This document shows, piece by piece, positions 1 to 64,000 of a stretch of 64,000 nt of DNA; position 1 is the first letter of the stretch; the number at the start of each line of letters is the position of its first letter. The stretch covers positions 496,001-560,000 of the forward strand of contig NZ_QNUJ01000001.1 in assembly GCF_003574625.1 (NCBI RefSeq), read 5' to 3'. The notes under the pieces were generated by a model. The model ran no database searches and was not told the origin of the DNA. It saw nothing but the letters and a program-made list of their open reading frames with translations. A program made the position numbers and the translations under genes. The stretch comes from Shinella zoogloeoides (GTDB taxonomy: Bacteria > Pseudomonadota > Alphaproteobacteria > Rhizobiales > Rhizobiaceae).

Positions 1-747
1 CCCGTCGTGTGGATGGTGTCCTCCTCGCTCAAGGAAAGCCGGGAAATCTTCAGCACCGCGCTCTTCTCGATCGGATCGGCCGGGTTCAGGAACTATGTCT
101 CGGCCTTCTCGCAGCGCCCGTTCTTCGTCTATCTCCTCAACTCGCTTCTCGCCTCGGGCATTTCCGTGATCCTGACGGTGCTGCTGAGCGCGCTTGCGGG
201 CTACAGCTTCGCCAAGTTCCGCCATGGCCTCGCGCCCCTCTTCTGGATGATCGTGCTCGTTTCCGTGATGATCCCGCTCGAAGCCATCGTCATTCCGCTA
301 TTCCTCGAAGTGCACGCCTTCGGCTGGACCAATACCTATGCCGGCCTGATCCTCCCCACGGCCTTCAACGTGGTCGGCATCTTCATCTTCCGCCAGGCGA
401 TGGTGTCGATCCCCGACGCCTATATCGAGGCGGCGCGGATCGACGGCGCGAGCGAGCCGCGCATCCTTTTCTCGATCATCCTGCCGATGGTGCTGCCGAC
501 GGCCGGCGTGGTCGCGATCCTGACGTTCAACCTGACCTGGAACAGCTATCTCTGGCCGCTGATCGTCGCCTCCGACGATACGCTGCGCACGCTTCCGCTC
601 GGCATGGCCGCGTTCCAGGCCGGCTTCAACACGCAGTACGGCGAGGTCATGGCGGTTTCCGTGTTCGGCGCCTTGCCCACCGCGATCTTCTTCCTCTGCC
701 TCCAGCGATATTTCGTCGAAGGCGCCGTCGCATCGGGTGTCAAATGA
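1..747 (+). CDS. Sugar ABC transporter permease, MalG/UgpE type (5' end outside window)
   Basis: Inner-membrane permease subunit of a carbohydrate ABC importer. The reading frame is open from base 1, so the true start lies upstream of the window; about 248 residues are visible. Several hydrophobic membrane segments and the EAA loop (AARIDGASEPRILFSIILP, roughly residues 145-163), which docks on the ATPase, are present. The stop overlaps the next start by ATGA, so this is one operon with the ROK kinase, aldolase and the MalK-type ATPase at 2971, its likely energising partner. The solute-binding protein and the second permease must lie upstream. The substrate is not evident, but the downstream enzymes indicate a hexose, hexitol or related sugar. 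Confidence 0.93.
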   Translation, partial: PVVWMVSSSLKESREIFSTALFSIGSAGFRNYVSAFSQRPFFVYLLNSLLASGISVILTVLLSALAGYSFAKFRHGLAPLFWMIVLVSVMIPLEAIVIPLFLEVHAFGWTNTYAGLILPTAFNVVGIFIFRQAMVSIPDAYIEAARIDGASEPRILFSIILPMVLPTAGVVAILTFNLTWNSYLWPLIVASDDTLRTLPLGMAAFQAGFNTQYGEVMAVSVFGALPTAIFFLCLQRYFVEGAVASGVK

Positions 748-1544
748 GATATGCGGTCGATCTCGGCGGCACCCATGTGCGTGTGGCGGCCGCGCAGTCC
801 GGCTGCGAATGGCGCCACCAGCACCGCTCGCGCCGCGTGGCCGGAATGACGCCGGCCGACTTCGTCGCCCTGCTGTCCGACCTCATCCGCGAATGGGGCA
901 CCGGCCGGCCGCAGTCGATCGGCGTTTCGGTCGCCGCGGTGGTCGATGACGAGGGTTATCTCCTCGCCTCGGAAAACCTCGGCTGGAAGGACGTGCCGCT
1001 GCGCCGGATCCTGGCGGATGCCTTTTCCTGTCCCGTTCTCGTGGAGACCGACGTCTTCTGCGGCGCTGCCTATGAAACGCGGCTCGGTGCCGCGGCAGGC
1101 GCGACCTCCGCGCTCTATCTCGGCATCGGCACGGGCATCGGGCATGCGCTGATCCTCGATGGCCGCGTGTGGCGCGGTGCGCGACGCGGCGCGAACGCCT
1201 TCGGCCATACGATCGTAGATCCCTCCGGCGCGCGCTGCTATTGCGGCCATCAGGGATGCCTTTGTACCGAGGCCTCCGGCCTCGCGCAGGCGGACAAGTC
1301 GGCGAGCGACGTGCCTCTTCAGCGCCTGGCGCTGTCCATCGGCAATGCCGTCACGCTTGTCGAGCCCGAATGCGTCATCCTTTCCGGCGGCGCCCTCAAC
1401 CAGGCGTGGTTCGATCTCGACCGGCTCGCCGCGCTCATTCCGGCCTTCACCTATCCCGCAGCAAGCCAGCCGCGCCTGGTCCGCAGTTATGCGGCGGACC
1501 CGAACCTGTGCGGCGCCCTTTTACTATCGATGGAGCAATCATGA
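744..1544 (+). CDS. ROK-family sugar kinase
   Basis: Predicted ATP-dependent sugar kinase of 266 residues, shorter than the usual ~300. The ROK phosphate-binding motif DLGGT is at residues 6-10, and the zinc motif of the family is visible (H155, C165, C167, C172, in GHTIVDPSGARCYCG and GC). The catalytic aspartate is probably D103 in ETDVF, where the family more often has END. There is no N-terminal helix-turn-helix, so this is a kinase and not a ROK repressor. The start overlaps the permease stop, and the stop overlaps the aldolase start (both ATGA). Its place before a bisphosphate aldolase suggests it phosphorylates the imported sugar; the exact sugar cannot be read from the sequence. Confidence 0.87.
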   Translation: MRYAVDLGGTHVRVAAAQSGCEWRHQHRSRRVAGMTPADFVALLSDLIREWGTGRPQSIGVSVAAVVDDEGYLLASENLGWKDVPLRRILADAFSCPVLVETDVFCGAAYETRLGAAAGATSALYLGIGTGIGHALILDGRVWRGARRGANAFGHTIVDPSGARCYCGHQGCLCTEASGLAQADKSASDVPLQRLALSIGNAVTLVEPECVILSGGALNQAWFDLDRLAALIPAFTYPAASQPRLVRSYAADPNLCGALLLSMEQS

Positions 1545-2386
1545 TCAGAGAAAGCGCAACCTACTGGATCAACAAGGCCTATCGCGAGGGTTGGGCCGTG
1601 GGCATGTTCAACGCGCATCACCTGGAGGCCGTTCAGGCGATCTCCAGCGCTGCCGAGAAGGCGAGGGCGCCGCTGATGCTCAGCACCACGATGGGCGGCC
1701 TCAAGCATGTCGGCCTCGATTATTTCATGGGCATGGCCAAAGCCGCGCGCGGCCGCACGTCCGTCCCGCTCATCCTCCATCTCGACCATGGCGCCGACTA
1801 CGAGACGGTGCGGATGTGCATCGAGGCGGGTTTCGATTCCGTCATGATCGACGCGTCGAGCGCATCCTACGACGAGAATGTCGAACTCGTGCGCAAGGTC
1901 GTTGCGCTGGCGCGCCGCCACGGCGTCGGCGTCGAGGCGCAGATCGGCGAAACGCTGGCGGAAGAGGGCGACGAGGTCATCGAGCGCAAGACGACGGTCG
2001 AGGAGGCGGTGGCCTTCGTGCGCGACACCGGCGTCGATTATCTCGCCGTCTCCATCGGCAATACGCCCGGCGTTCTCGGCGACGGCGCGCCGATCGACGT
2101 GCCGCTGGTCGAGCAGCTTTCCGCCGCGCTGAAGATGCCGCTGGTGCTGCATGGGGGAACGAGCGTTCCCGCCGAGACGGTTTCCGCCGTGGTCAAGGCG
2201 GGCATCGCCAAGATCAACATCGACGCCGCCGTCAAGGGCGGCTTCCGCGAAGCGCTGATCAAGGCCTACAGCGTCGCCGACCCGGTGGTCGATACGCGCG
2301 AGCCGATGGCGGAGTCGCGCAGGCTCGCCGAGATCGCCGTCGACCGCCGCCTGCGGATGTTCGGCGCCAACGGACGCGCGGAGTAA
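1541..2386 (+). CDS. Class II (zinc) ketose-bisphosphate aldolase, FBA/tagatose type
   Basis: 281-residue metal-dependent aldolase of the fructose/tagatose-1,6-bisphosphate class, cleaving a ketose bisphosphate to dihydroxyacetone phosphate and an aldehyde. The HLDHG motif (residues 80-84) holds the catalytic aspartate and a zinc-ligand histidine. Further family features are the EAQIGETLAEEGDE stretch, LHGGTS, and the phosphate-binding end KINIDAAVKGGFREAL. The substrate region GMFNAHH differs from the common AFNVNN, so the specificity may not be fructose. It is translationally coupled to the ROK kinase upstream and is followed 6 bases later by a P-loop kinase. A role in splitting a doubly phosphorylated sugar is inferred from family and context. 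Confidence 0.88.
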   Translation: MIRESATYWINKAYREGWAVGMFNAHHLEAVQAISSAAEKARAPLMLSTTMGGLKHVGLDYFMGMAKAARGRTSVPLILHLDHGADYETVRMCIEAGFDSVMIDASSASYDENVELVRKVVALARRHGVGVEAQIGETLAEEGDEVIERKTTVEEAVAFVRDTGVDYLAVSIGNTPGVLGDGAPIDVPLVEQLSAALKMPLVLHGGTSVPAETVSAVVKAGIAKINIDAAVKGGFREALIKAYSVADPVVDTREPMAESRRLAEIAVDRRLRMFGANGRAE

Positions 2387-2392
2387 AGAGCC

Positions 2393-2971
2393 ATGCCGGC
2401 AGCGCCTGCGTCCCAAGTCATCCTGCTCGTGGGCCTGCCCGGCGTCGGAAAGACGACGCTCGCCGATGCGCTGGCCCGGCGCATCGGTGCGGAGATTCTC
2501 AGTCGCGACAGGATCCGGGATGCGATCTTCCCGGATGTCTATCTCGACTATTCCCCCGATCAGAACCAGGTCGGGACGGATGCGCTGCTTTCCGTCCTGC
2601 AATATATCCTGCACCGTCACGACGGGGCCCGCCTGATCATCGACGGCAAGCCGTTTTCACGCGCGCACGAGGTTCGCAGCATCGTCGCGCTGGCGGAGCG
2701 GCACCATGCGCGCGTCCATGTGGTGCATTGCGACGCGCCGCTCGATGTCATCAGCGAACGGCTGAAGAACGGCCTTTCCGATGCCTCGAACCTCAGGGCG
2801 CAGCGCACCCCGGAAAAGGCCGCGCGCATCCATGGCGAATTCGAGCCGCTGGATCTCCCGCACATCAGGGTCGACATGACGGGCGCGCTCGACGGCATCG
2901 TCGAAGAGATCGTCGCCTATATGGCGGAGGGCGGGAACGCCGTGCCGCTCAAGAAAGAAAGTGGAACCTGA
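2393..2971 (+). CDS. P-loop kinase / AAA_33 ATP-binding protein
   Basis: 192-residue soluble protein with a Walker A motif GLPGVGKTT at residues 14-22, followed by a small kinase-like fold (shikimate/gluconate-kinase or zeta-toxin type). The RDRIRD segment after the P-loop, a D-G-K stretch (IIDGKPF) and an arginine-containing lid region around SERLKNGL resemble small-molecule kinases. It sits inside the sugar operon, 6 bases after the aldolase, and its TGA shares a base with the ATG of the ATPase gene. The context suggests a second phosphorylation of the sugar, which would give the aldolase a bisphosphate. This role is inference; the family is broad and also contains proteins of unknown function. 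Confidence 0.72.
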   Translation: MPAAPASQVILLVGLPGVGKTTLADALARRIGAEILSRDRIRDAIFPDVYLDYSPDQNQVGTDALLSVLQYILHRHDGARLIIDGKPFSRAHEVRSIVALAERHHARVHVVHCDAPLDVISERLKNGLSDASNLRAQRTPEKAARIHGEFEPLDLPHIRVDMTGALDGIVEEIVAYMAEGGNAVPLKKESGT

Positions 2972-4020
2972 TGGCCAGCGTAACCCTCTCCGACGTCCGC
3001 AAGCGGTTCGGCGACCTCGAAACCATCCACGGTGTCTCGATCGATATCGCCGACGGTGAATTCGTGACCCTTGTCGGCCCGTCCGGATGCGGGAAGTCGA
3101 CGCTGCTTCGGATGATCGCGGGGCTGGAATCGGTGACGGGCGGTTCGGTCTCGATCGGCGGCAATGTCGTCAACGATGTCGCACCGCGCGACCGCGACAT
3201 TGCCATGGTCTTCCAGAGCTACGCGCTCTATCCGCATATGACGGTCGCGGAGAATATGGGTTTCTCGCTGAAGCTGCGCGGATTGCCGAAGGACGAGATC
3301 GACAGGGCGGTCCGCTCCGCCGCCGCCATTCTCAACCTGGAGCCGCTTCTTGCGCGCTATCCGCGCGCGCTTTCCGGCGGCCAGCGCCAGCGCGTGGCCA
3401 TGGGTCGCGCGATCGTCCGCAAGCCGGCCGTCTTCCTGTTCGACGAGCCGCTGTCTAACCTCGATGCCAAGCTGCGCGTGCAGATGCGCCAGGAAATCAA
3501 GGACCTGCACCAGAGGCTCGGGACGACGTCCATCTATGTCACGCATGACCAGGTGGAGGCCATGACCATGGCCGACAAGATCGTCGTGCTGCGCAATGGC
3601 AGGATCGAGCAGGTCGGCCGTCCGCTCGACCTCTACGACCGTCCCGTCAACCGCTTCGTCGCCGGCTTCATCGGCTCGCCCGCCATGAATTTCATACCTT
3701 GCAGGGTGTCGCAGGGATTGCTCGTCGCCGGGGACGGGACCGTCCTCGCGACGGCGACAGGCGCATTGGGAGCCTCGGGCGATATCGTCTTCGGCATACG
3801 CCCGGAGCATGTGGAGATCGACCCTGCCGGCATTCCGGCCCGTGTCCTTCTCGTCGAGCCGACGGGGTCGGAAACGGTATTGTCGCTGGAGATCGCCGGG
3901 GAACGCATCCTCGCCAGCATGCGTGAGCGAACGAATGCCGATATCGGATCGACAGTCCACGTCTCCTTCCGAAAGGAGGCGCGACATGTCTTCGATGCAA
4001 ACGGGGTGCGGCTTGGATAG
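2971..4020 (+). CDS. Sugar ABC transporter ATPase, MalK/UgpC type
   Basis: 349-residue ATPase of carbohydrate importers. Walker A GPSGCGKS (about residues 36-43), Q-loop MVFQSYALYPHMTV, signature LSGGQRQRVAMGRA, Walker B VFLFDEPLSNLDAKLR and the H-loop YVTHDQVEAMTMAD are all intact. A C-terminal TOBE/regulatory region of roughly 110 residues follows (FGIRPEHVEI). It is the last intact gene of the operon; the permease at the window start is its likely partner. Downstream, on the other strand, lie only gene fragments. Confidence 0.94.
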   Translation: MASVTLSDVRKRFGDLETIHGVSIDIADGEFVTLVGPSGCGKSTLLRMIAGLESVTGGSVSIGGNVVNDVAPRDRDIAMVFQSYALYPHMTVAENMGFSLKLRGLPKDEIDRAVRSAAAILNLEPLLARYPRALSGGQRQRVAMGRAIVRKPAVFLFDEPLSNLDAKLRVQMRQEIKDLHQRLGTTSIYVTHDQVEAMTMADKIVVLRNGRIEQVGRPLDLYDRPVNRFVAGFIGSPAMNFIPCRVSQGLLVAGDGTVLATATGALGASGDIVFGIRPEHVEIDPAGIPARVLLVEPTGSETVLSLEIAGERILASMRERTNADIGSTVHVSFRKEARHVFDANGVRLG

Positions 4021-4039
4021 GGTGTCGGCTGGCGTTCCC

Positions 4040-4246
4040 CTATCCTTCGCGCTTCGTCTGCTCGGCGCTGGCCTTCGCCCTTTTGAGATGGCCTTTCATC
4101 AGATCGGCTGCGAGCGGTCGCCCTCCTGGAGCGCGGTGATAATGCGCAGGTGCTCCTGGCACCATTCGCGCACGCGCCGCCCATTGGTAGCTGGCGAATT
4201 CCAGCAGGCGACGAAGGCGGTTCACCGCTTCGTCAGCGGCCTCCAT
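4040..4246 (-). pseudogene. GntR/FCD regulator C-terminal relic, frameshifted
   Basis: Reading the minus strand, the pieces NRLRRLLEFASYQWAAR, then (shifted frame) VREWCQEHLRIITALQEGD, then (back in the first frame) AADLMKGHLKRAKASAEQ line up as the end of an FCD-type GntR regulator, which usually finishes with a ligand-binding helix pair of this kind. Two compensating frame changes are needed to restore it, and no DNA-binding domain is attached, so it is a broken remnant. It abuts the nucleotidyltransferase-like relic at 4222-4449. The assignment rests on recognising the residue pattern and needs a profile search. Confidence 0.5.
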
Positions 4247-4449
4247 GAAGCCCCGGTGTCGAAGTCCTCCTGGATCTGTGCCCAGGCGAGAAGGCCCGCC
4301 AGGTCAACGATCAGGTCGATGTCGTCTGTGGCACGCACATCCTCGAGCGTGACCGGATCAGTGATGAATAGCACGGGCGTGCCTCCGCCAAGGAAGACCA
4401 AGCGCGAGCGGAGGTCTTCGCCAAGGGCCGAGGCAACGGCTTTCATCAT
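4222..4449 (-). pseudogene. N-terminal relic of an AbiEii-like nucleotidyltransferase
   Basis: A 75-codon frame whose first ~60 residues resemble the start of AbiEii/nucleotidyltransferase-fold proteins: LVFLGGGTPVLFITDP, then the acidic motif RATDDIDLIVDLAG. This type of protein is normally 200 residues or longer, so everything after about residue 60 is missing or replaced by unrelated sequence and the frame soon stops. It overlaps the GntR relic, which suggests a deletion joined two unrelated genes. It could also be a short standalone hypothetical protein, but a complete catalytic domain cannot fit. Confidence 0.45.
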
Positions 4450-4474
4450 TTCCAGCAGTTGAGCGCGGATCGCG

Positions 4475-4714
4475 TCATTTGCTCACGATCCTTGACTTGA
4501 GGTGGTTGGCCGCGAGACCAACTTCCCGCTGGTTCCCGAGCCGGATCGCATCGACCAACGCGAGGTACTCATAGAGTACGTCGTCCTTCAGGACTGCGTC
4601 CAGCACGGCCGTGACGAGCGGCTCCACCACCTGCTCCATCTCCCTTCCGTTGGCATAGGGCCAAACGTAGTTGTACGTCCCGCCGCTGATCAGGAGTTCC
4701 GTGAGCATAGTCAT
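4475..4714 (-). pseudogene. Possible C-terminal fragment of a second FCD-type regulator
   Basis: A 79-codon minus-strand frame ending in EYLALVDAIRLGNQREVGL and HLKSRIVSK. This resembles the final helices of FCD-domain GntR regulators (a lid helix followed by an -A-x-x-HL- segment). No helix-turn-helix region precedes it; upstream on this strand is the 340-base gap before the intact GntR gene on the other strand. It is listed as a probable fragment because it lies in a run of other broken pieces. It could instead be a genuine small protein of unknown function. Confidence 0.3.
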
Positions 4715-5025
4715 CTCTGAACAACTCTTTCAAACTGTCTTCGGCTTTTGCTGCATCACCATGATGCGTTTAAATGAGCGCTATCACTGCAATGGCTGCC
4801 AGAGCGAGGATTTGTGATTAATTCTCGCATCTCTCGAGAGATGGCTCATGCCAACAGTAGCGGGCGATCATTGCGCTGAGCCGGTGCTCGATTCGAATCG
4901 CTAGTCCGCTGCATAAGAAGTTTTCATCCTATTGGCGTTCACTGTTCGATTATGCCGCAATCCTTTGCGGCCATTGAATGCTGGGACCCGATAGCCCCAA
5001 GAAGGGCGAAACGAAAAAGGAGCTT

Positions 5026-5049
5026 GCATTGTATACAGAGTACAGTATG
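5026..5049. promoter_or_regulatory. Candidate GntR operator with TGTATACA palindrome
   Basis: The 343 bases between 4715 and 5057 hold no gene. Just upstream of the GntR start, the perfect 8-base palindrome TGTATACA (5030-5037) is followed by AGTACAGTAT, a near repeat. FCD-type GntR regulators commonly bind short A/T-rich palindromes with a TGTA/TACA core, so this may be an autoregulatory operator for the gene at 5058 and its coupled downstream genes. This is motif resemblance only. Confidence 0.4.
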
Positions 5050-5057
5050 GTGAGTGC

Positions 5058-5744
5058 ATGGATATGAGCCACTCATACAAGCTTTCGGCTGGAATCGCGG
5101 ACAACCTCGTTGCCGTGCTTGAGAATGCGATTGTCTTCCTAGAACTCGCGCCGAGCGAGCGGCTAACCGAGGAAGATGTGGCGGAGCGCTATGGTGTCAG
5201 TCGCTCTCCGGTGCGGGATGCGTTGCGTTCGCTGGAGCGTGACGGTCTCGTGCTGCGCGAGGCGCGCAAGGGTATCTGGGTCACGCCCATGTCGTTGCGG
5301 GATTTCGATGAGATCTACCGCTGCCGCATCGCCCTGGAAGCCATTGCGGCCGAGCAGGCGGCTCGCTCTGCTAATGCCGCCCTTAAGGCACAGCTCTGGC
5401 AGGTGCTCGACGGGATGAAACAGGCGCGGGAGGCCGGCGATGCCCGGCTCTTCTTCACGCATGACGTGCGCGGTTCCGAGCTGATCTACGAGATCGCTGA
5501 CAACACCACGCTACGCCGGCTGCTCAAGGGGCTGGAAAAGCAGGCATTGCGCTATCGCTATCACCTCTACCAGCGCGACCGGAATGTGGTGGATCTCTCC
5601 TTCGACGACACGGCGCGGGTTTTCCAGGCGATCGTGGACGGCGATGCCGAGCGTTCCTACGCACTGGAGCACGATCTGATCGAGAAGATCTGGCGCGAGA
5701 CGCGAGACGCGATCCGTGCGGAGTTCGGAGAAGGTCGCAAATGA
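5058..5744 (+). CDS. GntR-family transcriptional regulator (FCD subfamily)
   Basis: 228-residue regulator. The N-terminal winged helix (about residues 10-80) includes LTEEDVAERYGVSRSPVRDA and the recognition-helix pattern LRSLERDGLV. The C-terminal all-helical FCD ligand domain begins at FDEIYRCRIALEAIAAEQAA. ATG 5058 is used; a second in-frame ATG lies two codons on (5064). The stop overlaps the proline-racemase-family gene (ATGA at 5741-5744), so the regulator is co-translated with the first enzyme of the cluster and probably senses its substrate or a product. The TGTATACA palindrome 20 bases upstream is a candidate autoregulatory site. Confidence 0.9.
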   Translation: MDMSHSYKLSAGIADNLVAVLENAIVFLELAPSERLTEEDVAERYGVSRSPVRDALRSLERDGLVLREARKGIWVTPMSLRDFDEIYRCRIALEAIAAEQAARSANAALKAQLWQVLDGMKQAREAGDARLFFTHDVRGSELIYEIADNTTLRRLLKGLEKQALRYRYHLYQRDRNVVDLSFDDTARVFQAIVDGDAERSYALEHDLIEKIWRETRDAIRAEFGEGRK

Positions 5745-6733
5745 TCGGCGTCGAGGCGGCTTTTCCCTATATCGACACCCATACGGCCGGGCATCCGACC
5801 CGTGCCGTTTTGGGAGGGATTCCGCCGCTTCGAGGGCGCAGCGTGCTGGAGAAGCGCGAGGACTTCGAGCGCCGCTTCGATCATCTCCGTCCCGCGCTCC
5901 TGCATGAGCCCCGCGGCCATGCCGCCATGGTGGGGCTCATTCCGGTTTCCTCCGAAGTGGCGGATTTCGGTGCGATCTTCATCTCGTCCTACGTCTATCT
6001 CGGCATGTGCGGCCACGGCACCATCGGCTTTGCCAAGACGTTGGCCTTTACGGGCGCGATTTCTCCGGCCACCGGCGACCGGTTTTCGCTGGAAACGCCG
6101 GCCGGTGTGGTCGATGTCCGGCTGGAATGGGACGGGGAGGGGCGTCTCGGCGCGGTCTCTCTGAAGAACGTGCCTGCCTATATGGGCATCGAAGGACTGG
6201 AAGTGGAGGTTCCGGGGCTCGGTACGATCCGCACCGACATCCTCTATTCCGGCATGTGGTATGCGATGGTGGCGGCCGACCCGCTGGGGCTGGCGCTCAC
6301 CCCCGAAAATGCTTCGGCCGGCCTTGCGCTCGGCTGGAGGATCAAGGAAGCCATCGCGAAGGCCACGGACGGACGGCCCGAGATGCGCGGCCTTCCTGCC
6401 CCTTCGGTCCTGTTCCATAGTGATCTCGGCAAGGGGGATTCGCGCCAGTTCCTGGTGCTCGCGCCCAACAAGTACGACCGTTCGCCCTGCGGCACCGGCA
6501 CCTGCGCGCGGATGGCGCAGCTGCTGATCCGCGGCGAATTGTCGGAGACCGATACCTATCGCGCCGAGAATATTTTCGGCGTGCCCTTTGCCGCGGAACT
6601 TGCCGAAAAGAGCGAGACCTGCGGTACGACGGGTTATGCCGTCATCGTCCGGGGAGAGGCTCATGTCGCCTCCCAGGGCACACTATACCTCGAAAAGGGT
6701 GATCCGCTTTCCGGGGGGTTCCTGAGCCGGTGA
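5741..6733 (+). CDS. Proline racemase-family protein, 4-hydroxyproline 2-epimerase type
   Basis: 330-residue member of the proline racemase fold. Both catalytic cysteines are present: C90 in MCGHG and C250 in SPCGTGTCA. In trans-3-hydroxyproline dehydratases the second motif lacks the cysteine, so this protein should be a two-base racemase or epimerase acting on proline, hydroxyproline or a similar cyclic amino acid. It is coupled to the GntR regulator upstream and followed 44 bases later by an amino acid ABC binding protein. A FAD-dependent D-amino-acid-type oxidoreductase lies further down (13293). That order resembles hydroxyproline degradation, but the usual DapA-like deaminase is not in the cluster, so the natural substrate is open. 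Confidence 0.86.
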   Translation: MIGVEAAFPYIDTHTAGHPTRAVLGGIPPLRGRSVLEKREDFERRFDHLRPALLHEPRGHAAMVGLIPVSSEVADFGAIFISSYVYLGMCGHGTIGFAKTLAFTGAISPATGDRFSLETPAGVVDVRLEWDGEGRLGAVSLKNVPAYMGIEGLEVEVPGLGTIRTDILYSGMWYAMVAADPLGLALTPENASAGLALGWRIKEAIAKATDGRPEMRGLPAPSVLFHSDLGKGDSRQFLVLAPNKYDRSPCGTGTCARMAQLLIRGELSETDTYRAENIFGVPFAAELAEKSETCGTTGYAVIVRGEAHVASQGTLYLEKGDPLSGGFLSR

Positions 6734-6777
6734 AACGCTCCGCGCTCAATCGTTGAAAGAAATCAGGGAGAGTTGAA

Positions 6778-7617
6778 ATGTCATTTTTCGGAAACATCCT
6801 CCGGGCCTGCGCCCTGGGGGCGGCGGTAGCTGTTGCCGCGTGGAGCCCGGCGACCGCCCAGGAAAACCCCTCGGCGGTGATCGACGAGATCCGCGCCAGC
6901 GGCGAACTGAAGATCCCGGTCATGGTGGGCGAGGAGCCCGGCTACATCAAGGACCCGTCCACCGGCACCTGGAGCGGCTTCTACGTCGACTTCCTGACGG
7001 ACGTCGCGAACGAACTCGGCGTCAAGGTCACGCCGGTCGAAACCACCTGGGGCAACCTTGCCGCCGACTTCCAGGCCAACAAGATCGATGTCGCCATCGG
7101 CGTGAATCCGAACCCCAAGCGCGGCCTCGTGGTCGACTATCTCTGGGAGCCGATCTTCACGGATGCATGGGGCGTCTTCTCGCCGAAGGGCAAGCCGGTC
7201 GCCACCTGGGCGGAGCTGAATACGCCTGAAAAGACCGTCGTCGTCCAGAAGGGCTCGACGATGCAGATCGTCGCCGAGGCGCTGCTACCCAAGGCGAAGA
7301 TTACCGTTGTGGAAGATCGCAACCTCGCCATCATGGAACTGCAGGCCGGCCGCGCGGACGCGATGATCCAGTCGATCTTCGATGTTCTCCAGATATCCAA
7401 GCAGGTCAACGGCGAGGTTTCGGTGCCCGAGCCCATGCTGCGCAATCCGGCAACGCTGGCCGTCGCCCGCAAGCCGGGCAATGCGGGCTTCATCAACTTC
7501 CTGACCAACTGGATCCAGCAGCAGCGTTCGCTGGGTCTTGCGCAGGGGCGTCTTGCCAAGTCGTGGGAAGACCGGGGCATCGATCTGTCGATCCTGCCCA
7601 GCAACTTCAGCTTCTGA
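6778..7617 (+). CDS. Amino acid ABC transporter substrate-binding protein (SBP_bac_3)
   Basis: 279-residue periplasmic binding protein of the polar amino acid family. A Sec signal peptide ends near residue 27 (PATAQ). The mature part shows the two-lobed pattern of family 3: [28 protein letters not shown], then [21 protein letters not shown] and the second-lobe [19 protein letters not shown] purine-rich ribosome site (GGGAG) precedes ATG 6778. The matching permease and ATPase follow, making a compact three-gene importer inside the racemase/dehydrogenase cluster. Specificity cannot be read; the neighbouring enzymes point to an amino acid or cyclic imino acid. Confidence 0.92.
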
Positions 7618-7707
7618 TCCGCCAAGGGATCTGCCGACGCCTTGTTCGGCAGGTCCTCACACCCCGCGCCCGTGCGGTGCCGGTCGAACCAGCCTGGAGT
7701 CACGCAT

Positions 7708-8364
7708 TTGTTCGATATTTCCGTCATTCAGCAGAACTGGCCGTTGTTCTGGAACGGGCTGCTGGTCACGCTGTTCTATTCGGCGATCTCCATCGCCGCA
7801 GGTCTCGTGATCGGATTGGTCGTCGGATTGATCCAGCTCACCGGTTCACGCGCCCTTTCCGTGCTCGGGCGCGTCTATGTCGAGATCTTCCGCAATATCC
7901 CGCTTCTGGTGATCCTGCTGTGGATCTATTACGCCTTCCCCATTTTCGCGGGCCTTGCCGTGACCAAGTTCTGGGCCGGCTTTGCGGGCCTCAGCCTCTA
8001 TGCCGGCGCCTTCTATGCCGAGATCCTGCGGGCCGGCGTCCAGTCGATCGACAAGGGCCAGACCGACGCCTCCACCGCGCTCGGCATGACCTACGGCCAG
8101 CGCATGCGCCGCGTGATCCTGCCGCAGGCCTTCCGCCGCATGATCCCGCCGCTCGCCGGCCAGTCTATCATCCAGATCAAGAATACAACCCTCATGTCGA
8201 TGATCACCGTGCCCGACCTGCTCTACCAGGCAAGCTATGTCAGCTCCTTCACCTACCGGCCGATGGAAGTCTACACCATGGTCGGCGTCATGTTCCTCGT
8301 CCTGCTGGTGCCGCTGACATTCCTGTCGCGCAAGCTGGAAACCATCTCGGAGCGCGTCAAATGA
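7708..8364 (+). CDS. Polar amino acid ABC transporter permease (HisM/GlnP type)
   Basis: 218-residue inner-membrane permease with about five membrane segments. It carries the family loop [19 protein letters not shown] and the N-terminal pattern [17 protein letters not shown] 7708 is preferred as start because GGAG (7696-7699) stands 8 bases before it and the protein then begins at the family's usual position. The frame extends upstream to another TTG at 7642, but that adds an unlikely 22-residue arginine- and proline-rich tail. The stop overlaps the ATPase start by ATGA. Only one permease is present, so the channel is presumably a homodimer. Confidence 0.9.
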
Positions 8365-9173
8365 GCAAGTCCGATCCGCTTCTGAAAATCGAGGGCCTGC
8401 GGCTGAAATTCGGCCAACGCGAAGTACTGAAGGGCGTCGACCTTTCGGTCGAGAAGGGCGAGGTCGTGGTGCTGATCGGCGCTTCCGGCTCGGGCAAGAC
8501 CTCGCTGCTGCGCTGCATCAACCTCCTCAACATGCCGTCCGCAGGCCGCATCACGATCGGCGGCGAGGCGATCTACAATGCAGACCCGGCCGGCCGCGAC
8601 GGCAATGGCGTGCCGTCCAAGATCGTGAACCGTATCCGCTCGCAGACCGGCATGGTGTTCCAGCAGTTCAACCTCTTCCCGCACATGACGGCTCTTGAGA
8701 ACGTCATGGAAGGGCCGGTCACGGTGAAGGGCGCGAATGTCGAGGTGACCCGCAAGGAGGCGCTCGACCTGCTCGCGCAGATGGGCCTTCAGGAGCATGT
8801 CGGCAAGCATCCGCGCCAGCTTTCTGGCGGTCAGCAGCAGCGTGTCGCCATTGCGCGCGCCTGCGCCATGCAGCCGCAGGTCATGTTGTTCGACGAGCCG
8901 ACCTCCGCGCTCGATCCCGAACTGGTCGGCGAGGTGATGAAGGCCATGGTCGATCTTGCCCGCACCGGCATGACCATGGTCATTGTGACCCACGAACTCG
9001 GCTTCGCCTTCGAGATCGCCGACCGGGTGATCTTCCTCGACCTTGGCACCATCGCAGAGGACGGGCCGCCGAAGGATGTTCTGCTGCGACCGACCCATCC
9101 CCGGCTGAAGAGCTTCGTCGGCCGTTTCCACGAGACCGCCGACCTACTGCGCCCCTTCCTCGAAGGCGGCTGA
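8361..9173 (+). CDS. Polar amino acid ABC transporter ATPase (GlnQ/HisP type)
   Basis: 270-residue ATPase. Walker [10 protein letters not shown] at residues 40-48, Q-loop [14 protein letters not shown], signature [14 protein letters not shown], Walker [20 protein letters not shown] and H-loop [13 protein letters not shown] are intact. The stretch [15 protein letters not shown] is a longer-than-usual insert between the P-loop and Q-loop, of the kind seen in HisP-like members. It is coupled to the permease by ATGA. A 106-base gap separates it from the aldehyde dehydrogenase, so the transporter and catabolic genes may share one transcript. Confidence 0.93.
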
Positions 9174-9279
9174 TCCGGAACGAACGGCGCATTGCCGAAC
9201 CCGCATCCAGAGCGCCGGCCCGCTGGGGCCGGACGGTTTCCTGCGTCCCGTCGCGGGCAAGATATGAAGGTAGAAAAGC

Positions 9280-10758
9280 ATGTCCCTCAGCTTCAATCCC
9301 GACACAGTCACCATTCCCTCTGGCCACCATATCGGCGGACGCTTCGTCGAGTTGCCCGGTGAGAAGATCGCCGTGCTGCGCCCCTCGGATGAGCAGCCGA
9401 TGCGTCCCGTCACTGATGGCGGCAAGGATGCGGTCGAGATGGCCGTTGCCGCTGCCAAGTCCGCGCTCGCCGCCTCCGGCTGGGCGCGAATGAACCCACG
9501 CGACAGGGCGAAGGTCCTGTTCCGCTTCGCCGGGAAGATCGAGGAAAAGGCCGAGTATCTCGGCCGCCTGGAAGCCATGGGCTCGAGCCGGCTTGTGGCG
9601 GGCACGGTCACCGGCGATGCCATCCGCACCGCCGGCGTCGTCCGTTACTTCGCCGAATACTGCGACAAGCTGGAAGGCATCGTCACCGCCACCAAGGCGG
9701 AGACGCTCAGCTATACGCGCCGGGAACCCTACGGCATCTGCGGCGCGATCGTGCCGTGGAACTTCCCGATGATCACCGCCGCTTGGAAATTCGCGCCGGC
9801 GCTCGCGGCCGGCAACGCGGTCGTGATGAAGACGTCGGAACTGACGCCGCACAGCCTGCTGGCGCTCGCCGAATGCGCTGCGGAAGCCGGACTGCCGGGC
9901 GGTCTTCTCAACGTGCTGAACGGCTGGGGGCATACGACGGGTGCGGCCATCGTCGCTCATCCGGACATCGGCATCGTTTCCTTCACGGGCTCCACGAAAA
10001 CCGGTACGGCGGTCATGACGCTTGCGGCGCAATCCGGCATCAAGCCCGTCGTTTTGGAGCTCGGCGGCAAGAGCCCGCAGATCGTCACCCGCAATCCGGG
10101 TGACATGGATGCGGTGGCAACGCGCGTCGCGAACGCCTTCATGGTCAATGCCGGCCAGGTCTGCACGCTCGCCTCGCGGCTGATCGTCGACCGGTTGGTC
10201 GCGGACGAACTGGTCGACCGCGTCCTCGAAAGGACGAAGCAGATCAAGGCCGGCCCCACATGGGACGAGGCCACCACCTTCGCCCCTGTGATCTCCGCCC
10301 GGCAGTTCGAGCGGATCGACCAACTCGTGCAGGAGACCGTGAAGCAGGGCGCCGAGGTGCTGACCGGCGCGGCGCGGCTCGAAGGTCCCAACCAGGGCAA
10401 CTTCTATGCCCCGACGGTGCTGGCCAATGTCTCGCGCGCCAATATCGGTTTCACAGAGGAGTATTTCGGCCCGGTTATGTCGGTGACGACCTATGACGAG
10501 ATCGAGGAGGCCATCGCCGAGGCGCAGCACCCGATCTACGGCCTTGCCGCCTCCGTCCACACGCAGGACCTGAAGCTTGCCATGAAGGTCGCCGACTCCG
10601 TCGAGGCCGGCATGGTCTGGGTCAACCAGCACGGGCGCGATCCCGAATTCACCTATGCCGCCGGCGGCTGGAAGGGCTCGGGCTTCGGCAAGGACATGGG
10701 CCGCGCCGGCATCGAGGAATTCACCCGGCAGAAGGCCGTGTGGATCAACTATCTCTGA
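9280..10758 (+). CDS. NAD(P)-dependent aldehyde dehydrogenase
   Basis: 492-residue ALDH-superfamily enzyme oxidising an aldehyde to the acid. The catalytic set is complete: N161 (PWNFPM), E260 (LELGGKSP) and nucleophile C295 (NAGQVCTLASR). The cofactor loop FTGSTKTG and the C-terminal GSGFGKDMGRAGIEEFTRQKAVWINY are present. Family resemblance is to the broad betaine-aldehyde/gamma-aminobutyraldehyde group, and specificity is not resolved. The GMC oxidoreductase follows 11 bases later, so an alcohol-to-aldehyde-to-acid relay is plausible. A second, different aldehyde dehydrogenase is encoded at 14600. Confidence 0.91.
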   Translation: MSLSFNPDTVTIPSGHHIGGRFVELPGEKIAVLRPSDEQPMRPVTDGGKDAVEMAVAAAKSALAASGWARMNPRDRAKVLFRFAGKIEEKAEYLGRLEAMGSSRLVAGTVTGDAIRTAGVVRYFAEYCDKLEGIVTATKAETLSYTRREPYGICGAIVPWNFPMITAAWKFAPALAAGNAVVMKTSELTPHSLLALAECAAEAGLPGGLLNVLNGWGHTTGAAIVAHPDIGIVSFTGSTKTGTAVMTLAAQSGIKPVVLELGGKSPQIVTRNPGDMDAVATRVANAFMVNAGQVCTLASRLIVDRLVADELVDRVLERTKQIKAGPTWDEATTFAPVISARQFERIDQLVQETVKQGAEVLTGAARLEGPNQGNFYAPTVLANVSRANIGFTEEYFGPVMSVTTYDEIEEAIAEAQHPIYGLAASVHTQDLKLAMKVADSVEAGMVWVNQHGRDPEFTYAAGGWKGSGFGKDMGRAGIEEFTRQKAVWINYL

Positions 10759-10769
10759 GGACTTCGCAA

Positions 10770-12461
10770 ATGATCTACGATTACGTCATCGTGGGGGGCG
10801 GCTCGGCCGGCGCGACGCTTGCGGGCCGCCTGTCCGAGAACCCCGCCAAACAGGTGGCGCTGCTGGAAGCAGGTCCCGACACCCCGCCTGACAACGTGCC
10901 GGATGTGATTTCCGACAGCTATCCGGGCCTTTCCTATTTCGACCCGGCGTTCCACTGGACGAAGCTCAGGGTCTTTGCCCGAAACCCCCGTTCCAATTCC
11001 GAGGTCATCCCCCCGACCCGCCTGGAGCAGGCGCGGGTGATGGGCGGCGGATCGTCGATCAACGGCCAGTTCGCCGTGCGCGGGCTTCCCGCCGACTACG
11101 ACGAATGGGAGGCGATGGGCGCCGCCGGCTGGAACTGGGAGGGGATGCTGCCCTATTTCCGCAAGCTGGAGCGCGATCTCGACTTTGACGGCCCGCTGCA
11201 CGGCAGGGAAGGCCCGATGCCGATCCGCCGCGTCTTCCCCGAGGACTGGGCGGGCTTTACCAAGTCGGTGCTCGCCGTCACCGAGCAGGACGCTCCTTAC
11301 AGAAAGGACTACAACGCCTCCTTCGACGACGGCTCCTTCCCGCTTCCCCTGGCCAACGAGAACGACCGGCGGGTCTCGACCGCCATCGGCTACCTCACCC
11401 GCGAGGTGCGGGCCCGCAAGAACCTGCATATCTTCGCCAATACGCAGGTCGAGGGGCTGGAGATCGAGGGCAGGCGCGTTACCGGCGTCAATGCCCGCAC
11501 GGCAGACCGGCCGCCGGAACTCTGGCAGGCGCGTGAGGTCATCCTGTCCTCCGGCGCGCTGCATACGCCGCCGATCCTACTGCGCGCCGGCATCGGCCCG
11601 GCCGCGGACCTTCGCGCGCTCGGCATTCCGGTCGTGGCGGACCTGCCCGGTGTCGGCGCCAATCTAATGGATCACCCGCATCTTTCCGTGGGCGCGCATT
11701 TCAAGCGTTCCGCCCGGCTCAAGCCCGGCCAGCGCCGCCATATCTTCCTCGGCGTGCGCTATTCCTCCGGCTACGACGGCTGTTCGCCGTCCGACATGCT
11801 GCTGATGCCGGTCAACCGCGCCGGCTGGCATCCGCTCGGCAAGGCGATGGGCGCGCTGAACGTCTGCGTGAACAAGTCCTATTCCCGCGGAAGCGTTACC
11901 CTGAAGACGGCCGACTGGCGCGACGAGCCGGTGGTCAACCTCAACCTCGGTGGCGACGAGCGCGACCTGATGCGTCTCGTCGACGGTTTCGAGCGGATAT
12001 ACCGCATCATGGAGGACCCGCGCGTGCAGGCGCATGTGAATACGTGGTTCCTCGCCGGCTATACCGAGGAAGCACGCTTGCTTTCCGTCCGCAAGCTGTC
12101 GAACTACGTCAAGACAGGGGCGGCGGCGCTGCTTTTCGATTATGCGCCCTTCTTCCGCGAGACGCTCCTGCGCCACAAGTTCGGCACCACGGAGCGGATG
12201 CACGAGATGATGCAGAACCGCGACCTGATCGTCGACTGGGCGAAGAAGGCGGTCTGGTCGGGCTGGCATGTCTCCTGCAGTTGCCGGATGGGCGGCGACG
12301 ACGATCCGATGGCCGTGCTCGATAACGAGTGCCGGGTGCGCGGTGTCGAAGGCCTGCGCGTGGTCGACGCGTCCGCCATGCCCTCCGTCATCGCGGCCAA
12401 CACCAATATCACCACGATCGCGATGGCCGAGAAGGCCGCCGATCTGATCCTGAATTCCTGA
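10770..12461 (+). CDS. GMC-family FAD-dependent oxidoreductase (choline dehydrogenase-like)
   Basis: 563-residue flavoprotein oxidising an alcohol group. The FAD-binding motif GGGSAG is at residues 9-14. The GMC signature region (ARVMGGGSSINGQFAVRG) and the conserved C-terminal part (GWHVSCSCRMGGDDDP, then ANTNITTIAMAEKAAD) are present, including the active-site His and the later Asn. The usual H-x-x-GTCRMG pattern is altered to H-V-S-C-S-C-RMG. ATG 10770 is chosen because it directly begins the Rossmann strand. Although the family name is choline dehydrogenase, no betaine-type regulator or partner marks it as BetA. The neighbouring aldehyde dehydrogenase is the likely next step. Confidence 0.9.
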   Translation: MIYDYVIVGGGSAGATLAGRLSENPAKQVALLEAGPDTPPDNVPDVISDSYPGLSYFDPAFHWTKLRVFARNPRSNSEVIPPTRLEQARVMGGGSSINGQFAVRGLPADYDEWEAMGAAGWNWEGMLPYFRKLERDLDFDGPLHGREGPMPIRRVFPEDWAGFTKSVLAVTEQDAPYRKDYNASFDDGSFPLPLANENDRRVSTAIGYLTREVRARKNLHIFANTQVEGLEIEGRRVTGVNARTADRPPELWQAREVILSSGALHTPPILLRAGIGPAADLRALGIPVVADLPGVGANLMDHPHLSVGAHFKRSARLKPGQRRHIFLGVRYSSGYDGCSPSDMLLMPVNRAGWHPLGKAMGALNVCVNKSYSRGSVTLKTADWRDEPVVNLNLGGDERDLMRLVDGFERIYRIMEDPRVQAHVNTWFLAGYTEEARLLSVRKLSNYVKTGAAALLFDYAPFFRETLLRHKFGTTERMHEMMQNRDLIVDWAKKAVWSGWHVSCSCRMGGDDDPMAVLDNECRVRGVEGLRVVDASAMPSVIAANTNITTIAMAEKAADLILNS

Positions 12462-12485
12462 ACCAGATACCAAGAGGAGCCCGAA

Positions 12486-13268
12486 ATGCGAGAGAACAAG
12501 GTCAAGACCCTTTGGTCCAAAGGCGAATGCGCCGTCACCGGCTGGCTGGCGATCCCCTCCGGCCTTTCCGCCGAGATGATGGCACAGCAGGATTTCGATG
12601 CGGTCACGGTCGATATGCAGCATGGTTGCGCGGACTATTCCGACATGCTGTCGATGCTGCAGGCGATTTCCACCACCGACAAGACGCCCTTCGTGCGCGT
12701 GCCGTGGAACGATCCGGCGATCATCGGCCGCGTGCTGGATGCCGGTGCCTTCGGCGTGATCGTGCCGATGGTCAACACTGCCGCGGAATGCCGCGCCTTC
12801 GTCGAGGCCTGCCGCTACTATCCCGAGGGCGGCCGTTCCGTCGGCCCGATCCGCGCGGGCCTCTACGGCGGTGCGGACTATTTCGCCAATGCCAACAAGA
12901 CGGTCATCACCATGGCGATGATCGAGCATAAGGACGGCGTCGCCAATCTGGACGAGATCCTTGCCACGTCGGGCCTCGATGCGATCTTCGTCGGCCCGTC
13001 GGATCTTGCCGTGTCCATGGGATACACGCCCGGCTTCGATCCGAAGTGGGGCGACGTGAACGAAGCGATCGCGCTGATCGCCGACCGTTGCATCAAGGCC
13101 GGCGTCGTTCCGGGCATCCATGTCGGCTCGGTCGAGTACGGGCAGAAGATGCGCGACCTCGGCTACAAGTTCATCGCCTATCTCTCGGACTTCCGCATGC
13201 TGCAGATCGCCTATTCGCGCGCGCTGCCGTCGTTCCGTGCCGGCAAGCCGGCGCCGGACGCGCCCTGA
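12486..13268 (+). CDS. HpcH/HpaI aldolase (2-keto-3-deoxy or 4-hydroxy-2-oxo acid aldolase family)
   Basis: 260-residue class II pyruvate aldolase. Diagnostic stretches are the catalytic VDMQHG, VRVPWND, GAFGVIVPMVNT, YYPEGGRSVGP, the metal-ligand MIEHKDG, and FVGPSDLAVSMG. Members reversibly cleave 4-hydroxy-2-oxo acids to pyruvate or a related keto acid plus an aldehyde. An AGGAG ribosome site lies just before ATG 12486. Placed between a GMC oxidoreductase and a DAO-family enzyme and followed by an aldehyde dehydrogenase, it could make the semialdehyde that the 14600 enzyme oxidises. That link is inferred from gene order. Confidence 0.9.
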   Translation: MRENKVKTLWSKGECAVTGWLAIPSGLSAEMMAQQDFDAVTVDMQHGCADYSDMLSMLQAISTTDKTPFVRVPWNDPAIIGRVLDAGAFGVIVPMVNTAAECRAFVEACRYYPEGGRSVGPIRAGLYGGADYFANANKTVITMAMIEHKDGVANLDEILATSGLDAIFVGPSDLAVSMGYTPGFDPKWGDVNEAIALIADRCIKAGVVPGIHVGSVEYGQKMRDLGYKFIAYLSDFRMLQIAYSRALPSFRAGKPAPDAP

Positions 13269-13292
13269 GGCGGATAGGATCGGAGCGGGAAG

Positions 13293-14552
13293 ATGACACA
13301 GCCGCGTCGCAGCGAAAAAGTGATCGTCATCGGTGCGGGCATCATCGGTGTCTGCGCGGCCAACGCGCTTGTCGACGAAGGCTTCGCGGTCGAGGTCGTC
13401 GATCCGCTCGATCCCGGCAGTCCGGGGCAATGCTCCTATGGCAATGCGGGAGGGCTTTCACCGGGCTCCTGCATTCCCAATGCCATGCCCGGCATCGCCG
13501 CCCAGGTGCCCGGCATGCTGCTCGATCCGGAGGGGCCGATCGGGCTGCGCCTCCTCGATCTTCCCCACGCTTTGCCGTGGCTCCTCCGTTTCCTCGCCAA
13601 TTCCCGCCTTTCGCGCGTAAAACGCATATCGGACGGGATGATCGCGCTGAACCGGCTCACGCTCACCTGCTATGAGCCGCTGGTGAAGGAGGCGGGCTGC
13701 GAGGACCTGATCGTGCATCGCGGCCAGCTTTTCGCCTACGAGAATCCGAAAGGCCCGGAAGGCAGTGCCTTGTCCATCGCCATGCGGCGCGAGCGCGGCG
13801 TCAAGGTCGAAATCCTCGATGCCCGCCAGATGCGGGAGCTGGAGCCGGCCATCTCGCCGGCCTATTGCGCCGGGGTCTTCCTGCCGGAGCAGGGCCAGTG
13901 CCCCAATCCGGGCCGGCTCGTTTCCGCCATCGCGCGGCTTGCGTCGGACAAGGGCGCCGTCTTCACCCGCCGGAGTGTAAGAGCGCTCGTGCTGGAGCAG
14001 GGGCGTGTGGTGGGCGTCTCGACCGAGGCCGGCGTGATCTCGGCCGACAAGGTGGTGATCGCCGCCGGTGCGTTTTCCGCGCCCTTCGCCCGGCAGGTCG
14101 GCGTGCGCGTTCCGCTGATCAGCGAGCGCGGCTATCACATCATGCTGCCCAATGCGGACACGGGCCTGAAGGTCAACGTCAACGCCGCCGAGCGCAAGTT
14201 CGTCGCCGCGCCGATGGAGGGGGGACTGCGCCTTTCCGGCACGGTGGAATTCGCCCGGCCGGAGGCTGCGCCGAACTGGCGGCGGGCGGATATCCTGCTC
14301 AGCCAGGCACGCCACATGTTCCACGGAGCCGACCTCGGCGGCATGGAGCGCTGGATGGGCAACCGTCCCGGCACGCCGGACAGTATCCCGGTCATCGAGG
14401 TTGCCCCGCGCCACGACAACGTCATCCTCGCTTTCGGCCACGGCCATCAGGGCCTGATGGGCGGATCGGTGACGGGCCGCCTGGTGGCGGAGCTTGCCGC
14501 CGGTCGGCCGACCTCCATCGACATATCGCATTTCCGCTCGTCCCGGTTCTGA
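13293..14552 (+). CDS. FAD-dependent D-amino acid dehydrogenase-like oxidoreductase (DAO family)
   Basis: 419-residue flavoprotein of the DadA/D-hydroxyproline-dehydrogenase group. The nucleotide motif GAGIIG is at residues 14-19. SYGNAGGLSPGSCIPNAMPG and the C-terminal FGHGHQGLMGGSVTGRLVAEL are typical of DadA-like enzymes, as is GNRPGTPDSIPVIEVAP. Such enzymes oxidise a D-amino acid to an imino or keto acid and feed electrons to quinones. Together with the racemase-family enzyme at 5741 it could form an L-to-D epimerise-then-oxidise route. Paralogues at 52556 and 57870 belong to a separate cluster. Confidence 0.89.
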   Translation: MTQPRRSEKVIVIGAGIIGVCAANALVDEGFAVEVVDPLDPGSPGQCSYGNAGGLSPGSCIPNAMPGIAAQVPGMLLDPEGPIGLRLLDLPHALPWLLRFLANSRLSRVKRISDGMIALNRLTLTCYEPLVKEAGCEDLIVHRGQLFAYENPKGPEGSALSIAMRRERGVKVEILDARQMRELEPAISPAYCAGVFLPEQGQCPNPGRLVSAIARLASDKGAVFTRRSVRALVLEQGRVVGVSTEAGVISADKVVIAAGAFSAPFARQVGVRVPLISERGYHIMLPNADTGLKVNVNAAERKFVAAPMEGGLRLSGTVEFARPEAAPNWRRADILLSQARHMFHGADLGGMERWMGNRPGTPDSIPVIEVAPRHDNVILAFGHGHQGLMGGSVTGRLVAELAAGRPTSIDISHFRSSRF

Positions 14553-14599
14553 TCGGGCCCGCGCGGCAACACGGCCATGCGCCGGACAAGGAGAAACCG

Positions 14600-16033
14600 A
14601 TGTATGAAGAAACAATCGACCTGCTGATCGACGGCGTTTTCCGCAAGGGCAGCGAGGGCAAGGGCCAGCCGCTCGTAAATCCCGCGACCGGCGAGGAGAT
14701 CGCCACGGTGCCGCATGCCTCGGCCGCCGACCTCGACGCAGCGCTCGCCGCTGCCGATCGCGCATTCGGCCCCTGGAAGGCGCTGCCGGCGGTCAATCGC
14801 TACAAGATCATGATGAAGGCCGCCGACCTGATCGACGAGCGGCTGGAGACCATCGCCCGTGTCCTGACCATGGAGAACGGCAAGCCGCTCGCCGAGGCCA
14901 GAGGCGAGGTCGCCTTCTCGGCGGAAGCAACGCGCTGGTATGCCGAGGAAGGCAAGCGCGCCTATGGGCGCATCGTGCCAGGCCGCGTTCCGGGCCAGCG
15001 CCAGATGGTTTACAAGGAGCCGGTGGGCGTGGTTGCGGCTTTCGCGGCCTGGAACTTCCCGGCCTCCAACGTGATCCGCAAGATATCCGGCGCGCTTGCG
15101 GCCGGCTGCTCGATCATCCTCAAGACCGCCGAGGAAACCCCCGGCACGGCCGTGGCCTTCGCCCGCTGCTTCCAGGATGCCGGCCTGCCGAAAGGCGTGC
15201 TGAACCTCGTCTTCGGGGTGCCGGACGAGGTCTCGCTTCATCTTCTCGCCTCGCCGATCCCTAGGAAGGTGTCCCTTACCGGCTCCACTGCCGTGGGCAA
15301 GCTCCTGCAGAAGCGCGCCGCGGACACGCTGAAGCGCACGACTATGGAACTCGGTGGCCACGCCCCGGTGCTGGTCTTTGCGGATGCCGACGTGGACCAC
15401 GCGGTGGCGACGCTTGCCGCCGCCAAATTCCGCAATGCCGGGCAGGTCTGCACCTCGCCCACCCGCTTCTTCGTGCATGAGAGCATCGCCGGTGCCTTTG
15501 CCGCCGGCATGGCCGCGAAGGCCGCCGCGCTGAAGCTCGGCAACGGGCTCGATCCCGAAACACAGATGGGACCGATGATCGCCCCGCGCCGCTGCGACGC
15601 CATCCAGTCGCTGGTCGACGATGCCGTCGGCAAGGGGGCAGAACTCCTCGCCGGAGGCCAGCGTCTGGACCGGCCGGGCAATTTCTATGCGCCGACCGTG
15701 CTTTCCAACGTGCCGGAAAGCGCCCGGATCATGTCCGAGGAACCCTTCGGCCCCGTCGCCTCCATCGTGCCGTTCTCGACCTTCGATGAGGTCATCGCCC
15801 GGGCGAACGCTCTGCCCTACGGCCTTGCCTCCTTTGTCTTCACGAAGGACGGGGCGACCGCGCGCGATGCGGAAATGGCGCTGGAAGCCGGTCTCGTCGG
15901 CGTGAACCACACGATGATCTCGACCCCCGAGACACCGTTCGGCGGCGTCAACGAATCCGGCTTCGGTTCCGAGAGCGGTATCGAGGGGCTGGAAGCCTTC
16001 CAGCGCACCAAGTTCGTATCCGAACTGTTCTGA
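14600..16033 (+). CDS. Aldehyde dehydrogenase, succinate-semialdehyde dehydrogenase-like
   Basis: 477-residue ALDH with N152 (WNFPA), E250 (MELGGHAP) and catalytic C284 (NAGQVCTSPTRF). The regions SLTGSTAVGK and HTMISTPETPFGGVNESGFGSE match the GabD-like succinate- or ketoglutarate-semialdehyde group. A strong ribosome site (AAGGAG) stands just before ATG 14600. It follows the DAO gene by 47 bases and precedes the 2-hydroxyacid dehydrogenase. In hydroxyproline pathways the last step is 2-ketoglutarate-semialdehyde oxidation, so this gene is the best candidate for that role if such a pathway is encoded. The exact substrate remains open. Confidence 0.9.
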   Translation: MYEETIDLLIDGVFRKGSEGKGQPLVNPATGEEIATVPHASAADLDAALAAADRAFGPWKALPAVNRYKIMMKAADLIDERLETIARVLTMENGKPLAEARGEVAFSAEATRWYAEEGKRAYGRIVPGRVPGQRQMVYKEPVGVVAAFAAWNFPASNVIRKISGALAAGCSIILKTAEETPGTAVAFARCFQDAGLPKGVLNLVFGVPDEVSLHLLASPIPRKVSLTGSTAVGKLLQKRAADTLKRTTMELGGHAPVLVFADADVDHAVATLAAAKFRNAGQVCTSPTRFFVHESIAGAFAAGMAAKAAALKLGNGLDPETQMGPMIAPRRCDAIQSLVDDAVGKGAELLAGGQRLDRPGNFYAPTVLSNVPESARIMSEEPFGPVASIVPFSTFDEVIARANALPYGLASFVFTKDGATARDAEMALEAGLVGVNHTMISTPETPFGGVNESGFGSESGIEGLEAFQRTKFVSELF

Positions 16034-16085
16034 AATATCCCGATGAGGCGGTGGGGTATCCCGCCGCTTTCCGGCAGGAGGAAAA

Positions 16086-17486
16086 ATGACCGACAGGACC
16101 ACGCCCAGGATATTGATCGTCGATCTGGTGGGCCTTGCCATCGGTCCGGACGGGCTTCCGGATCATTCCGCCGTCAAGGCGCATGTGGAGGCCCGGGGCG
16201 GCGTTTTCCATGAGGGCTCGGCGCGTGCCATGCCGACCCCCGAGCCCGGACGGGCGCACTTCTATTACCAGCCCATGCTCTCCACCGAGGCCGAACTTCT
16301 GGCCGAAGCGGGAGACGGTCTCTACGATGCCGTCATCGCCGCGGCGACGTTCCTGCCGAAAGGCATGCGCTTCGATCTCGGCGGCGTCCGGATCGGCACG
16401 GGAACCGGCAATATGGGTTCCGCCAGTTGGGGTGGCGGTGATGGCCAGGGCGGCATTGCGCCGCTGATGAACACGCCCGGCATCAATGCGCGCGCCACCG
16501 CACAGATGGTGATGAAGGCGCTCCTCAGGGTGCGCCCCGACCTGCCGGTTGACGAGATGAACGCGCTGGTGGCTGCCGGCCGTTTTGACACCGGGACCGA
16601 TCTGGTCCGCTTTCCGACCGCCAAGCTGGAGGGCAGGACATTCGCGGTGATCGGCTACGGCAATATCGGCCGGGAAGTGGCAAAGCTCGCCCGGGCTTTC
16701 GGAATGACTGTGCGCATCTTCGCCCGCCCGCGCCATAGGGTGTGGATCGAGAGCGAGGGCTTTGTCTATGCAGCCAGCCCCCTTGAAGCCGCGGCGGATG
16801 CAGACGTCCTTTCCGTCCATGTCGGCCTCGGATCGCTCGGGCCGAAAGGCCATGCCAATGCCGGGCTGATCGGTGCGAAGGTGCTATCGGCGCTCGCCGA
16901 GGGGGCTGTGCTCATCAATTACGATCGCGGCGAGTTGGTCGATATCCCGGCTCTGGCCGCCGCCCTTTCCTCGGGGCGCGTCTCGCACGCCGCGATCGAT
17001 GCCGATCTCTTTTGCGACGCGTCGAGCGGCGCGCTGTCCGGCCCAATGGCTCCCTATCTGTCCCTCTTGTCGGAGCACGGCGCACGGCTGTCGCTGTTGC
17101 CCCATGCCGCCGCGGATACGGATCACCCGACCCGCGTGGTGGGGGCGATGCAGGCGGTCAATCAGATCCTCGATGCGATCGAGCGGCGCGTTGTCCGCAA
17201 TCTCAGGGGCGATCTGCCCGAAGGATACACCGACGCCGGAGCCCGGACACCAGCCGGACTTGGCGGCGTGACCGCAGGCCATCTGGAGGAATTGCGTTGC
17301 GACAAGGCCCAAATGGAAGCGCTACACACCGCCGCGCAAGGCGTTCTCTTGGCGTTGGACAGATTGGCGAGTGAAGGTGTACGGACAGCGGGTAGCAATC
17401 TGTTGCTCAAGAGCAATATCCTCGCCACGCTGCTGCGAGCGCAATCACTGGAGGGACCGTTCTATGGTTTATCTGAAACAGAGTGA
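16086..17486 (+). CDS. Divergent D-isomer-specific 2-hydroxyacid dehydrogenase (NAD-binding)
   Basis: 466 residues, against about 310-340 for common members. The NAD motif GYGNIG is at residues 190-195, and the substrate arginine is kept in INYDRGELVDIPAL (R281). The usual DVFExEP glutamate is not recognisable; the corresponding stretch reads AAIDADLFCDA. A histidine (H340, in LLPHAAADTDHP) takes the place of the catalytic one. About 120 extra C-terminal residues have no assignment. AGGAGG precedes ATG 16086. As the last gene of the cluster it may reduce or oxidise a 2-keto/2-hydroxy acid intermediate, but the altered catalytic triad makes activity uncertain. Confidence 0.8.
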   Translation: MTDRTTPRILIVDLVGLAIGPDGLPDHSAVKAHVEARGGVFHEGSARAMPTPEPGRAHFYYQPMLSTEAELLAEAGDGLYDAVIAAATFLPKGMRFDLGGVRIGTGTGNMGSASWGGGDGQGGIAPLMNTPGINARATAQMVMKALLRVRPDLPVDEMNALVAAGRFDTGTDLVRFPTAKLEGRTFAVIGYGNIGREVAKLARAFGMTVRIFARPRHRVWIESEGFVYAASPLEAAADADVLSVHVGLGSLGPKGHANAGLIGAKVLSALAEGAVLINYDRGELVDIPALAAALSSGRVSHAAIDADLFCDASSGALSGPMAPYLSLLSEHGARLSLLPHAAADTDHPTRVVGAMQAVNQILDAIERRVVRNLRGDLPEGYTDAGARTPAGLGGVTAGHLEELRCDKAQMEALHTAAQGVLLALDRLASEGVRTAGSNLLLKSNILATLLRAQSLEGPFYGLSETE

Positions 17487-17496
17487 AGGCTGTTAA

Positions 17497-17583
17497 CTAC
17501 ATAAGCTTTTCGGAGACTGCTGTCTTGCCGGAGCCGACTGGGTCGCCGATGCCGACGCGCAGGCGACCGTTCTTCGATGTCAT
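17497..17583 (-). pseudogene. ureG: ureG 5' relic (urease accessory GTPase)
   Basis: A 28-codon minus-strand frame starting at ATG 17583 reads [20 protein letters not shown] followed by TAVSEKLM and a stop. This is the N-terminus of UreG, the nickel-incorporating GTPase of urease maturation, including its P-loop GxxxxGSGKT. The protein is normally about 200 residues, so only the first 14% survives before TAG at 17497. It lies 27 bases downstream of a ureF 3' relic, the native gene order. The 2-hydroxyacid dehydrogenase gene ends only 10 bases further, marking the deletion junction. Confidence 0.82.
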
Positions 17584-17610
17584 GGAAACTCCCTTGGAAT
17601 GAAGGCCCGC

Positions 17611-17826
17611 TCAGAAGAGTCGGACCGGCAGGGTTTCGTGCCGAAGCCTCACGATCTCCGCCTGCATGACGCCGGAACCGAGACCGTCGCGTGTTGAAGC
17701 GACCGCCGCCGCTGCAAACGCGACGATCCACGTGTCTAACATCGTCAGAACCGCGACACCACGGCGCTGGCCGACAGCGCCGCAATGGATGGCGACCGAA
17801 ACGAGGTTCGACGCGACCGCGTACGG
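17611..17826 (-). pseudogene. ureF: ureF 3' relic (urease accessory protein)
   Basis: About 71 minus-strand codons matching the UreF C-terminus: VASNLVSVAIHCGAVGQ in the position of the UreF helix with ANLVSAA and PLGQ, then GLGSGVMQAEIVRLRHET and PVRLF, like the normal ending with MRHETQYTRLF. The first ~150 residues of UreF are absent; the fragment abuts the stop codon of the nucleoside hydrolase gene. Together with the ureG fragment it shows that a urease operon once occupied, or was partly transferred to, this place. The base from which the relic can be followed is approximate. Confidence 0.72.
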
Positions 17827-17828
17827 AT

Positions 17829-18746
17829 TCATCGATGTCCATATGTTGCGAGTTTTCCAATGAAATCTCGCAGGATCGGGTTTCGGTTCACCGCGTACAC
17901 ATAGCGTATCTGATGGCGCGACCGATCGACAGCGTAATGCAGGTCGTCGGTCAGGATAGGGGTGGGTATGAGAACGCTTGGCGCCCAGACAGGGTCGAGC
18001 ACCCAGGCGGTTGCGCCCATGTCCCAGATCTCTTTGGCCCAACCGGTGTGATCATCGCAGTAGCCCTTGAAGCGCATGGCGAGAAAGCGACCGATCTCGC
18101 CATGCGGTTCGACATAGCGCTCGATCTCCGGCACGGTGCTGTGCAGAATCGATGTCACGCCCTCGCAAGGAACAAGGACCAGCGGTACACCGGAATCGAA
18201 CAGCACCTGCACGCCGCCGATATCCTGTTCGAGATTGAATTCGGCCTGATGCTGCCAGTCGATGGCATGGCCGCCGAGCCAGATGACGACGATCCGGTCG
18301 ATGATGTCGGGAGCGGTGAGCAGGGCGGAGGCGACGTTGCTGATCGCGGCGATGGCGACGACATGCAGCGGGTCCTCGGGTGATGCGCGCCGTGCGCGGG
18401 CGATCAGGTCGTCGACGGCGGGGGCGGCGACAGGTCGTTTCTCGCGGCCGACATAGCGGGTGACGCCGCGATGCACGAGGCCTTCATGGGGAATGGAAAG
18501 CCGTTCGAGCAATGCGAGGATTTCCTGATAGCTGAGTTCCATGCCTTCTGCCGGATCGCATGTTGTTTCATTGACGAAGGGCGCGGCATAGATCGCCTCG
18601 ACCGTGACGCGCTCTGGCGACAGCAGTGCATGGACAATGGCGAACTGGTCGTCGATCTCGTTGAACGTGTCCGTATCGATGACGATGCGACGTTTGCCGG
18701 AATGAGGCTCAAGCATCGCCAGACGATGGCCTTCGGAGAGGGACAT
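17829..18746 (-). CDS. Nucleoside hydrolase family protein
   Basis: 305-residue member of the inosine/uridine-preferring nucleoside hydrolase fold. The calcium-binding N-terminal motif appears as VIDTDTFNEIDDQFA in place of the common DTDPGxDDAxA. Several family members with this variant exist, so activity is plausible. VAIAAISNVASALL and the GGHAIDW segment continue the fold. It lies 15 bases downstream of the double permease gene, and so probably forms the last gene of the ABC operon that starts at 22853. The ligand may therefore be a nucleoside-like or N-glycosidic compound, which is inference. The stop directly borders the ureF relic. Confidence 0.84.
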   Translation of the reverse strand: MSLSEGHRLAMLEPHSGKRRIVIDTDTFNEIDDQFAIVHALLSPERVTVEAIYAAPFVNETTCDPAEGMELSYQEILALLERLSIPHEGLVHRGVTRYVGREKRPVAAPAVDDLIARARRASPEDPLHVVAIAAISNVASALLTAPDIIDRIVVIWLGGHAIDWQHQAEFNLEQDIGGVQVLFDSGVPLVLVPCEGVTSILHSTVPEIERYVEPHGEIGRFLAMRFKGYCDDHTGWAKEIWDMGATAWVLDPVWAPSVLIPTPILTDDLHYAVDRSRHQIRYVYAVNRNPILRDFIGKLATYGHR

Positions 18747-18761
18747 GGGATTTTCCTTTGG

Positions 18762-20834
18762 TTATTGGGCGCTACGCAGGCGTCCGGCGACGCCGCGCAG
18801 GATGCGATCGAGATTTATGGCAAGCAGGCAGAAGACGAGGCCGGCAGTGACGCCGAGGCCCGCATCGGCCTTGCCGAGCGCGACATAGATCTGCTGGCCA
18901 AGCTCGGCGGTGCCGACGGTGGCGGCGATCGGCAGCATGGTGATGGCGGCCATGATCACTTGGTTGAGGCCGAGCAGCAGAGCCGGTCGAGCCGTTGGCA
19001 ATTGTACGAGAAATGTGCTCTGGAGCGGCGTGCAGCCGAGTTGCCGCGCCGTTTCGAGAAGTGTCGGCGAAACATTGCGCAAACCCGTCTCGGTATAGCG
19101 AATGGCCGGCACGACAGCGTAAAGTGCGATCGCGATCAGCCCGGCAAATTCGCCGACCTTGAAGAACATCAGGGCCGGAATGAGGAAGACGAATTGCGGC
19201 ATGGTCTGTAGGGCGTCGTTGACGGGGCGTAGCAGAGCCGAGAAGCGATCGCTGCGTGCGGCCAAAACTCCGAGAAGCCCGCCGGCAAGCGCACAGAGCG
19301 CCACGGCGACGACGACCAGATAGAGCGACTTTACGAAGGGCACCCAGAGACCCGTTGCCAGCACGAAGGCGAGGCTGAGGCCGGTGAAGAGTGCCAGCCG
19401 CAGTCCTGCAGCCCGCCACGCCGCCCAGACGGCCAGCGCAACTGCAGCCGGCCAGGGAAAGGCGACGAGCCCGGTATAGAGAAGCGCGGCGAGGCAGAGG
19501 ATTGCCGCAGCTGCCGAGGGCCGGCCCTTCGTCATCTGCCGGAGCGCGAAGAGAAGCGCCAGCGCGGCATATGCGGCCGCGACGGCCGGCGTCATGGAAA
19601 AGCCCCAGGTGATGGGCAGCACGGCTCCGGCCAGGCCAACGCGCAGCGGCAGAACGAGATAGAAGAGAACCGCGTTCTTGATCGCGTCCAGAACGTCGCT
19701 GTAACGTGCTACGAAGCCGAGAAGCACCTCGTTGATCAGGCCGAAATCGACGATGCCGCGCGTCTCGTTCCAACCTTGGAGCAGATGAGGCGCGGCCAGC
19801 CGTGCGGCGGCGCCGAGCACGAGCGCCGCACCGGCGACCGCGAGGACGGCAGGCCAGCTGAGCCCGCCTATCCGGGTGCCGGACGTTGCAGGAGACCGGA
19901 AAAGGCCGGCGGTGATGCGGTCGACGATCACCGAGATCAGGACGATGACGAGACCGGCCAGCAGGCTCTTGCCGAGATCGGCCTGTCGCAAGCCGCTGAG
20001 CACAACCCAGCCGATATCGTCGAAGCCGCCGATGATCGAGGCGGTGATGACCATGCTGAGCGCGGCCATCGTCGTCTGGTTGAGACCGAGCGCCAGCATG
20101 GGGCGAGCGGAGGGAAGTTCCACCCAGACAAGCCGTTGCCAGGTGGAGCAGCCGCTCATTTCCGCGACTTCGAGGCGCTCGCGCGGAACTTCGACGAGAC
20201 CGCTGAGAGTACAGCGCGCCATGGGCGGTATCGCGTAGATGGCGGTGGTGACGAGCCCGGCGATCGGGCCGAAGCCGAACAGCAGGAGCAGCGGCAGAAG
20301 ATAGGCGAAGGCCGGGAAGGTCTGCATGAAATCGAAGGCCAGCTCCAGCCCCTGGCGCAGCCGCGGCAGGAAGAAGGCGCCGAGCCCGAGTAGGAAACCG
20401 AGCGAAACCGACAGCGGCACGGCGAGTATCACGAGCGACAGTGTTGCCATGCTCTGCATCCAGAAGCCGGCCAGCACGATATAGACGACCGCGGCAAGGA
20501 CGAGGGCCGCGAGGCGGATGCCGCCTGCCTTGAAGCCGATCAGCGCCACCGCCAGAGCAACGACCGGCCAGGGCAGGAATTGCAGGATACCGATCAGCGT
20601 GGAAAGAAGCGCGCCCGCAAGCTTGCCGATAAGGCTCGTGACCGGCTGGATGGCGGGAACGAGCCAGCCGAGAACGGCGTTAATGCCAGCCGGCACGGGT
20701 ATCGTCCAGTTGGCGGGGAAGGCGGCGATAGGCGGCACAGCCTTGGCAGCGGCAAGACTAGCCAGCATCAGTGCAGGCATGGCCGCCATCTTCAGGAGGG
20801 CGGATGCGGAGGAAAGTGCATTTCCAGGTTTCAT
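18762..20834 (-). CDS. Fused double permease of a glycine-betaine/proline-type ABC importer
   Basis: 690 residues, about twice the length of a ProW permease. Two homologous halves are visible: each has a membrane bundle with the coupling loop, first EVAEMSGCSTWQRLVWVELP then ETARQLGCTPLQSTFLVQLP, and each is followed by a GLNQ...MAA segment. The protein is therefore a tandem fusion that supplies both transmembrane domains in one chain. An extra hydrophobic region of roughly 100 residues joins the halves. The start overlaps the ATPase stop (20831-20834). Compatible-solute-type substrates are typical for the family; the nucleoside hydrolase downstream hints at something else. Confidence 0.88.
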   Translation of the reverse strand: MKPGNALSSASALLKMAAMPALMLASLAAAKAVPPIAAFPANWTIPVPAGINAVLGWLVPAIQPVTSLIGKLAGALLSTLIGILQFLPWPVVALAVALIGFKAGGIRLAALVLAAVVYIVLAGFWMQSMATLSLVILAVPLSVSLGFLLGLGAFFLPRLRQGLELAFDFMQTFPAFAYLLPLLLLFGFGPIAGLVTTAIYAIPPMARCTLSGLVEVPRERLEVAEMSGCSTWQRLVWVELPSARPMLALGLNQTTMAALSMVITASIIGGFDDIGWVVLSGLRQADLGKSLLAGLVIVLISVIVDRITAGLFRSPATSGTRIGGLSWPAVLAVAGAALVLGAAARLAAPHLLQGWNETRGIVDFGLINEVLLGFVARYSDVLDAIKNAVLFYLVLPLRVGLAGAVLPITWGFSMTPAVAAAYAALALLFALRQMTKGRPSAAAAILCLAALLYTGLVAFPWPAAVALAVWAAWRAAGLRLALFTGLSLAFVLATGLWVPFVKSLYLVVVAVALCALAGGLLGVLAARSDRFSALLRPVNDALQTMPQFVFLIPALMFFKVGEFAGLIAIALYAVVPAIRYTETGLRNVSPTLLETARQLGCTPLQSTFLVQLPTARPALLLGLNQVIMAAITMLPIAATVGTAELGQQIYVALGKADAGLGVTAGLVFCLLAINLDRILRGVAGRLRSAQ

Positions 20835-21904
20835 GCGGGTATCGCCCGGTCGCTACCGAAAAAGCCGCTCATTTCCGCTGCCGATATCTCGCCGACGCGG
20901 TTTCCGTCCGCATCGCAGATGCTAACCGCAGCCGCGCCGCCCAGAAGCGTGGGCAGGATGTCTTCCAGCACATCCTCGGTCGTGAAACGGGGCATTGCCT
21001 GTCCGTCGCCGGTTACCGGCCGCATCACATCGACAGCGCGGATCACCCGGAGCAGCGGTACGTCGCGCAGGAATTCGGCGATATAGCCGTTTGCCGGGGC
21101 GAGCGCGATTTCGGCGGGCGTGCCGATCTGGACGATCGCGCCATCGCGCATGATGGCAATGCGGTCCGCCAGCCGGAAAGCCTCCTGTACGTCGTGGGTG
21201 ACGAACACGATGGTCTTGCGCAGGATCTTCTGCAGGCGGATGAACTCGTCCTGCATCTGCCGGCGGATCAGCGGGTCTAGGGCAGAGAAAGGCTCGTCGA
21301 GAAACCAGATTTCGGGTTCGGCGGCAAGCGAGCGGGCAATGCCGACACGCTGCTGCTGGCCGCCGGAAAGCTGGGACGGGAACTGGGCTTCGCGTCCCTC
21401 GAGACCGACGAGTTCGGTCATTTCGCGAGCCCGCGCCTCGCGGGCAGTCCGGTCGATACCCTGCACCCGCAACGGAAAAGCGACGTTGTCGAGAACATTC
21501 AGATGCGGCAGCAGGCCGAAATTCTGGAAGACCATGCCCATCGCCTTGCGGCGCAATTCAGTCATCCTGCCGCGGCCGACCGCAAGCAGGTTTTCCCCGT
21601 CCAGGGTAACGCTGCCGCCGGAAGGTTCGATCAGCCGGGTGAGGCAGCGCAAAAGCGTCGACTTGCCCGAACCGGACAGGCCCATCAATACGAAGATTTC
21701 GGCCTCGTGGATATCGAAGCTCGCACCTGCAACGGCGGCGAGCGGCTTGCGGCCATCCCGCTCGCGCTGCAGGGCGGCCGGGTCGCCCGTTCGGGCGACG
21801 TCGGCCGCTTCCTGTGGCGGGAGACCATAGATTTTCCAGAGGTTTCGGCAGGCGAGTTTTACCGGTCTGCCGCTTGGGGAGAGAGGCGAGGAGATCATGA
21901 CCAT
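20831..21904 (-). CDS. ABC transporter ATPase, ProV/OpuAA type
   Basis: 357-residue ATPase. Residues 1-55 form the ProV-like extension before the nucleotide domain (LWKIYGLPPQEAADVA). Walker A GLSGSGKS lies at 75-82. Also present are MVFQNFGLLPHLNVLDNVAF, signature [14 protein letters not shown], Walker B IWFLDEPFSALDPLIRRQM and H-loop VTHDVQEAFRLAD. After the ATPase core, about 85 residues (VIRAVDVMRP onwards, ending VGEISAAEMSGFFG) resemble a single reduced CBS-like element, as in osmoregulated ProV. It is translationally coupled to the permease and follows the binding protein by 13 bases. Confidence 0.92.
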   Translation of the reverse strand: MVMISSPLSPSGRPVKLACRNLWKIYGLPPQEAADVARTGDPAALQRERDGRKPLAAVAGASFDIHEAEIFVLMGLSGSGKSTLLRCLTRLIEPSGGSVTLDGENLLAVGRGRMTELRRKAMGMVFQNFGLLPHLNVLDNVAFPLRVQGIDRTAREARAREMTELVGLEGREAQFPSQLSGGQQQRVGIARSLAAEPEIWFLDEPFSALDPLIRRQMQDEFIRLQKILRKTIVFVTHDVQEAFRLADRIAIMRDGAIVQIGTPAEIALAPANGYIAEFLRDVPLLRVIRAVDVMRPVTGDGQAMPRFTTEDVLEDILPTLLGGAAAVSICDADGNRVGEISAAEMSGFFGSDRAIPA

Positions 21905-21917
21905 ATTCCGGAGATGG

Positions 21918-22853
21918 CTACTTCTGCGCCGCGTCGATCCAGGGCGACCAGCGGGTGGTGTTGGCGTCGACCCAGGCGCTGACGACCGCGCCGATCTCCT
22001 TCTTGTTCTGGTCGATCTCCAGCATCATTTTCTGCTGGTCCTCGGCGCCAAGCTGGTATTGCTTCATGAAGGCATAGGCCGCCGGCCATTTTTCACCGAA
22101 GCCGGCGCGCACCACCTTGATGACCGGCGAAGGCAGGATGCAGCGACCGCCATCCTTTGGATCGCAGGGCGGCATGTCGAGCCAGTTCAGCTTGACCTTG
22201 GCGAGCAGCCAATGCGGTGCCCAGAAGCGCATGAGCAACGGTTTGTCGGCCGCGGCGGCGGCCTGCAGTTCTGCCACCAGCGCGCCTTCGGATCCGGCAG
22301 GAACGGCGGTCAGCGGCAGGTTGAAGTCCTCGATTTCATTTGCAGAAGCCGTCCCCCAATCGGCGGGATAATCGACGAGGCGGCCGTTCGGCAGGGTTTC
22401 GGCCGTGGCCAGCGCCGCTGCGCAGGAAGGTTCCAGCAGCGCCTTCCAGTCCGGCAGGCTGGGGCAGATCGCAAGCGTCGCGTCGGTATAGGCCCAGCCG
22501 TCGCGGGCATTGAGGCCGAGATCGCCGACGGGTTCGACCTGTTTGGCCTCCAGCATCTTCGGATAAATCTCGCCGAGATTGTTGGTCCACAGCTCCGGCG
22601 TCATGTCGATGGAGCCGTCCTGCATGCCGATCCATTGCGGAAAGCTGCCGGCGGTGACGTATTGCACCTTGTAGCCGAGTTTCTCCAGGAGCTGGCCGGC
22701 GACATGGGCCGTGATGTTCTGGCCGGTCCACTCGTTGAGCGCGATGCGGATCGGCGCCTGTGCATCGCCGAGCGGCGCGGCCGTCGCCAAGCTCACGGTA
22801 AGGGATGCAAAACCCGCGGCTGCCGCCAGGCAGATGGATCGAGCGCTGAGCAC
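21918..22853 (-). CDS. Glycine-betaine/choline-type ABC substrate-binding protein (OpuAC/ProX-like)
   Basis: 311 residues with a Sec signal peptide ending near residue 25 (LATAA). The mature protein begins IRIALNEWTGQNITAHVAGQ and continues with MTPELWTNN and WAYTDATLAICPSL, the pattern of OpuAC-like proteins with several tryptophans available for a cationic ligand. A ribosome site (GGAGG, minus strand) precedes the ATG. It is the first gene of the minus-strand importer operon, and its promoter region contains the large palindrome 22899-22938 shared with the divergent TetR gene. Quaternary amine specificity is likely by family but untested. Confidence 0.9.
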   Translation of the reverse strand: MLSARSICLAAAAGFASLTVSLATAAPLGDAQAPIRIALNEWTGQNITAHVAGQLLEKLGYKVQYVTAGSFPQWIGMQDGSIDMTPELWTNNLGEIYPKMLEAKQVEPVGDLGLNARDGWAYTDATLAICPSLPDWKALLEPSCAAALATAETLPNGRLVDYPADWGTASANEIEDFNLPLTAVPAGSEGALVAELQAAAAADKPLLMRFWAPHWLLAKVKLNWLDMPPCDPKDGGRCILPSPVIKVVRAGFGEKWPAAYAFMKQYQLGAEDQQKMMLEIDQNKKEIGAVVSAWVDANTTRWSPWIDAAQK

Positions 22854-22898
22854 GTAATTTCCTCCTTCAATGCCTCACTCCTGAAGGCACCTTATTTC

Positions 22899-22938
22899 AG
22901 ACCGGCTGGACGGTCTATAAAAAACCGTCCAGCCGGTC
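22899..22938. promoter_or_regulatory. Double TetR-type operator: 15-bp perfect inverted repeat
   Basis: Bases 22900-22914 (GACCGGCTGGACGGT) recur as exact reverse complement at 22924-22938 with a 9-base A/T-rich spacer. Each arm is itself a short palindrome: AGACCG-N6-CGGTCT at 22899-22916 and ACCG-N6-CGGT at 22924-22937, the usual geometry of TetR-family operators. It lies between the divergent binding-protein gene (22853) and the TetR gene (23004), so one regulator could control both promoters. No U-run follows either arm, so it is not read as a terminator. Confidence 0.72.
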
Positions 22939-23003
22939 GAAATTTTTTCGGAAGAGGGTTTTTCTATGTGGACTTTTTGCTATGTCTCGTCGTGGGGTTG
23001 CGG

Positions 23004-23618
23004 ATGAGGGGGGTCGAGCAGGCGATGAAGGACGGAAAACCGGTGCGGAAAACCCGCAAGAGCGGCGATGAGATCAGGACCGCGATCGTTAACGCAGCGA
23101 CTCGCATCGTCATGGAGCGCGGCGTCGCTCGCATGACACTGGCTGATGTCGCCACGGAAGCCGGAATCAGCAAGGGCGGCCTACTGCACTATTTCGCCTC
23201 CAAGGATGCGCTGATCCGCGCCATGATTACGGCGGGGCTTGATTCCTTCGAGGAAAAGACGATGGCGATGGTGGAGGTTGACCCCAGCCCAGGCTCTTAT
23301 CTGCGCGCCTATATCACCACGAGCTTTCCCGCCGAAGGGGCCGACGACATCGCGGCAGCGATGATTGCCGGCATTGCGACCGATCGCGATCTTCTCGCTG
23401 ATTACGCCGTGGAAAACACAAAGTGGTCGAGCCGCTTGAAGAAAGACGGGCTCGATTATTTTTATGCCGAGGTGATCCGTCTTGCCGTGGACGGGCTTTA
23501 TTTCAACGAAGCAATCGGACTGCCGCAGTTCGCCCCTGAAGACCGGAAGGCCTTTCTACGGCGCCTCATGGAGATGACGTGGGAGCGTAACGGTAACGCC
23601 GGCCGCGAGAGCGTTTAG
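23004..23618 (+). CDS. TetR-family transcriptional regulator
   Basis: 204-residue regulator from ATG 23004; an in-frame ATG at 23025 is an equally possible start. The helix-turn-helix is clear: AIVNAATRIVMERGVARMTL then DVATEAGISKGGLLHYFASK, ending with the typical LIRAMI. The rest is a helical ligand domain without recognisable specificity. It is transcribed away from the betaine-type ABC operon, across a double palindrome that fits its DNA-binding family. Most likely it represses the importer until its ligand is bound. The frame stays open far upstream, but that part overlaps the minus-strand binding protein gene and is not coding. Confidence 0.88.
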   Translation: MRGVEQAMKDGKPVRKTRKSGDEIRTAIVNAATRIVMERGVARMTLADVATEAGISKGGLLHYFASKDALIRAMITAGLDSFEEKTMAMVEVDPSPGSYLRAYITTSFPAEGADDIAAAMIAGIATDRDLLADYAVENTKWSSRLKKDGLDYFYAEVIRLAVDGLYFNEAIGLPQFAPEDRKAFLRRLMEMTWERNGNAGRESV

Positions 23619-23744
23619 AAAAACAAGGACGCGAGATACGGCTCTTATCCGTTGAGAACTTTGCGACACATCCGCAGCATGGTGAAGCTTGCCCGCGACC
23701 GATTGGTGCCGATAAGGCGAGTAAACAGAGGAAGAGTTGAGTCC

Positions 23745-24188
23745 ATGAGAGCACTTGTCCAGCGCGTTTCCTCCGCCAGCGTCACCGTTGACGGTGTGGC
23801 CGCCGGTAAGATTGGCAACGGACTGCTGGTCTTCGTCTGCGCGATGAAGGGCGACACTGAAAGAGAAAGCGAATGGCTGGCGCGCAAAATCGTTAACCTG
23901 CGCATCTTCAGGGACGATGCCGATCGCATGAACCGTTCGCTTGTCGATGTCGGAGGTTCCGTCCTCGTCGTCAGCCAGTTCACGCTGGCCGCCGAGACAA
24001 AAGGCAACAGGCCCGGCTTTTCTACAGCCGCGCCGCCGGACGAGGGGAAACGCCTTTATGAGGTCTTCTCTGCCAATGTCGCAGCGCTTGGCGTTACGGT
24101 TGCGAATGGCATCTTCGGGGCGGATATGCGTGTTGAGCTCGTAAATGACGGTCCCATGACAATCTGGCTGGATACGGTGTCCGGTTAA
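23745..24188 (+). CDS. dtd: D-aminoacyl-tRNA deacylase
   Basis: 147 residues, the normal length for bacterial DTD, a dimeric cytoplasmic enzyme that removes D-amino acids (and glycine) mischarged on tRNA. The motif [16 protein letters not shown] is the conserved SQFTL...NRPSF active-site strand. [15 protein letters not shown] is the NDGPVT motif carrying the cross-subunit Gly-Pro element (here GPM rather than GPV). It is not operonic with its neighbours in an obvious way. dtd is usually a chromosomal housekeeping gene, so its presence next to accessory islands is notable; whether it is the only copy cannot be known here. Confidence 0.92.
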
Positions 24189-24224
24189 AGGCACGGGTTC
24201 TACGGTTCGAATCCTCGCACGCCG

Positions 24225-25040
24225 TCATGACGAGTCTTCGACATCCTGATTGGTGGAGGACGGAATTATGCCGGGCCAATAGAAGGCATTGGTGGTTGGA
24301 CGTGGACCGAATATCGCTTGGCCGACCCGAACGACATCCGCGCCTTCTTCAATGGCCATCTCGAAATCCCCCGACATGCCCATGGAAAGCTGTGTCAGGC
24401 TGGCATGGGCTGTCACGGCGCGATCCCGCAAACCGCGGAGCAGGCGAAAGCAGGTGCGCACCCGCTCATGATCGGCGCTAAAGATCGCCAGCGTCATCAG
24501 ACCACGCGGCTTGAGCCGGGGGTATTCGGATAAGCGCGCGACGAACGGCATGAGATCGGCGGGATGCAGGCCATATTTGCTTTCCTCGCCGGAGGTGTTC
24601 ACCTGCACGAACACGTCGAGATCGCGATCTAGGGCATCGAGCCGGCGGTTCAGTTCCTCTGCCAGGCGGAAGCTGTCCAGCGCGTGAAACTCTGTCGCCA
24701 GCCGGACTAGATATTTCACCTTGTTGGTCTGGAGATGGCCTATGATGCTCCAGCGGATTGGCAAATCGCTCAAGGTTGCCTGCTTGTCACGAGCCTCCTG
24801 GAGCTTGTTTTCCCCAAAGTCCGAAATTCCGGTAGCATGGGCGAGCCGCAAGATGTGAGCCGGGACTGTCTTGGTAACAGGAAGAAGGCGCACGTCGTCA
24901 GGGGGCCGTCCGCTACGATGGCAGGCAGTTGCGATACGCGCCTGCACGGCTTTCAGGTTCGCCGCGAATGTCGTCGTGGGATCGTTGCCGAAGCGAGCGA
25001 TGTCCTCTGGCGAAAGCTCGATCTTAGATCGTGTGTTCAT
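24225..25040 (-). CDS. PLP-binding alanine-racemase-fold protein, YggS/PLPBP family
   Basis: 271 residues from ATG 25040. A TTG at 25061 overlapping the glyA stop would add 7 residues, but the GGGGCGAG stretch before the ATG is a better ribosome site. The fold is that of YggS/PROSC: the PLP lysine in LLPVTKTVP, FGENKLQEARDK, WSIIGHLQTNKVK, VQVNTSGEESKYGL and LSMGMSGDFEMAIEEGADVVRVGQAIFG. YggS proteins manage pyridoxal phosphate balance rather than catalyse racemisation. About 40 extra N-terminal and 25 extra C-terminal residues exceed the usual ~230. Being coupled to glyA and near a MocR regulator, it may serve a PLP-dependent pathway here. Confidence 0.88.
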   Translation of the reverse strand: MNTRSKIELSPEDIARFGNDPTTTFAANLKAVQARIATACHRSGRPPDDVRLLPVTKTVPAHILRLAHATGISDFGENKLQEARDKQATLSDLPIRWSIIGHLQTNKVKYLVRLATEFHALDSFRLAEELNRRLDALDRDLDVFVQVNTSGEESKYGLHPADLMPFVARLSEYPRLKPRGLMTLAIFSADHERVRTCFRLLRGLRDRAVTAHASLTQLSMGMSGDFEMAIEEGADVVRVGQAIFGPRPTTNAFYWPGIIPSSTNQDVEDSS

Positions 25041-25057
25041 GCCGATCTCGCCCCGAA

Positions 25058-26362
25058 TCAATAGGGCAACGGGAAACGCGCGACGAGCTGGCGTATCCGG
25101 CCCTTGATGTCCGGCCGGCGCGCATCGAGCGTTCCGCTACGGACAGCTTCGAGAGTGTCGAGCATGAACGCGGCAATCTGGCGATATTCATCGACACCAA
25201 AGCCGCGCGATGTCCCGGCGGCGCTGCCGACACGGATGCCGGATGTGACCATCGGCTTTTCCGGGTCGCTCGGTATAGCATTCTTGTTCAGCGTGATGCC
25301 GACTGATTCCAGCGCCTTTTCGGCGATATTGCCGGTTACGCCGATGGGACGCAGATCGACCACGGCCAGATGGCAATCCGTGCCGCCGGAGGTGATCTTC
25401 AAGCCGCCATCGGCAAGAGCCTGCGCCAACGCCTGACAATTCTCGACCACCGCCCGCGCATAAGTTTGGAACGATGGTTCCAGCGCCTCGCCGAATGCCA
25501 CGGCCTTCGCGGCGATGACGTGCATGAGCGGACCACCTTGCAGACCGGGAAAGACTGCCGAATTGATCTTCTTCGCGATCTCCGCGTCATTGGTCAGGAC
25601 GACCCCACCGCGTGGTCCTCGCAAGGTCTTGTGCGTGGTCGAGGTGATGACATCGGCGAAGGGAACGGGCGACGGATAGACGCCACCGGCCACGAGGCCG
25701 GCGAAGTGCGCCATATCGACCAGCAGGGTCGCGCCAACGTCATCGGCGATCTGTCGGAAGTGCGCGAAGTCCATGACGCGCGGATAGGCCGAACCGCCGG
25801 CAATCATCAGCCTGGGCCGGTGCTGACGGGCAAGCGCGGCCACCTGATCCATGTCGATGAGATGGGTTTCCGGGTCCACGCCATAGCTGACGACGTTGAA
25901 CCAACGGCCCGACATGTTGACCGCAGCTCCATGAGTGAGATGCCCGCCCGCCTTGAGGTCGAGTCCGAGGATCGTATCGCCAGGGTTGAGCAGCGCGAGG
26001 AAAACCGACTGGTTGGCCTGGCTGCCCGAATGCGGCTGCACATTGGCGTAGGTGCTGCCGAACAGCCTGTTCAGCCGCTCAATCGCCAGATCCTCGACGA
26101 CATCGACATTCGCGCAGCCGCCATAATAGCGGCGATGCGGATAGCCTTCGGCATATTTGTTGGTGAGCACCGATCCTTGCGCATCGAGCACGGCCTGGCT
26201 CACGAAATTCTCCGAGGCGATCAGTTCGATGGATTCGCGCTGCCGGATCGTTTCGCTGGCGATTGCGGTGGCAACGGCATTATCGGCGACAGACAACCCG
26301 GCTGCGCTCACACCTGCTTTTTTGACATTCTGGACTGCGTGCGGCGCGGCCGATGTTTGCAT
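25058..26362 (-). CDS. glyA: Serine hydroxymethyltransferase
   Basis: 434-residue PLP enzyme interconverting serine and glycine with tetrahydrofolate. [61 protein letters not shown] and the PLP lysine motif [12 protein letters not shown] (K245) are present. An N-terminal extension of about 20 residues precedes the usual start. A GAAGGAGAT ribosome site precedes the ATG. Its pairing with a YggS-like gene and a MocR regulator suggests a specialised second copy, for example acting on a beta-hydroxy amino acid, rather than the housekeeping enzyme. That distinction is inference. Confidence 0.9.
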
Positions 26363-26516
26363 TGCTGATCTCCTTCAAGGTGCTGATGACTGGTTCGCCG
26401 CCGGGCTGCCTCGCGCGGCGGTGTTTCACCAGCACCTATCATGGGCGTGGTCTGCTGTTCCCCTCCGCTTGCCGCGAGTTGATCAGACCATTCGATTTGA
26501 GACGGAAACGGCCGAT

Positions 26517-28007
26517 CTATGATTTCGATATCACCCGGAGCGCGTTTGCCAGCTTCTTGACCGCAACCTCGATCTCGGCCGGCGTATAGGCGGCAAAGCC
26601 CATCAGGAAACCGGCCCTGGCTTCGCCGGATGCGTGCAGCGCCGACAGCCCGAGAAGTTCGATCCCGACACGTCGCGCCGCGTCGATGGCTGCGCGCTCG
26701 GATAGATCGCCTGTCAGCAAGCAGGGCATTTGTAGCCCGCCGATGGGAACGCGCGGTTCGACAAAATCCGACAGGTGTTTGTTGACCAGTCCAACGAGCA
26801 CGTCGAGCCGCTCGGCATAGATGCCGCGCATGGTGCGGACATATGCGCCGAAATGCCCGCCTTCCATAAAGCGGGCCAACGTCAGTTGCGCCATGGGAGC
26901 CGTGTGACCGTCCAGAAGCGTGCGCGCCACCGTCATCGGCTTCACCAGTTGCGGCGGCAGCACGACATAGCCGATCCGCAAGCCTGGAAAGAGCGACTTG
27001 GTGAAGGTGCCGATATAGATGGTGCGATCATGCGGATCGAGACCCTGCACGCAAGCCGTCGGCTTGCCCGCATAATGAAACTCGCTGTCGTAATCGTCTT
27101 CGATAATCCATGCCTGGTGCCGGGCGGCCCATTCGATCAGGGCGAGCCGACGATCAAGCGCCAGCGTCGCGCCGGTTGGGAACTGATGCGAAGGCGTGAG
27201 GAAGACGGCCTTTGCCTTTCGTGGTTCGGCCCTGATCTGCTCGACCACGATGCCCTGCCGGTCAACGTGGATCGGAACACACTCCAATCCTGCCGCATCG
27301 AAGGCTTTGCGCGCGCCGTAATAGGCCGGGTCTTCGATGAAGCTCCGATCACCGGGATCGAGCAGCATATTGGCGCAGAGCGACATGGCCTGTTGCGAAC
27401 TGGTCAGCACCAATACGCGGTCGGCGGTGGCGCGCGCACCGCGCTCAAGGTTCACATAGTCGGCGATGGTGCGGCGCAGCGGCTCGGTTCCCTGCGGATC
27501 GCCGTGATGGAGGGCCTGCGCGCCGACCTCCTTGCGCACCTGCCGTTCCAGCCTCTCCCAGAGCGGAAGCGGAAATGTCCGGGTTTCCGGCACGCCATGC
27601 GCAAAGGGGCGCGGGATCAACATCTCGCGCACCCCGCCGCTGCGGAACATGCCGTTGCCGCGCTTGCTGAGGTTCGGGGCCTGGTTGCGCGCGAGCGCGT
27701 CACGCTGGGAAAGACGGCGGCCGGGCGTGAACTCTGTGATCTCGGCTACGAAACTGCCGCTGCCGACACGGCGGTCGATGAACCCCTCAGCATGAAGCTG
27801 CGCGTAAGCCGTTTCAATCGTGTCGCGTGACACCCCCAACGATTTTGCGAGCGCACGCGACGCCGGCAGCGGCTTGCCCGGCCCCAGTGCGCCATCGACG
27901 ATCAGTTGCCGGATCGCCCGCTGAATCCGCGCATGAAGCGGCATCGCCGCATGGGCGGGATGGGCAAGCCATGCCTTCACGGATTCGAGTTGGGAGTGCT
28001 TGAACAA
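26517..28007 (-). CDS. MocR/PdxR-type regulator (GntR HTH fused to aminotransferase domain)
   Basis: 496 residues from TTG 28007; an internal GTG 9 codons later is possible. The N-terminal winged helix includes PLHARIQRAIRQLIVDGALG and SRALAKSLGVSRDTIETAYAQL. The C-terminal fold-type-I aminotransferase domain has VLVLTSSQQAM, IIEDDYDSEF and the PLP-lysine motif GTFTKSLFPGLRIGYVVLP. Members sense PLP-linked ligands and control vitamin B6 or amino acid genes. It lies between glyA (same strand) and the divergent BenE-type transporter. A repeated decamer, AATGGTCYGA, occurs in front of both glyA (26483-26492, inverted) and this gene (28007-28016). Confidence 0.9.
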   Translation of the reverse strand: MFKHSQLESVKAWLAHPAHAAMPLHARIQRAIRQLIVDGALGPGKPLPASRALAKSLGVSRDTIETAYAQLHAEGFIDRRVGSGSFVAEITEFTPGRRLSQRDALARNQAPNLSKRGNGMFRSGGVREMLIPRPFAHGVPETRTFPLPLWERLERQVRKEVGAQALHHGDPQGTEPLRRTIADYVNLERGARATADRVLVLTSSQQAMSLCANMLLDPGDRSFIEDPAYYGARKAFDAAGLECVPIHVDRQGIVVEQIRAEPRKAKAVFLTPSHQFPTGATLALDRRLALIEWAARHQAWIIEDDYDSEFHYAGKPTACVQGLDPHDRTIYIGTFTKSLFPGLRIGYVVLPPQLVKPMTVARTLLDGHTAPMAQLTLARFMEGGHFGAYVRTMRGIYAERLDVLVGLVNKHLSDFVEPRVPIGGLQMPCLLTGDLSERAAIDAARRVGIELLGLSALHASGEARAGFLMGFAAYTPAEIEVAVKKLANALRVISKS

Positions 28008-28122
28008 ATGGTCCGAATCTCTCTGGGAAAATGGATGGGCAAATCAGGCCATTGATCGGCTACTTGTCAAGGCAATTCGTCGCCTCCGCGATCCCAAAGC
28101 CTTCAGGAGTTTCGTCACGACC

Positions 28123-29367
28123 ATGCCTTCCAGCTCATCACCCATTCGTCTCAACGATCTGACCTATCCCATCGTGGCGGGATTGATCTCCGTTATCGTC
28201 AATTATGGCGGCACCTTCATTCTGGTCTTTCAGGCCGCAAAGGTCGCGGGGCTTAGCCCGGAATTGACGGCCTCCTGGGTGTGGTCGGTTTCGATTGGCG
28301 TCGGGTTGACCGGACTGTTCCTGAGCTGGAGGTTTCGCGAACCAATCATCACCGCCTGGTCCACGCCAGCGGCGGCGTTCCTCGTCACGGCATTGGCAAC
28401 GACGCCCTATTCAGAGGCGGTCGGCGCTTACATGATCTCGGCGGTGGCCTTCGTCGCGCTTGGACTGTCGGGCTATTTCGAGAAGGTGATCTGGCTGATT
28501 CCGCCGGGCATCGCCTCTGGTCTGCTTGCGGGCATTCTGTTGCAATTCGGCATGGGCGCATTCGGTGGCGCAAGCGTCGATCCGCCGCTGGTCGGCCTCC
28601 TGATCGTCGCCTATGTCGTGTTGAAGCGCTTCTCCGCCCGCTATGCCGTGGTCGGCATCCTCGCCCTCGGACTGGTCTTCCTGCTGACACAGGGCCGGGT
28701 CGATCTGTCGGGGTTGAAACCGGAGTTTGCCGCGCCCGTCTTCACCATGCCGGAGTTTTCGCTGAATGCACTTCTATCCGTCGCGCTGCCCCTATTTCTC
28801 ATCACGCTGACCGGCCAATACATGCCGGGAATGCTGGTGCTGCGGAATGATGGTTTCAAGACGAGTGCTAATCCCATCGTCACCGTGACGGGCCTCGGTT
28901 CTCTCATCATGGCCCCGTTCGGCTCCCATGCCTTCAACATCGCGGCCATCACGGCGGCAATCGCCACTGGCAGGGAAGCCCATGAAGACCCGCGCAAGCG
29001 CTGGATCGCCGGCATCGCGGCGGGCTGCTTCTATGTGCTGGTCGGGGTGTTCGGCGTCACGCTCGCCGCCGTCTTCATGGCCTTCCCGGCAACCTTCATC
29101 ACGACGCTTGCCGGTCTGGCGCTGCTCGGCACCATTGGCAGCAGTCTCGCCGGAGCGATGGCCGATCCGACATCGCGTGAAGCTGCACTCATCACCTTCC
29201 TGGCGTCCGCTGCCAACATCAAACTGCTCGGCATCGGCGGTGCGTTCTGGGGGCTGATGATCGGCCTTGTCGCTTACATGGTTCTGAATGGCCGTCTGCC
29301 GTGCCGTGAACAAGGAAGGCGGCGGGGTTGCGGCTGTGATGCTGGCGTGAGGGAACGCGATGAGTGA
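28123..29367 (+). CDS. BenE-family membrane transporter
   Basis: 414-residue integral membrane protein with about 11-12 hydrophobic segments. It is similar to BenE (benzoate/H+ symporter family): AGLISVIVNYGGTFILVFQA, WSTPAAAFLV, LIPPGIASGLLAGILLQFG and APFGSHAFNIAAITAAI. ATG 28123 is preferred because it directly begins SSSSPIRLNDLTYPIVAG and AGGAG lies at 28105-28109; the upstream frame from a TTG at 28000 overlaps the MocR gene. The last ~25 residues (after NGRLP) are Arg/Cys-rich. The family is named for benzoate, but substrates vary. Divergence from the MocR gene suggests that regulator controls it. Confidence 0.87.
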   Translation: MPSSSSPIRLNDLTYPIVAGLISVIVNYGGTFILVFQAAKVAGLSPELTASWVWSVSIGVGLTGLFLSWRFREPIITAWSTPAAAFLVTALATTPYSEAVGAYMISAVAFVALGLSGYFEKVIWLIPPGIASGLLAGILLQFGMGAFGGASVDPPLVGLLIVAYVVLKRFSARYAVVGILALGLVFLLTQGRVDLSGLKPEFAAPVFTMPEFSLNALLSVALPLFLITLTGQYMPGMLVLRNDGFKTSANPIVTVTGLGSLIMAPFGSHAFNIAAITAAIATGREAHEDPRKRWIAGIAAGCFYVLVGVFGVTLAAVFMAFPATFITTLAGLALLGTIGSSLAGAMADPTSREAALITFLASAANIKLLGIGGAFWGLMIGLVAYMVLNGRLPCREQGRRRGCGCDAGVRERDE

Positions 29368-29410
29368 CCATCGAAGTTGAAGTGAAGGCCCTTGCGAACG
29401 ATACTAGACA

Positions 29411-30097
29411 TTATCGGAGATATCTGAGGCTCAGCAATATTAGAGGCATTGCCAAAGCACAGAAGGACAATCCTCCCAGGTGCTGGCACCCCAGGACTCC
29501 AAGTACGCCACCGAGTGCGAAGAAGACAATCGTGGCGAAGTGGAGCTTCAAGCGCAGTACAATTGCTAGCTTCTCAGTGCTCGAGTTGCCTCCTAAGAGC
29601 ATGGCGATGCCAACGCCGATGTCGGTAGCGATGCCCGAGACGTGGGTTGTTCGCACACGACTACCGGAAATCCGGGTTGACGCCGCATTTTGTAATCCCA
29701 TGGTTAAGCTTAACAGGCCTACTACTAGCACGCCATGTGGTGGCCGCGTGCTCAGGCTGATGACAAGCCCCACAAAGATAAGAAAAGCGGCCTCGATAAT
29801 CAATGTAAGGGCGTAGATGTTGCTGCGCTGCTGTCGTTTGCCAAACTCGATAAGAATCGAGGCAATGAAAGCGCCAAAGATGAACATCGCTACGATTGTC
29901 AGGAAACCGAGCGCCAAGTCGGATTGCGAGACCGCAAAGAGATCGGAGGCCATCGAGACATTGCCGGTCATGTTGGCCGAGAAGTAGCGGTAGCCAAAGT
30001 AACCAGCACTGTTCACGCCGCCTGCGACGAACGCCAGAATTGAGGCCAGCATCAGGTCGGTTGCTGGTGTCCTCTTGTCACCTTCTTGGATGAGCAT
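29411..30097 (-). CDS. DUF1275 (YoaK-family) membrane protein
   Basis: 228-residue hydrophobic protein with about six membrane segments. Family-typical stretches are AFVAGGVNSAGYFGYRYFSA, MTGNVSMASD, GLLSLTMGLQNAASTRISG and VRTTHVSGIATDIGVGIA. The DUF1275 family is widespread and its function is not established. It is convergent with the BenE-type gene, whose stop lies 44 bases away; both are followed by almost no spacer. A putative start ATG 30097 is used. No operon partner is visible. Confidence 0.85.
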   Translation of the reverse strand: MLIQEGDKRTPATDLMLASILAFVAGGVNSAGYFGYRYFSANMTGNVSMASDLFAVSQSDLALGFLTIVAMFIFGAFIASILIEFGKRQQRSNIYALTLIIEAAFLIFVGLVISLSTRPPHGVLVVGLLSLTMGLQNAASTRISGSRVRTTHVSGIATDIGVGIAMLLGGNSSTEKLAIVLRLKLHFATIVFFALGGVLGVLGCQHLGGLSFCALAMPLILLSLRYLR

Positions 30098-30501
30098 TTC
30101 GATTTTACATTGCTATGGATGCGGTGAGGGAACGAGCCCACGCCTCATTCCTGCGGGGCAAGATGCAACGCCAACGCTCGAAAGTCGATGGGGTCAGAGA
30201 CCCATTTATGTATCCGAGAAGTGTCGGTCGCTCGGGGCTAAGCCGTCCTAAAACCGGAATGATATGTTCAGGCGAAGGCAGGTTGCCGTCGAGTTTTTGG
30301 CGGTGCGACTGCTTGGCTGCTGAGGATTCCTGCAACAGGAGCTGCACTCTTGTTGTTCGCGGCGCAGGGTCTGGCAGATGCTGGTCAGGCAGCGAATCTA
30401 GACCAAGCGTACTAGTCCGCCACAGGAGTTAAAGGGGCTGATGCGCAAGAGCACCATACGGTTCGAGCACAGGTGAGAGCGAGACCGTCATCGTGTTTGG
30501 A
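30098..30501. other. Intergenic region without a supported gene
   Basis: About 400 bases between the divergent-looking DUF1275 gene and the 3' end of the sensor kinase gene. Short frames exist on both strands but none has a convincing start or family pattern. One plus-strand phase (about 30268-30417) reads WLLRIPATGAALLLFAAQGLADA before a stop, signal-peptide-like in composition, without a start codon. It may be a decayed exported-protein gene or chance. Confidence 0.4.
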
Positions 30502-31866
30502 CTATGCGTGGTTAAACTGAAGATCAGCTTGCAGCCCGTTGTCGGTTTCCCGGTTCCGCAACGCAAAGCCTATGCGATAGGCATCGACGATTTCGCGGAC
30601 GATGGAGAGACCGAAACCCGAGCCGGGTGATGCCGTGTCGAGACGCCAGCCTCGGCGGGTGAGATTGTCGAGTTCCTGCTCCGGCACGCCTGGGCCATCG
30701 TCCGAGATTGTGAGATGCAAGCTGGTTTCATCGCGCCACCAGCGGACGTGGATCTCGGCCTTTGCCCATTTGACGGCATTTTCGAGCAGGTTGCCGATGA
30801 GCTCGCGAAAGTCGGCTGGGTCCATGGCCACGGTCTCGGTGCTTGGGCCGTCGATCTCGAACCGCAGCCGCTCGCCGGATGGGGAGCGCTTGAGGATGCG
30901 CACGAGCTCGCCGACGATCATGGCGACGTCGGCATCCGAGCGGCGCAGTTGCGCGCTGGCGGTGATGCGGGCGAGCGCCAGCTCGCGTTCCACGTGGTTG
31001 CGCATGACGGATGCCAGATGCTCCAGTTCGTCCGCCATGGCGGTATTTCCCTTGTCGCGCAGGGTCACGGCGTCGTTCGAGAGCACAGTCAGCGGCGTGC
31101 GCAGGCCGTGGGCGAGGTCGGCCGCGCGCTTCCTCGCCTTGCCCATCATCGCTTCCTGCGTATCCAGAAGCGCATTGACTGCCGCCACGGTGCTCTGGAA
31201 TTCGCTAGGATAGGGGCCGGTCAACTGGCTGGCACGCCGCTCGCGGATGCGCACGATCCCTTCGTTCAGCGCCGCCAGCGGCCGCAGCCCGAGGGTGAGC
31301 TGCAGGATCGACGCGACGACGAGGAAGGCGCCGAGCCCGGCGACGGCCGGCAAGATGTCGCGGATGAAAGCGGTCCTGGCCTCCTCCAGCGTGCGCGCGT
31401 CGATGGCGGCCGCGATGCGCAGCGCGCGTGTCCCCTCTGGTGCGGCGACCCGCACGAGCCGTTCGAGGACGATCAGCGAACTTCCGGCTGGGCCGGGCAG
31501 CAGGTAGCGATGGACCGCGCCCTCGGCGTGCTGGTCCGCAGGCAAGGCGAGGGCCGTGTCGAACAGCGAGAGCGAACGGATGGTCTGCCCCCGCGCATCG
31601 TCGACGATCTGCCAGTAGAGCCCGCCATAGGGCGTGGCGAAGCGCTGGTCGAGCGGACTTTCCGGGCGCTGGAGCGTGCCGTCGGCGGCAAAGGACAGCG
31701 CGCCGGCCAGCGTGTTGATATGGCTGGTCAGCTCCGCGTCGATGCGATTGCTGATGTTGCTCGAGAAGAGCGAGACCAGCAAGGTGACGGTCAGCGTCAG
31801 CGCGAGGCTCACCGTCAACGCGGAAATCAGCAGGAGGCGGCTGCGAATGGAGGCGGGCCATCTCAT
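30502..31866 (-). CDS. Two-component sensor histidine kinase (PhoQ/QseC-like architecture)
   Basis: 454 residues: membrane segment ~10-33, periplasmic loop ~34-170, second membrane segment ~171-192, a HAMP-like linker, then the dimerisation histidine H253 in DLAHGLRTPLTVLSND. The HATPase domain follows, with the N box (LIGNLLENAVKWAK), G1 (ISDDGPGVP) and G2 (GSGFGLSIVREIVDAY). The start overlaps the response regulator stop by ATGA, and a PepSY gene precedes that, so transcription runs PepSY - regulator - kinase. Similar trios respond to metals, cationic peptides or envelope stress; the signal is not readable here. Confidence 0.92.
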   Translation of the reverse strand: MRWPASIRSRLLLISALTVSLALTLTVTLLVSLFSSNISNRIDAELTSHINTLAGALSFAADGTLQRPESPLDQRFATPYGGLYWQIVDDARGQTIRSLSLFDTALALPADQHAEGAVHRYLLPGPAGSSLIVLERLVRVAAPEGTRALRIAAAIDARTLEEARTAFIRDILPAVAGLGAFLVVASILQLTLGLRPLAALNEGIVRIRERRASQLTGPYPSEFQSTVAAVNALLDTQEAMMGKARKRAADLAHGLRTPLTVLSNDAVTLRDKGNTAMADELEHLASVMRNHVERELALARITASAQLRRSDADVAMIVGELVRILKRSPSGERLRFEIDGPSTETVAMDPADFRELIGNLLENAVKWAKAEIHVRWWRDETSLHLTISDDGPGVPEQELDNLTRRGWRLDTASPGSGFGLSIVREIVDAYRIGFALRNRETDNGLQADLQFNHA

Positions 31867-32525
31867 GCGGCGGCGATCCGATAGCCGTAGCCGCGGCGCG
31901 TCTCGATGAAGGCCTTTCCCAGCTTACGCCGCAGCCGGCCGATCAGCACCTCCACCGAGTTGCTGTCGCGGTCGAAATCTTGGGCATAGAGCTGCTCGGT
32001 TAGTTCCTGCTGGCTGACATAGCGCTCGCGGTTCTGGAACAGATGGTGCAGGCAGCGATATTCGAGCGGCGTCAGGTCGATCGGACGGTCCCGGAGCGTC
32101 ACGGATTTGCTGCGCGGATCGAGATGCAGGTCGCCGGCACTGAGCACCGGGCTCGGCTCGCCAGCATAGCGGCGCAGGATAGCGCGCAGGCGGGCGAGGA
32201 CTTCCGCGATCTGGAAGGGCTTGGCGAGGTAGTCGTCCGCCCCGGCGTCGATGCCTTCCACGCGCTCTTCCCAGTTGCCGCGCGCCGTTAGGATGAGGAC
32301 GGGGAAGCGGCGCCCGTCCTTGCGCCAGCGCTTCAGGATAGTCATGCCGTCCATGGAAGGCAGGCCGAGATCGAGAATGACGGCGGCGAAATCCTCGCTC
32401 TCACCGCGATACCAACCGTCTTCGCCGTCGCGGGCATGGTCCACGACATAACCCGCCCGCTCCAGATGGGCGATGAGATCGCGGGCGATCAGCCGGTCGT
32501 CTTCGACGAGCAGTATGCGCATCAT
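31863..32525 (-). CDS. OmpR-family response regulator
   Basis: 220 residues: receiver domain with acidic pocket EDD, phospho-acceptor D52 in ILDLGLPSMDG, and the switch lysine in ADDYLAKPF. The C-terminal winged helix includes LTPLEYRCLHHLFQNRERYVSQQEL and VEVLIGRLRRKLG. The ATG overlaps the PepSY stop (32522-32525), so the three genes are translationally coupled. A direct repeat TCAGCCA with 11-base spacing and a GCTGAC/GTCAGC inverted repeat in the divergent promoter (32888-32919) fit binding by an OmpR-type dimer and suggest control of both directions. Confidence 0.93.
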   Translation of the reverse strand: MMRILLVEDDRLIARDLIAHLERAGYVVDHARDGEDGWYRGESEDFAAVILDLGLPSMDGMTILKRWRKDGRRFPVLILTARGNWEERVEGIDAGADDYLAKPFQIAEVLARLRAILRRYAGEPSPVLSAGDLHLDPRSKSVTLRDRPIDLTPLEYRCLHHLFQNRERYVSQQELTEQLYAQDFDRDSNSVEVLIGRLRRKLGKAFIETRRGYGYRIAAA

Positions 32526-32854
32526 TCGTTCTCGACTTCGAGGATCGTGCCGCTCGCTGCGTCCATCTCGATTTCGACGAGCTGTCCCTCGGGCGACAGG
32601 ACTTTGAATTTATAGAGGAAGCGCCCGTGTTTCCGGCGCGGCTCCACGCGCACGATATCGCCCTTGAATCGCTGGCGCACGATCTCGCGCAATTCGGCGA
32701 AGGGTTTGATTGTGCCCCTCGAGACCGCCTCCTGGGCAGCGTCGAGGGTGTGCCCGTCCGTGTCGTCGCCGTCATCGTCCGCATGGGCGGCCACGCCGGC
32801 CGACAGGAGCCCGGCAAGGGAAAGGGCGGCGATGGACATGAGGAGGATACGCAT
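32522..32854 (-). CDS. Small periplasmic PepSY-domain protein
   Basis: 110 residues from ATG 32854: signal peptide (RILLMSIAALSLAGLLSAGVAAHA), an acidic spacer (DDDGDDTDG), then a PepSY domain with AVSRGTIKPFAELREIVRQR, the GDIVRVE strand, LYKFKVLSPEGQLVEIEMDA and ILEVENE. PepSY proteins are often encoded beside two-component systems and may inhibit peptidases or modulate the sensor. This gene is first in the minus-strand operon with the response regulator and kinase. A further upstream start at 32920 is possible but would place a non-signal tail before the signal peptide. Confidence 0.87.
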   Translation of the reverse strand: MRILLMSIAALSLAGLLSAGVAAHADDDGDDTDGHTLDAAQEAVSRGTIKPFAELREIVRQRFKGDIVRVEPRRKHGRFLYKFKVLSPEGQLVEIEMDAASGTILEVENE

Positions 32855-32887
32855 GATCGAAGCGTAGCACGCCGAGGCTGAAATTTT

Positions 32888-32919
32888 GCTGACATTTCCC
32901 GTCAGCCATCGCTCAGCCA
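32888..32919. promoter_or_regulatory. Candidate OmpR-type regulator binding site in divergent promoter
   Basis: Between the two divergent PepSY genes, TCAGCCA occurs at 32902-32908 and 32913-32919, an 11-base repeat interval that puts both copies on one helix face, as OmpR/PhoB-type regulators prefer. In addition GCTGAC (32888-32893) pairs with GTCAGC (32901-32906) as an inverted repeat. The site is placed to control both the PepSY-regulator-kinase operon and the PepSY-cytochrome b561 operon. This is inferred from motif layout only. Confidence 0.48.
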
Positions 32920-32983
32920 CGGTTGCCTATGGTGCGTCCAGCGTCGGGGCAGGGTGCTCCGGCCGGCCACAAGGAGAAATTCC

Positions 32984-33262
32984 ATGAAGACATTCCTTCT
33001 CGCAACCGCCCTTCTGGGCTTGTTCGCCGCCGGTGCGGCCCGCGCCGAAGATGAAGGCAAGGGTTGCAACGTGCCGAAGGACAAGTGGATGACCGAGGAC
33101 GCCATGAAGGACAAGGCCAAGGCGATGGGCTTCGACGTCCGGCGGATAAAGGTCGAGAACGGCTGCTACGAAGTCTATGCGATCGACGCCAAGGGCGCCA
33201 AGGTCGAGACAATCTTCAATCCGCAGACCGGCGAGCCCGTCGGCTCGGAAGGAGCGGAATGA
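32984..33262 (+). CDS. Small exported PepSY-domain protein
   Basis: 92 residues from ATG 32984, preceded by AAGGAG (32971-32976). A signal peptide (KTFLLATALLGLFAAGAARA) is followed by a short PepSY-like domain: WMTEDAMKDKAKAMGFDVRR, IKVENGCYEVYAIDAKGAKV and ETIFNPQTGEPV. Two cysteines (in KGCNVP and NGCYEV) could form a disulfide. It is coupled by ATGA to a cytochrome b561 gene; such PepSY/b561 pairs are common in Rhizobiales and are often controlled by the neighbouring two-component system. Confidence 0.86.
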   Translation: MKTFLLATALLGLFAAGAARAEDEGKGCNVPKDKWMTEDAMKDKAKAMGFDVRRIKVENGCYEVYAIDAKGAKVETIFNPQTGEPVGSEGAE

Positions 33263-33813
33263 TGGCGCCGCTCTCCCGAACCAGTGGGGCGGGGGAAAGC
33301 GTCAAGGTGTGGGACCCGCTCGTGCGGGTCTTTCACTGGTCGCTGGTCTGCCTCTTCGTTTTTTCCTTCGTTACCGGCGACGAATGGAAGAAGGCTCATA
33401 TCCTTTCCGGCTATGCTATCGCCGGGCTGATCGCCTTGCGCCTTGCCTGGGGGCTGCTGGGGCCACATCACGCACGCTTCGCCAACTTCCTCTACGCCCC
33501 CACGACGATTCTAGCGTTCCTCCGTGACAGCCTCGCCTTCCGCGCCAAACGGTATCTCGGCCACAATCCGGCGGGTGGCGCTATGGTCGTCCTGCTGCTC
33601 ACTGCGGTGTCCGGCATCGTGACCACCGGTTATATGATGACCACGGATGCCTATTGGGGGGTCGGCTGGGTGGAGGATGTCCACAAGGTCCTTGTCTATT
33701 CGACCATCGGGCTGGTCGCCCTGCATATCGCTGGCGTTGTTCTAGCCAGCGTCGAGCACCGGGAAAACCTCGTGCGTGCCATGGTGACGGGAAGAAAGCG
33801 CCGCGAAGGTTGA
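33259..33813 (+). CDS. Cytochrome b561 family protein
   Basis: 184-residue membrane cytochrome with four predicted membrane helices. Candidate haem-ligand histidines sit in VFHWSLV, KKAHILSGYA, DVHKVLVYS and VALHIAGVV, matching the two-haem layout of the CybB-like family. The family transfers electrons from quinol to a periplasmic acceptor; here the co-transcribed PepSY protein could be the partner or regulator. The start overlaps the PepSY stop by ATGA. The segment WDPLVRVFHWSLV is typical of bacterial b561 proteins paired with small periplasmic proteins. Confidence 0.9.
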   Translation: MMAPLSRTSGAGESVKVWDPLVRVFHWSLVCLFVFSFVTGDEWKKAHILSGYAIAGLIALRLAWGLLGPHHARFANFLYAPTTILAFLRDSLAFRAKRYLGHNPAGGAMVVLLLTAVSGIVTTGYMMTTDAYWGVGWVEDVHKVLVYSTIGLVALHIAGVVLASVEHRENLVRAMVTGRKRREG

Positions 33814-33837
33814 TGTGCGGTTGTCTATATGGCACCA

Positions 33838-33854
33838 TTTAGAATAGTTCTAAA
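33838..33854. promoter_or_regulatory. ICE / Irr box (iron control element)
   Basis: TTTAGAATAGTTCTAAA is a perfect 7-base inverted repeat around three bases and matches the known ICE consensus of the Irr regulator in Rhizobiales and Rhodobacterales (TTTAGAA-N3-TTCTAAA). It lies 57 bases before the ATG of the VIT-family transporter gene, with the P1B-type ATPase two bases after that gene. Irr is stable in low iron and typically represses iron-storage, iron-use and iron-export genes then. The prediction is therefore that both transporters are switched on when iron is plentiful. Confidence 0.83.
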
Positions 33855-33910
33855 TAAATAGCCTGACGTCATCATGCAACCACAGTCGATCTGCTGAAAT
33901 CGGAGATGCC

Positions 33911-34606
33911 ATGCGCGCCGTCCACAAGGAAAGCCACCTCATCGAACGTATCGGCTGGCTCCGCGCGGCGGTGCTGGGTGCCAATGACGGGCTGATCTCG
34001 ACGTCGAGCCTCATCGTCGGTGTCGCGGCGGCGACCGCGGCATCGCAGGAAATCCTCGTCGCTGGTGTCGCCGGGTTGGTGGCTGGTGCGATGTCGATGG
34101 CGGCAGGGGAATATGTCTCCGTCAGCTCCCAGGCCGATACGGAACAGGCCGACATGGCGCGTGAGCGTCACGAGCTGGCCACCCAGCCGGAGGCGGAGCT
34201 GGCAGAACTCGCCGCAATCTACGAGCAGCGCGGTGTCGCGCCGGATCTTGCCCGCCAGGTCGCCGAACAAATGATGGCGAAGGACGCCTTCGAAGCTCAT
34301 GCACGGGACGAACTTGGCCTGTCGAGCCACGTAATGGCGCGGCCTGTCCAGGCGGCGCTGACGTCGGCGGCGACATTCGCGACGGGCGCGGCCCTGCCGC
34401 TGGCGGTCGCCCTGCTGACGCCGTCGGGAACGGCCGTCTGGGCTGTGTCCGTTGCCTGTCTCATCGGGCTTGCCGTCCTCGGCGCGATCGGCGCGCGTGC
34501 CGGCGGTGCTGGCATCTGGCGGCCGACTGTCCGGGTCGTTTTCTGGGGCGCGGTCGCCATGGCGTCGACGGCGGCCATTGGCACCCTCATCGGCCGGGCG
34601 ATCTGA
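33911..34606 (+). CDS. VIT1/CCC1-family Fe2+/Mn2+ transporter
   Basis: 231-residue membrane protein of the vacuolar iron transporter family. GWLRAAVLGANDGLISTSSLIVGVAAA and the loop AAGEYVSVSSQADTEQADMARER are diagnostic; the second contains metal-binding acidic residues of the cytoplasmic helix. The C-terminal part adds three more membrane segments. There is no N-terminal ferritin-like domain, so it is not an MbfA-type protein, although MbfA is the better known Irr-controlled VIT protein in Rhizobiales. With the Irr box upstream and a metal-efflux ATPase downstream, export of excess Fe(II) is the most economical role; manganese is an alternative. Confidence 0.9.
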   Translation: MRAVHKESHLIERIGWLRAAVLGANDGLISTSSLIVGVAAATAASQEILVAGVAGLVAGAMSMAAGEYVSVSSQADTEQADMARERHELATQPEAELAELAAIYEQRGVAPDLARQVAEQMMAKDAFEAHARDELGLSSHVMARPVQAALTSAATFATGAALPLAVALLTPSGTAVWAVSVACLIGLAVLGAIGARAGGAGIWRPTVRVVFWGAVAMASTAAIGTLIGRAI

Positions 34607-34608
34607 TC

Positions 34609-36585
34609 ATGAAACGTCTGTCGTTCGATACGCCGACGATGATGTCGCTGCTGACGGTGCTGGGCATGATCCTCGCCGCGGCCGGAACCTGGCCGCCGGT
34701 CGAGGGGCTTGCCGTTCTGCGCTGGCCCGGGCTGGCGCTCGTCTATGTCGCTGGTGGGGTGCCGGCCACGGGGAGCGCGCTTTTGGCCCTGTGGCGAGAG
34801 CATGTCCTGGACATCGATCTCTTGATGGTGGTCGCGGCAGTCGCGGCCGCAGTTGTCGGCGCGCCGTTCGAAGGCGCCGTGCTGCTGACGCTGTTCAGCG
34901 TATCGACGACGCTCGAGCATCAGGCGCTCGGACGTGCGCGCCGCGCCGTCGAGGCGCTGATGGCGTTGCGCCCCGAAACGGCGTTCCGCAGGCAGGCCGA
35001 TGGCTCTGTCCTGGAAGTTCCCGCGGCGGAGCTGGCTGTTGGGGATGTGGTGATCCTGCGGCCCGGCGCTCGCGTGCCGGCCGATGGCGTCATCCTGCGG
35101 GGGCGCGGCGGCATCGATGAAGCCAATATCACCGGCGAATCCATGCCGGTCTCCAAGGAGGCGGGCCAGCAGGTGTTCGAGGCCACGGTCAATCTGGACG
35201 GCATTCTGGAGGTCGCGGTCGCAAGAACGATCGGTGACAGCACGATCGCCCGCATGATCCGGCTGGTCACGGAGGCCCAGGAGGCCAAGGCTCCATCCGA
35301 GCGTTTCAGCGCCTGGTTCGGGCAGCGCTATACTGTCGCCGTCCTTCTGGGCGCAGCTCTCGCCTTCGCTGTTTTCTATGGGATCGGGCGCGATTGGGAG
35401 CCGGCGCTCTATCGCGCTGCGACCCTGCTGGTCGCGGCCAGCCCCTGCGCGATCGTCATATCGGTGCCCGCGGCGATCCTATCGGCACTCTCGGCGGCCG
35501 CGCGGGGCGGCGTGTTGTTCAAGGGCGGCGGCGCGCTTGAAACGCTGGCCGCCGTTGATGTCTTCGCCTTCGACAAGACAGGCACGCTCACCAACGGCCG
35601 GGCGGCCGTGACGCGGATCGTCGCGTTGGACGGGGACGAACGCGGCTTCCTGTCGCTGCTGGCCGGGCTCGAAGCCCATTCCGAGCATCACGTCGCCGCG
35701 GCGATCCGCCGGGAGGCGGCCGCGCGGGATATAGAGCCGGCGCGTGTCGCGGATGTCAGCGCTCGCCCGAGCGCCGGAATCGTCGGCACGGATGCGCTTG
35801 GCGTGCTCTGGGCTGGAAACCTCCATCTCGTCCGAGACATGGGGGCTTCTGTCGACCGTATTCAGCTTCAGGAACTCACCGACAGTGCCGAAACCGTCGT
35901 CTATCTGGGGCGTGGAGAAAACATCCTCGGCGCCGTCAGCGTGGCGGACGAGGCGCGGGCAAGCTCTGCCCCGGCGCTTGCGGCCCTGCGCGCCGACGGC
36001 GTGCGCCGCATCGTCATGATGACCGGTGACCGTCGGTCGGTGGCGTTGCGGATCGGCGCGGGGCTCGGCCTCGCTCCCGATGAGATTCATGCCGAAATGC
36101 TACCGCAGGACAAAGTGCTCCATGTGGGGGAACTGGCGGGCGGCGGCACCGTGGCCTTCGTCGGCGACGGCGTCAACGACGCGGCCGCTCTTGCCCGCGC
36201 CGATGTCGGCATCGCCATGGGGGCGGCCGGCTCGGAGGTCGCCCTTCAGGCGGCCGATGTGGCTCTGCTGTCGGAAGACATGAAGAAATTGGCCGATGCG
36301 CACCGGCTGGCGCGCCGGACCGCGGCGGTCATCCGGCAGAACCTTGTCGTCGCGATCGGTGCCATGCTGGTGCTGGTGACGGGCGGATTATTCTTCGATC
36401 TGCCGTTGCCACTAGCAGTGGTTGGACATGAAGGCGGGACCGTGCTCGTGGTCCTCAACGGCCTGCGCCTGTTGTCGGACCCGATCCGGTGGCCTGTGGA
36501 CGCGAGCAGATTCTCCCGTCCTTCAGGGGAGCGGCCGATGGCGGCGCCCACTTCGGCCGCATCGCCCGCCGATGGGCCGGTGTAA
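34609..36585 (+). CDS. P1B-4-type heavy-metal efflux ATPase (Co/Fe subgroup)
   Basis: 658 residues, no N-terminal heavy-metal-binding domain. Landmarks: TGES (175-178), SPC (278-280) in the metal-binding membrane helix, phosphorylation DKTGTLT (D322), GDGVNDAAALARADVGIAMG, and HEGGT (607-611) in the last helix. SPC together with HEGGT is the signature of subgroup P1B-4, whose members export Co(II) and/or Fe(II). The nucleotide-domain dipeptide, usually SEHP, reads SEHH here. A proline-rich tail of about 25 residues ends the protein. The gene lies 2 bases after the VIT gene behind an Irr box, which favours iron as the physiological metal. Confidence 0.92.
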   Translation: MKRLSFDTPTMMSLLTVLGMILAAAGTWPPVEGLAVLRWPGLALVYVAGGVPATGSALLALWREHVLDIDLLMVVAAVAAAVVGAPFEGAVLLTLFSVSTTLEHQALGRARRAVEALMALRPETAFRRQADGSVLEVPAAELAVGDVVILRPGARVPADGVILRGRGGIDEANITGESMPVSKEAGQQVFEATVNLDGILEVAVARTIGDSTIARMIRLVTEAQEAKAPSERFSAWFGQRYTVAVLLGAALAFAVFYGIGRDWEPALYRAATLLVAASPCAIVISVPAAILSALSAAARGGVLFKGGGALETLAAVDVFAFDKTGTLTNGRAAVTRIVALDGDERGFLSLLAGLEAHSEHHVAAAIRREAAARDIEPARVADVSARPSAGIVGTDALGVLWAGNLHLVRDMGASVDRIQLQELTDSAETVVYLGRGENILGAVSVADEARASSAPALAALRADGVRRIVMMTGDRRSVALRIGAGLGLAPDEIHAEMLPQDKVLHVGELAGGGTVAFVGDGVNDAAALARADVGIAMGAAGSEVALQAADVALLSEDMKKLADAHRLARRTAAVIRQNLVVAIGAMLVLVTGGLFFDLPLPLAVVGHEGGTVLVVLNGLRLLSDPIRWPVDASRFSRPSGERPMAAPTSAASPADGPV

Positions 36586-36605
36586 GCGCCGGCCGCGCCC
36601 AATGG

Positions 36606-37331
36606 TCAGCAGGACAGGAAGCGATTGCGGGTATTCTCATCGAGAAGCAGCCGCGTGATGCCGCCGAAAGCCCATTCCCGCAGGCGGCTATGGCCATAGG
36701 CACCGGTGACGATGATATCTGCATCGCTCGCGTCGATGACTTGTAGGAAGCCGATTGTTTCGTCGGCGCTTTTGATCATCTGCGGCCTCGCTTTCACATT
36801 ATGCTGGGCGAGATAGGTGACGATCTCGGTGAGACTCTGTATCTCGGCTGGTGTGGGCTCCGGGGAAACAGACACGACGGCAACATCATAGGCGACGGAG
36901 AGCAGGGGAAGCGCATCCGCGATTGCGCGGCGGGCTTCACGGGTGTCTTTCCAGCCGACGACGATCTTTCTTGCCGGAAGCGCGTGCTGGCCGCTTCGGA
37001 TCACCAGCAGGGGACGTCCTGCGCGCAGCACGACGGTTGCCGGGTCCGCCCGGTTTCCGGCCGCCATCAGAACGAGATCGGCGATGCGGGCGGCGGTCAC
37101 GACCGCCTCGGTCGGCGTCGTCGCTTCCCCGCGCCATTCGGCCTCGATCCGGTTTGCCGCCAGATGAAGGAACGCGGCGCGAATCTCCTCCGCGTGCTTC
37201 TTGGGCGTTTCGGTGGCGCAAAGCCCGATGAGCCGTGCACCCGAGCGGGACGCCAGATCGATTGCGGCGCGCATGATCGGCTCAGCGGGCTGGTCGATAT
37301 CGAGATTGACCAGAATGGATCGATAAGCCAT
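36606..37331 (-). CDS. Universal stress protein, UspA family (tandem domains)
   Basis: 241 residues from ATG 37331, holding a degenerate first Usp domain and a complete second one ending TGAYGHSRLREWAFGGITR, the G-2x-G-9x-G(S/T) nucleotide-binding pattern of Usp proteins. YRSILVNLDID at the start is the usual first strand. A FixK/FNR-type box is centred 68 bases before the start. The adjacent phosphotransacetylase and acetate kinase genes form the same low-oxygen set seen in many Proteobacteria. The gene is convergent with the P-type ATPase operon. Confidence 0.9.
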   Translation of the reverse strand: MAYRSILVNLDIDQPAEPIMRAAIDLASRSGARLIGLCATETPKKHAEEIRAAFLHLAANRIEAEWRGEATTPTEAVVTAARIADLVLMAAGNRADPATVVLRAGRPLLVIRSGQHALPARKIVVGWKDTREARRAIADALPLLSVAYDVAVVSVSPEPTPAEIQSLTEIVTYLAQHNVKARPQMIKSADETIGFLQVIDASDADIIVTGAYGHSRLREWAFGGITRLLLDENTRNRFLSC

Positions 37332-37392
37332 GTGTGCATTCCTCCGTTCAAGGCAAGTGTCGAAGAGCATAATGCCGATCGCGAAGCACATA

Positions 37393-37406
37393 TTGACCTC
37401 GGTCAA
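37393..37406. promoter_or_regulatory. FixK/FnrN anaerobox upstream of the universal stress gene
   Basis: TTGACCTCGGTCAA is a perfect TTGAC-N4-GTCAA palindrome, matching the anaerobox TTGA(T/C)-N4-(A/G)TCAA bound by FNR, FnrN and FixK. Its centre is 68 bases upstream of the stress-protein ATG, compatible with a class II position (-41.5) if transcription starts about 27 bases before the ATG. Confidence 0.75.
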
Positions 37407-37452
37407 AATATCGCGTGGCGCATCGCCAATCGATTTTTAGGCCTTCGTGCCG

Positions 37453-37466
37453 TTGACCGAAATCAA
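37453..37466. promoter_or_regulatory. Second anaerobox, facing the decayed DUF465 gene
   Basis: TTGACCGAAATCAA fits TTGA(T/C)-N4-(A/G)TCAA in all ten fixed positions. Its centre lies about 61 bases before ATG 37521 of the DUF465 relic and about 60 bases from the first box, so the divergent pair probably once had one box each. The box is still intact although the gene is broken. Confidence 0.66.
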
Positions 37467-37520
37467 CGCCTGAAACAAAGTCCTCCGAATTCTGCCATGA
37501 TGATTGTTACGGAGGCAGAT

Positions 37521-37759
37521 ATGTCGAACACACTCCACACTTTGGCGAAGAATTTCGTGGCCAGGCGGATTGAATCCGTGTCCTGAAGGTCGCCGATCCG
37601 GCTTTTGCTGACCTACTGGGGGACTACGACGCGGTGAACGACAACATTCATCTCGCGGTGATGAATGTCGCTCCGGTCGGGCAGGGTCATGAGATGATGC
37701 GCCGCAAACAGCGCCTCGCCATCGAAGACCGGATCATGGAAGCGCTTCAAGGCGCCTGA
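37521..37759 (+). pseudogene. DUF465/YdcH-like small protein gene, frameshifted and with a nonsense codon
   Basis: A GGAGG site precedes ATG 37521, which reads MSNTLHTLAKNF and then stops at 37584 in the wrong frame. In a shifted frame the sequence continues IRVLKVADPAFADLLGDYDA, VNDNIHLAV and RRKQRLAIEDRIMEAL to TGA 37757. The layout matches DUF465 proteins of Rhizobiales (short helical proteins of about 75 residues). Restoring it needs one inserted base near the TTCGTGG at 37554-37560 and conversion of TGA 37571-37573 to a sense codon, CGA giving the expected Arg. A sequencing error could explain one change, hardly both. Confidence 0.7.
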
Positions 37760-37786
37760 CGTTCAGCCGGCAGAGGGCGAGACCGG

Positions 37787-38902
37787 TCAGCCGCGCCGTC
37801 CCGCTTCCAGCAGCGCCTTGCCGTGGATCGCAAGCATGCGCTCCTCATTCGTCGGGATGATCAAGGTCTGGAACGGCGGTAGGAACTTCAGCCGGACGAG
37901 GATCGCATCCCGAACCGGCCCCGCGTTTTCCCCGACCCCCCCGGTAAAGACGAAGGCGTCGAGTCCACCCATGGACACAGCCATCATCGCCGTGAACTGC
38001 GCTACCTTCAGGGCAAAATAGTCGAGGGCGAAGCCGGCTCTTGAATCCGTGCTTTCGAGCAAGGTCTTCACGTCGTTGCTGAGGCCGGACAGACCCTTCA
38101 GGCCGGATCGTTCGTAAAGTGCGTGTTCTACCTCGTCAGCGCTCATGCCGAGCTGACGCAGCATGTAGGTAACTGCGCCGGGATCGATTGCGCCGGTGCG
38201 GCTTCCCATCGGTAGACCGTCGAGCGCGGTCATGCCCATCGTCGTGTCGACGCTGATGCCGTCCCTGAGGGCGCACAGGCTCGCGCCGTTGCCGAGATGC
38301 CCCACCACGACCCGGCCGCGTGCGAGATCGGGATGTTCGCTTGCAAGCACACGGGAAATCCACTCGTAGGACAGCCCATGGAAGCCATAACGGCGGATGC
38401 CTTGGGCCCGTAGCGAGGCATCGACCGCAAAAGCCTGGAAAAGCGGCGCATGGCCGGCATGAAAGGCGGTATCGAAACAAGCGATATCCGGGGCGTCCGA
38501 GAGGCGGTCCGAAGCTGCGATGCCCGCAAGGTTGTAGGGCTGGTGCAATGGCGCGAGCGGCGCTAGCGCCGCAAGCCGCCGCAGGATTTGGGGCGTGACG
38601 ATGACGGGCGCGACGAAATCGGCGCCGCCATGCACGATTCGGTGTACCGTCGCCACCATGCGCCAGGCATCGTCGTACCGGTCGATGAGATCGATCACCG
38701 CGCCCATGGCGGTCTCGTGGTCGTTGGCGGCAAGCGCCCTGTCGATATGAACGTCGCCCGCCGTAATTGTCGCGCTCAGTCTTGCCTCGGTGCCTATGCC
38801 GGTGACCTTGCCCTTGGCAAGCTTGTCGAGCGCATCGTATCCGAAGATCTCGAATTTCAGGCTCGAGGACCCCGTATTGAGAACGAGCAATACATTCATC
38901 AT
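37787..38902 (-). CDS. ackA: Acetate kinase
   Basis: 371 residues, slightly shorter than the ~400 of many acetate kinases. The family landmarks are LVLNTGSSSLKFEIF at the start, FDTAFHAGHAPLFQAF, RRYGFHGLSYEWISRVL, GHLGNGASLCALRDGISVDT, MGSRTGAIDPG and FTGGVGENAGPVRDAI. It makes ATP from acetyl phosphate (reversible). ATG 38902 overlaps the stop of the phosphotransacetylase gene by ATGA, so the two are translationally coupled in the order pta-ackA. Three FNR-type boxes in this block support use under low oxygen. Confidence 0.95.
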   Translation of the reverse strand: MMNVLLVLNTGSSSLKFEIFGYDALDKLAKGKVTGIGTEARLSATITAGDVHIDRALAANDHETAMGAVIDLIDRYDDAWRMVATVHRIVHGGADFVAPVIVTPQILRRLAALAPLAPLHQPYNLAGIAASDRLSDAPDIACFDTAFHAGHAPLFQAFAVDASLRAQGIRRYGFHGLSYEWISRVLASEHPDLARGRVVVGHLGNGASLCALRDGISVDTTMGMTALDGLPMGSRTGAIDPGAVTYMLRQLGMSADEVEHALYERSGLKGLSGLSNDVKTLLESTDSRAGFALDYFALKVAQFTAMMAVSMGGLDAFVFTGGVGENAGPVRDAILVRLKFLPPFQTLIIPTNEERMLAIHGKALLEAGRRG

Positions 38903-39828
38903 TTGATGCGGCCTTTGGCGCGGGCATCCGCGAGCAGGCAGGCAAGGGCGGAGGACAATAGGCGTGTGCGCTGGTCGTCGGCCCGGCTCGTCAGGACGAT
39001 GGGAACACGGGCGCCCAGCACGATACCGGCCGCCTCCGCCCCGCCGAGGAACGTGAGCTGCTTTGCCAGCATGTTGCCGGCTTCGATATCGGGAACGAGA
39101 AGGATGTCGGCATCGCCGGCGACAGCCGACACGATGCCTTTCTCCCGCGCCGCCTGCGGGCTGATCGCATTGTCGAAGGCAAGGGGACCGTCGATCAGGC
39201 AGCCGGTTATCTGCCGGCGGTCCGCCATCTTGCAGAGCGCGGCTGCGTCCAGGGTCGCTTGCATCTTGGGATTGACTGTTTCCACCGCCGCGAGAATGGC
39301 GACCTTCGGTGGTCGCGCCTCGCCAAACACCACGCACCAGAGATCAACGGCGTTCTGGATGATATCGGCCTTCACTGGAAGATCGGGCAGGATATTAACG
39401 GCGGCGTCGGTAATCATGAACGGCTTCGGATAGGAAGCGATGCTCATGAGGTAACAATGGGAGATGCGCCGCTCCGTGCGCAGCCCGGCGCCGGCCTTCA
39501 CGATCTCGCCCAGAAGTTCGTCCGTGTGCAGCGAGCCCTTCATGATGGCGCTCACATTGCCACCCGCGGCCAGTTCCGCCGCCTTGGCCGCGGCCGCATG
39601 GCTATGCTCAGTGTTGACGATCTCCCACCCTGCTATATCAATCCCGGCCTCTCTGGCCGCCTCGGCTATCCGCGCCGCAGGCCCAATGAGCACCGGCGCG
39701 ATCAGGCCTTCCCGCATCGCCTCGAAACCGGCCGCAATCACGTTGGCCTTCACTGGATGCACGATCGCCGTACAGGTGGGCGGCAGCTTGCGGCAAAGGG
39801 CCAGAATCGCATCTGTCTGTCCACTCAT
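38899..39828 (-). CDS. pta: Phosphate acetyl/butyryltransferase
   Basis: 309 residues from ATG 39828, with AGGGGA as ribosome site. Typical of the short PTA/PTB enzymes: AGFEAMREGLIAPVLIGP, MKGSLHTDELL, RRISHCYLMSI, PFMITDAAVNILPDL, and the C-terminal DILLVPDIEAGNMLAKQLTF. It converts acetyl-CoA and phosphate to acetyl phosphate for the coupled acetate kinase; butyryl-CoA is a possible alternative substrate. There is no N-terminal DRTGG or MaoC-like domain. The upstream 440-base gap carries one anaerobox (40090-40103), 268 bases from the start, too far to be sure it acts here. Confidence 0.92.
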   Translation of the reverse strand: MSGQTDAILALCRKLPPTCTAIVHPVKANVIAAGFEAMREGLIAPVLIGPAARIAEAAREAGIDIAGWEIVNTEHSHAAAAKAAELAAGGNVSAIMKGSLHTDELLGEIVKAGAGLRTERRISHCYLMSIASYPKPFMITDAAVNILPDLPVKADIIQNAVDLWCVVFGEARPPKVAILAAVETVNPKMQATLDAAALCKMADRRQITGCLIDGPLAFDNAISPQAAREKGIVSAVAGDADILLVPDIEAGNMLAKQLTFLGGAEAAGIVLGARVPIVLTSRADDQRTRLLSSALACLLADARAKGRIK

Positions 39829-40089
39829 CGCACGTTCCCCTAGCGCCTTATGTAAAGTTGTGGATGAGCAATCTTCACGATGGTCCGACCCTAGGCAAGA
39901 GGCCTTTTCCCTTAAGGCGCCCACTGCTGCACAGCGACGTTTGGTGGAGTTTGCACCGAGTGTTCGAGGCTTTCGATGGGAAAACGTATTGAGATCAACG
40001 GTCGCTCGATTTTTCCTATTTCTCAATTCGGCGTAGGAGGAATATATATTTTCATGTCGAAATTGATATTCGTAAATAAAAAAATCATT

Positions 40090-40103
40090 TTGACGTTCGT
40101 CAA
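40090..40103. promoter_or_regulatory. Third anaerobox, in the AT-rich gap before the chemoreceptor gene
   Basis: The 440 bases from 39829 to 40268 contain no gene; the right half is strikingly A/T-rich compared with the surroundings. TTGACGTTCGTCAA within it is a perfect TTGAC-N4-GTCAA box, extended to TTTGACG-TT-CGTCAAA. It lies 172 bases before the chemoreceptor ATG and 268 before pta. A promoter with a long leader toward the chemoreceptor is the simpler reading. Confidence 0.66.
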
Positions 40104-40244
40104 ATTTCAAGATCTCATTCTGATGAATGTATTATTTATCGTATGTGCTATTTGGCATACGGTTTATATTCGATTTTCATAGAAATTTAATTTTCAATAT
40201 GTTTATCGGGCAGAGCGAATGTGCCGCTTTCATGAAAGGCATGA

Positions 40245-42455
<2,211 letters not shown>

Positions 42456-43269
42456 CAAAGAGGTGTGGCGCCATCGTTCGCCGCTGCACCTCAATTCGGC
42501 AACGCTTCTTGGATATTCGCGATCAATGCCGAAGACTTCGATAAAACGGCTGCGTGGTCCCGCTGCGGTGAGTTTGTTCAGTGCATCGTGCGCCGTCCGG
42601 AATTCATAGCCCTCCCTGAACGCGCAGGAAGTCGATGATGCGCCCTAGACCGTCCCCATGCTTCCTTCGGCGACCATCATATGCACGGCCTTGAAGGCGT
42701 ACGCTTGTACACCAAGCTCAAGACCATCACGACCCGCTGGCCGACTGGCATCCGTTCAGGCGCGGATTTCGTCATGCCGACGATGCGATAGGGCCAGACG
42801 TCGGGATATTGCGCCGCCGAGGTCACACTCGGCGGTGTATCTCACGGTACGTTTATCGGTGGTCTTGCAACAGCAGGCTCCACCCTGAATGGAGCCGCCA
42901 CATGTCCGGAGGTTGATGGCGCGGAACTTGTCGATCTCGCAATTTTTCCCGACGAGGGAAACTCCATCTTGCCTGAAATAGACATAGTGCTCACCACTAT
43001 CCCGCATCTCATCGGAGGAGATTCGAACTGCACCTATGTGTTCCGAACACACTGTTGAAGTCTGCTTTCTCGACCTCGTTCTCCACAAGCGGACTATCAG
43101 CTCACGGCCCCAAATCGGATATCTAGCGTGCGCAAGCTGAAGTGCACAACCGGCCCATATTGGTACTCAATGTATCGACCTACTGCTATTCGGGATATTC
43201 AGAAAGTTCTGCGGTCATGCACCGCTAGCGCCGCGCGAATAGATGACTATAGTCAAATGGCCGCCTCCG
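42456..43269. other. Gap with degraded frames; no intact gene recognised
   Basis: About 810 bases. On the minus strand the phase near 42600-42760 gives AFKAVHMMVAEGSMGTV then RIIDFLRVQGG and, after a frame change, EFRTAHDALNKLTAAG, which reads like the C-terminus of a real enzyme broken by frameshifts; the family was not recognised. A separate minus-strand frame (42756-43088, 110 codons) contains EHYVYFRQDGVSLVGKNCEI, a C-x-x-x-x-x-x-x-x-CCC cluster and VRYTAECDLGG; it might be a small cysteine-rich protein or another relic. Nothing here can be named. Confidence 0.35.
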
Positions 43270-43797
43270 TCAGAGAAGGCCTTTGGCCTTGAGGTCGGCG
43301 GCGAAGGTTGCGAGCGGCATGACCAGCGTGAGGGGACTGTTTTTGAGCGGCTCGGCCCCGTAGCTGGCATACCATTTGGCCGCCCGCCCCCCCTTTGCGT
43401 CGATGATCAGCAACGCGCCGCCAGCCTCGGTGGCGACCCGCAGGCAGCGCAACGCAACGGCCGCGAGGAGTTGGCCACCCAAGCCGTGGCCGGCTACCTT
43501 CACGTCGGTCGCAATGCGTGCCAGCTTGAAACCGGAAACCTCGTGCTGGGCCAATCCTTTCGTCATCGACGCCGGCACTAGCTCATGGGCTATGGCGGAG
43601 GGGGCAACGGTGTAGAAGCCGAGCACGCGATTGGGCGTGGCGACGTCGATTGCGCAGAAAGTCTTTGAAGCATTTTGTTCGTGGCTTTGACGCGCGTAGC
43701 GCCGGAAAAACTCGTTCATCGCCGGATCGCCGCAGTCGAAAGACTGACGATCATGCGACTTCGCGATGGCTTCTTCTCTCCATGTGGGCAGTGTCAT
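43270..43797 (-). CDS. GNAT-family acetyltransferase toxin (TacT-like)
   Basis: 175-residue single-domain acetyltransferase. The acetyl-CoA loop is VAGHGLGGQLLAAVALRCL and the conserved tyrosine lies in KWYASYGAEPL. The N-terminus (SFDCGDPAMNEFFRRYA) is typical of toxins that acetylate the amino group of aminoacyl-tRNA and so block translation. The ATG overlaps the stop of a DUF1778 gene by 4 bases, the standard antitoxin-first order of TacAT modules. It is the downstream gene of a two-gene operon in a gene-poor area. Confidence 0.9.
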   Translation of the reverse strand: MTLPTWREEAIAKSHDRQSFDCGDPAMNEFFRRYARQSHEQNASKTFCAIDVATPNRVLGFYTVAPSAIAHELVPASMTKGLAQHEVSGFKLARIATDVKVAGHGLGGQLLAAVALRCLRVATEAGGALLIIDAKGGRAAKWYASYGAEPLKNSPLTLVMPLATFAADLKAKGLL

Positions 43798-44078
43798 AGG
43801 GTGTCGGGCAACGCCGCGATTGCCGAGCGCAATTTTGCGTTGGGCTTAGGCGGGTTTTCCATCAGCTCAAGCACGCGCGCATGATCGCGTGACGAGAGCC
43901 GAACGACCTCGGCCGCCTCGATCACGGCTTCGGCCTCCCGCAAGGCGGTCTGGGTCACGAAGTTGGTCAGGTCGGTGTTGCGCAATGCGGCCGCGCGTAC
44001 GAGCTTGGCCTTCGTTTCCGGCGAGACGCGCAGATTCATGCGCTTGTTGTCATCCACGGCAGCTTGGGGCATCTCCAT
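43794..44078 (-). CDS. DUF1778-family ribbon-helix-helix antitoxin (TacA-like)
   Basis: 94 residues. The N-terminal ribbon-helix-helix DNA-binding part (KRMNLRVSPETKAKLVRAAA, then TDLTNFVTQTALREAEAVI) is followed by a C-terminal arm ending ELMENPPKPNAKLRSAIAAL that would wrap the toxin. It normally represses its own promoter with the toxin. The region just upstream has CTTG-TT-CAAG flanked by GTAC on both sides (about 44093-44111), a plausible operator. The gene is coupled to the GNAT toxin by ATGA. Confidence 0.9.
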   Translation of the reverse strand: MEMPQAAVDDNKRMNLRVSPETKAKLVRAAALRNTDLTNFVTQTALREAEAVIEAAEVVRLSSRDHARVLELMENPPKPNAKLRSAIAALPDTL

Positions 44079-44818
44079 CTCCCTTGTGCAAGGTACTTGT
44101 TCAAGATGTACGCGAGCTTGGCTTGATTTTCAAGGTCGTGCGTCTTGATGGTGTACGTAATCCTCCGGTCGCTTGCCGTAGAGGAGGCTTTTAAAGCAAG
44201 GTCTCAAGTTTAAGACGCGCCAAGCCTGATTAGTTTCCCGGGAAAATCCGCTGGACAGATTATCACGACCCTGCTGTCGCTGTGAGCGTTCAGGTAGCCG
44301 TCTAGCCGCCCCCGAAAGGTCCATCTGGTGGGACCGATGGATTGACTGTCACTGTAGGGGCGTAACCATAAGGCGGCGATAATTTCGCATAGCAGCCATA
44401 AAATTCCACCGGACTGTCGTATTGGATTGTAGTACAAGACTGTCGTACAGGGAGTATTAGGTGATAAGGGTTTAATAATCTTCTCAATGGCTTGAAATAG
44501 GGCGGAATCCTTGGCTGGGAATCCTGGCGCCCCAGCCAGCGCTTATTTCGAGCTTCTGAAGCTCTGGATTACTAAGCGTTTTCAGATCGTTGATGATGTT
44601 TGCGGAAGGGCGTATCCGAAGACTGCCCTCACCTCTGCCTCGGACGTAGCAGCAAGCATCGAACGTTGCAGGACGGTGGCCGGCCTTGTTGCTGCTTTTT
44701 CGAGGCGCGAGCTTGCGAGCACGGTGCGTCCGCAGCGCTGGCGTATTTCCAGCAGGTCCGTAGCAGAGCGGCGGGCTGCACGGCATTGAACCGGTCCGAT
44801 TAGGCCACGGCAGGTCGT
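44079..44818. other. Gene-poor gap between toxin-antitoxin module and gluconate operon
   Basis: About 740 bases with no frame that shows start, ribosome site and family pattern together. It holds the promoter of the antitoxin gene at its left edge, the three-copy GAYTGTMGTA repeat at 44412-44447, and an 8-base perfect stem TGGCTGGG/CCCAGCCA (44512-44519 with 44531-44538) without a following T-run. The A/T-richer stretch 44380-44500 differs from the flanking operons. Confidence 0.45.
44412..44447. repeat. Three tandem GAYTGTMGTA decamers with 13-base period
   Basis: GACTGTCGTA (44412-44421), GATTGTAGTA (44425-44434) and GACTGTCGTA (44438-44447) are spaced exactly 13 bases apart. The central copy also forms the palindrome TTGTA-G-TACAA (44428-44438), the shape of FCD-type GntR operators. 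No gene follows closely in either direction, so it may be an operator left behind by a lost gene or a protein-binding array. Confidence 0.5.
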
Positions 44819-45331
44819 TCAGTCTCGTCTGATCGCGGCAGCAATCTGCTCGACAACGCTTCTTAGCGGTGCATCGATATCGACAATTATGGCTTTCTCA
44901 TCGTTCTCTGGCAGCTCGAGTGCGGCGAATTGGCTGTCGACAAGGCTCGTCGGCATGAAGTGCCCGGCCCTGGTGGCCATGCGCGCGCCAATCAGGTCCC
45001 TACTGCCGGACAGGTGGACGAAGGTGACCGGTGCGCCGGCCTCGCGGCGGATGTGGTCGCGGTAACTGCGCTTCAGCGCCGAGCAGCCGAGAATGAGGGT
45101 GCTGTCCGGTTCGGCGAGCCTCTGGCCGACGAGGGTCAGCCAGGGCCAGCGGTCGTCGTCCGTCAGCGGTTCGCCACGGCTCATTTTCGCGATGTTTGCC
45201 GGCGGATGCAGGTCGTCGCCGTCGAGATAGGTGGCGTCGATGCGCATGGCGAGAGCCGTGCCGACTGTCGTCTTGCCGCAGCCGGCGACACCCATGAGGA
45301 CGAGGCGCTGCTGGTCGGGAGGGATACCCAT
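44819..45331 (-). CDS. Gluconokinase
   Basis: 170 residues from ATG 45331. A thermoresistant-type (GntK/IdnK) kinase that makes 6-phosphogluconate with ATP. P-loop GVAGCGKTT, then DATYLDGDDLHPPANIAKMS, the PLTDDDRWPWL motif of the family, CSALKRSYRDHIR and AGHFMPTSLVDSQFAALEL are all characteristic. It is the last gene of the minus-strand TRAP operon, 1 base after the dehydrogenase stop. The product would enter the Entner-Doudoroff or pentose phosphate route. Confidence 0.95.
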   Translation of the reverse strand: MGIPPDQQRLVLMGVAGCGKTTVGTALAMRIDATYLDGDDLHPPANIAKMSRGEPLTDDDRWPWLTLVGQRLAEPDSTLILGCSALKRSYRDHIRREAGAPVTFVHLSGSRDLIGARMATRAGHFMPTSLVDSQFAALELPENDEKAIIVDIDAPLRSVVEQIAAAIRRD

Positions 45332-45332
45332 G

Positions 45333-46088
45333 TTAGAGCGAGGCCGTGATGCCGCCGTCGACATAGAGCACGTGCCCGTTGACGAAGGAGGAAGCATTCG
45401 AAGCAAGGAAGACGCAGGCGCCGACAAGCTCCTCCACTCTTCCCCAGCGGCCGGCCGGCGTGCGTTTCTCCAGCCACTCGGTGAAGGCCGGGTCGGCAAC
45501 CAGTGCGGCATTCAGCGGCGTATCGAAGTAGCCCGGCGCGATGGCGTTGCATTGCAGGCCGTATTTCGCCCAGTCCGTCGCCATGCCCTTCGTGAGGTTG
45601 CCGACGGCGCCCTTGGTCGCGGTGTAGGGCGCAATGCCCGGACGGGCGAGCGCGGTCTGGACGCTGGCGATGTTGATGATCTTGCCGGCGCCGCGGCCGA
45701 TCATGTGGCGGGCGACGGCCTGGCCGACATTGAAGACCGTCGAGATGTTGGTCTTCAGGAGGCGTTCGAAGGCATCTTCCGGAAAATCCTCCAGCGGGGT
45801 GCGGTGCTGCATCCCGGCATTGTTGACGAGGATGTCGATGGCGCCGACCCCGGTCTCGAACGCATCGATGGCCTCGCGCACGGCCCCATGATCCGTCGCG
45901 TCGAAGGCGAGCGTGTGCCCGGCGCCAAGGTCCCGCGCCGCGGCGGCGAGCTTGACCGCATCGCGGCCGTTGAGGACGACGTCCGCACCTGCGGCCGCCA
46001 GCCCCCTTGCAAGCGCAAGGCCGATGCCCTGCGAGGAGCCGGTGACGAGCGCGCGCTTGCCCGTCAGATCGAACAGTTGAGTACTCAT
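45333..46088 (-). CDS. Gluconate 5-dehydrogenase-like short-chain dehydrogenase
   Basis: 251 residues from ATG 46088. Classical SDR: cofactor motif TGSSQGIG near the start, NNAG, catalytic Ser in IINIASVQTALARPGIAPYTATKGAVG with the Tyr-x-x-x-Lys pair (YTATK), and the C-terminal GHVLYVDGGITASL. QLFDLTGKRALVTGS and VVLNGRD are the pattern of gluconate 5-dehydrogenases (5-ketogluconate to gluconate), which fits its place right before gluconokinase. KduD-like 2-keto-3-deoxygluconate dehydrogenase is the main alternative. Confidence 0.88.
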   Translation of the reverse strand: MSTQLFDLTGKRALVTGSSQGIGLALARGLAAAGADVVLNGRDAVKLAAAARDLGAGHTLAFDATDHGAVREAIDAFETGVGAIDILVNNAGMQHRTPLEDFPEDAFERLLKTNISTVFNVGQAVARHMIGRGAGKIINIASVQTALARPGIAPYTATKGAVGNLTKGMATDWAKYGLQCNAIAPGYFDTPLNAALVADPAFTEWLEKRTPAGRWGRVEELVGACVFLASNASSFVNGHVLYVDGGITASL

Positions 46089-46156
46089 GGGCTTCCTTCC
46101 ATGGGATTCAGGCAAGTCCTCGCCGCTGTCGACAGGCGAGGAGGGGGAGTGCAGGG

Positions 46157-47449
46157 TCAATGTCCCAGGAGGTGCGGCACCGTGGTGCTGATCTGCGGCA
46201 CGAAGGCGAGGATCAGAAGGTACACGATGAGTACGCCGATGAAGGGCAGGGCGTGCTTGACCACATCGACAAACCGCGCCTCGGCGATCGCGCTGGTGAT
46301 GAAGAGCAGCACGGCGACGGGTGGCGTGACGGCGCCAAGCTGCGTCGTGACGATCATCAGAATGCCGAGATGCAGCGGATCGAAGCCGAAGGCCTGCCCG
46401 ACATAGGCGGCAACAGGAACGAAGACGATCAGCACCGCAAGGCTTTCCAGGAACATCGTCAGGATGAGGATGATGCCGAGCAGACTGAGCAGGACGACGT
46501 AGCGGTCGCTGGAGATCGATTGCAGCAGCGCGAGAACCGACTGGTTGAAATTGACGTAGGACAGGAGCCAGCCGAGTGCGCCGGCGACGGCGATGATGCC
46601 GACGACCATGGCGACGGTAACGGCCGCATCCAGGAAGATGCCCGGCAGGTCACGCAGACGGATCTCGCGATAGACGAACATGCTGACGATGGCCGAGTAG
46701 AGGCAGGCCGCGACGCCCGCTTCGGTGGCCGTGAAGACGCCGGCAAAAATGCCGCCGAGGATGATGAACGGTGCCAGAAGCGCCACCCATGCGCCGCGGA
46801 TGCCGTTCAGGATCTCCCGGAACGTGGCGCGCTTCGTATGATGACGCAGGGCCGGATATTGCGGGAACATCGCGAGGATCCGGATGAAGCCCGACAGCAG
46901 CGCGGCAAGAAGCAGGCCGGGAACGATGCCCGCCATGAAGAGGCCGCCGATCGAGACACCCGTCATGGCGCCATAGACGATCATCGTCATCGAAGGAGGA
47001 ATGATGGGGCCGATGATGGCTGCGACGGCGACGATGCTGGCGGCGAGGCCCGGCTGGTAGCCCTGTTTCTTCATCGACGGGATCATGATGGAGCCGATCG
47101 ATGCAGCCTCGGCCGCAGAGGAGCCGGAGACGTTCGCCATGGCCGTGCAGGCGACGACACTGGTGTGACCGAGGCTGCCGCGCAGATGCCCGACGAGCGT
47201 CTGCGCGAAGGTGACGAGCGCACCGGAAAGCCCGCCCTTGGACATCAATGATCCCGCAAGGATGAAATAGGGTAGCGCGAGCAGGCTGAAGGAATCCAGC
47301 ATGGCAAAGGTGCGCTGCGCGAAGAGTGCGAAGTTGACGCCGGGCATGACGAAGATGCCGGCCGCGCTGGTCAGGCCGATCGCCAGCAGCACGGGTAGAC
47401 CCAGCCCGACCAGAACGAGGAGGCCGCCGAAGAGAAGAATGAGCGTCAT
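46157..47449 (-). CDS. TRAP transporter large permease (DctM)
   Basis: 430-residue integral membrane protein with about 12 hydrophobic segments. DctM-family features include LPVLLAIGLTSAAGIFVMPG, the LAGSLMSKGGLSGALV region, ANVSGSSAAEAASIGSIMIP and IIPPSMTMIVYGAMTGVSIG. It couples sodium flow to uptake of the substrate delivered by the DctP protein at 48968. The start overlaps the small permease stop by 4 bases. The next gene is the gluconate 5-dehydrogenase-like SDR, 68 bases on. Confidence 0.94.
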   Translation of the reverse strand: MTLILLFGGLLVLVGLGLPVLLAIGLTSAAGIFVMPGVNFALFAQRTFAMLDSFSLLALPYFILAGSLMSKGGLSGALVTFAQTLVGHLRGSLGHTSVVACTAMANVSGSSAAEAASIGSIMIPSMKKQGYQPGLAASIVAVAAIIGPIIPPSMTMIVYGAMTGVSIGGLFMAGIVPGLLLAALLSGFIRILAMFPQYPALRHHTKRATFREILNGIRGAWVALLAPFIILGGIFAGVFTATEAGVAACLYSAIVSMFVYREIRLRDLPGIFLDAAVTVAMVVGIIAVAGALGWLLSYVNFNQSVLALLQSISSDRYVVLLSLLGIILILTMFLESLAVLIVFVPVAAYVGQAFGFDPLHLGILMIVTTQLGAVTPPVAVLLFITSAIAEARFVDVVKHALPFIGVLIVYLLILAFVPQISTTVPHLLGH

Positions 47450-47994
47450 GCTGCCGATACTCCCAGTACCTTTTGAAGCAACCGGTCCACGGCCGTGAAG
47501 ACGAGATAGGCTCCGCCGATAAGGAGGCCGAGATAGACTTTGTCCATCGTCACGCCCATGCCGGGGCTGGTCTGCCGCCAGGCGACGCCCATCAGCGTTG
47601 CGGTTCCGGAGATGATCGCGATGCCCAGAACCAGCCAGGCGAGATCGATGATCCAGCCGAGAACCAGCGCGCCGCGAGCGCTAAGCGCATTCTGGAGAAT
47701 GTCGACGCCGATATGGGCGTTGCGGCGATAGCCGATGGGCACCGCGAAGAACACCAGCCAGATATGGCTGTAGCGCTGGAACTCTTCCGACCAGCTCAGC
47801 GTGCTGCCGAGGAGGAACCGGTTGAAGACCTGCCACAGCGCGGCGAAGACCATGGCGGCGAACAGGATGACGACCGCGATCTCGAACAGCCGATGGACTG
47901 CCGAGAAGAGCGTGCCGAGCGGCCCGGGAAGCGTCGCGACCGGCTTGCCGGATGCCTCCTTCTCGACCGTATCGAAATCAGATGTGACATGCAT
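47446..47994 (-). CDS. TRAP transporter small permease (DctQ)
   Basis: 182 residues with four membrane segments. The conserved DctQ region is WQVFNRFLLGSTLSWSEEFQ followed by YSHIWLVFFAVPIGYRRNAH, and the last helix precedes a short cytoplasmic tail. The N-terminal 20-30 residues are hydrophilic. It is coupled to the large permease through ATGA and lies 93 bases after the isomerase gene, so the TRAP genes are split by an enzyme gene rather than contiguous. Confidence 0.92.
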   Translation of the reverse strand: MHVTSDFDTVEKEASGKPVATLPGPLGTLFSAVHRLFEIAVVILFAAMVFAALWQVFNRFLLGSTLSWSEEFQRYSHIWLVFFAVPIGYRRNAHIGVDILQNALSARGALVLGWIIDLAWLVLGIAIISGTATLMGVAWRQTSPGMGVTMDKVYLGLLIGGAYLVFTAVDRLLQKVLGVSAA

Positions 47995-48087
47995 CGCAAC
48001 CCCTCCCTGCGACGTGGTAGGCAGATCGGCCGGGCCACTCCCGTCCCGCTGCCGTCCGCCTTTGTTGATTGATCTGCCGGTGCCGCC

Positions 48088-48918
48088 TCAGCGGAACTTC
48101 GCCTGCATCGTCCCGATGCCGGGAATGGCATCCTTCAGATGAGCGTGCCGCTCCTCGAAATGCTGGAGCAATCCGCGCTTCGTCCGGCCGGCGAGAATGG
48201 TGAAGATGTATTCGGCATGGCCCGGCGAGGTGACCGTCGGGTGATAGCCGCCGGCGACCAGCACCGTATCGCGGTGACCCGTCATCACGACCTGTCGCGC
48301 CTCGCCTTCATGATAGAGGAACTGACCGCCGAAGCCGGTCTCGGGCTGGAAACGGTAGTGGTAGAGCTCTTCGTGGTCCGTTTCTCCGTCCCGGTCCGTA
48401 TCGTGCTTGTGGGGCGGGTAGCCCGACCAGCAGCCCTGTTCGCAATAGAGCTCGCTGACCAGCAGGCGACCGCTGCGGCCTTCTCCGTTCTGGCCGAGAA
48501 GGTGGTAGATGTCGCGCCGCGAATGCGTCTCGCTGGAACCGACGGCGACCATTTCCACCTCTTCCGGCGTCACGCGGAACGGAGGGTACTCCTCTACGCA
48601 GTGCGCGCCGGCAATGGCGACCTCGCAATCGCTGAGTGCCTCGATGGTAATTGCGCCCCGGCTGCCGGCGTAGACGCTGTCGGCGCGGCCGTCCCAAATG
48701 CTCTGTCTTCCGCCGACGGCGCTGAAGCCATGCCCGCCGACATGGATATCGACGAGGCCGTGCAGCGGCACGAGATGCGCTTCCAGCTCTTCACGCTCGA
48801 AGACGTGGCGTTCGCCGGCCTTCAGCCTGACGAGGTTGAAGTAGATGAGCGAAAGGGGTCCGCCCGGCACGACGATGGGCTGGTTCTCGTTGTCGTGCGC
48901 GTGAATGTGAAAGGACAT
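48088..48918 (-). CDS. IolB/KduI-family isomerase (5-deoxy-glucuronate isomerase-like)
   Basis: 276 residues from ATG 48918, a bicupin of family PF04962. The second cupin carries the metal-ligand pattern YPPHKHDTDRDGETDHEELY, then YRFQPETGFGGQFLY, and the third ligand region VAGGYHPTVTSPGH. IolB opens or isomerises 5-deoxy-glucuronate in inositol breakdown; KduI acts on 5-keto-4-deoxyuronate. No other inositol genes are near; instead the operon contains gluconate 5-dehydrogenase and gluconokinase. The true substrate may thus be a keto-uronate or aldonate analogue imported by the TRAP system. Confidence 0.84.
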   Translation of the reverse strand: MSFHIHAHDNENQPIVVPGGPLSLIYFNLVRLKAGERHVFEREELEAHLVPLHGLVDIHVGGHGFSAVGGRQSIWDGRADSVYAGSRGAITIEALSDCEVAIAGAHCVEEYPPFRVTPEEVEMVAVGSSETHSRRDIYHLLGQNGEGRSGRLLVSELYCEQGCWSGYPPHKHDTDRDGETDHEELYHYRFQPETGFGGQFLYHEGEARQVVMTGHRDTVLVAGGYHPTVTSPGHAEYIFTILAGRTKRGLLQHFEERHAHLKDAIPGIGTMQAKFR

Positions 48919-48967
48919 GGCATTCTCCGGAATGGACGGCGCCCCGCCAGGGGCGCCGCTGATAGGT

Positions 48968-49948
48968 TCACTTCGCCGCGGCGCGGATCTTTTCGAGGAG
49001 CCCGGTGGCTTCGAAGGATGTGGCAAGCTCGTCCTGCACGCTTGCGGCGGCCGACTGGAGCGGTGCCGTATCGACCTGCGTGACGTTGACGCCTGCATCG
49101 GCCAGGGCCTTCAGGGCTTCGCCTTCGCGCAGCGGTGCCAGCGAACGTTGTGCATCGCGGGCAAACCAGGCCGCCTTCTGCAGGGTCGCCTTGTCGGCTT
49201 CCGAGAGCGAGCTGACGAAAGTGCTGGAGCAGACGAATGCCAGCGGGCCGAACAGGTGGCGCGTCAGCGCGTAGTTGTGCGCGACCTCGTTGAACTTGTT
49301 GGCGAGGATGATGGAGGCATTGTGCTCAAGCCCGTCGAGCACGCCCGTTTCCATGGCCGTGTAGATTTCACCGAATGCCATCGGCGTGGCATTGGCGCCC
49401 ATGGCGTTGATCGCCTTGACGTAGGTATCCGTCGGGATCGTGCGGATCTTCAGGCCCTTGAGGTCTTCGACATTCGTGATGGCCTTGTTGGTCGTGGCCA
49501 CGTTGCGATAGCCCCAGCTATCCAGCCAGGCGATGACCTCGAAGCCGCTGTCGCGCAATGCGGTCTGCAGCTCCGCGCCGACCTCGCCGTCGAGGACACG
49601 ATGGACATGGTCGTAGTCCTTCCAGAGGAAGGGCAGGTCGAGCACGCCGACCTTCTTCTCGAAATTGCCCAGGATGGCGGTGCCGGAGATGATGCAATCG
49701 GCACCGGAGCCGAGCTGCATGGCCTCATAGACCTCGCGCTCCTGGCCGAGCTGGTTGTTGGGGTGAATGGTCACGTTGAAGTTGGTTCCGAAGTCCTGTG
49801 CATACTTCTGGAACAGCCAGGAAGTCGTATGGATCTCGGATTCCATCGAGTCCTGATGCGCATGCGCGAGCTTGAGTTCGACGGCGTGAGCCGACAGGCT
49901 CATAAGCAACGCGAAGCCCGCGCCGCCAACGAAAGTGGCAGTCCTCAT
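48968..49948 (-). CDS. TRAP transporter substrate-binding protein (DctP)
   Basis: 326 residues with signal peptide ending near residue 22 (LMSLSAHA). DctP features: LKLAHAHQDSMESEIH, HPNNQLGQEREVYEAMQLG, DLPFLWKDYDHVHRVLDG and LKGLKIRTIPTDTYVKAIN, the last containing the arginine (R169 area) that binds a carboxylate in most DctP proteins. This implies an organic or sugar acid as ligand, in line with the gluconate enzymes downstream. It is the first structural gene of the operon. A GGGAGG ribosome site precedes it on the minus strand. Confidence 0.93.
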   Translation of the reverse strand: MRTATFVGGAGFALLMSLSAHAVELKLAHAHQDSMESEIHTTSWLFQKYAQDFGTNFNVTIHPNNQLGQEREVYEAMQLGSGADCIISGTAILGNFEKKVGVLDLPFLWKDYDHVHRVLDGEVGAELQTALRDSGFEVIAWLDSWGYRNVATTNKAITNVEDLKGLKIRTIPTDTYVKAINAMGANATPMAFGEIYTAMETGVLDGLEHNASIILANKFNEVAHNYALTRHLFGPLAFVCSSTFVSSLSEADKATLQKAAWFARDAQRSLAPLREGEALKALADAGVNVTQVDTAPLQSAAASVQDELATSFEATGLLEKIRAAAK

Positions 49949-49992
49949 TATTCCCTCCCAGGGTGTTGAATTACCTTGCCGCGGAGCGCGGA

Positions 49993-50712
49993 TCAGGTTC
50001 CGGCGTCGAGTTCGCTGTAGCGCGTCCCCGTCATGATCAGGTGCCGATGCATGGCATGGCCCGCCGCGTCCGCATTGCCGCGCTCGATGGCGCGCAGGAT
50101 GGTCGCATGCTCCTCCAGCGCCTGGGTCGCACGCCCTGCATCGCAGGTGCCGCTTTCCTTGGCACTGGAAATGATACGGGGCGCGAAGACGCTCACCATG
50201 GAGTGCAGCGCCTCGTTGCCGGTTGCCTTGGCGACTTCAAGATGGAAGAGCACGTCCGGCTCGATGGACGGCCGGTTTTCGGCGACCGCGGCTACATGGG
50301 TTTCATGCACCGCGCGGATGGCGGCGATCGCAGCCTTGCCAGCCCGTTCCGCAGCAAGACGCGCCGTCTGCACTTCGAGAATCCTGCGCGCCTCGACCAT
50401 GTCGGCAGGGGCCGGGTCGGCAATCGACAGCATGTTGGCGATAAGGCCCGAAATGCCCGAGGACGTCATGTTGTCCTCGACCACCGTGCCGCTCTGCGGG
50501 CGCGTGCGCAGGATGCCGAAGAACTCCAGCTTGAGAAGCGCCTCGCGCACGGCGCTGCGTCCGACGCCAAACTGTTCAGCGAGGGCACGCTCCGCCGGCA
50601 GGCGATCACCGGGCTTGATGACGCCCTGGGCGATGAGGGCGCGGAGCTGCTGGATGATCTGCTCGGACGGACTCGTGACGTCGATCCGGCTCAATCCCTT
50701 CAGAACTTCCAT
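49993..50712 (-). CDS. FadR-subfamily GntR regulator of the TRAP/gluconate operon
   Basis: 239 residues: winged helix with IIQQLRALIAQGVIKPGDRL, PAERALAEQFGVGRSAVREA and LLKLEFFGILRTRPQSGTVV, then an FCD ligand domain (EARRILEVQTARLAAERAG, FHLEVAKATGNEALHSMV). The metal-binding His residues common in FCD domains are present. It is encoded 44 bases upstream of DctP in the same direction. The TTGGTCAACCA palindrome 55 bases before its start matches the TGGT-N2-ACCA operators of this subfamily, so autoregulation and control of the operon are likely. Confidence 0.92.
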   Translation of the reverse strand: MEVLKGLSRIDVTSPSEQIIQQLRALIAQGVIKPGDRLPAERALAEQFGVGRSAVREALLKLEFFGILRTRPQSGTVVEDNMTSSGISGLIANMLSIADPAPADMVEARRILEVQTARLAAERAGKAAIAAIRAVHETHVAAVAENRPSIEPDVLFHLEVAKATGNEALHSMVSVFAPRIISSAKESGTCDAGRATQALEEHATILRAIERGNADAAGHAMHRHLIMTGTRYSELDAGT

Positions 50713-50766
50713 CCCTGCCTCCCTCTGGCATCATCCGATTGCCATGGGATAGCATCAAGGAGTAAA

Positions 50767-50777
50767 TTGGTCAACCA
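50767..50777. promoter_or_regulatory. GntR/FadR-type operator TTGGTCAACCA
   Basis: TGGT-CA-ACCA (50768-50777) is a perfect palindrome, the core of FadR-subfamily operators such as those of UxuR, ExuR and PdhR (TTGGT-N-ACCA type). It lies 55 bases before the ATG of the GntR gene on the minus strand, in promoter position. A second weaker half-site TAGTTGATCA follows at about 50783-50792. Confidence 0.72.
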
Positions 50778-51027
50778 GTCGCTAGTTGATCAGAAAAAAT
50801 GATTTGCCCGCCTTAAAAGACGAATACACACCAAGCTGTGAGCAATGCCGTGAGCGGTCCTATGCTGTTATCGGTTCGAGCCTTTTTAGAAGCCAGCGTC
50901 ACAGCTTATCTGCATAAGCCCAGAGCCGCTGCGTCTACCAGAAGAGTGGCGTCCGCGTGCGCATTTAAGGCCGAAGCTGGGATGGGAGCGCAGTGGTGAA
51001 ACGGCGACGCAATCGACGAGAGACGGC

Positions 51028-51270
51028 ATGGAACAATTCATCATCAGTGGCGCGATCCTATCGACCAATTGCGCGCTGATTCCGCCCGGCCTCACGCTCA
51101 TCTTCGGCATCATGAACGTGCTGAACTTCGCACGCAGCCGGATGTTCATGATCGGCAGCCTCGTGGTCTACTGGGTCTGCGCGGTCTATGGAATGCCCTA
51201 TGGGGTGAGGCTGACGGGCCGCAAAGAAAACTCGATGCTGCTCGCCGTCGGCACGGCTTTCGTGCTGTGA
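51028..51270 (+). pseudogene. livH-like branched-chain amino acid permease relic
   Basis: 80 codons from ATG 51028. EQFIISGAILSTNCALIPPG then LTLIFGIMNVLNFARSRMFM and GSLVVYWVCAVYGMPYGV match the N-terminus of LivH permeases, which run to about 290 residues. The sequence then jumps to ENSMLLAVGTAFVL, a segment that normally lies some 50-60 residues further, and stops. It is thus an internally deleted and truncated relic. Nothing recognisable remains on either side (50778-51027 and 51271-51431). Confidence 0.78.
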
Positions 51271-51431
51271 TATCGCCGAGTTCCATGGACCGTCTTCGCG
51301 GAGCGGTATCTGGATGATGAATATGAAGCTGCCCTATCAAGAGGCTGGTCATCCGGGCTTCGAGGAAAGAAGAGAGCGGGATAATCAGTCATAGCTGTTT
51401 TCTTACTCGTCGATGGGAATCGCCGGAATGT

Positions 51432-52538
51432 TCAGTGGCGCCCGAGTACGTGCCATTTCTCCGCGCTCTTGCCGGATAAGGCGATGTAATGCCCGTAGAG
51501 ATTGGCGGTCGGGTCGCAATGCGTCGCGGCGAGAAGCAGGCGGCTACCGAGGCGCGGCGGCTTCCGTCCCGGTGGTAGCCGGACGACGCCATGTTCATCG
51601 CCAGCAAAGTGGTAGGAGGAACCGTTCGGCGCGCCGAGGATCATATCCGGCACAGGGCCGTTGAAGGCAACAGCCTTCGTGCCAGCATCCACCGTCACCT
51701 GTCCTTCGCGGTTGGCCGACACCACGGTTGTCAGGATGAACAGTGATTGTTCATAGGGCAGGGCGCCGCCCTCCTTGTCGGTGATGCGTCGATAGTCCGC
51801 GTCCATGAAGACATAGGAACCGACCTGCACCTCGTTGAACGGCCCGGCGCAATCGAAACCGAAGGTTCCGGTGCCGCTGCCCGTGACGATGTCTGCCGTG
51901 ATCCCGGCCTGGCGCAGCCCGGTGAGGGTCTGCCTCAAGGTATCCGCCACCTGCCGGGCTCCGGCTTCGCGGGCATCGTGATCGGCAATGTGCTGCACCT
52001 GTCCAGCAAAGCCTTGAATGCCACAAAAAACCACAGCAGGGGAAAAGACCGCACGTTCTGCAAGCGAAATGGCGGCAGCAACGGACTGTGTCCCGGAGCG
52101 GCCCTGCCCGACATCGAGTTCGACGACAACCGAAATGGGGCGGGCATTACGGCTTTTTACCGCCTCGATCTGGGCTAGATGATCCTGATGATCGAGGGTC
52201 AAGGTGAGATCCACCCGTTCGCCCAGTTGCACGGCGCGCGCGTACTTTTCATCGCCCGCCAGCGGAGACGTAATCATCAGGGGCCCGACGCTGGCGTCGG
52301 CAAGCGCTTCGGCCTCGCCGATTGTGGCGCAGGCGATCCCCACGGCCCCCGCCTCGAGCTGGAGGCGCGCAATCTCGGCGCATTTGTGAGTTTTTGCATG
52401 CGGCCGCAACGCAATTCCGGCCTGCCGGGCATGGAACGCCATGGTATCGATGTTGCGCGTCAGCGCGGCGACGTCGATCATCGCGCAAGGCGTTGGCAGG
52501 GAAAGCAGGCGTGGATCGTCCGGACGAAGCGATGACAT
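51432..52538 (-). CDS. DSD1/D-threonine aldolase-family PLP enzyme
   Basis: 368 residues with an alanine-racemase-type barrel and a C-terminal metal-binding domain. PLP lysine is K49 in RPHAKTHK. Other family stretches are VVELDVGQGRSG and VTGSGTGTF, and the metal site H340-C341-D342 in THCDPTANLY. Relatives are D-threonine aldolase, D-serine dehydratase and D-threo-3-hydroxyaspartate dehydratase, all acting on beta-hydroxy D-amino acids. It is the last gene of the operon that begins at 59153, just after a DAO-family gene. A D-configured hydroxy-amino acid substrate is therefore likely. Confidence 0.88.
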   Translation of the reverse strand: MSSLRPDDPRLLSLPTPCAMIDVAALTRNIDTMAFHARQAGIALRPHAKTHKCAEIARLQLEAGAVGIACATIGEAEALADASVGPLMITSPLAGDEKYARAVQLGERVDLTLTLDHQDHLAQIEAVKSRNARPISVVVELDVGQGRSGTQSVAAAISLAERAVFSPAVVFCGIQGFAGQVQHIADHDAREAGARQVADTLRQTLTGLRQAGITADIVTGSGTGTFGFDCAGPFNEVQVGSYVFMDADYRRITDKEGGALPYEQSLFILTTVVSANREGQVTVDAGTKAVAFNGPVPDMILGAPNGSSYHFAGDEHGVVRLPPGRKPPRLGSRLLLAATHCDPTANLYGHYIALSGKSAEKWHVLGRH

Positions 52539-52555
52539 GGCTGCTCCTCCTAGGG

Positions 52556-53851
52556 TCAGGACTGGTTGCCGCGGAAGCGCGACAGGCGGAAGGGGGAGGG
52601 ATCGACCACCGGATTGTCGTTGGCGACGAGATCAGCGGTCAGGCGGCCGGCGCCCAGACCCAGCCCGAAGCCATGACCCGAATAGCCGGTGGACACCACC
52701 AGACCTGGTGCGGCCTCCACAGGCGCGATGACGGGAACGGCGTCGGGTGTGACGTCGATCAGGCCAGCCCATTCTTCCGCAATCTTTGCGCCACGGAAAT
52801 GGGGGAAGGTTTCCACCAGATGGTGCCAGGCTTTCGAAAGATCGCGGCGGACAGGCGCTGGGTCCAGGACGGCATCCGTTCGCGGCCGGTTGAACTGTTG
52901 GGGGGAAAGAAAGCTTCCGGCTGTGCGTCTGCCTGCCTGGAGCCGGATAGAGCGCCACTCCTCCCGCATCAGCCCGAGGAAATCCGGCAGGAAGCGAAAA
53001 CTGTCGGCGACGATTTCCGCCGTCATCGTGGTGCCGAAGCCGACCGTATAGCCGCCATCGAGCCGTTTGCGGATGGAAAAGCCGCCGCCTTTCATGGAAA
53101 GAGCAGGACCGCCATCGAAGGCTTCGGTGCGCAATGTGGATTCGGTGATCGCAAGCTGCGGCAGGCGGATGTCGAGGGGGCGCAACATGGCGCTTGACCA
53201 GGCGCCTCCCGCAAGCACCACTCGCTGGCAGGCGAGACGACGCCCCCTGTCGAGCAGCACGCCGGATATCCGCCCGCCGGAAAGCTCGATCCCCTCCACG
53301 GCAGTGCGGGTATGGATGCGCGCTCCTGCCCGCATGGCGGCGGCGGCGATGGCGGGGGCGGCCATGCCGGGTTCAGCTCGCCCGTCGGAGGGGGCGTATA
53401 GCGCTTCGCGCCACCGGCCGCGATGTTCGGGGACGAGGCGGGAAATTTCGGCAGCGGAGAGCATACGGCAATCGACACTGTAATCGCGCGCTTTTTCCAG
53501 CCAACCGTGGCCCTCGTCGATCTGCCGGTCAGTGGAAAAGACGTTCAGCGTGCCGCAGACGGCAAAGCCGGTCGCGCCCGGCAGGCGGGCTTCCAGATCG
53601 CGCCACAGCCGCATGCTTTCGAGTATCAGCGGTAGTTCGCGGATATCGCGCCCCTGCGTTCGGCACCAACCCCAGTTGCGGCTGGATTGCTCGCAGGCGA
53701 TCTCCGATTTTTCAAGGAGAGCCGTCGAAATGCCACGCTCGGCCAGAAACAGCGCCGTGCTGCAACCGATGATCCCGCCGCCGATGATGACGACATCGGC
53801 CGCCTCGCCGGTCCATTGAGATGTAACGATCCTGTTCACTCGTGGTGCCAT
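52556..53851 (-). CDS. FAD-dependent oxidoreductase, DAO family
   Basis: 431 residues. GGGIIGCSTALFLAERGISTAL is the FAD-binding start; SSRNWGWCRTQGRDIRELPL, KGGGFSIRKRLDGGYTVGFG and the C-terminal STGYSGHGFGLGLGAGRLTA are typical of DAO/sarcosine-oxidase-like enzymes, which oxidise the amine of (D- or N-methyl) amino acids. It sits between a polyamine-type permease gene and the DSD1-type gene. The active-site His after the FAD motif that would mark covalent FAD is not evident. It differs from the paralogue at 57870, so two successive or alternative oxidations may be encoded. Confidence 0.9.
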   Translation of the reverse strand: MAPRVNRIVTSQWTGEAADVVIIGGGIIGCSTALFLAERGISTALLEKSEIACEQSSRNWGWCRTQGRDIRELPLILESMRLWRDLEARLPGATGFAVCGTLNVFSTDRQIDEGHGWLEKARDYSVDCRMLSAAEISRLVPEHRGRWREALYAPSDGRAEPGMAAPAIAAAAMRAGARIHTRTAVEGIELSGGRISGVLLDRGRRLACQRVVLAGGAWSSAMLRPLDIRLPQLAITESTLRTEAFDGGPALSMKGGGFSIRKRLDGGYTVGFGTTMTAEIVADSFRFLPDFLGLMREEWRSIRLQAGRRTAGSFLSPQQFNRPRTDAVLDPAPVRRDLSKAWHHLVETFPHFRGAKIAEEWAGLIDVTPDAVPVIAPVEAAPGLVVSTGYSGHGFGLGLGAGRLTADLVANDNPVVDPSPFRLSRFRGNQS

Positions 53852-53874
53852 GGAAAATGCCTTCCTGTCTGAGA

Positions 53875-54675
53875 CTACAGCCGCCTTTGCGAGAGGATGC
53901 GGAATAGCGCGATGCCGATGAGGGGTAACCCGACGGTGATGGCGACCATGATGGTGCCGAGCGCATTGATCTCGGGGCTGACGGAATCGCGCAGCATGCT
54001 GTAGATTTGCGTAGGTAAGGTTTCGGTGCCGACCGGACGCCAGAAGATCGAGGCGGTGACGTTGTCGAAGGACAGCGTGAAGGACAACAACAGTCCGGCG
54101 ACGACGGCCGGCATCAGCAGCGGCAGGGTGATTTCGCGGAATACCTGGAAGCGGTTGGCGCCAAGGGTGGCGGCGGCTTCCTCATAAGCCTTCTGTATGG
54201 TCATCAGCCGTGCATGCACGACCAGCACCACATAGGGCAGTGCCAGCATGATATGGCCCGTCAGCAGCAGCCCGAAACTGCGCGGTTGCTTGAACCATTG
54301 CAGGAACAGCAAAAGTCCGACTGCCAGCACCGTTTCTGGCACCAGAAGCGGGGTGAGCAGGAACGTGTTGATGAGCTTCTTGCCGGGAAACTCGTAGCGG
54401 ACCAGTGCAAGGGCGGCGAGAATGCCGACGGTGCCGCAGATGAGAGCGGTCAGCACGCCAAGTAGCAGCGAGGTTTTCAACGCGCGCATCACCGTCTGGT
54501 TGGCGAAGAGTTCGCCGAACCAGTGCAGCCCGAAGCCCTGGATCGGGAAGGAGCCGTATTCGGCGGTGTTGAAGGAAAGCAGGATCACCACGAAGACCGG
54601 CCCGAACAAGAACAGGTAGACGAGCGCGGTGAAGAGTTTGAGCAGCCAGCCGGGGCTGTCATCGGCGGAAGTCAT
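53875..54675 (-). CDS. Spermidine/putrescine-type ABC permease (PotC-like)
   Basis: 266 residues, six membrane segments. The coupling loop appears as YEEAAATLGANRFQVFREITLP. LLVPETVLAVGLLLFLQW and LSFTLSFDNVTASIFW are typical of the PotC branch. The start overlaps the PotB-like stop by 4 bases. Together with PotB, PotA and the binding protein it forms an importer of the polyamine/opine/Fe-type group. The enzymes on both sides suggest the cargo is an amino-acid derivative rather than a polyamine. Confidence 0.92.
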   Translation of the reverse strand: MTSADDSPGWLLKLFTALVYLFLFGPVFVVILLSFNTAEYGSFPIQGFGLHWFGELFANQTVMRALKTSLLLGVLTALICGTVGILAALALVRYEFPGKKLINTFLLTPLLVPETVLAVGLLLFLQWFKQPRSFGLLLTGHIMLALPYVVLVVHARLMTIQKAYEEAAATLGANRFQVFREITLPLLMPAVVAGLLLSFTLSFDNVTASIFWRPVGTETLPTQIYSMLRDSVSPEINALGTIMVAITVGLPLIGIALFRILSQRRL

Positions 54676-55553
54676 CGCGTCAGCCCTTTCGTGATCGAAC
54701 CGATGCCGAGATAGCGGCTATAGACGGCGGTCAGCAGAAGTAGCAGCAGCGTCAGGGCGAGCGACAGCACGGCGCCCATCGGCCAGTTAAGTTCGTGATT
54801 GATGGTGTCGGCGATAATGTTGCCAAACATATAGTCGTCGGGTCCGCCAAGGAGGGCTGGCGTGATATAAGTGCCCGCCGCCAGTACCAGCGACAGGAGA
54901 ATGCCGGAGCAGAGGCCCGGTAGTGACAGCGGCAGGGTGATCTCGCGGAACGCCTGCCATGAGGTGCAGCCAAGGGTTCTGGCGGCATGCAGCAGGTTGC
55001 GGTCGATGCCATCGATGCTGACATAGATGTTGAGGATGAGATAGGGCAGCACGAAGCTCAATATGCCGAGGATGACGGAGAATTCGGTGTAAAGCAGGGT
55101 CAGCGGCGCATCGGTGATGCCGGCCCACATCAGGAAGGCGTTCACCGCGCCGCGTTCGCCGAGAATATTGATCCAGGCGAGGTTGCGGATGATGAAGCTG
55201 ATCCAGAAGGGCAGGACCAGCAGCAGCAACAGGAAGGGCCGCAGCATGGCGGCGGAAAAGGCGATGGTATAGGCGACGGGGTAGCCGATGAAGACGGCGA
55301 TGATGGTGGCCGTCAGCGCTATGCGTATGGTTTTCCAGAGGCCGGTATAATAATAGGGATCGGAAAACAGCATGGCCCAGTTTTCGAGGTTAAAGCCCGC
55401 GGCATCGCGGCCGCCGCCAATATAGGTATTGAAGCTGTAGCGCAGCATCATTGCGGTGGGTGCGATGATCAGCAGCACCAGCACAATGATGGCTGGTGCC
55501 AGAAGTAGGATAAGGCGCAGCCGGTCGCCGCGCTCAAGGGGAGCCGCCGCCAT
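54672..55553 (-). CDS. Spermidine/putrescine-type ABC permease (PotB-like)
   Basis: 293 residues from ATG 55553. First helix LILLLAPAIIVLVLLIIAPT, then MLRYSFNTYI, and the coupling loop LLHAARTLGCTSWQAFREIT followed by LPLSLPGLCSG. GTYITPALLGGPDDYMFGNI is the conserved C-terminal stretch of PotB permeases. ATG 55553 lies one base after the PotA stop at 55555 on the minus strand, and the stop overlaps the PotC start. The frame remains open upstream, but that part lies inside the ATPase gene in another phase. Confidence 0.93.
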   Translation of the reverse strand: MAAAPLERGDRLRLILLLAPAIIVLVLLIIAPTAMMLRYSFNTYIGGGRDAAGFNLENWAMLFSDPYYYTGLWKTIRIALTATIIAVFIGYPVAYTIAFSAAMLRPFLLLLLVLPFWISFIIRNLAWINILGERGAVNAFLMWAGITDAPLTLLYTEFSVILGILSFVLPYLILNIYVSIDGIDRNLLHAARTLGCTSWQAFREITLPLSLPGLCSGILLSLVLAAGTYITPALLGGPDDYMFGNIIADTINHELNWPMGAVLSLALTLLLLLLTAVYSRYLGIGSITKGLTR

Positions 55554-55554
55554 A

Positions 55555-56637
55555 TCAGACCCTTCCTTCGATGGGCAGATGGTTTCCGGCTGCATCGAGA
55601 AGGGCGATGCGATCGGGATCGAAGCTCGTTTCTGCCAGATCGCCCACCTGCAGCGGGCGGCTGTCGTCGGGGGCGGAGGCGGTGATGCGCAATCCTTCGA
55701 GGTCGAGCGTGTAGGTAGTCTTGTCGCCGAGGAAGGTGCGCTCGACCACCCGCGCCGTGGGGGCCTGGGACACGCCCGGCGGGCCGACACGGACATACGG
55801 TGAACGGATGACGGCTTCGACTGCTTCGCCCGGTCTTGCTGATACGCGGCCGGGGATGCGGGTGCGAATGCCCACCACATCGATTAGCGTTGAATCCTTG
55901 TCGCTTTCGGCCACGGTTGCCGCAAGCACGTTGGCGTGGCCGAGGAATTCTGCGACGAAACGCGACTTCGGAGTGCGGTAGATATCCTCCGGCGTGCCGG
56001 TCTGGATGATGCGCCCGTCCTTCATGACAACAACCACATCGGCCATGGCGAGCGCTTCTTCCTGATCGTGGGTGACGAAGACGGTGGTGATGCCGGTTGC
56101 CTGCTGCAGCGCGCGGATTTCGCTGCGCATGTCGGCGCGCAGGTTGGCGTCGAGCGCCGACAGCGGTTCGTCGAGAAGCAGGACGTCAGGCTTCGTGACG
56201 ATGGCGCGGGCAATGGCGATGCGCTGTTGCTGGCCGCCGGACAGTTGCGATGGATAGCGCACTGCGGTTGCGGGAAGACGGACCATCTCCAGTGCTTCGT
56301 TGACCTTTGCGGCGATCTCAGCTTTCGGCAGGCCGCGATATTTGAGGCCGAAGGCGATGTTGTCGAACACCGTCTTGTGGGGGAAGAGAGCGTAGTTCTG
56401 GAAGACGAGGCCGACATTGCGCTTGTGGATGGGCACATCGGTCACCGGGCGGCCGTTGATGAGGATGTCGCCGTCGCTTACCCCGGCAAGACCGGCGACG
56501 GAGCGCAGCAGGGTGGTCTTGCCGCAGCCCGATGGTCCCAGCAACGCCACGAAGCCGCCTGTCTCCACAGTCAGGTTGACATCGTGAACGGCAACGAAGG
56601 AGCCGTAACGCAGCGTGACTGAGCGAAATTCCAACAT
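55555..56637 (-). CDS. Spermidine/putrescine-type ABC ATPase (PotA-like)
   Basis: 360 residues from ATG 56637; an ATG nine codons upstream (56664) is the alternative. Walker A GPSGCGKT at 34-41, Q-loop LVFQNYALFPHKTVFDNIAF, signature [14 protein letters not shown], Walker B VLLLDEPLSALDANLRADM and H-loop VTHDQEEALAMAD are intact. A C-terminal TOBE domain of about 110 residues follows. It stands between the binding protein and the permeases, giving the operon order binding protein - ATPase - PotB - PotC. Confidence 0.93.
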   Translation of the reverse strand: MLEFRSVTLRYGSFVAVHDVNLTVETGGFVALLGPSGCGKTTLLRSVAGLAGVSDGDILINGRPVTDVPIHKRNVGLVFQNYALFPHKTVFDNIAFGLKYRGLPKAEIAAKVNEALEMVRLPATAVRYPSQLSGGQQQRIAIARAIVTKPDVLLLDEPLSALDANLRADMRSEIRALQQATGITTVFVTHDQEEALAMADVVVVMKDGRIIQTGTPEDIYRTPKSRFVAEFLGHANVLAATVAESDKDSTLIDVVGIRTRIPGRVSARPGEAVEAVIRSPYVRVGPPGVSQAPTARVVERTFLGDKTTYTLDLEGLRITASAPDDSRPLQVGDLAETSFDPDRIALLDAAGNHLPIEGRV

Positions 56638-56721
56638 GATCCGGCAGTACTCCTTTGTGGACATGAGAAAGAGACACGCAGCGTTCGAGGGCGCCACGTG
56701 TCTTCGGCGATCCCGGGCGCC

Positions 56722-57840
56722 TCAGGCGCCCTTGGCGATCCGCCGCCACTGGGTTTCGAACCGGTCGAGATTCTCCGCCCAATAGATGCCATCGGGGATG
56801 CTGAACCCGGCAAAGGTGCCGCTCGGATCGTAGCCCGCCTGTTCCTTCAATTGCTGGGGGAACTCGGTCTGCTTGGGATCGAGCGAGGAGCCGTTGTTGG
56901 TGCGCTGGCAATAGTCGAAATTGACTTCCGGCTTCAGCAGGAAATCGAGCAACTTCTCGCAGGGCTCCATTGGCGAACCTTTCAGCACGAACAGATTCTG
57001 CATCCAGGCAAGGCACTGTTCCGGTTCCAGATACTCGATCGGATAGCCCTGCTTCTTCAACGCCGTGGCGCGCGTCGACCAGATATCGGCGATGATCACC
57101 TCCTCCTTGGCGAGCAGATCCATGACCTCCGCCCCGGATTCCCAGTATTTCTTGACCAGCGGACGCTGCTCGCGAAGCGATGTCATGAGCGCGTCGGTGT
57201 TGCTCATATTGTTCGTATCCTGTCCGGCATGGACGGCCGCTGCCCAGATGCGCTCCATCGCATTGTTGCTGAGCGCCATTTTGCCTTCAAAGCGTTTGTC
57301 CCACAGCAGCTTGAAGCCGAGCGATCGGGCCTCTTCCGGTGACACATGCTTGGTGTTGTAAGCAATGCCAGTTGTGCCGTAATTATAGGGAACGCCTGAG
57401 AGCTTGCCGTTCGGTGTCAGCTTGCGCAGCCGTTCGATGAGGGTCGGCGAGACAAGCTTCAGATTGGGGATATTGGCTTCGTTCAGTTCGGAATTGGCTT
57501 CGAGATCGACATAACGCTTGTACATTTCGAAGCCGGAATTGGCGAAGACGTTCAGATCGCCCGCACCGCCCGATTTGATGCGGGTGATGACCTCGGTTTC
57601 GTCGCCGAAGGTGCCTTCCACCACTTCGATGGCGGTTGCCTTGCTGAACGGTGCAAGGCCCGCCTCGTGCATTGCCTTCTGCGTCATGCCGCCGAAGCCG
57701 TAATAGGTAAGCTTTTCGCCCGCGGCCCAGGAGGGCGCGGCCTTCAGGGCGACGAGCGCCGCCACGGAGCCAAGACCGGCAAGGTTGAAGGCGCGGCGGC
57801 TGATGCCTTTTTGCAATTTGCTGTCGTGATGGTCGCTCAT
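56722..57840 (-). CDS. Spermidine/putrescine-type ABC substrate-binding protein (PotD-like), Tat signal
   Basis: 372 residues. The N-terminus carries a twin-arginine motif (SRRAFNLAG) before a hydrophobic core ending near residue 40 (PSWAAG), so it is probably exported folded through Tat. Mature features: LTYYGFGGMTQKAMHEAGLA, the GVPYNYGTTGIAYNTKHV stretch and the ligand region WSTRATALKKQGYPIEYLEP. The PotD fold of this type binds cationic or amino-acid-like ligands. It lies 29 bases after the DAO-family gene that starts the operon. Confidence 0.92.
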   Translation of the reverse strand: MSDHHDSKLQKGISRRAFNLAGLGSVAALVALKAAPSWAAGEKLTYYGFGGMTQKAMHEAGLAPFSKATAIEVVEGTFGDETEVITRIKSGGAGDLNVFANSGFEMYKRYVDLEANSELNEANIPNLKLVSPTLIERLRKLTPNGKLSGVPYNYGTTGIAYNTKHVSPEEARSLGFKLLWDKRFEGKMALSNNAMERIWAAAVHAGQDTNNMSNTDALMTSLREQRPLVKKYWESGAEVMDLLAKEEVIIADIWSTRATALKKQGYPIEYLEPEQCLAWMQNLFVLKGSPMEPCEKLLDFLLKPEVNFDYCQRTNNGSSLDPKQTEFPQQLKEQAGYDPSGTFAGFSIPDGIYWAENLDRFETQWRRIAKGA

Positions 57841-57869
57841 GCTGTTCCCCTTTGCTGGTTTGTTCGGAA

Positions 57870-59153
57870 TTATCGGACGTAGGAGCGTGTCGGCGCGAAG
57901 GGCGCCAAATCCAGAGCCGGTTTGCGGCCTGAAACGAGATCGGCGACGACCTGACCGGTAGCGGGGCCGAGCGTCAGGCCAATATGGTTATGCCCGAAGG
58001 CGAGGATGACGTTCGGATGCCCCGGTGCCGGGCCGAGAACCGGCAGCGAGTCCGGCAGGGACGGGCGCAGACCCAGCCATTCGCTTTTCGGCTCGCCTGC
58101 AAGCGAGGGCAGCATGGTGCGTGCATGCACGAGAAGCCGGTGGGCACGGCCGTAATCGGGAGGAGCATCCCGCCCGGCATATTCCACGCCGACGGTCATG
58201 CGCAGGCCTTCCTCCATCGGGCAGAGGTTGATGTAATGCTCGGCCCACAGTGTCGGGCGGCTCAGGGTCTTTTTCGGCTGGGGCAGGAGAAGGTGATAAC
58301 CGCGCTCGGATTCGAGCGGCACGGATAGGCCGAGGCTTTCGCACAGCGGCTCTGACCAAGCGCCGCAGGCGACCACGACGGCATCGAAGGAATGCGCGCC
58401 GCTTTCGGTGACGATCGTGCAGCCGCCGTCGCGGCTTTCGATGCGCGTGACGGCGGCCGGGCGCAATTCGCCGCCATGCGCCAAAAGATGATTGACGCAT
58501 GCCTCGACCAGCCGCTTGGGATTGCTGACGAAGCGCGAATGCGGCTGTAGGACGCCCATTGAAAATTTCGGCGCCAGATGCGGCTCCAGATCGTGGATCG
58601 CCGACCGGTCAAGCACATCCAGAGCCATGCCATGCTCCGTCGCGAAGCGACGCGAATCCGCGCCGCCCTCAAAGCCCGCCTCGGTGGAATAAACCGTCAA
58701 TCTGCCGACATTGTGAATAACATCGCCAACAGGAACGATGCGAAGAAGGGCATCGTAAGCTGCGATCGCGTTGCGGCTCAGCGAAAGCAATGCCTGCGCC
58801 GTCCTTTCGATCTTCGACCAGCGCGTGGCGAGCACCAGTCGCATCAGCCAGGGTAGCGCCTTCGGGAAATACCCCGGGCGGATGATGACCGGCCCATCCC
58901 TGTCCATGAGCATGGAGGGGATTTCGCGCAGGATGCCGGGCGTGGCGATCGGCAGGCAGCTCGAGGCCTCGACGATGCCGGCATTTCCATAGGATGCGCC
59001 GCCCGCCGGGCCTCGCGGATCCCACAAGGTTACCCTGTGGCCGACGTTCTGAAGAAAGACCGCCGCGGCCGCGCCGACGATGCCCGCGCCGATGACTGCG
59101 ATGGTTCGCCCCTGCAAGGGAACGGCTGGATTGCTAGGCGAGACCTCGGACAT
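57870..59153 (-). CDS. D-amino acid dehydrogenase-like FAD oxidoreductase (DadA type)
   Basis: 427 residues. FAD motif VIGAGIVGAAAAVFLQNVGH; SYGNAGIVEASSCLPIATPG and SERGYHLLLPQ are DadA-like; the C-terminus has RPSLPDSLPVLGPAPGHPN and FGHNHIGLTLGPATGQVVADL. It resembles the enzyme at 13293 more than the one at 52556. It oxidises a D-amino acid to the 2-oxo acid with reduction of a quinone or related acceptor. Being the first gene of the importer operon and divergent from a MocR regulator, it likely performs the first catabolic step on the imported compound. Confidence 0.9.
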   Translation of the reverse strand: MSEVSPSNPAVPLQGRTIAVIGAGIVGAAAAVFLQNVGHRVTLWDPRGPAGGASYGNAGIVEASSCLPIATPGILREIPSMLMDRDGPVIIRPGYFPKALPWLMRLVLATRWSKIERTAQALLSLSRNAIAAYDALLRIVPVGDVIHNVGRLTVYSTEAGFEGGADSRRFATEHGMALDVLDRSAIHDLEPHLAPKFSMGVLQPHSRFVSNPKRLVEACVNHLLAHGGELRPAAVTRIESRDGGCTIVTESGAHSFDAVVVACGAWSEPLCESLGLSVPLESERGYHLLLPQPKKTLSRPTLWAEHYINLCPMEEGLRMTVGVEYAGRDAPPDYGRAHRLLVHARTMLPSLAGEPKSEWLGLRPSLPDSLPVLGPAPGHPNVILAFGHNHIGLTLGPATGQVVADLVSGRKPALDLAPFAPTRSYVR

Positions 59154-59155
59154 AA

Positions 59156-59257
59156 ATGGTTTTTAACCGCAGAGCGGCTCCTCCATAAAACCATACAGCA
59201 CGAGAATAAATTCATACAAAGCCTACTTTGTCTATATTAATATCGCGAGAAAACCAT
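59156..59257. promoter_or_regulatory. Array of AAAACCAT half-sites in the divergent DadA/MocR promoter
   Basis: The octamer AAAACCAT occurs at 59187-59194 and 59250-59257, and inverted (ATGGTTTT) at 59156-59163, directly before the DadA-type start. A degenerate inverted copy (TTGGTTT) follows at about 59265-59271. MocR regulators often bind repeated short elements rather than one palindrome, so these are candidate operator half-sites for the regulator at 59394. The region is A/T-rich and free of coding frames. Confidence 0.5.
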
Positions 59258-59393
59258 TTTTAATTGGTTTCTTGATTCAGATCGACCGGAAGGCTATTGT
59301 TCGAGAGATCGCCATTTTGGTGCTAAGCATGCGTAGTTTTTGTGTTTCTTGAGATCTTTGACGTTAAATCCAAAGCATGGCCCGAGACAGACA

Positions 59394-60761
59394 ATGAAGA
59401 GAGAAAAGCCAGACAAAGGGCCGGCCTATTCAGCGATTGCTGCACGTCTACAAGCTGAGATCGCTTCCGGGCTCTATCCGCCGGGCACTGCCCTTCCAAC
59501 TCAACGCGATCTCGCCACCCAACTCGGCGTGAACGTCTCCACGATCCTGCGCGCTTATCAGGAACTTCAGGCGCGCGGACTTGTGATGGGCAAAAAACGT
59601 CTCGGCACCATCGTTGCTTCACAGTCGTTTTCGCCGCCGGAAACCGCAGCCGGGACTGCCGAACTTGCCGACCTCACATATAATTCTCCGCCCGTTTCGG
59701 ATTTCATTCTCGCTTATGCTGCTGAACTCGCCCGCATCGGCAGCGATCCCCGCTTCAAGGAAGTGGAGAATTATTCTTCGCTGAACGGTTCGCTCTGGGC
59801 GCGCGCGGCGGGATGTCAGTGGATGGCGGAGGCTGGCCTCGCCACTACTCCCGACCGCGTCGTCGTCACGAGTGGCGCGCAGCATGGTCTGTTCACGGCG
59901 CTCGCTACCTTCATCAAGCCCGGTGATGTGGTGATGACCGATCGACTGACCTATTTCGGGTTACGCGCGCTTGCCGCAACCCTTCAATTCTCTTTGCTTT
60001 GTGTCGATTCCGACGAGCAGGGCCTTATCCCGGATGCTATTGAAGCGCTTTGCCGAAATCACCGGATGGCCGCGCTTTTCGTCGTGCCTACATTACACAA
60101 CCCCACCGCGAAGACGCTTGACGCAGAGCGAAGGGCCCGGATAGCTTCGCTGGCGCAGACCTTCGACTTCATCGTCGTCGAGGATGACGTCTATTCGCTG
60201 CTTGCAGAAAACGGACTGAGGCCAATCTCATCGATGTGTCCGGAGCGCGCCTTTTATATCACGACGGCTTCAAAGGCTCTCGCGCCCAGTCTCTGCTTGG
60301 GATACCTCGTTGCGCCGGCCGACCATATCGGTATTGCGGCCGAATCCGCTCGCCTGACCGGATCCATGTCGACGCCTGTTTCTGCACTAATTATGAGTCG
60401 GTGGATCGAGGTCGGCACTGCTCGCAGGTTGCTCGAGGCCAACCGGCGAGAAGTCAATAAGCGTCAAGTAATGGTCGCGGAAGTCTTCAGCGGCTTGGAT
60501 TACCAGTCGGCGCCCTATTCAATGTTCCTGTGGCTGCGCTTGCCGCAGCCGTGGCGAGCGCTCGACTTCGCCGCCAGCTGCCGCCGCCGCGGTGTGAAGA
60601 TCCTGCCGTCGCCCGATTTCGCCGCCGACAACAAGGAAATCGAGCAGGCGATCCGAATCAATATTTCCGGCTCCATCACTATGGAGCGTCTGCGCCAAGC
60701 GCTGGAAACCATCCGAAGCCTCTGTGAGGATAGGCCTCGAGCGGTTCATGGATCGGTATAG
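59394..60761 (+). CDS. MocR-type regulator (GntR HTH plus aminotransferase domain)
   Basis: 455 residues from ATG 59394. Winged helix: YSAIAARLQAEIASGLYPPG then TQRDLATQLGVNVSTILRAYQ and LQARGLVMGKKRLG. Aminotransferase-like domain: VVVTSGAQHGLFTALATFI, VVEDDVYSLL and the PLP-lysine segment TTASKALAPSLCLGYLV. It is divergent from the DadA/Pot/DSD1 operon and is its likely activator or repressor, responding to a PLP-reactive amino compound. It is a different regulator from the 26517 MocR. The downstream 170 bases (60762-60934) contain nothing recognisable before a proC relic. Confidence 0.9.
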   Translation: MKREKPDKGPAYSAIAARLQAEIASGLYPPGTALPTQRDLATQLGVNVSTILRAYQELQARGLVMGKKRLGTIVASQSFSPPETAAGTAELADLTYNSPPVSDFILAYAAELARIGSDPRFKEVENYSSLNGSLWARAAGCQWMAEAGLATTPDRVVVTSGAQHGLFTALATFIKPGDVVMTDRLTYFGLRALAATLQFSLLCVDSDEQGLIPDAIEALCRNHRMAALFVVPTLHNPTAKTLDAERRARIASLAQTFDFIVVEDDVYSLLAENGLRPISSMCPERAFYITTASKALAPSLCLGYLVAPADHIGIAAESARLTGSMSTPVSALIMSRWIEVGTARRLLEANRREVNKRQVMVAEVFSGLDYQSAPYSMFLWLRLPQPWRALDFAASCRRRGVKILPSPDFAADNKEIEQAIRINISGSITMERLRQALETIRSLCEDRPRAVHGSV

Positions 60762-60934
60762 CAGATGGCAAGTGACTAGCCGTATGGGCTTTGAAAGCTT
60801 GCACGTTTGTCTTGCGCCGATCCGCGTCCGGCTCGGATTTCGTGGGCGAGAGTCATGGAAGAATCGGGAGGAGGGGCGGTTCGTATCCCTTCAATACCAA
60901 AAGCGGGTTAGCTGCCATCCTAGCCACGCCAGCG

Positions 60935-61171
60935 TCATGCCTCGCTAGCAATCTCGACAGCGCGATAGTGGGCTGCGATTGCCGCGAGGTTGAGTGGACT
61001 TTTCAGGGCATCGTTATCGATAAGTACGCGGAGCGATGCTTGGGTGGTGCTGCCTGGGCTGATGACCTGGCGGCGCAATTCTGTAGGGGAAATGTCGGCG
61101 GCCTTTGCCAGGGCACCGGCGCCGGAGACGATTTCCCTTGCAAGCGCCAGGGCGGTTTGTGGCGGCAGGCC
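60935..61171 (-). pseudogene. proC: proC 3' relic (pyrroline-5-carboxylate reductase)
   Basis: About 79 minus-strand codons ending at TGA 60935 match the C-terminal domain of pyrroline-5-carboxylate reductase: LPPQTALALAREIVSGAGAL, then LRRQVISPGSTTQASLRVL, corresponding to the conserved SPGGTTxAAL motif, and LAAIAAHYRAVEIASEA. The first ~190 residues (NADP-binding domain) are missing; the frame ends abruptly at about 61171, where an unrelated plus-strand relic begins. The fragment has no stop codons within, so its loss is recent or it was cut by recombination. Confidence 0.78.
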
Positions 61172-61173
61172 GA

Positions 61174-61401
61174 GGTGACTACCTCGTGGCCATGCTGCCG
61201 CAGAACTTCAATCTCGCCCTCGGGCTCTGGTATTTCTGCAATCAGAGCGCCCTGTCGCCGGCGCCGGAAGCGGTGGACTATCGTCCGCTAGCCAACGCCA
61301 TCCTCTGCGCAGACAGCGAAAGAGCCCGCGGCCTGATGCGCCAGCACGTCGCACATGATTCCGACCGCGTGCGCGATCTTCTGTTCAAGGACTCCGCCTG
61401 A
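61174..61401 (+). pseudogene. C-terminal relic of a GntR/FCD regulator
   Basis: 75 plus-strand codons to TGA 61399: MLPQNFNLALGLWYFCNQ, then RPLANAILCADSERARGLMR and QHVAHDSDRVRDLLFK. The spacing of the aromatic-rich helix and the A-x-x-x-D-x-x-x-A...HV segment is that of the last helices of FCD domains. There is no DNA-binding domain upstream; instead the frame starts directly at the proC relic. The two relics meet tail-opposed at about 61172, which marks a deletion or recombination point. Confidence 0.62.
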
Positions 61402-61520
61402 GCTGACAGGTGCCCCGCTGAAATCCGGCGGACTTGCCGATACCGGGAGGCCGGGTTACACGAGACAGGTTCTGCCATGCCGCCCCTAGGTGCGGCGAAG
61501 CGATTGCCAAGGTGACGAGC

Positions 61521-62318
61521 TTGTCCTCTGATGACCAGAAAAGTGCCGACGATACCGATCCGCTGATGGTGCGATCCGTGGAAAAGGCGTTTCGGGTGCT
61601 GGAGGCCTTCGACGGCACCAACAGGACCCTCAGTCTGGCGCAGATCGGCGCGAATGTCGGCCTCGACAAGAGCGCCGCGCAACGTTTTACCCATACACTG
61701 AACAAGCTGGGCTATTTGCAAAAGGACCCGGTGACCAAGCGTTTCGAGCTCAGCCTGCGCAGCCTCGAAATGGCGCGCCATTTCATCACAGCCAACCCGC
61801 TGGTCAACCAGGCGATGCCCTATCTCCTCCATCTCAGCCGCGAGACGGAGGAGGCGGTCAACCTCACGCTGCCTGACGGTACGGAGATCGTCTTCGCTGC
61901 CCGTTTCATGAGCCGCCATATGCTCAACACCGATGTCGTCGTTGGCACGCGTATGCCTGCCTTCTGCACGGCGCCGGGTCGGGCGATCCTCTCCCGACTG
62001 CCGGCGGCGGAGGCTCTCTCGCTCATCGAGCGGTCGCCCTTGCAGGCCTTCACGCCGCAGACGGTACACACGGTCGATGGGCTGGTCGAACGGCTCGATG
62101 CCGCACGTAGTGCCGGTTATGCGACGACTTGGGGTGAGTTCTTTCCAGGCGATCTCTCGGTCGCTGCCGCGGTGATTGACCAGATCGGACGTCCTGTTGC
62201 AGCGGTCAATATCGGTGTGTCCAACGCGCGCTACACGGCGGAAAAGGCGGAAGAGACATTCGCGCCTCTCGTCGTGGCAGCCGCGCGCTCGATCTCGCAG
62301 GCCTCCTCTACCTTCTAA
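61521..62318 (+). CDS. IclR-family transcriptional regulator
   Basis: 265 residues from TTG 61521, chosen because AAGGTGA (61509-61515) is spaced 5 bases before it; GTG 61512 is the alternative. Winged helix: VRSVEKAFRVLEAFDGTNR, LSLAQIGANVGLDKSAAQRF and THTLNKLGYLQKD. The IclR effector domain follows (VVVGTRMPAFCTAPGRAIL, where the cysteine-containing loop is typical, and YATTWGEFFPGDLSVAAAV). A terminator separates it from the enoyl-CoA hydratase gene, whose promoter has nested inverted repeats that could be its operator. Confidence 0.9.
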   Translation: MSSDDQKSADDTDPLMVRSVEKAFRVLEAFDGTNRTLSLAQIGANVGLDKSAAQRFTHTLNKLGYLQKDPVTKRFELSLRSLEMARHFITANPLVNQAMPYLLHLSRETEEAVNLTLPDGTEIVFAARFMSRHMLNTDVVVGTRMPAFCTAPGRAILSRLPAAEALSLIERSPLQAFTPQTVHTVDGLVERLDAARSAGYATTWGEFFPGDLSVAAAVIDQIGRPVAAVNIGVSNARYTAEKAEETFAPLVVAAARSISQASSTF

Positions 62319-62340
62319 CGTCTTCAATGCACGATTTTCG

Positions 62341-62373
62341 AGCCTTCGCCGACCTGCCGGCGAGGGCTTTTTT
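62341..62373 (+). terminator. Rho-independent terminator after the IclR gene
   Basis: An 11-base stem AGCCTTCGCCG / CGGCGAGGGCT with one G-T pair and a 6-base loop is followed immediately by six T (62368-62373). It begins 23 bases after the IclR stop, so it should end that transcript and separate it from the hydratase promoter. Confidence 0.85.
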
Positions 62374-62403
62374 GTGTCGTGAAAACCCCATTGACAATTT
62401 CGT

Positions 62404-62435
62404 GTATTGAAATACGATACTCCGTATCGCAATAC
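62404..62435. promoter_or_regulatory. Nested inverted repeats before the enoyl-CoA hydratase gene
   Basis: CGATAC-TCC-GTATCG (62415-62429) is flanked by GTATTG (62404-62409) and CAATAC (62430-62435), giving two nested dyads that end 7 bases before ATG 62442. The position over the ribosome site and likely promoter suggests a repressor operator; the adjacent IclR regulator is the obvious candidate. Confidence 0.58.
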
Positions 62436-62441
62436 AATACG

Positions 62442-63224
62442 ATGGATCACATGACAAATTTCATTTTGACAGAGCAGCGCGGCTCTTGCCGCGTGATCAC
62501 GCTGAATCGCCCTGAGGTTCTCAATGCCTGGCATTCCCACATGCGCCTTGACCTCATGGCTGCGCTGGAATCCGCCGAAGAGGACGCCGCCGTCGGTGCG
62601 ATCATCATGACCGGGGCAGGCGAACGCGCCTTTGGTGCCGGGCAGGATCTCAACGAGACCAAGACCTTCGACCCCGACCGCGCGGAGCTCTGGATCGGCG
62701 AATGGGAGCGGCTCTACGATCGGATACGCAGCCTCTCCAAGCCGTTGATCATGGCGCTGAACGGCCTGGCTGCAGGCTCGGCTTTCCAGGTGACCTTGCT
62801 CGGCGATTTCCGCATCGGCCATGACGGCGTGAAGATGGGGCAGCCGGAGATCAATTCCGGGATCGCGAGCACGACTGGTCCATGGATCATGATGGAGATG
62901 ATCGGGCTTGCGCGCACCACCGACCTGACCCTCAGCGGTCGCATGATGGAGGCGGCGGAATGCGTCGCCATCGGCCTCATCAACCGGATCGTCCCGCGCG
63001 TGGAGGTGCTGGAAGCATCATTGGCGCTCGGCGAACAGCTTGCCGCCAAGCCGAGGCTTGCCATGAAGCTCAACAAGCAGCGTTTCCGTGAAGTCACCGA
63101 GGTCCGTTTCCGCGACGCGCTTGCAGCCGGCGTGCGCAACCAGCGCATCGCCTATGGCGACGGCGAGCCCAACCGCATGATGGAACAGTTTTTCGCCGCC
63201 AAATCAAAGGCGAAGTCCGGCTGA
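62442..63224 (+). CDS. Enoyl-CoA hydratase/isomerase family protein
   Basis: 260 residues from ATG 62442; ATG 62451 is nearly as good. The crotonase fold shows VITLNRPEVLNAWHSHMRLD, the oxyanion-hole segment GAGERAFGAGQDLNE and second oxyanion strand ALNGLAAGSAFQVTLLGDFR, and the catalytic loop MGQPEINSGIASTTG with a Glu in the usual place. C-terminal AKPRLAMKLNKQRF is standard. An acyl-CoA ligase follows 29 bases later, so an acid is activated and then hydrated or isomerised as its CoA ester. Which acid (for example carnitine-, crotonobetaine- or aromatic-type) is unknown. Confidence 0.9.
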   Translation: MDHMTNFILTEQRGSCRVITLNRPEVLNAWHSHMRLDLMAALESAEEDAAVGAIIMTGAGERAFGAGQDLNETKTFDPDRAELWIGEWERLYDRIRSLSKPLIMALNGLAAGSAFQVTLLGDFRIGHDGVKMGQPEINSGIASTTGPWIMMEMIGLARTTDLTLSGRMMEAAECVAIGLINRIVPRVEVLEASLALGEQLAAKPRLAMKLNKQRFREVTEVRFRDALAAGVRNQRIAYGDGEPNRMMEQFFAAKSKAKSG

Positions 63225-63253
63225 ACCGCATTGCAGTCCGCTTTTCAAGATCA

Positions 63254-64000
63254 ATGATTTTTCAGGACTATAGTGTGGAAGACCAAGGTTTCATTTCTCG
63301 CCTGCCGGCTCGGGCCGCCGCTTCGCCCGATGCCATCTATTCGACGTTCGACGGCGAACCGATCACCTTTGCCGCTCTTCATTCCAAATCGGACAATGTC
63401 GCGGTCGCGCTTCGTCGCCTCGGCGTCGAGAAGGGCGATCGCGTGGCGCTGATGCTGCGCAACAGCCCCGACAGCCTCGCCGTGCTGTTCGCCATCGCCA
63501 AGTGCGGCGCCGTCTGGGTGCCAGTGAATGTGCAGCTGCGTGGCGACGGGTTGAGATACATTCTGGAACATTGCGATCCGCGCGTCGTCTTCGCCGATCG
63601 TGATCTCTTTCCGAATATCTCGGAATGCGGTGCCGACATCTCGGCGTTCCGGCTCATCGCAGAGGCAGGCGACACGGAATCGCTCGACCGGCTTGCCAAC
63701 GGCGATCACGTTTTCGCCGAGCCGCTGCCGGCAGCCGATGACCTCTTTGCGCTGAATTACACGTCCGGCACGACCGGCCGCCCGAAGGGGGTGCGCGTCA
63801 CCCATCGCATGTTACGCTATGCGGCGGAGGGCGCGATGCTCTGCTCGGATGCGCGCGATGGCGATGTCTTCTTCGTCTGGGAGCCGCTTTATCACATCGG
63901 CGGCGCGCAGCTTATCCCGATCCCGTTGCTGCGCGACGTCAAACTGTCCATGGTGCAGCGCTTCAGCGCCAGTCGTTTCTGGGATCAGGTGCGCGACTGC
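63254..64000 (+). CDS. Acyl-CoA synthetase / AMP-dependent ligase (3' end outside window)
   Basis: The frame is open from ATG 63254 to the last base, 249 codons, about half of a typical 500-550-residue enzyme. The adenylation signature YTSGTTGRPKGVRVTH and the second motif WEPLYHIGGAQ are visible, as is the N-terminal ARAAASPDAIYSTFDGEPIT. The family joins a carboxylic acid to CoA with ATP. The WEPLYHIGG stretch resembles crotonobetaine/carnitine-CoA ligase-like members, but this is not decisive. It belongs to the operon led by the enoyl-CoA hydratase. Confidence 0.9.
   Translation, partial: MIFQDYSVEDQGFISRLPARAAASPDAIYSTFDGEPITFAALHSKSDNVAVALRRLGVEKGDRVALMLRNSPDSLAVLFAIAKCGAVWVPVNVQLRGDGLRYILEHCDPRVVFADRDLFPNISECGADISAFRLIAEAGDTESLDRLANGDHVFAEPLPAADDLFALNYTSGTTGRPKGVRVTHRMLRYAAEGAMLCSDARDGDVFFVWEPLYHIGGAQLIPIPLLRDVKLSMVQRFSASRFWDQVRDC

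Follow-up and report, generated by a model that had tools for sequence, protein, structure and literature searches.

In Shinella zoogloeoides, our analysis uncovered a gene for a VIT/CCC1-family transporter directly followed by a gene for a P1B-4-type metal ATPase, both standing behind a perfect palindromic Irr box (ICE), and a comparison across genomes revealed that this box travels along with the gene pair. We consider it probable (roughly two chances in three) that the unit is a horizontally spread, mainly alphaproteobacterial operon for iron efflux, with two pumps under the control of Irr.

The locus and its two transporters

The features of the locus are given in Table 1, with positions referring to the 64-kb window (i.e., the whole stretch of S. 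zoogloeoides DNA that was analyzed). The perfect TTTAGAA-N3-TTCTAAA element described in the first-pass annotation was recovered at its place, and 56 bases, rather than the 57 given there, separate it from the VIT ATG. The ATPase ATG lies 2 bases past the VIT stop, and the coordinates thus bear out the two-gene layout. Since the cytochrome b561-type gene ends at 33813 and runs in the same direction as the other neighbor of the box, the box can serve only the VIT gene that follows it. A gene for a Usp protein comes next after the ATPase, in the opposite direction, and PepSY and cytochrome b561-type genes were recurrent neighbors of the VIT-ATPase pair in other loci. In addition, a two-component system located nearby (30502-32525), whose regulator matched the PmrA, QseB, and heavy-metal family profiles below cut-off, could share control of the pair. 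Profile scanning of ten neighboring proteins revealed no one-component Co or Zn regulator, and a sigma-70 scan found no sigma-70-like promoter at the locus. Riboswitch control was rejected, as the region 33500-36900 gave no Rfam match and the leader folds weakly (z +1.66).

Table 1. Position and assignment of the features at the VIT-ATPase locus
Feature	Position	Strand	Evidence
Irr box (ICE), perfect palindrome TTTAGAA-TAG-TTCTAAA	33838..33854	.	Pattern scan; letters TTTAGAATAGTTCTAAA
VIT/CCC1-family transporter, 231 aa	33911..34606	+	PF01988, 231 bits, 1.6e-68
P1B-4-type metal ATPase, 658 aa	34609..36585	+	TIGR01525 552 bits / TIGR01512 above cut-off; Pfam
PepSY_2 small protein, upstream; membership of the unit uncertain	32954..33262	+	PF13670
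Cytochrome b561-type membrane protein, just 5' of the box; membership of the unit uncertain	33259..33813	+	PF01292

The VIT protein matched its family profile above cut-off and has the VIT fold, with helices that fit five TM segments and a cytosolic metal-binding domain. It matched PDB 6iu3 by sequence (2.5e-21), and its AlphaFold model (mean pLDDT 88) scored 0.73-0.77 (TM-score, Foldseek) against the structures 6iu3 and 6iu4 of the plant protein EgVIT1. Pfam confirmed that the ferritin-like domain of MbfA is missing, as had been noted earlier: the protein has only the VIT1 domain, along with its own cytosolic metal-binding domain, and a separate mbfA is present in the genome. Using the alignment with the 6iu3 sequence and the residue list of PMC10794610, we matched D26, M63, E85, E88, E96, E99, and E134 to EgVIT1 D43, M80, E102, E105, E113, E116, and E153, and all seven were invariant in 30 aligned VITs. 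Three named metal-handling positions differ (i.e., 7 of 10 are kept), with H130 at Met149, Ala131 at Met150, and Gly55 at Glu72. The last of these is the proposed proton relay of EgVIT1, and MtVTL8, in which a Gly occupies the same place, is described as still moving iron (PMC10794610). Furthermore, R18 and E67 correspond to the two residues that form a salt bridge in MtVTL8. Given the Gly55 replacement, H+ antiport by this VIT is presumptive, so that the earlier proposal of one chemiosmotic and one ATP-driven exporter holds for the two different exporter types and is conjectural in its chemiosmotic half. Judged by its residues, the protein is predicted to be a VIT of the iron type that combines a cytosolic metal-binding domain with some VTL-like features in the membrane part, and it very probably moves Fe/Mn.

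The best solved relative of the ATPase is 7qbz (345 bits), which we take to be sCoaT (residue H657 fits), followed by ZntA 4umv (314 bits); we know of no link between sCoaT and a VIT or Irr. All residues named for P1B-4 pumps, namely SPC in TM4, HEGGT-x5-N in TM6, a TM1 Met, and the equivalent of E120 (PMC10800456, PMC8880997), have counterparts in the predicted protein. SPC occupies residues 278-280 and HEGGT-x5-N residues 607-617 (HEGGT 607-611), which upholds the P1B-4 signature assigned in the first pass; Glu88 is the equivalent of sCoaT E120; and Met20, located in the first hydrophobic stretch, is the TM1 Met according to our reading of the alignment. Met20 is kept in 14 of 18 aligned ATPase rows, including all 9 box-bearing ones (row L189, a different ATPase, was disregarded). 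An N-terminal metal-binding domain gave no Pfam match in the ATPase.

P1B-4 pumps reported to export iron include PfeT, FrvA, CtpD, and PmtA (PMC7762939), and PmtA of S. suis is described as exporting both Fe(II) and Co(II) (PMC7012047). Other characterized members of the class move Co, Zn, or Cd (PMC10800456, PMC8880997). For the Brucella P1B-4 protein BOV_A1100, which lacks the TM1 Met, overexpression reportedly gave only slight Co efflux, and the account of its deletion lists no phenotype, FeCl2 included (PMC10800456). Because the P1B-4 motifs cannot tell Fe from Co, Zn, or Cd, the earlier placement of the ATPase in a Co(II)/Fe(II)-exporting group stands as to class and leaves its metal to be judged from genomic company; on that basis, the odds are somewhat better than even that the ATPase moves Fe(II).

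The box within the predicted Irr regulon of the genome

The locus box is the sole site with ≤2 mismatches in the window, and none of 100 shuffles gave one. Across the whole genome (5,375,062 bases), two sites match exactly and four others differ at one position, whereas the base composition (62.7% G+C, as measured in the window) predicts 0.0009 exact sites and 0.054 sites with ≤1 mismatch, and the reversed-pattern control gave 0 sites at ≤1 mismatch. When ≤2 mismatches were allowed, 9 sites were found versus 4 in the reversed control and 1.4 predicted, and single sites of such quality therefore carry little weight.

The genomic company of the box is that of iron, heme, and Fe-S genes, whose names, except for the VIT part of MbfA, were read from translations. 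One box (C25:88406) lies 14 bases before the MbfA gene and is identical to the locus box in all 17 bases. The others precede hemH (C23:328579, by 20 bases), a NifU-like gene (C25:262340), an Rrf2 gene resembling RirA (C26:268182), and an iscS-like/sufB run (C3:67462, by 110 bases), the last having an alpha/beta-hydrolase-like gene 84 bases off on its other side. The 2-mismatch level adds three sites, the first preceding a di-heme peroxidase (ccpA-like) gene, the second upstream of a bfd-like gene, and the third at a place with no clear target. The genome has three Fur-family genes, and one of them (L011:1420-1875, with HHH within DHHHFF) encodes an Irr-like protein, named by sequence blocks that we take to mark Irr. 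With a box beyond chance and an Irr-like gene in the same genome, the locus belongs to a predicted Irr-box regulon; the earlier suggestion that Irr is the likely regulator thus gains support, and control of the predicted box at 33838-33854 by Irr appears highly probable.

Published data indicate how such boxes may act. In Rhodobacter, a TTAGAAATATTCTAGA site was reported to be bound by Irr in a gel shift, and the predicted Irr box of the iscR (P2) promoter to be unbound in vitro (PMC6956336). In R. sphaeroides, Irr bound at mbfA and ccpA, and mbfA was about 8-fold up in an irr mutant under iron limitation; the authors nonetheless assign Irr no major part in how mbfA responds to iron (PMC3413700). 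In other species, mbfA is described as Irr-repressed (PMC10374146, PMC3413700), yet Irr may also activate, depending on box position (PMC7762939), and in Brucella, an Irr-bound gene for a P-type ATPase is reported to be expressed less, not more, in an irr mutant (PMC10374146). By analogy with mbfA, we expect that control of the pair is likely to be repression rather than activation.

Distribution of the box and the gene pair

To place the locus in a wider context, 84,980 species genomes were scanned for relatives of the VIT, and the best 80 of at least 576 loci were kept. An ATPase with SPC and HEGGT stands directly 3' of the VIT gene in 5 of these best 80 loci, and all five have a box (mismatches 0, 0, 0, 0, and 2). 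The 0.9 Mb covered by the 80 loci contain 11 sites with ≤2 mismatches, 10 of which stand in front of VIT genes or ATPase-VIT pairs. We then scored 113 VIT genes from the 80 loci and sampled genomes, dropping the 3 with fewer than 200 bases of upstream sequence, which left 110, and defining a pair as a P1B-4 ATPase of ≥70% identity right behind the VIT gene, so that eight ATPases of 31-34% identity were counted as non-pairs. A box with ≤2 mismatches precedes 11 of 12 pairs versus 2 of 98 other VIT genes (L069 and L086; Fisher 2e-12, computed ignoring kinship). Some scored loci come from the same contig or are near-copies (e.g., L019 and L063), and L046 and L126 share one VIT. The box was also present at all 6 plasmid loci checked further; three of these loci nearly duplicate another one or the window. 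All pairs together, near-copies included, the box (≤2 mismatches) is found before 17 of 18.

Four distinct VITs of the same 84-95% clade that lack the ATPase (L046, L048, L051, and L052) have no box. One of these loci, L051, is labeled Rhodanobacter, a gammaproteobacterium. The DNA upstream of the paired loci differs among groups and the box stays, with two boxes 49 bases apart in Afipia and Ferrovibrio. The pair at L132 (68% VIT) has no box, and its ATPase is also without the TM1 Met.

VIT genes were also found beside more distant P1B ATPases. An ATPase with a TPC motif follows the VIT gene at seven loci (L064, L086, L089, L090, L023, L030, and L032) and precedes it at L062, and at L096 an ATPase of another type precedes the VIT gene and is itself preceded by a 2-mismatch box. 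As the whole genome holds only 9 P-type ATPase genes, the adjacency of VIT and ATPase is hardly due to chance, and the repeated pairing of VIT with different ATPases suggests that gradient-driven and ATP-driven exporters serve one task.

The occurrence of the unit is sporadic. A close VIT (≥87%) was found in 4 of 199 genomes sampled from the family, and one of these genomes has three full VIT copies, two of them with the ATPase. Among 397 sampled genomes of the order, a close ATPase (≥66%) was found in 9, only 3 of which also have the VIT gene and the box. These counts rule out a conserved Rhizobiales operon, and the survey of gene order that the first-pass annotation had called for across Rhizobiales thus came out negative. 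Neither a VIT gene nor a box lies within 1.5 kb of the other six close P1B-4 orthologues (66-75%). Their neighbors, judged by eye, are mixed (one chromate-transporter-like gene and two LysR-like genes), and they were dropped as a clue to the metal for that reason.

A 1.89-Mb replicon of S. zoogloeoides Teo12 (NZ_CP131131.1) matches the segment 33820-36585 at 99.9% identity. Further analysis of a plasmid collection revealed 13 records holding at least 80% of the query, some being replicons over 1 Mb: ten from Shinella, one each from Agrobacterium pusense (a conjugative plasmid) and Ensifer adhaerens, and one "Roseateles" record flagged unverified. The loci of 6 of these records were read, and plasmid copies adjoining arsenic and sulfide/sulfite genes were seen among them. 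In the VIT tree, Rhizobiaceae, Nitrobacteraceae, Rhodospirillaceae, and Rhodanobacteraceae rows fall together in a single group of 15, whose support (93/96) is slightly below the program's starred level. Moreover, in two genomes the position syntenic with the window is occupied by a decayed copy, in which PepSY and cytochrome b561 genes are followed by a perfect box, the first 64 residues of the VIT, and a broken ATPase; an intact copy is present elsewhere in both genomes, at a distance of 15 kb in one of them. The sporadic occurrence, the plasmid copies, the mixed-family VIT group, and the decayed copies beside intact ones all point to horizontal spread, and we regard the pair with its box as an accessory unit that is often plasmid-borne, a trait that the first-pass annotation had not anticipated.

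A two-pump model, its alternatives, and its meaning

Under our preferred model of Irr-controlled iron efflux, heme-free Irr would bind the single box when iron is low, most likely shutting the operon together with mbfA. With plentiful iron and heme, Irr would release the box and both pumps would be made from one message. The VIT would then bind Fe(II), and perhaps Mn(II), through its cytosolic domain and move it outward by an ion gradient, and the P1B-4 ATPase would use ATP to expel Fe(II) and probably also Co(II).

Iron is the likely metal in view of the VIT partner, the box shared with mbfA, and the lack of both a known riboswitch and a one-component Co or Zn regulator at the places searched. 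The same points, together with the tight coupling of the ATPase to VIT and box, speak against a broad-range or cobalt efflux system, in which the ATPase would mainly move Co(II) (or Zn/Cd), the VIT would move Fe/Mn, and Irr would answer heme status rather than iron surplus as such. We hold this to be unlikely, though it would accord with the mixed substrates of P1B-4 pumps (PMC10800456, PMC8880997), PmtA among them (PMC7012047), with a best solved relative discussed for zinc or cadmium (PMC8880997), with the arsenic and sulfide/sulfite genes beside plasmid copies, and with lone P1B-4 orthologues in other gene settings.

Less probable still is a scheme in which Irr switches the operon on when iron is low and the pair has its role in redistributing manganese or iron rather than in detoxification. 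Activation by Irr has been described as depending on box position (PMC7762939), and the Irr-bound Brucella gene that falls in the irr mutant (PMC10374146) fits such a scheme; however, the same 17 bases precede mbfA in this genome, a gene described elsewhere as repressed (PMC10374146, PMC3413700), and VIT homologues are reported to carry metal out of the cytosol (PMC10794610). As for the box itself, the genome-wide counts (6 sites found versus 0.054 expected) led us to reject a chance palindrome. Two further Fur-family genes are present, and the box might in principle be a site for Mur or Zur, but the whole notion of a chance or non-Irr site appears very improbable, given that all six sites with ≤1 mismatch lie by iron, heme, or Fe-S genes or by the pair (C3:67462 with another gene opposite) and that the box is retained where its flanks change.

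MbfA, which combines a ferritin-like domain with a VIT domain, is an Irr-controlled iron exporter of Bradyrhizobium and Agrobacterium. The Shinella pair shares with it a VIT-type membrane part and the Irr box, but its VIT has no ferritin-like domain and has metal-binding helices of its own, an ATPase follows, and the unit is accessory and often plasmid-borne. The SPC and HEGGT motifs are common to PfeT, FrvA, CtpD, and PmtA. The Shinella ATPase resembles these P1B-4 pumps in class and in both motifs; their regulator, where known, is Fur and/or PerR (PMC7762939), whereas the Shinella pair has an Irr box and a VIT partner. Likewise, EgVIT1 and CCC1 share the fold and the cytosolic metal-binding glutamates, but the Shinella VIT is bacterial, with His for Met149, Ala for Met150, and Gly at Glu72, the last shared with MtVTL8, as is the Arg18/Glu67 pair (PMC10794610). 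The S-P-C, H-E-G-x-T, and E120-equivalent residues recall sCoaT, which differs in being discussed for zinc or cadmium (PMC8880997). Another P-type ATPase gene, Brucella BME_RS10660 (called zntA), has an ICE box that Irr bound in a gel shift, but it lies beside hemN, its expression falls in an irr mutant, and the available part of that report mentions no VIT (PMC10374146).

A search of PMC titles and abstract beginnings gave none on a mobile Irr-box operon of VIT and P1B-4 genes; an earlier mention among the Irr regulon predictions of Rodionov et al. (2006) is possible. An Irr-controlled VIT is already known as MbfA, and P1B-4 iron export under Fur/PerR is known as well; what appears to be new is the presence of both in one mobile Irr-box operon. 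We tentatively propose that the plasmid-borne unit, having no regulator of its own, carries an operator for the recipient's chromosomal Irr and would hence be switched by host heme/iron from the start, with VIT and P1B-4 pump acting either in series or each over its own range of iron concentrations.

Iron export in rhizobia has hitherto meant mainly MbfA, and the pair adds a second, mobile exporter that is likely under the same regulator, with a primary and a secondary pump side by side in one unit. It also makes two questions testable, namely which metal is moved by a P1B-4 pump of this clade, and whether metal-resistance genes on mobile units can make use of a global regulator of the host rather than bring their own.

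Decayed copies and other arrangements of VIT genes

The perfect Irr-type box is retained by decayed copies of the VIT-ATPase pair at two loci, L128 and L131 (genomes G075 and G106), which sit at the syntenic place of the window pair; both genomes also carry intact copies at other places. In addition, a second VIT pairing, in which the partner is a distant TPC-motif ATPase (~615 amino acids where read), was observed at seven loci (L064, L086, L089, L090, L023, L030, and L032), one of which, L086, carries a box with two mismatches. A two-mismatch box also stands 11 bases upstream of the ATPase gene in Alsobacter soli, where the ATPase is without a CPC-type motif and the VIT gene lies directly behind it. 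In L126, two Irr-like boxes with a spacing of 51 bases precede mbfA (ferritin-like plus VIT domain); the next gene was assigned by eye as NRAMP/MntH-like, and beyond it lies a broken VIT gene, represented by its start. This is a further predicted metal-transporter cluster behind Irr-like boxes.

Gene clusters around the VIT-ATPase pair and related loci
Feature	Location	Remark
PepSY_2 protein, cytochrome b561-type protein, and two-component system	window 30502-33813	adjoins the pair
Usp-family gene, then acetate kinase and phosphotransacetylase genes	window 36606-39840	opposite strand
ATPase, then VIT (reversed gene order)	L096:4046-6693	Alsobacter soli
mbfA, then NRAMP/MntH-like gene, then VIT fragment	L126:13073-15803	genome G106

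Arsenic, sulfur, and low-oxygen genes

Arsenic resistance genes adjoin the pair in L183 and L188, as annotated, and in L130, as read by eye; the sulfur genes bigR/blh are also adjacent in L183 and L188. The Usp-family, acetate kinase, and phosphotransacetylase genes beyond the window pair form a typical low-oxygen set.

Redox-related neighbors

PepSY_2, cytochrome b561-type, and two-component genes were recurrent near the pair or a VIT gene in L045, L047, L049, L059, L126, L128, and L184; the set recurs in parts, and some of these loci lack one or more of its members. A redox function is possibly linked to these neighbors. Genes for a PepSY_TM-flavodoxin reductase, ApbE, and DUF2271 were found near the pair in L128 (7421-11213), L184, and L190, and a lone P1B-4 relative in Paracoccus likewise has DUF2271 and PepSY genes next to it. 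The reductase, ApbE, and DUF2271 genes are a possible electron-transfer partner.
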